From contig JABIBH010000378.1 of NCBI GenBank assembly GCA_018652925.1, forward strand, positions 1 to 11,811: a stretch of 11,811 bases of DNA. The letters run 5' to 3'. This DNA comes from a bacterium (GTDB lineage: Bacteria; Krumholzibacteriota; Krumholzibacteriia; LZORAL124-64-63). The notes under the pieces are model-generated. The model was not told the DNA's origin. It made no database searches and saw only the letters and a list, made by a program, of their open reading frames with translations. Below, piece after piece: positions 1 through 11,811 of this stretch. Made by a program: the position numbers and the translations under genes. Each line of letters begins with the position of its first letter. Within the stretch, counting starts at the first letter, position 1.

Positions 1-3000
1 ACACTAGTTACACGTGATCCGAACGTGGGTGGACAAGCCACGAATCAGGTCGTGCACGTCACTGCCGACGATGTATCTCTGAGCGATCTCACGATCGATG
101 GCAGATATGGCTTTGACCAAGTCACTGGGCAAACCACGAATTACGGCATCATGGTTGCGGCCGCTGGGGTCACATTGACCAACGTGGATGTGCTGGATTC
201 AACGAATCATGCCATCGAACTCAACAATGCCGATTACGCCACGCTAACAAACGTGCTCGTGAAGCGAACGGCCTTTGCACCTGGCTACTACAACCCTTTT
301 GATTGTGGCCTGCGTTGTGTTGATTCCGAAAACCTGGACGTGGATGGTTTTGTCGCAGACGGGACCAAACGCGGTATCGTCGTATTCCAGGGCTTCAACA
401 GTGGTACCCTTGAGGACATTACCATTCAAGGCAGCAGCGTGGCAGATAGCTACGGAGTTGGTTTGTACACATCACCAGCGCCGGGGTGGTGGCAACCTGC
501 TTTTGGAAACTACGAAGGCGACTTGACCATCACATTTGAAGGCGTGAACCAGGTTGCAGGCGTAGACAACGGAATCTATATCAGTGATGAACTAATGACC
601 AATGACATCACCCTGACTATTGATCCAGCTGCCACTTTTGATTACTTCGGCGCAACATCCAATGGAGCACTGCGCGTCGGTTCCGGCAGCGTACCAAACC
701 TAGATACAGTCATGGCGTCCATGGGGCTGACGGATAAGACAGTGGGCCCGCCGGATCTGTATAACTACGATCAATGCTGGGGCTATGCTAATATTCGCGA
801 GCATCCTTACTACTCACCATCGACGGATCTTGTGCTGGGTGACTTTGATACTTTCTGGGAAGGCGTAGAAGGCTATCACATCACTTCAGATTTTCAGATC
901 AACATCGAGTATCAGGATGGAATCAATTGTTATGATGTTGACAACTTTAATGCCTATGCTCCTGGAGGAGAGTGGACCTACAACTTCTCCGATGAAGAAC
1001 AATATGCATTCAATTACAGCGCCACAGGTGGTTTGACCATATATGAATATGATAATCTAGCAGAAACCGTTGGTGGTTCTGATATCAAGTGGACAATCAC
1101 AGGCTGGCATCAAACTATTCTTGCCGGTGATGTAATTAATGGCAAGCTCGTTGTGCTTCCTAGTGGCACATACAGGCCATTCACGGGAGATGTCCCAGTT
1201 AATGATGTAGAGATATTTGACGGCGATTTGGATTGTGAGGTTCTTGGTTACACCTTTGACTTCAGTAATGGAGTTGTTGGAGGAATTTTGGGTGTCGAGA
1301 AGGTAGGAGATGCAATTATTGCAATTTCTCCTGAAGCAAGTGGTCCAATCAACTGCTCAGAATCATCTCTGCTAATAGTTGATATAGATCTTAGCGAAGC
1401 AGCTTCTGCTCTAAGAGGCTATGAAGTAACAGTTTCTGCAGGAGCAGAAGTAAGTTTTGATGCTTCAGATATAATTGATCTCGGGGCTTTGAGCTCAGTA
1501 GGTGCGCAAAGTTTCCATGCTGTTGATAATGGGGATGGTACAGTTACTGTTTCTGCTGCACTTCTAGGTGACACACCTGGTCTTACAGCTGCAGCAGATC
1601 TGTTTAGTATAAATACCCACGGGGCATCCACGGGCGAGGCCACGATTTCCCTAACAGCTGTACTTCGTGATCTAACAAATGGTGATATTAGCTTCACCAC
1701 TTCCGATGCAAATGTATCAGTGGATTGTACTGCATCAGATGTGCCGACAATGGTTGCTGAACCAGTCTTCACAGCAGGCACTTCCAATACAGTTAGCTGG
1801 AGTGATGAGTCTGGTAGTGGGGCTGAGTTATATTATGCTGAGTGCTCATCTGTAAGTGACTTCTCAGCTGGCTTGGTAAATAGTGGCTGGATTGCTGATT
1901 TGAGCTATCAGTTTACGGATCTTACTGGTGGAGTAGAATATTACTACCATGTTAAGTCCAAAGATACTTATGATAATGAATCGGCTTATTCGGATGCAGT
2001 ATTCTCGACCCAGGACTCTGCTTTACCAGTCTCCGAAGTAGATCCTCTTGTCTCATATCACAATACGATGGCCTTCGATGTTGCCTATACTGCTAGCGAC
2101 TTACTTGTTGGTAGTCCGACTCGCTCATTAGCCAGCATTAAGTTGTTCTATCAGGTGGACGGAGGGAGTTGGATTCAATTTGGCGACACATTCACATCGA
2201 GTCCAATTGCGTTCACGGCAACATTCGAAGGCTGTTATGGTTTCTACACCATAGCTACAGATGATGCAGGTCAAGTTGAACTTGCTCCTGACCCCTTAGT
2301 TGCTGATGCTTCAACAATTGTTGATACCATTGATCCAGTAGGTACTTTTGTTATTAACAATGACGATGCTATTACAAATAGTGTTGATGTTACTTTGTAC
2401 AATGCGATTACAGATGACAATGCTCCTCTGGAAATGCAGTTCAGTAATGATAACACAACATTCAGTAGCTGGGTTGCATACGATGCAACTGCGAGCTTTG
2501 CTCTAACAGTAGGAGATGGCGTAAAAACTGTTTACGCTAGGTTCAAGGATTCTGCAGAAAACATTTTCGAGATTGATGATAGCATCACTCTTGATGGTGC
2601 TTCAACAGCAGCTCCAACTGCGCTTGCCGTTGTTCCAGGAAATCAGAAGATTGATGTTTCATGGGTTGATCCTGTAGATCCCGACCTAACCGAGGTTGAA
2701 ATCTGGCGTGGTGTCTGGCATGATGGATCAGGAGTTTCTGTATATCCTGAGTATGACGATGACGCAGGAAGTACAACCCCAACTAGACCAGCAGATCGTG
2801 CAGCCGCACTATCTAGTACTGAGTGGGAATTGGCTGGAACTGTTGATGCAGGAATAGAGGCATTTTCAGATGACAACCTTACAGCCCGTGGTATTTGTTA
2901 CTATGAGTTGTTCGCAATAGATAGTGCTACAAATTATAGTGCTCCAGTTGCAGACAGTGCGCGAGCAACTAACTACTGGCTTGGTGATGTTGCAGATCCT

Positions 3001-3876
3001 TATAATGGACTTGTTAATACTGCCGATATCACAACACTTGGTGCTGCCTTTGGTGCAGACCATGGTGATGAAACTTACAATAACGAAGATGATGTTGGTC
3101 CAACAGGAGACATGAGCAGAGTCGGTATTCCAACTACAGATAACACAATAGACTTTGAAGACTTAATGGTCTTTGCAATGAACTATGGTGTTGTAGGTAG
3201 CAGGGAACTTGGTAACCCAGGTGCGCTTTCAATGGCAATTCTTGCCTGGAACTGTGTTGAGCCTGGTGTCTGGACTCTGGAACTTGTAGAACCTTGCGAA
3301 AACCTTCAGGGCTTGAAAATATCAGCTCCGGAGCAAGTTGCTCAAGTATCTATTGGTCAGCTGATTAGAGAACAGAATATGCCTTACTTCTTAAGTAACA
3401 TTAACCAAAATGGCCTTGATGCTTCAATAGCATTAATGGGTACAGATCAGGTAATTATTGGTGCCGGTGAACTTCTTAAAGTCACAGTCGCTAATGAAGA
3501 AGACCTGACAAATATTTTGATTAGTGTTAGAGGCAGTGACAACAGCGAGATTGAATATCAGGTTGAAACAGAGATCACGGCAGTAGATCCTTTACCAACC
3601 GAATTCAAACTTGGCAACAACTATCCTAATCCTTTCAATCCACAAACAACAATCAGCTTTGATCTTCCATCAGAGCAAAAAGTGCGCTTGAGCATCTATG
3701 ACATTAGTGGCCGTCTTATCAAGACATTAGTCAGTGAGTCAATGGAAGCTGGAAGCCACGATGTGGTTTGGGCAGGCAGAGATGAAAATGGCAGGGGAGT
3801 ATCATCGGGAGTTTATTACTACCGAATAGATACAGGCATATTTAGCCAAACCCGTAAGATGACTTTGCTTAAGTAG
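1..3876 (+). CDS. Large multidomain secreted protein with beta-helix, cohesin-like, Fn3/Ig, dockerin-like and T9SS sorting domains (5' end outside window)
   Basis: The reading frame is open from base 1, so the true start lies upstream; the GTG at 25 is only the first internal start codon. The visible 1291 residues are modular. Residues ~10-220 have the periodic V/I-D-G pattern of a right-handed parallel beta-helix. Residues ~442-576 form a cohesin-like module (RGYEVTVSAG, DGTVTVSAALLG). Fn3-like segments lie at ~581-671 and ~868-990, with two Ig-like segments between them. Residues ~993-1065 resemble a dockerin: a first loop after GDVADPYNGLVNTADI and a second ending TTDNTIDFEDLMVF. A degenerate cohesin-like segment (~1076-1190) follows. 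The last ~93 residues are a T9SS type A sorting domain (NNYPNPFNPQTTISF, IYDISGRLI, GVYYYRI, KMTLLK). Known tails of this family direct export across the outer membrane and surface attachment or release. An adhesive or scaffold role is inferred; no catalytic motif was recognised. G+C falls from ~55% before base ~840 to ~42% after it. Confidence 0.9.
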   Translation, partial: TLVTRDPNVGGQATNQVVHVTADDVSLSDLTIDGRYGFDQVTGQTTNYGIMVAAAGVTLTNVDVLDSTNHAIELNNADYATLTNVLVKRTAFAPGYYNPFDCGLRCVDSENLDVDGFVADGTKRGIVVFQGFNSGTLEDITIQGSSVADSYGVGLYTSPAPGWWQPAFGNYEGDLTITFEGVNQVAGVDNGIYISDELMTNDITLTIDPAATFDYFGATSNGALRVGSGSVPNLDTVMASMGLTDKTVGPPDLYNYDQCWGYANIREHPYYSPSTDLVLGDFDTFWEGVEGYHITSDFQINIEYQDGINCYDVDNFNAYAPGGEWTYNFSDEEQYAFNYSATGGLTIYEYDNLAETVGGSDIKWTITGWHQTILAGDVINGKLVVLPSGTYRPFTGDVPVNDVEIFDGDLDCEVLGYTFDFSNGVVGGILGVEKVGDAIIAISPEASGPINCSESSLLIVDIDLSEAASALRGYEVTVSAGAEVSFDASDIIDLGALSSVGAQSFHAVDNGDGTVTVSAALLGDTPGLTAAADLFSINTHGASTGEATISLTAVLRDLTNGDISFTTSDANVSVDCTASDVPTMVAEPVFTAGTSNTVSWSDESGSGAELYYAECSSVSDFSAGLVNSGWIADLSYQFTDLTGGVEYYYHVKSKDTYDNESAYSDAVFSTQDSALPVSEVDPLVSYHNTMAFDVAYTASDLLVGSPTRSLASIKLFYQVDGGSWIQFGDTFTSSPIAFTATFEGCYGFYTIATDDAGQVELAPDPLVADASTIVDTIDPVGTFVINNDDAITNSVDVTLYNAITDDNAPLEMQFSNDNTTFSSWVAYDATASFALTVGDGVKTVYARFKDSAENIFEIDDSITLDGASTAAPTALAVVPGNQKIDVSWVDPVDPDLTEVEIWRGVWHDGSGVSVYPEYDDDAGSTTPTRPADRAAALSSTEWELAGTVDAGIEAFSDDNLTARGICYYELFAIDSATNYSAPVADSARATNYWLGDVADPYNGLVNTADITTLGAAFGADHGDETYNNEDDVGPTGDMSRVGIPTTDNTIDFEDLMVFAMNYGVVGSRELGNPGALSMAILAWNCVEPGVWTLELVEPCENLQGLKISAPEQVAQVSIGQLIREQNMPYFLSNINQNGLDASIALMGTDQVIIGAGELLKVTVANEEDLTNILISVRGSDNSEIEYQVETEITAVDPLPTEFKLGNNYPNPFNPQTTISFDLPSEQKVRLSIYDISGRLIKTLVSESMEAGSHDVVWAGRDENGRGVSSGVYYYRIDTGIFSQTRKMTLLK
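1324..1728 (+). repeat. RGYEV cohesin-like module, copy 1
   Basis: This segment encodes ~135 residues homologous to copies 2-4. It starts at SPEASGPINC and ends at VSVDC. Key shared positions are RGYEVTV, DIIDLGALSSVG, DGTVTVSAALLG, LFSIN and VLRDLTNGDI. It differs from the others where they read GQQSGxGQ: here the text is HGASTGEA, encoded by a locally G+C-rich patch. The fold assignment to the cohesin superfamily rests on pattern and dockerin co-occurrence and is less sure than the homology among the copies. Confidence 0.75.
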
Positions 3877-3892
3877 GGTAATTGAAGGAAAA

Positions 3893-3920
3893 TCTTCCCC
3901 CGGTGTAATCCGGGGGGAGA
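3893..3920 (+). other. G+C-rich intercistronic hairpin
   Basis: An 11-bp stem, TCTTCCCCCGG paired with CCGGGGGGAGA with one G-T wobble, encloses a 6-base loop (3904-3909). It lies 16 bases after the stop of the first gene and ~20 bases before the next start. No run of T follows on the + strand, so it is not a typical intrinsic terminator for the upstream gene. It could be an mRNA-stabilising or processing element that sets unequal expression of genes 1 and 2, or a weak terminator. The hairpin is seen directly; its role is inferred. Confidence 0.6.
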
Positions 3921-3940
3921 GAAAGTTGGGGGCTTGCAAT

Positions 3941-4894
3941 ATGAAAATAATAAACACAAGGACACGGTTTATTCTACTGATGTTGTTTCTTTTGGGTAGT
4001 AGCGTTTCTTATTGTGCAACCCTCAACTTCATTCCATCTAGTTCCGATACTTTACGGTGTGGTCTTACAAGGTCAATAACAGCTCAATATGTAGCCGATT
4101 TTAACACTTCACTGCGTGGGTATGAGGTAACTTTTCATTCTTCGGACGAGCTCAGTTTTTCTACCGAAGATATTGTAGATTTAGGTGCTTTTTCAGGAAT
4201 TGGAAACCAGTTTTTTAATTGTTATTGGAATGTGGACGGTTCTGTAACAGTTGCTGTTGCTCTGCTTGGTGAAACTCCAGGGCTATGTAGCTCAGGTTCA
4301 TTGTTCAGCATAAATGTTATTGGTCAGCAGTCTGGTACTGGACAATTAATAGTTGATGAAGTTATTTTCCGAAATCTTGAAAACCAAGACATCCCAGCTT
4401 ACAGCCAAGATGCAACTATTGAAGTTTATTGTGAACCTGTACCAGTAGAACTTTACTTTAATCCAGAGTCAATCCAAATCGATCAGGGAGAAACTTCAAC
4501 TATTGCAGTGATGATTAAAGAACCTGTAGAGATTAGAACAATCGAAATGACAGTGACTTATAACTCTGAACTTATTCAGAGTAACTCCGGTACACCAGGT
4601 GCCTTATTTCAAAATGCTGGTTGTCCAATATTTGAACACTTTGAAGATGGTGAGCTTAATCAATGGTATGGCTCAGCGGTTCTCTTGGGGGATGATTGTT
4701 GGATCGATTCTGCAGGAGAGCTTTATGTTTGGGAGTTTACTGGACTGATTGATGGTGTGTCGCCAATTGTTGCGGCAGAAGTTTATCTTTATAGCCCAGA
4801 TGCTTCACTGATTGAACATGTCACAATCTCCACAACTCAAGTTATTCATAATGTGAATACTAGTTTTGGCACAGTAAAAGCGATGTTTAGATAG
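3941..4894 (+). CDS. Small secreted protein with two cohesin-like modules and a C-terminal FGTVKAMFR ending
   Basis: The chosen ATG gives a 317-residue protein with a good Sec signal peptide (MKIINTRTRF then a hydrophobic run ILLMLFLLGSSVSYCA) and a G-run upstream (3928-3932) as possible ribosome binding site. An in-frame TTG at 3926 would add five residues and is less likely. Residues ~29-164 are an RGYEV cohesin-like module (RGYEVTFHSSDELSF, GSVTVAVALLG, GQQSGTGQL). Residues ~167-307 are a second, divergent cohesin-like module (LYFNPESIQIDQGET... IHNVNTS). There is no T9SS tail. Instead the protein stops at FGTVKAMFR, closely matching the ends of the two minus-strand secreted proteins at the right of the window. 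Only 10 bases separate it from the next gene, implying one operon. A structural or adhesive extracellular role is inferred; no enzymatic motif was seen. Confidence 0.85.
   Translation: MKIINTRTRFILLMLFLLGSSVSYCATLNFIPSSSDTLRCGLTRSITAQYVADFNTSLRGYEVTFHSSDELSFSTEDIVDLGAFSGIGNQFFNCYWNVDGSVTVAVALLGETPGLCSSGSLFSINVIGQQSGTGQLIVDEVIFRNLENQDIPAYSQDATIEVYCEPVPVELYFNPESIQIDQGETSTIAVMIKEPVEIRTIEMTVTYNSELIQSNSGTPGALFQNAGCPIFEHFEDGELNQWYGSAVLLGDDCWIDSAGELYVWEFTGLIDGVSPIVAAEVYLYSPDASLIEHVTISTTQVIHNVNTSFGTVKAMFR
4026..4432 (+). repeat. RGYEV cohesin-like module, copy 2
   Basis: The encoded ~135 residues run from IPSSSDTLRCG to IEVYC. Shared positions are RGYEVTF, ELSFSTEDIVDLGAFSGIG, DGSVTVAVALLG, LFSINVIGQQSGTGQ and VIFRNLENQDI. 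The bounding Cys pair (RCG near the start, VYC at the end) is also present in copies 3 and 4 (IIC...VLC/VEC) and in copy 1 (INC...VDC). A conserved disulphide closing the module is possible. Confidence 0.75.
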
Positions 4895-4904
4895 TTTGGA
4901 GTTT

Positions 4905-7493
4905 ATGAAGAAACTGAAAATGCTTAAGCTTATTAGTTTTATAATTATTTTTCTGTATGCCACTTCAGGTATGGCAGAAATACTCAATGTGCCTGATACT
5001 TACAGTACAATTCAGGAGGCTATAAATAATACTATTGCTGGCGATACTATAAATGTTGCGCCTGGAGTATATCGCGAGCAATTATCAATTATAAATAAAA
5101 ATATTACTTTGGTTGGTTCAGGAGTTGGGCTCAGTTTAATAGAGGCTCCAAATCCTGAAAACAGATCTACATATCAAATTACACAATGGAATGGCTCAAC
5201 TTCTACAGTTGATGCAATTTTAGGCATTCAGGAGTCTGAAAATGTGACTGTTTCAGGTTTTTCAATCGATGGAAGACAAACCGGACCTGCAAATTATTAT
5301 GGTATTCATATATTCAATTCAAGTGTTGAAATCCATCATTGTAAAATTGAAAATATCTTGTACCCAGCCTCACCAAGAACTAGGTCGGTATTGTCTTTGA
5401 TTTCTACTCACGGTATTGATGTCAGTTATGATGTAAATATTCATCATTGTGAAATCCCGAATTTTCAAAAAGGAGGCATCGCTATACTTGGACCTGGAGC
5501 CAGTTTCGATGTCTCATATAACACAATTGTAAATGCATTAACAACGGATAATTTAGGTAATGGAATTCAATTGTCATATGGAGCTAGCGGGTCAACAATG
5601 TGTAATAATATTCAAGGTGCAGGGGATATAAGCCAAGCTAGTAATGCTACGGGAATTTTACTCTTTGAGAGTGGTGACCTGTCTATGACCAATGATGTTG
5701 TAAATTATTGTCAGGTAGGCATTAATTTCTGTTCATGGAATTGGATGTTTTTAGAATCTACAGAAACAAATATATTAATCGATGGGCTTGAGATACACAG
5801 TAACGAGTTTGCTTTTGTTGGGCACTTGGCTGGTAATAATAGTGATGTAAATATTGATATTTCTAATCTTAATTGCTATGACAATACAGATGATGGAATT
5901 GAGATATATGGAACTGGAGTAGACCCCTGGGGAGGAACTTTTTATACAGGATGGTTAAACGGAGATTTATCTGTATCAATCATTAATTCAACCATTGCAG
6001 ACAATGGCGTTAATGGAATTTGGACAGCCGATTACTCTGGTAATAGCAATATTGTTATATTCGATGTTCATGAATCATCGTTTTTAAATTGTTCAGAACA
6101 GGCAATAAGTAATGGATTCTCGCAAACAATAGATGCTACATATTGTTATTGGAATGACTCCGATGGTCCTGTAGTCGAGGCAACCAGGAATGGCCAACAT
6201 CGTGTGGCGCCATTATCAGAACCATTTGGAATGATTCTTCCTCAAAGTAGAGGTTCGGCTATAAGTAATAATCGTATTGGAGAATCAGTTTCAGGTCCAA
6301 TCTACTATGAACCGTGGTATCGTAATGCTGAAATGACAATCCTTGGAGGTGATTATGCAACTATGTTTGTAGTTCCGGATAGTAGTGGTCCTATAATATG
6401 TGACCAAATCCAACCGCTTCACTTTTTATATATGCCAGAATCCACAACACCTCCAGCTAGGGGTTATGAAGTGACTTTTCATGGTACAGAAGAGCTTTCA
6501 TTTTCATCCACAGATGTAATTGATTCAGGAGCTTTGTCAGGCATTGGAGAGCAGTCATTTCATTGCTACGATAATGATGATGGCTCTGTGACTATAGCAG
6601 CTACGCTACTTGGTGTTACAGATGGGCTTGCTAACTCCGATTCATTATTTTGTTTAAATGTAACAGGACAACAATCCGGTGTTGGGCAGATTGTTATAGA
6701 TGAAATAGTATTTCGAGATTTGGCGAACGGAGAAGTCGCAATTTATGGACAAGGATTGGCAGTTGAGGTTCTTTGCTTGCCAACCAGCTTAACTATTTTA
6801 CCTGAGACCAGTGATCCAATAATTTGTGACCAGGTTCTCCAACTTGATTTTATATATGCACCCCAGTCAGCATTATTAAAAGTTCGTGGCTATGAAGTGT
6901 CTATTTCCGGTACTGAAGAGCTCTCATTTTCTGCTGCAGATGTTATCGATTCAGGAGCTTTGTCAGATATTGGTGGTCAGGCCTTTTATTGCTATGACAA
7001 TGACGATGGTTCGGTAACGGTTGCTGCAGCATTACTTGGACTCGCCAATGGCCTGGCAAGTTCTGACACATTATTTGCAATAAATATTACAGGTCAACAG
7101 ACAGGAACTGGGCAACTAATAATTGATGAACTTATTTTAAGGGACTTAAATAATGGAGAGATTGTAATTGAAGGTTTTGATTTGGAAGTTGAAGTTGAGT
7201 GTGCGCCAGTTTTAGTTGAAAATCTGCCTCAAAAATTAATTCTATTTCAGAACTACCCAAATCCGTTTAATCCACAAACCACAATATCTTTTGTGTTACC
7301 TGAAGGTGATTCAATTATTTTGAACATCTATGATTTATCTGGTCGATTAGTGCATACCGTAATAGATGATTATGTTCACGCAGGGACTCATAATCTGATT
7401 TGGAAAAGCAAGGGTGTGGCGTCTGGAATTTATTACTATCGGCTGTCAACAACTGGTTTTTCCAAAACAAAAAAAATGGTTTTAATAAAATAG
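4905..7493 (+). CDS. Secreted beta-helix protein with two tandem cohesin-like modules and T9SS sorting domain
   Basis: From the ATG at 4905 the product is 862 residues. GGAG at 4898-4901 is a close Shine-Dalgarno (3-base gap); a TTG at 4896 is an alternative start. A signal peptide (MKKLKMLKLISFIIIFLYATSGMA) is followed by a pectin-lyase/NosD-like parallel beta-helix, residues ~25-473. That domain opens with the typical STIQEAINNTIAGDTINVAPGVY and closes with CYWNDSDGP...PIYYEPWY. Two homologous cohesin-like modules follow at ~490-624 and ~631-766. Residues ~771-862 are a T9SS type A sorting domain (QNYPNPFNPQTTISF, IYDLSGRLV, GIYYYRL, KMVLIK). The beta-helix fold is used by polysaccharide lyases, periplasmic copper-loading NosD and many adhesins; no lyase catalytic residues could be assigned here. 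Surface display with a binding or structural role is the best inference. It shares architecture with the first gene but lacks a dockerin. Confidence 0.9.
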   Translation: MKKLKMLKLISFIIIFLYATSGMAEILNVPDTYSTIQEAINNTIAGDTINVAPGVYREQLSIINKNITLVGSGVGLSLIEAPNPENRSTYQITQWNGSTSTVDAILGIQESENVTVSGFSIDGRQTGPANYYGIHIFNSSVEIHHCKIENILYPASPRTRSVLSLISTHGIDVSYDVNIHHCEIPNFQKGGIAILGPGASFDVSYNTIVNALTTDNLGNGIQLSYGASGSTMCNNIQGAGDISQASNATGILLFESGDLSMTNDVVNYCQVGINFCSWNWMFLESTETNILIDGLEIHSNEFAFVGHLAGNNSDVNIDISNLNCYDNTDDGIEIYGTGVDPWGGTFYTGWLNGDLSVSIINSTIADNGVNGIWTADYSGNSNIVIFDVHESSFLNCSEQAISNGFSQTIDATYCYWNDSDGPVVEATRNGQHRVAPLSEPFGMILPQSRGSAISNNRIGESVSGPIYYEPWYRNAEMTILGGDYATMFVVPDSSGPIICDQIQPLHFLYMPESTTPPARGYEVTFHGTEELSFSSTDVIDSGALSGIGEQSFHCYDNDDGSVTIAATLLGVTDGLANSDSLFCLNVTGQQSGVGQIVIDEIVFRDLANGEVAIYGQGLAVEVLCLPTSLTILPETSDPIICDQVLQLDFIYAPQSALLKVRGYEVSISGTEELSFSAADVIDSGALSDIGGQAFYCYDNDDGSVTVAAALLGLANGLASSDTLFAINITGQQTGTGQLIIDELILRDLNNGEIVIEGFDLEVEVECAPVLVENLPQKLILFQNYPNPFNPQTTISFVLPEGDSIILNIYDLSGRLVHTVIDDYVHAGTHNLIWKSKGVASGIYYYRLSTTGFSKTKKMVLIK
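6372..6776 (+). repeat. RGYEV cohesin-like module, copy 3
   Basis: It encodes VPDSSGPIIC through VEVLC. It aligns along its whole length with copy 4 immediately downstream, including RGYEVTFHGTEELSFS, DVIDSGALSGIG, CYDNDDGSVTIAATLLG, GQQSGVGQIVIDE and FRDLANGE. At DNA level 6522-6540 is identical to 6948-6966 in copy 4 (19 bases), showing a tandem duplication inside the gene. Confidence 0.85.
6795..7202 (+). repeat. RGYEV cohesin-like module, copy 4
   Basis: It encodes LPETSDPIIC through VEVEC, a tandem copy of the preceding module separated by about six residues. Conserved positions include RGYEVSISGTEELSFSAADV, IDSGALSDIG, CYDNDDGSVTVAAALLG and GQQTGTGQLIIDE. It leads directly into the linker before the T9SS sorting domain. 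Confidence 0.85.
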
Positions 7494-7528
7494 AAATACT
7501 CTATGAGACTTCTTTGAGAGAGTGTTAA

Positions 7529-7564
7529 TGATTATACATTGAAATAGAGCAAAATTTATAATCA
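7529..7564. repeat. 8-bp inverted repeat TGATTATA / TATAATCA
   Basis: Perfect 8-bp arms at 7529-7536 and 7557-7564 are separated by 20 bases. The site lies in the 272-base A+T-rich gap (7494-7765) between the beta-helix gene and the peptidase gene. The right arm contains TATAAT, but no good -35 sits at the right distance (TTGAAA at 7539 leaves only 12 bases). It could be an operator or chance in A+T-rich DNA. Confidence 0.3.
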
Positions 7565-7571
7565 AGTCTCC

Positions 7572-7597
7572 CATGAAGTTGCACATTTGACTTCATG
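7572..7597 (+). terminator. Possible weak terminator stem-loop after the three-gene + strand cluster
   Basis: CATGAAGT (7572-7579) and ACTTCATG (7590-7597) form a perfect 8-bp stem with a 10-base loop, 79 bases after the stop of the beta-helix gene. The following bases are A/T-rich (TTAATTAAATAATTT) but not a clean T run, so intrinsic termination is plausible yet unproven. The rest of the gap (7598-7765) holds no convincing gene; a weak promoter-like pair, TTGAGG at 7655 and TATGGT at 7678 with 17-base spacing, might serve the peptidase gene. Confidence 0.4.
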
Positions 7598-7765
7598 TTA
7601 ATTAAATAATTTCTGTAATACATCCTTAATATTGCCATAATTCCATTAAATACATTGAGGATTTGCAACTCGCCCAATATGGTTCCTGGCGATGCGGATA
7701 TAGCCTTGAATCATTGTTGTTACATCAGAGTCTTAGCGTGACATGCCAGAAGACCGGAAGAAAGG

Positions 7766-9505
7766 GTGTCAAACATTCGCTATCTTTTAATTGTTGCTGT
7801 GTGCCTCATAATGAGTCCAACATTTGCTTTAGCTGCCCATGTGTCACCTTCTGATGCCAATTTGATTTGTAACAACTGGATTGATTCTATTGTGTCATCA
7901 CAAGGTTCTTGGGCAGATTCAAATTTGCCACAAATTATGTCCTCATCTGGCATTTATATAAATGATGTTCTAGTTGGATACCGATTTGATATTGAGCCTT
8001 CTGGATATGTAGTTGTTCCATCAATAAATGAGCTTGCTCCAGTCAAGTCATGGAGTGATACCGGCTTCTTTAATGATAATGGTTTTAGTGCTTTTGTAAT
8101 CGACAATTTGTATCAAAGAGTAAAGATAGCAACACAGCTTACAGCCAATCAGAAGTTGAGAGCATTTCCCGATGCAATTTTAAATTATAACTCTCATAAG
8201 ACTTTTAGTGAACGCGATTTTAAGCCAGCAAGAGATGAAATGAACCGTTATGGTCCTTTACTGGAAACAGAGTGGCATCAGGATTTTCCGTTTAATAAAA
8301 AGTGTCCTACAGGGGATGGTGGTAGAACATTTGTTGGATGTACTCCACTAGCAGCCGCTCAATTGACTAGATATTATAGTTGGCCAAGATCTGGTGCCGG
8401 CACTAAATCTTGGTGGTGGGATGGCGATACCGGTTGTGACGGTGAAAGCCCAGGACTAATAATCGAAGCTGATTATGATGATTTATACAGCTGGACTAAT
8501 ATGCCATTTTCAGTTGGCTGGAATGCTAGTCAAGAAGTACAAGAAGCTGTTTCAGAGTTGTGCTTTGAAATGAGTGTAGCATGTAATACTGAATTCAGTA
8601 GATGTGGCTCTGGCGCTTCACTTGCCGATGCCAAAACTGCTTTGATCAACCATTTTCGCTATAGTGAATCAGCTCAAGAGTTATCTCGATTTTGGTATCC
8701 AGATGAAGATCAGTGGTTTGAATTTATTCAACAAGAAATTCAACAAGGTAGGCCTATTCTCTATTCAAGTCTTATTCACACAATGGTATGTGATGGAACA
8801 TTTACAAACGAATATATTAAACAGATTCATTTGAATTATGGTTGGGGCGGCCAAAGTAATAATTGGTTTTCTATCGATAATATAGAAACCAGTTATTATG
8901 ACCTAACTGAAAAAATGCTAGTTGGTATTACGCCAGATGTTGCTGGAGTTGAGCCAGTAGTTGAAAATTTTAATGCATCAGGAATGGAGCGCTCTGCAAT
9001 ATTGAGATGGTCAGTTTCAGATGTTTGGTCTGAAACTGAATTCTTAGTCTTTAGGTCTAATGGCGACGATGTGTACATCTTAGAAACTGATATTCCACTT
9101 ACTGGATTAGATAATTATATCTTCGAATCAATTTCCTCATACACAGAAAACACTAGGTGGAAGTTAGAAGCAATCGATTTGAATGGTAATCGATGGGAGT
9201 ACGGACCTGTTTCTGTGCCAAGGACAAATCAAATTCAGATAATGATGAATATAAGTCAATCGACAAATGGATTTAAGACTCAGGTTAGCTTTTTATTAGA
9301 TGTTGCGGGGGAAGTTATTTTTTCTGTTTATAATTTGCGCGGTGAAAAAGTCACTGAGAAATTTATTTATGGATTGCCTGGCATAAATACAGTTTCATGG
9401 GATGCTCAGAATGATTTTAGTCAGCCTGTATCGGCTGGGATTTATCTGGCAAAAGTGGCCGTTGGTAACTATTCCGAGTCTTGTAAAATAACAATAACTA
9501 AATAA
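7766..9505 (+). CDS. Secreted streptopain-like (peptidase C10 family) cysteine protease with T9SS-like C-terminal domain
   Basis: The GTG start gives 579 residues beginning with a Sec signal peptide (MSNIRYLLIVAVCLIMSPTFALA); GGAAG at 7756-7760 is a plausible ribosome binding site. Residues ~25-160 resemble the inhibitory propeptide of C10 zymogens (VGYRFDIEPSGYVVVP). The catalytic domain spans ~160-390. It has the nucleophile Cys192 in FVGCTPLAAAQLTRYYSWP, the catalytic His338 in LIHTMVCDG, and the IHLNYGWGG segment with Trp360 that in streptopain/interpain lines the active site. Residues ~395-485 are Fn3-like. The last ~90 resemble a degenerate T9SS sorting domain (VSFLLDVAGEVIFSVYNLRGEKV ... 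GIYLAKV ... CKITITK), lacking NYPNPFNP. Family members digest proteins outside the cell after autocatalytic propeptide removal. It appears intact and active. It follows the surface-protein cluster after a 272-base gap and is probably transcribed separately. Confidence 0.92.
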   Translation: MSNIRYLLIVAVCLIMSPTFALAAHVSPSDANLICNNWIDSIVSSQGSWADSNLPQIMSSSGIYINDVLVGYRFDIEPSGYVVVPSINELAPVKSWSDTGFFNDNGFSAFVIDNLYQRVKIATQLTANQKLRAFPDAILNYNSHKTFSERDFKPARDEMNRYGPLLETEWHQDFPFNKKCPTGDGGRTFVGCTPLAAAQLTRYYSWPRSGAGTKSWWWDGDTGCDGESPGLIIEADYDDLYSWTNMPFSVGWNASQEVQEAVSELCFEMSVACNTEFSRCGSGASLADAKTALINHFRYSESAQELSRFWYPDEDQWFEFIQQEIQQGRPILYSSLIHTMVCDGTFTNEYIKQIHLNYGWGGQSNNWFSIDNIETSYYDLTEKMLVGITPDVAGVEPVVENFNASGMERSAILRWSVSDVWSETEFLVFRSNGDDVYILETDIPLTGLDNYIFESISSYTENTRWKLEAIDLNGNRWEYGPVSVPRTNQIQIMMNISQSTNGFKTQVSFLLDVAGEVIFSVYNLRGEKVTEKFIYGLPGINTVSWDAQNDFSQPVSAGIYLAKVAVGNYSESCKITITK

Positions 9506-9506
9506 A

Positions 9507-9530
9507 AAGGGTCCCTAGTTAGGGACCCTT
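9507..9530. terminator. Bidirectional intrinsic terminator between converging genes
   Basis: A perfect 10-bp stem, AAGGGTCCCT paired with AGGGACCCTT, encloses a 4-base AGTT loop. It starts two bases after the peptidase stop codon and lies 20 bases beyond the stop of the minus-strand operon. On the minus strand the stem is followed by TTTTTATTT, a classical intrinsic terminator; on the + strand the following run is weaker (AAAGTTTATT). It probably ends both transcripts. Confidence 0.85.
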
Positions 9531-9549
9531 AAAGTTTATTATATAGAAA

Positions 9550-10236
9550 CTATCTAAACATGGTTTTTATTTGACCCCAAGTTGCAGTGTTGTTTTCAGT
9601 GGGATTGCCAGGATAAAGTATTTTAGTTCCAAACACTCTGTCATAACCATCGGGAACTGTAAAGAATGGAGGGCTGGGATCACTAATTCCAGTTCCAGTA
9701 AATCCCCAACCGCTAAGGTTATAACCTATTAATTCAATTAATTCCATAGATGAGCCTCCATCAAGATCACATGTTCCAATAGATGATCCAGAATAAATAT
9801 CCCATCCAAATGGATCGCTCAGTAACATTGTCATCCCATTGTCAATGGTTCCGCGAAGAATCATCTCACCATCTGCAAATGTAGATGAATCAGACCAAAC
9901 TCCAAGAGACCCACCTGATAGAGCATCTTTGTAAATGGCAAATTCTCCTCCAGTGAATACAACCTCTTTTATGCCGTTAGCGGGATTCCATTCGAATGTC
10001 TCTATTAACAACCCGGTTACACAGAGTGTGTATTGAAAGTTGTCATAATCCAAAGGTATTGGATTTGGAGTTGCTAATGGTGGATTGGCAATCCCAAAAA
10101 CCTCTACTAAAGAACCTGGAGTGTCCTGTGCTGGACTAACTTTAGAGTAACCTTCAAATGTGAATTCGACTTGAGCAAAAGTAGAAGTGGCCAGAAGAGC
10201 CAACATGATTACCAGTGCTAGTTGTTTGTTAAACAT
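9550..10236 (-). CDS. Small secreted protein of unknown function ending WGQIKTMFR, paralogue of its operon partner
   Basis: The product has 228 residues, a clear signal peptide (MFNKQLALVIMLALLATSTFA, cleavage before Gln) and no other membrane segment. I do not recognise the family. It aligns with the upstream gene product along its length: AQxEFT after cleavage, PGSLVEVFGI versus PGDILAGFGF, IKEVVFTGG versus IDRIVYSGG, TFADGEMILRGTID versus TFTDGQILLNGTFD, TVPDGYD versus TVPHGFD, and the shared end WGxIKxxFR. The body looks beta-rich with many Gly, Asp and aromatic residues, suggesting an extracellular beta-sandwich. There is no T9SS tail. It starts 11 bases after the upstream stop with a strong AGGAGGTG site overlapping that stop, so the two are probably co-translated. 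Function unknown. Confidence 0.85.
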   Translation of the reverse strand: MFNKQLALVIMLALLATSTFAQVEFTFEGYSKVSPAQDTPGSLVEVFGIANPPLATPNPIPLDYDNFQYTLCVTGLLIETFEWNPANGIKEVVFTGGEFAIYKDALSGGSLGVWSDSSTFADGEMILRGTIDNGMTMLLSDPFGWDIYSGSSIGTCDLDGGSSMELIELIGYNLSGWGFTGTGISDPSPPFFTVPDGYDRVFGTKILYPGNPTENNTATWGQIKTMFR

Positions 10237-10241
10237 TATGA

Positions 10242-10249
10242 CACCTCCT
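10242..10249 (-). promoter_or_regulatory. Shine-Dalgarno AGGAGGTG overlapping the upstream stop codon
   Basis: Read on the minus strand, the upstream gene's TAG (10250-10248) runs directly into AGGAGGTG, five bases before the ATG of the downstream paralogue. Terminating ribosomes would sit on this site, so translation of the pair is likely coupled. It also fixes the start of the downstream gene. Confidence 0.85.
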
Positions 10250-10949
10250 ATCTAAATAAATTTTTGATTGAGCCCCAACTTACATCATTATTTGAGATGG
10301 TTGACATGTAATAAACATGACCATCTGTCGATAAATCAAAGCCATGGGGGACAGTACTATCATTGTCGATGTTTACTACTCCAGCAATCGTAAAGCCAGT
10401 TGGATCCTCTAGTTCGTACCCTTGATTTTGAAACCAAGGTCCAAGTTCAAATGTTATCATACCCTGGTAATTACCAACTCCCAAAATATTGTCATATGTT
10501 AACGCAAAACTATCAAATGTCCCGTTAAGCAAAATTTGACCATCGGTGAAAGTATCTAGGAATTGATTTTGTGGTGGATCAGTTCCAAAGATGGGGTCTG
10601 AGTAACTTGGATTAGTATAAGCATCGGCTATTATATTTATGGTACCTCCTGAATAGACTATTCTGTCGATGTTACCTCCAACATTTACTGCACCTGTAGA
10701 AACCAACTCTGACATATACCAAGTATAGCAGTATTCTTCTGTTGACCACTCAATCGGGTCACTTGTGTTGTCGACAAAACCAAACCCGGCAAGAATATCT
10801 CCAGGGTTACTCTCTTCGAATCCAGTAGTATCAGGTGAGTTGTCGGATTCATAAACAAATCCGATAATGTCAAGGACGGTAAATTCGTCCTGGGCGATAG
10901 CTACTGTAGCTATCAAAATGATTGAATATACAATTAAAATAGTGCGCAT
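10248..10949 (-). CDS. Small secreted protein of unknown function ending WGSIKNLFR, first gene of the operon
   Basis: The product has 233 residues with a signal peptide (MRTILIVYSIILIATVAIA, cleavage before Gln). The start is supported by GGGAGGGG at 10955-10962, five bases upstream of the ATG. The mature part is acidic, Gly/Asp-rich and probably all-beta. It is a divergent paralogue of the next gene (shared AQxEFT, GG-I-x-x-IVYSGG, FTDGQILLNGTFD, TVPHGFD blocks), with extra residues in the N-terminal third. It ends SWGSIKNLFR, which matches both its partner and the cohesin-like protein at the left of the window. No T9SS tail, catalytic motif or known family was recognised. The pair may have arisen by tandem duplication. 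It is preceded by an untranslated leader of probably more than 100 bases. Confidence 0.85.
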   Translation of the reverse strand: MRTILIVYSIILIATVAIAQDEFTVLDIIGFVYESDNSPDTTGFEESNPGDILAGFGFVDNTSDPIEWSTEEYCYTWYMSELVSTGAVNVGGNIDRIVYSGGTINIIADAYTNPSYSDPIFGTDPPQNQFLDTFTDGQILLNGTFDSFALTYDNILGVGNYQGMITFELGPWFQNQGYELEDPTGFTIAGVVNIDNDSTVPHGFDLSTDGHVYYMSTISNNDVSWGSIKNLFR

Positions 10950-11005
10950 TTAATCCCCTCCCAAGGCATGCATTTCTACTGCAACTTCTCGTAGTTAGAG
11001 CCCAA

Positions 11006-11053
11006 TCATAAGAATTGATGAGTAAAACATAATTGCGTGGATATAATAATCAC
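11006..11053 (-). CDS. Possible 15-codon leader mini-ORF upstream of the secreted-protein operon
   Basis: On the minus strand a near-perfect ribosome binding site AAAGGAGGG (11065-11057) stands four bases before a GTG. The frame reads 15 codons (M-I-I-I-S-T-Q-L-C-F-T-H-Q-F-L) to TGA at 11008-11006. It ends 56 bases before the start codon of the first operon gene. A strong ribosome site without a long gene suggests a leader peptide or a regulatory decoy. The site is seen directly; translation and function are inferred, and there is no run of one amino acid to suggest attenuation by amino acid supply. Confidence 0.3.
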   Translation of the reverse strand: MIIISTQLCFTHQFL

Positions 11054-11103
11054 GATCCCTCCTTTCATTGTTCTATAACTAATAGACGCATTATTGGCAG
11101 CTG

Positions 11104-11144
11104 TGTTTACATAAAATAAAAAATTATTTAAATTTTTGTAAACA
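11104..11144. promoter_or_regulatory. Inverted repeat around a pure A/T spacer in the divergent intergenic region
   Basis: TGTTTACA (11104-11111) and TGTAAACA (11137-11144) are perfect 8-bp inverted arms around 25 bases made only of A and T. Each arm carries TTTACA, one mismatch from a -35 TTGACA, reading inward on its own strand. Weak -10 candidates follow at 17-18 bases: TAAATT on +, TATTTT on -. This may be a two-way promoter or operator for the secreted-protein operon (-) and the anti-sigma-like gene (+). The remainder of 10950-11243 shows the mini-ORF and a TATAAT box, and nothing else recognised. Confidence 0.4.
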
Positions 11145-11194
11145 GAATTGCTGCTGCATCGTCATTTCTAGTAGCTCGATAGCATAAAAAAGGA

Positions 11195-11200
11195 TATAAT
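11195..11200 (+). promoter_or_regulatory. Candidate -10 box (TATAAT) for the anti-sigma-like gene
   Basis: A perfect TATAAT lies 43 bases before the chosen ATG and would give a leader of about 35 bases. No good -35 is visible at 16-18 bases upstream. The same bases overlap an alternative in-frame ATG at 11199, so it may be partly coding if that start is used. Confidence 0.35.
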
Positions 11201-11243
11201 GCATATTGAGCTTATTCGCCCAACTGGAGAGGGAGACAAAGTG

Positions 11244-11811
11244 ATGGAACACAAAGAAATTGAATTATATTTAGTAGAATACTCTGATGATGCTGTTGAT
11301 AAAACGATTCGTCCATTAATCAAAAAACATATTGAGGTATGTGACTCATGTCAGGATCAACTTAAAGTCATCCAGCATGTTAGAGATATCATTTCAACTC
11401 ATGGTAATGCTATTTTTGAAGATCACCCGCTAAGTAGTGACCTTGCTAGTTTTTCAATCCGAGAAAATCAACTTACTGCAGAAGAGATGGCAGTTATTGG
11501 TATTCATTTACAGCATTGTCCAACCTGTATGTATGAAGTTGGGATTTCTCAAAAAGCACTAAGTGATGCCAAGAAAACAGAAGACGGCTGTGTGTTATTC
11601 GAAAAATACACTATGCGATGGAAGCGGGTTGCACTCGTCGCCGCTGTACTGGCTCTGGCTTTACTGTACCCAGCGTGGAGGGGTATTCAGAGTGAAGATG
11701 TGTATAGTGGCGGCGGGGTTGAGGTTCTGTATGTTTGCGAAACCACTCGTGATGCCAGTGATTTGCCATCGGTGTCAGTTCAGCCCGGGCAACAATTTTT
11801 GCCTGTGATGA
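11244..11811 (+). CDS. Anti-sigma-factor-like membrane protein with two HxxxCxxC zinc motifs (3' end outside window)
   Basis: The frame stays open from the ATG to the right edge, giving 189 visible residues. GGAG at 11232-11235 sits eight bases upstream; an in-frame ATG at 11199 (MHIELIRPTGEGDKV...) is an alternative start. Two zinc-binding motifs typical of ZAS/zf-HC2 anti-sigma domains are visible: His29-xxx-Cys33-xx-Cys36 (KHIEVCDSC) and His88-xxx-Cys92-xx-Cys95 (IHLQHCPTC). Each is preceded by helical sequence of the kind seen in that family. A single membrane helix at ~128-145 (RVALVAAVLALALLYPAW) follows, then the start of an extracytoplasmic domain. Family members hold an ECF sigma factor at the membrane until a signal releases it. 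No sigma gene lies in the window, so the partner may be elsewhere. A membrane-bound zinc protein with another role is possible. Confidence 0.75.
   Translation, partial: MEHKEIELYLVEYSDDAVDKTIRPLIKKHIEVCDSCQDQLKVIQHVRDIISTHGNAIFEDHPLSSDLASFSIRENQLTAEEMAVIGIHLQHCPTCMYEVGISQKALSDAKKTEDGCVLFEKYTMRWKRVALVAAVLALALLYPAWRGIQSEDVYSGGGVEVLYVCETTRDASDLPSVSVQPGQQFLPVM

Follow-up and report, generated by a model that had tools for sequence, protein, structure and literature searches.

A short C-terminal tag on exported-type proteins, some of them encoded beside a PorU-like protease gene, suggests an undescribed route of protein sorting to the cell surface

Pairs of a C-terminal tag and a sortase decide which proteins bacteria display on their surface, and few such pairs are known. 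One of the systems closest to the case presented here is the type IX secretion system (T9SS). According to PMC10202324, its sortase PorU cuts T9SS tails at T, E, D or N standing before G, A or S and joins the cargo to lipopolysaccharide; the same review states that PorU itself bears a T9SS tail and that genes for type B cargo usually cluster with partner PorP/SprF genes. In the PEP-CTERM/exosortase, GlyGly-CTERM/rhombosortase and MYXO-CTERM/myxosortase pairs, a short C-terminal region found on many exported proteins is paired many-to-one with an intramembrane processing enzyme. The Gram-positive sortase/LPXTG systems follow the same many-to-one logic, and some of their substrate genes adjoin their sortase.

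The tag described here shares with T9SS types A, B and C and their PorU a C-terminal signal, signal-peptide proteins of various domains, and a host range of SprA-bearing bacteria, and its candidate partner enzyme, a protease of family C25 that we call C25-II, has the layout of PorU. It differs from types A and B in that its tail is 12-16 residues long and in that the models of these types match none of 52 tag proteins, and from T9SS with PorU in that the candidate partner is not PorU but a separate paralogue of it, whose gene stands behind tag genes. With the three CTERM pairs it has in common the short C-terminal region, the many exported proteins and, if the candidate is right, the pairing with one enzyme, but the tag lacks their transmembrane stretch with a basic cluster, and the candidate is a C25 cysteine protease instead of an intramembrane enzyme. 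With sortase/LPXTG it shares the many-to-one logic and the place of some tag genes next to the gene of the enzyme; enzyme family, motif and envelope are unrelated. No description of the tag was found in the literature searched. Together with C25-II as a candidate sortase, the tag would be a variation on the many-to-one logic of the CTERM pairs.

The stretch of DNA analysed, here called the window, is one whole contig of 11,811 nucleotides from an assembly of 1.90 Mb in 420 contigs that is 76% complete. Its features are:

1..3876, plus strand: protein open at the window start, with a cohesin-like domain and a T9SS type A tail (TIGR04183, 34.4 bits)
3941..4894, plus strand: cohesin-like tag protein of 317 residues, exported-type; tail at 4850-4891 (NVNTSFGTVKAMFR)
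4908..7493, plus strand: protein with a cohesin-like domain and a T9SS type A tail (TIGR04183, 39.9 bits)
7766..9505, plus strand: Peptidase C10 family protein (PF01640, E 5e-43) with a weak T9SS-type tail (TIGR04183, 18.4 bits), convergent with the minus-strand tag pair
9550..10236, minus strand: tag protein of 228 residues, exported-type, with a signal peptide and a beta-rich domain; tail at 9594-9553 (NNTATWGQIKTMFR)
10248..10949, minus strand: tag protein of 233 residues, exported-type, distant homologue of 9550..10236; tail at 10292-10251 (NNDVSWGSIKNLFR)

A preliminary description of the window had claimed that three of these proteins end in a shared signature, [WF]Gx[IV]Kx[ML]FR. The three tails are where it had placed them (FGTVKAMFR at 4865-4891 on the plus strand, WGQIKTMFR at 9579-9553 and WGSIKNLFR at 10277-10251 on the minus strand), and TAG follows directly after each. 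The signature is real and stands at the stop codon, but the true tag is wider than written: after the W or F the next position takes G, S, T or D, the V/I position also L or M, and the final R is present in 61% and absent in 16%, being otherwise N, K, Q, S or E. Roughly, the consensus at the stop codon is N-[DE]-x-x-[ST]-[WF]-G-x-[VI]-K-x-[LM]-[FY]-R. The two minus-strand proteins are distant homologues, as supposed (33% identity, E 2e-6), and the cohesin-like tag protein is as unlike them as had been said, BLASTP giving no significant match with 9550..10236. The T9SS tails ascribed to the neighbours hold for the two cohesin-like ones, but that of the C10 peptidase is weak, 18.4 bits against a cut-off of 23. 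The Cohesin model itself scores 22.4 bits on 3941..4894, slightly below its cut-off of 24.1; the domain is shared with the gene behind it, 4908..7493 (E 2e-42, 38% over 266 residues; E 3e-37, 49% over 145 residues), and with the gene in front, 1..3876 (E 5e-27). Inside one window, one cargo domain is carried with either the tag or a T9SS type A tail. The arrangement of a minus-strand tag pair and a convergent gene for a C10-family (streptopain-like) peptidase recurs on another contig of the same genome, C86 (L002), where the peptidase gene lies at 1734-3161 and its C10 likeness was read from the letters by eye.

Elsewhere in the source genome the tag keeps the same strict place. When all six frames of the window and of 60 sampled contigs are read, the signature exactly as first written turns up six times, each time followed by a stop codon; a tail matrix run on the frames of the 60 contigs gives seven of 1275 a score of 27-44, the next best being -4.7. 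A profile of five tails, three from the window and two from a paralogous locus (A1), was run on six frames of the whole genome without restriction to C-termini and found 24 places at E<=10, every one of them 9-12 residues from a stop and 22 at exactly nine. As the proteins end at the ninth residue from the aromatic in these 22 places, there is no room for a membrane helix, and the tripartite layout of PEP-CTERM is not found. A second profile (A2), built from 24 tails that are mostly places already found by A1, gives 27 matches at E<=10, of which 25 are below 1e-4, one is at 0.015 and one at 0.97. The tag ends 26 proteins of this genome (frames of at least 60 residues, the two weaker matches included and one short frame at a contig end left out). 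The preliminary description had noted that all three window genes finish with the same nucleotides, TTTAGATAG, which is true of them, but only three of the 26 tag genes have this ending and the others use various Phe/Tyr and Arg codons; with such mixed codon use the shared 9-mer is a coincidence, and the conservation lies at the protein level.

When signal peptide and tail are removed, the 26 proteins fall into 16 body groups without detectable similarity (BLASTP, E<=1e-3), so the tag is not confined to the homologues of one domain. A signal-like N-terminus, called by a simple hydropathy rule instead of a trained predictor, is present in 24 of the 26 and missing from two frames. An enrichment of the tag among signal-peptide proteins had been proposed and is borne out in a sample of 199 genes of the genome, where six of seven tag proteins are signal-like against 49 of 192 others (Fisher p 0.002); put the other way, the tag is carried by 6 of 55 genes with such an N-terminus and 1 of 144 without. 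The seventh tag protein of the sample is a short frame, and its likely orthologue in a relative of the same genus (G046) has a signal-like start.

Across the phylum, A2 matches all 80 genomes searched at E<=0.1 (the named relatives are Krumholzibacteriota), with 2 to 49 matches each and 1473 in sum, and a column-shuffled profile of the same 24 tails matches none of the 80. For one tag family, the organisms in which relatives were found (49 loci) bear the names Krumholzibacteriia, Krumholzibacteriota, "bacterium" or "uncultured bacterium", and one isolate (two loci) bears the name Verrucomicrobia. Among 268 distinct collected tails, a collection that leans to one large family because it was gathered partly via that family and C25-II, the Lys is present in 267, S or T stands before the aromatic in about 96%, and the aromatic is W or F in 97%. 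A signal-like N-terminus is found in 248 of the 256 collected tag proteins with a readable 5' side. One genome (G007) has seven tandem tag genes (L256:11167-16917), five of them ending in variants like SWGAVKARF or SFGAVKGRF, which are lineage-specific drift of the tag. That the tag is a product of chance, or of the common descent of one domain, would fit the homology of the two minus-strand proteins and a single-linkage cluster that takes in 199 of the 263 collected bodies, the sample being biased to that family; with 16 body groups in one genome, a shuffled profile that matches nothing, and tails that in both proteins modelled lie outside the confident fold, this explanation is scarcely credible.

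The proteins that carry the tag are diverse. In 52 that were scanned, LTD, CHRD, X25, DUF642 (choice-of-anchor C), Temptin_C, PPC, DUF4114, C-type lectin, cohesin and beta-helix matches were found in one to three members each. Most match nothing, and no Pfam or NCBIfam family is common to more than three, by which the tag itself seems to be without a model in the copies of these databases that were searched. Choice-of-anchor C and DUF4114 proteins elsewhere also bear PEP-CTERM tails. The preliminary description had asked whether the tag is excluded from proteins with T9SS tails; none of the 52 matches the type A models PF18962 (E<=0.001) or TIGR04183 (E<=0.01), nor the type B model PF13585 (E<=0.001). 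Two AlphaFold models, made from shallow alignments (11 and 14 sequences) and with a mean pLDDT of 76-77, place the last 17 residues apart from a confident beta domain and at a pLDDT below 50; the tag is thus predicted to lie outside the folded domain in both proteins, and not to be its last strand.

A tail of this kind could act uncut, as a non-covalent docking peptide that folds into an amphipathic helix and holds the protein on C25-II or on another surface receptor, an idea that we consider improbable. The model of 9550..10236 has a short helix at 220-226 within the tail (212-228), and the distance to the stop is strict, at exactly nine residues in 22 of 24 places, both of which would suit it. 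In such a helix W/F, V/I, L/M and F/Y would make up a hydrophobic face, and K and R would lie opposite. The confidence of the helix is low, however (pLDDT about 40), and the second model has none; the last residue of the tag varies, which argues against an exact reading of the free end; and the candidate partner is a protease whose catalytic dyad is intact in all 18 sequences compared.

The preliminary description had suggested looking for a membrane processing enzyme that occurs together with the tag. A candidate partner was found, a C25 protease encoded directly behind tag genes, but it is PorU-like and not a membrane enzyme. In four genomes a gene for such a protease, of about 1400-1460 residues, immediately follows a tandem of tag genes. 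Matches to the PorU model at E<=1e-20 occur in 79 of the 80 phylum genomes and exceed the curated cut-off in 54; some of these matches are PorU proper, the others C25 proteins that diverge further. From 18 of these divergent proteins a second profile was built (C25-II, alignment A5). It matches 75 of the 80 genomes at E<=1e-60, as a rule with a single C25-II gene in each, and PorU matches it too, with lower scores; PorU, which scores higher with the PorU model, is a separate gene. C25-II has the layout of PorU, with a gingipain-like prodomain, a C25 domain (PF01364, E 2e-52 in one protein) and an FlgD/T9SS-type tail domain; its best match in the PDB is PorU 6za2 (E 2.3e-46), and its conserved His and Cys align to those of PorU and of Lys-gingipain (Kgp). 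In a tree, the 18 C25-II form one clade (support 0.948) apart from 18 PorU, whose own clade has a support of 0.464. Three C25-II score 95-147 bits with the PorU equivalog NF033707, below its curated cut-off of 420; NF052324, the putative type IX secretion system sortase PorU2, matches the same three weakly (23.8-70.4 bits, cut-off 450) and so less well than NF033707 does. SprA is found in 77 of the 80 genomes, the source genome, 76% complete, being one of the three without it. Judged by these profile matches, the phylum has a T9SS with an ordinary PorU and, in addition, a second, divergent PorU-like C25 protease. There is also a further group of large C25 proteins, of about 1560-1730 residues (L309, L310, L311 and L312, e.g. 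G000:C70:17387-18529), which match only the catalytic part of the PorU model; tag genes are absent from these stretches.

The gene order around C25-II was read in 69 stretches, 68 of which hold C25-II; 61 loci were testable, with an aligned N-terminus and at least 900 nt upstream. At 56 of the 61, one to seven tag genes on the same strand lie directly upstream, the nearest stop being within 1500 nt of the aligned start, and at 53 the nearest tag gene is within 450 nt. The 56 are not independent events, since the loci share ancestry and many of the upstream genes come from one homologous family. The five loci without an upstream tag gene are L247, L251, L269, L272 and L301. L269 is the second of two C25-II copies in its genome, the other of which, L270, does have tag genes, and at L272 (1-1600, G031) a frame resembling a group II intron reverse transcriptase, by reading of the letters, lies directly upstream of C25-II. 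Seven C25-II loci fall outside the 61: L297, which has one tag gene, five with at most 220 nt upstream, and L274, whose N-terminus could not be aligned and which has no tag gene in 6.9 kb upstream. C25-II of the source genome, which starts at a contig end (L239), belongs to the five with at most 220 nt; a relative of the same genus has two tag genes upstream of its C25-II (L240). In 11 control stretches (seven PorU and four other C25 genes, 2.1-9.6 kb upstream) there is no tag frame, and 30 PorU loci with short flanks have no tag gene either (22 with at least 300 nt and 13 with at least 600 nt upstream of the frame); five of the 11 wide controls are genes of these 30 loci. The 60 training tails of the matrix used for these counts include some from genes adjoining C25-II. 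The score cut of 5 was set beforehand and then fell in a gap from -2.7 to 7.7 among the 2845 frames of the first 24 stretches; in later stretches one counted frame scores 6.0, beside others of 11 and 21.

Genes that lie directly before a protease gene could also encode partners of the protease, that is propeptide-like inhibitors or regulators whose tail, with its near-invariant Lys, fills the active site of C25-II. It would agree with this that a C10-type peptidase gene, too, neighbours tag genes, both in the window and on contig C86. Tag proteins are, however, scattered over the genome and have various binding or lectin-like domains, and up to 49 matches in a genome against usually one C25-II make inhibitors unlikely, so that we give this reading very little credence.

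Outside the phylum, a tail profile (A6) was run on 209 other bacterial genomes. At E<=0.01, 186 have no match and 15 have one or two, some of which may be real, as about two such genomes are expected by chance. The remaining eight, from six families, are rich in tags, with from 13 to at least 32 matches each. The C25-II profile was run on 24 of the 209, namely the eight tag-rich genomes, 13 of the 15 with one or two matches, and three of the 186 without, and reaches 590-731 bits in seven of the eight tag-rich ones, from five families. None of the 16 tag-poor genomes examined has C25-II, their best C25 match being at most 324 bits (Fisher 2e-5 against the tag-rich genomes). The exception, G199, has 24 tail matches and an SprA match but no C25-II (best 91 bits), and would have either a different enzyme as partner or one that has diverged strongly. 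Positions were read in six of the seven outside genomes with C25-II (G147 was left out). In G213, G272, G177 and, among the matches listed, G288, tag places are found 3-10 kb upstream of C25-II, on its strand and contig but not next to it; in G144 and G285 they are on other contigs, and none is on the C25-II contig among the matches listed (to about E 0.05). SprA occurs in all eight tag-rich genomes, but also in 12 of the 16 tag-poor ones, and T9SS is for this reason best seen as a shared background and C25-II as the distinguishing feature.

It is this distinction that bears on a rival explanation, in which the tail would be a T9SS targeting signal of a new and minimal kind, handled by the ordinary translocon and PorU, and C25-II a mere neighbour or itself a cargo. 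The wide presence of SprA, both in the phylum and in the tag-rich genomes outside it, and the PorU-model matches in nearly every phylum genome fit this well. So does the PorU-type dipeptide [TEDN][GAS], which is common just before the tail: 187 of 268 tails have it in the six residues before the aromatic, and six control windows have it in 53-108 of 266-268 (20-40%), although the motif is a loose one and D, E, N and T abound around the tail in any case. Against it, tag genes are absent from the seven PorU stretches (5-8 kb upstream) as well as from the 30 short-flank PorU loci, the type A tail models match none of the 52 tag proteins scanned, and T9SS alone does not predict tags outside the phylum, whereas C25-II does so in 23 of the 24 genomes examined. 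On balance we think it unlikely that the tail is such a signal.

We find it likely, instead, that the tail is a C-terminal sorting tag for a surface pathway beside T9SS, which C25-II would recognise and cut and whose cargo it would probably join to a surface acceptor. The sequences and predicted structures establish its basis: a protein of exported type, a strict C-terminal tag, a tail predicted to lie outside the confident fold, and a conserved neighbour with an intact C25 active site. The signal peptides indicate that the tag proteins would reach the periplasm in the ordinary way. There the tail of 12-16 residues may mark them for the surface pathway, and gene order and co-occurrence suggest that C25-II, as a dedicated PorU paralogue, recognises it. 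By analogy with PorU, the enzyme would then cut the tail and probably join the protein to an acceptor at the surface. Contact or cleavage would most likely involve the near-invariant Lys and the acidic residues that precede [ST][WF]G. The frequent PorU-type dipeptide ahead of the aromatic speaks for this reading too and may be where the enzyme cuts; the Lys could instead be the site of the cut, as the relatives of C25-II include Lys-gingipain. In its fullest form, towards which we lean only slightly, the proposal is a T9SS-associated sorting branch with a tag of about 14 residues and a near-invariant Lys, with up to dozens of cargo proteins per genome that are cut and transpeptidated by C25-II, present throughout the Krumholzibacteriota genomes examined and in at least five families outside.

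The tag occurs across an entire phylum, most of it uncultured, and in several further lineages, and if the proposal is true, well over a thousand exported-type proteins would share the same fate. Two PorU-family paralogues and two kinds of tail coexist in these bacteria, which makes them a test of how PorU-family enzymes choose their substrates. As far as can be judged from genes and gene neighbourhoods, the tag genes adjoining a sortase-like gene suggest that proteins are sorted to the surface of these cells by a route not described before.

Tag genes also form arrays away from C25-II, with five genes in G000:C2 (L005:1997-5804) and six in G046:C149 (L190:5646-12719), and by BLASTP of the source genome's own copies the genes of such arrays span at least three families. 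A frame cut by a contig end (L083:1-154) bears the tag together with CxxCH motifs like those that bind heme, so that there is possibly a cytochrome among the cargo.
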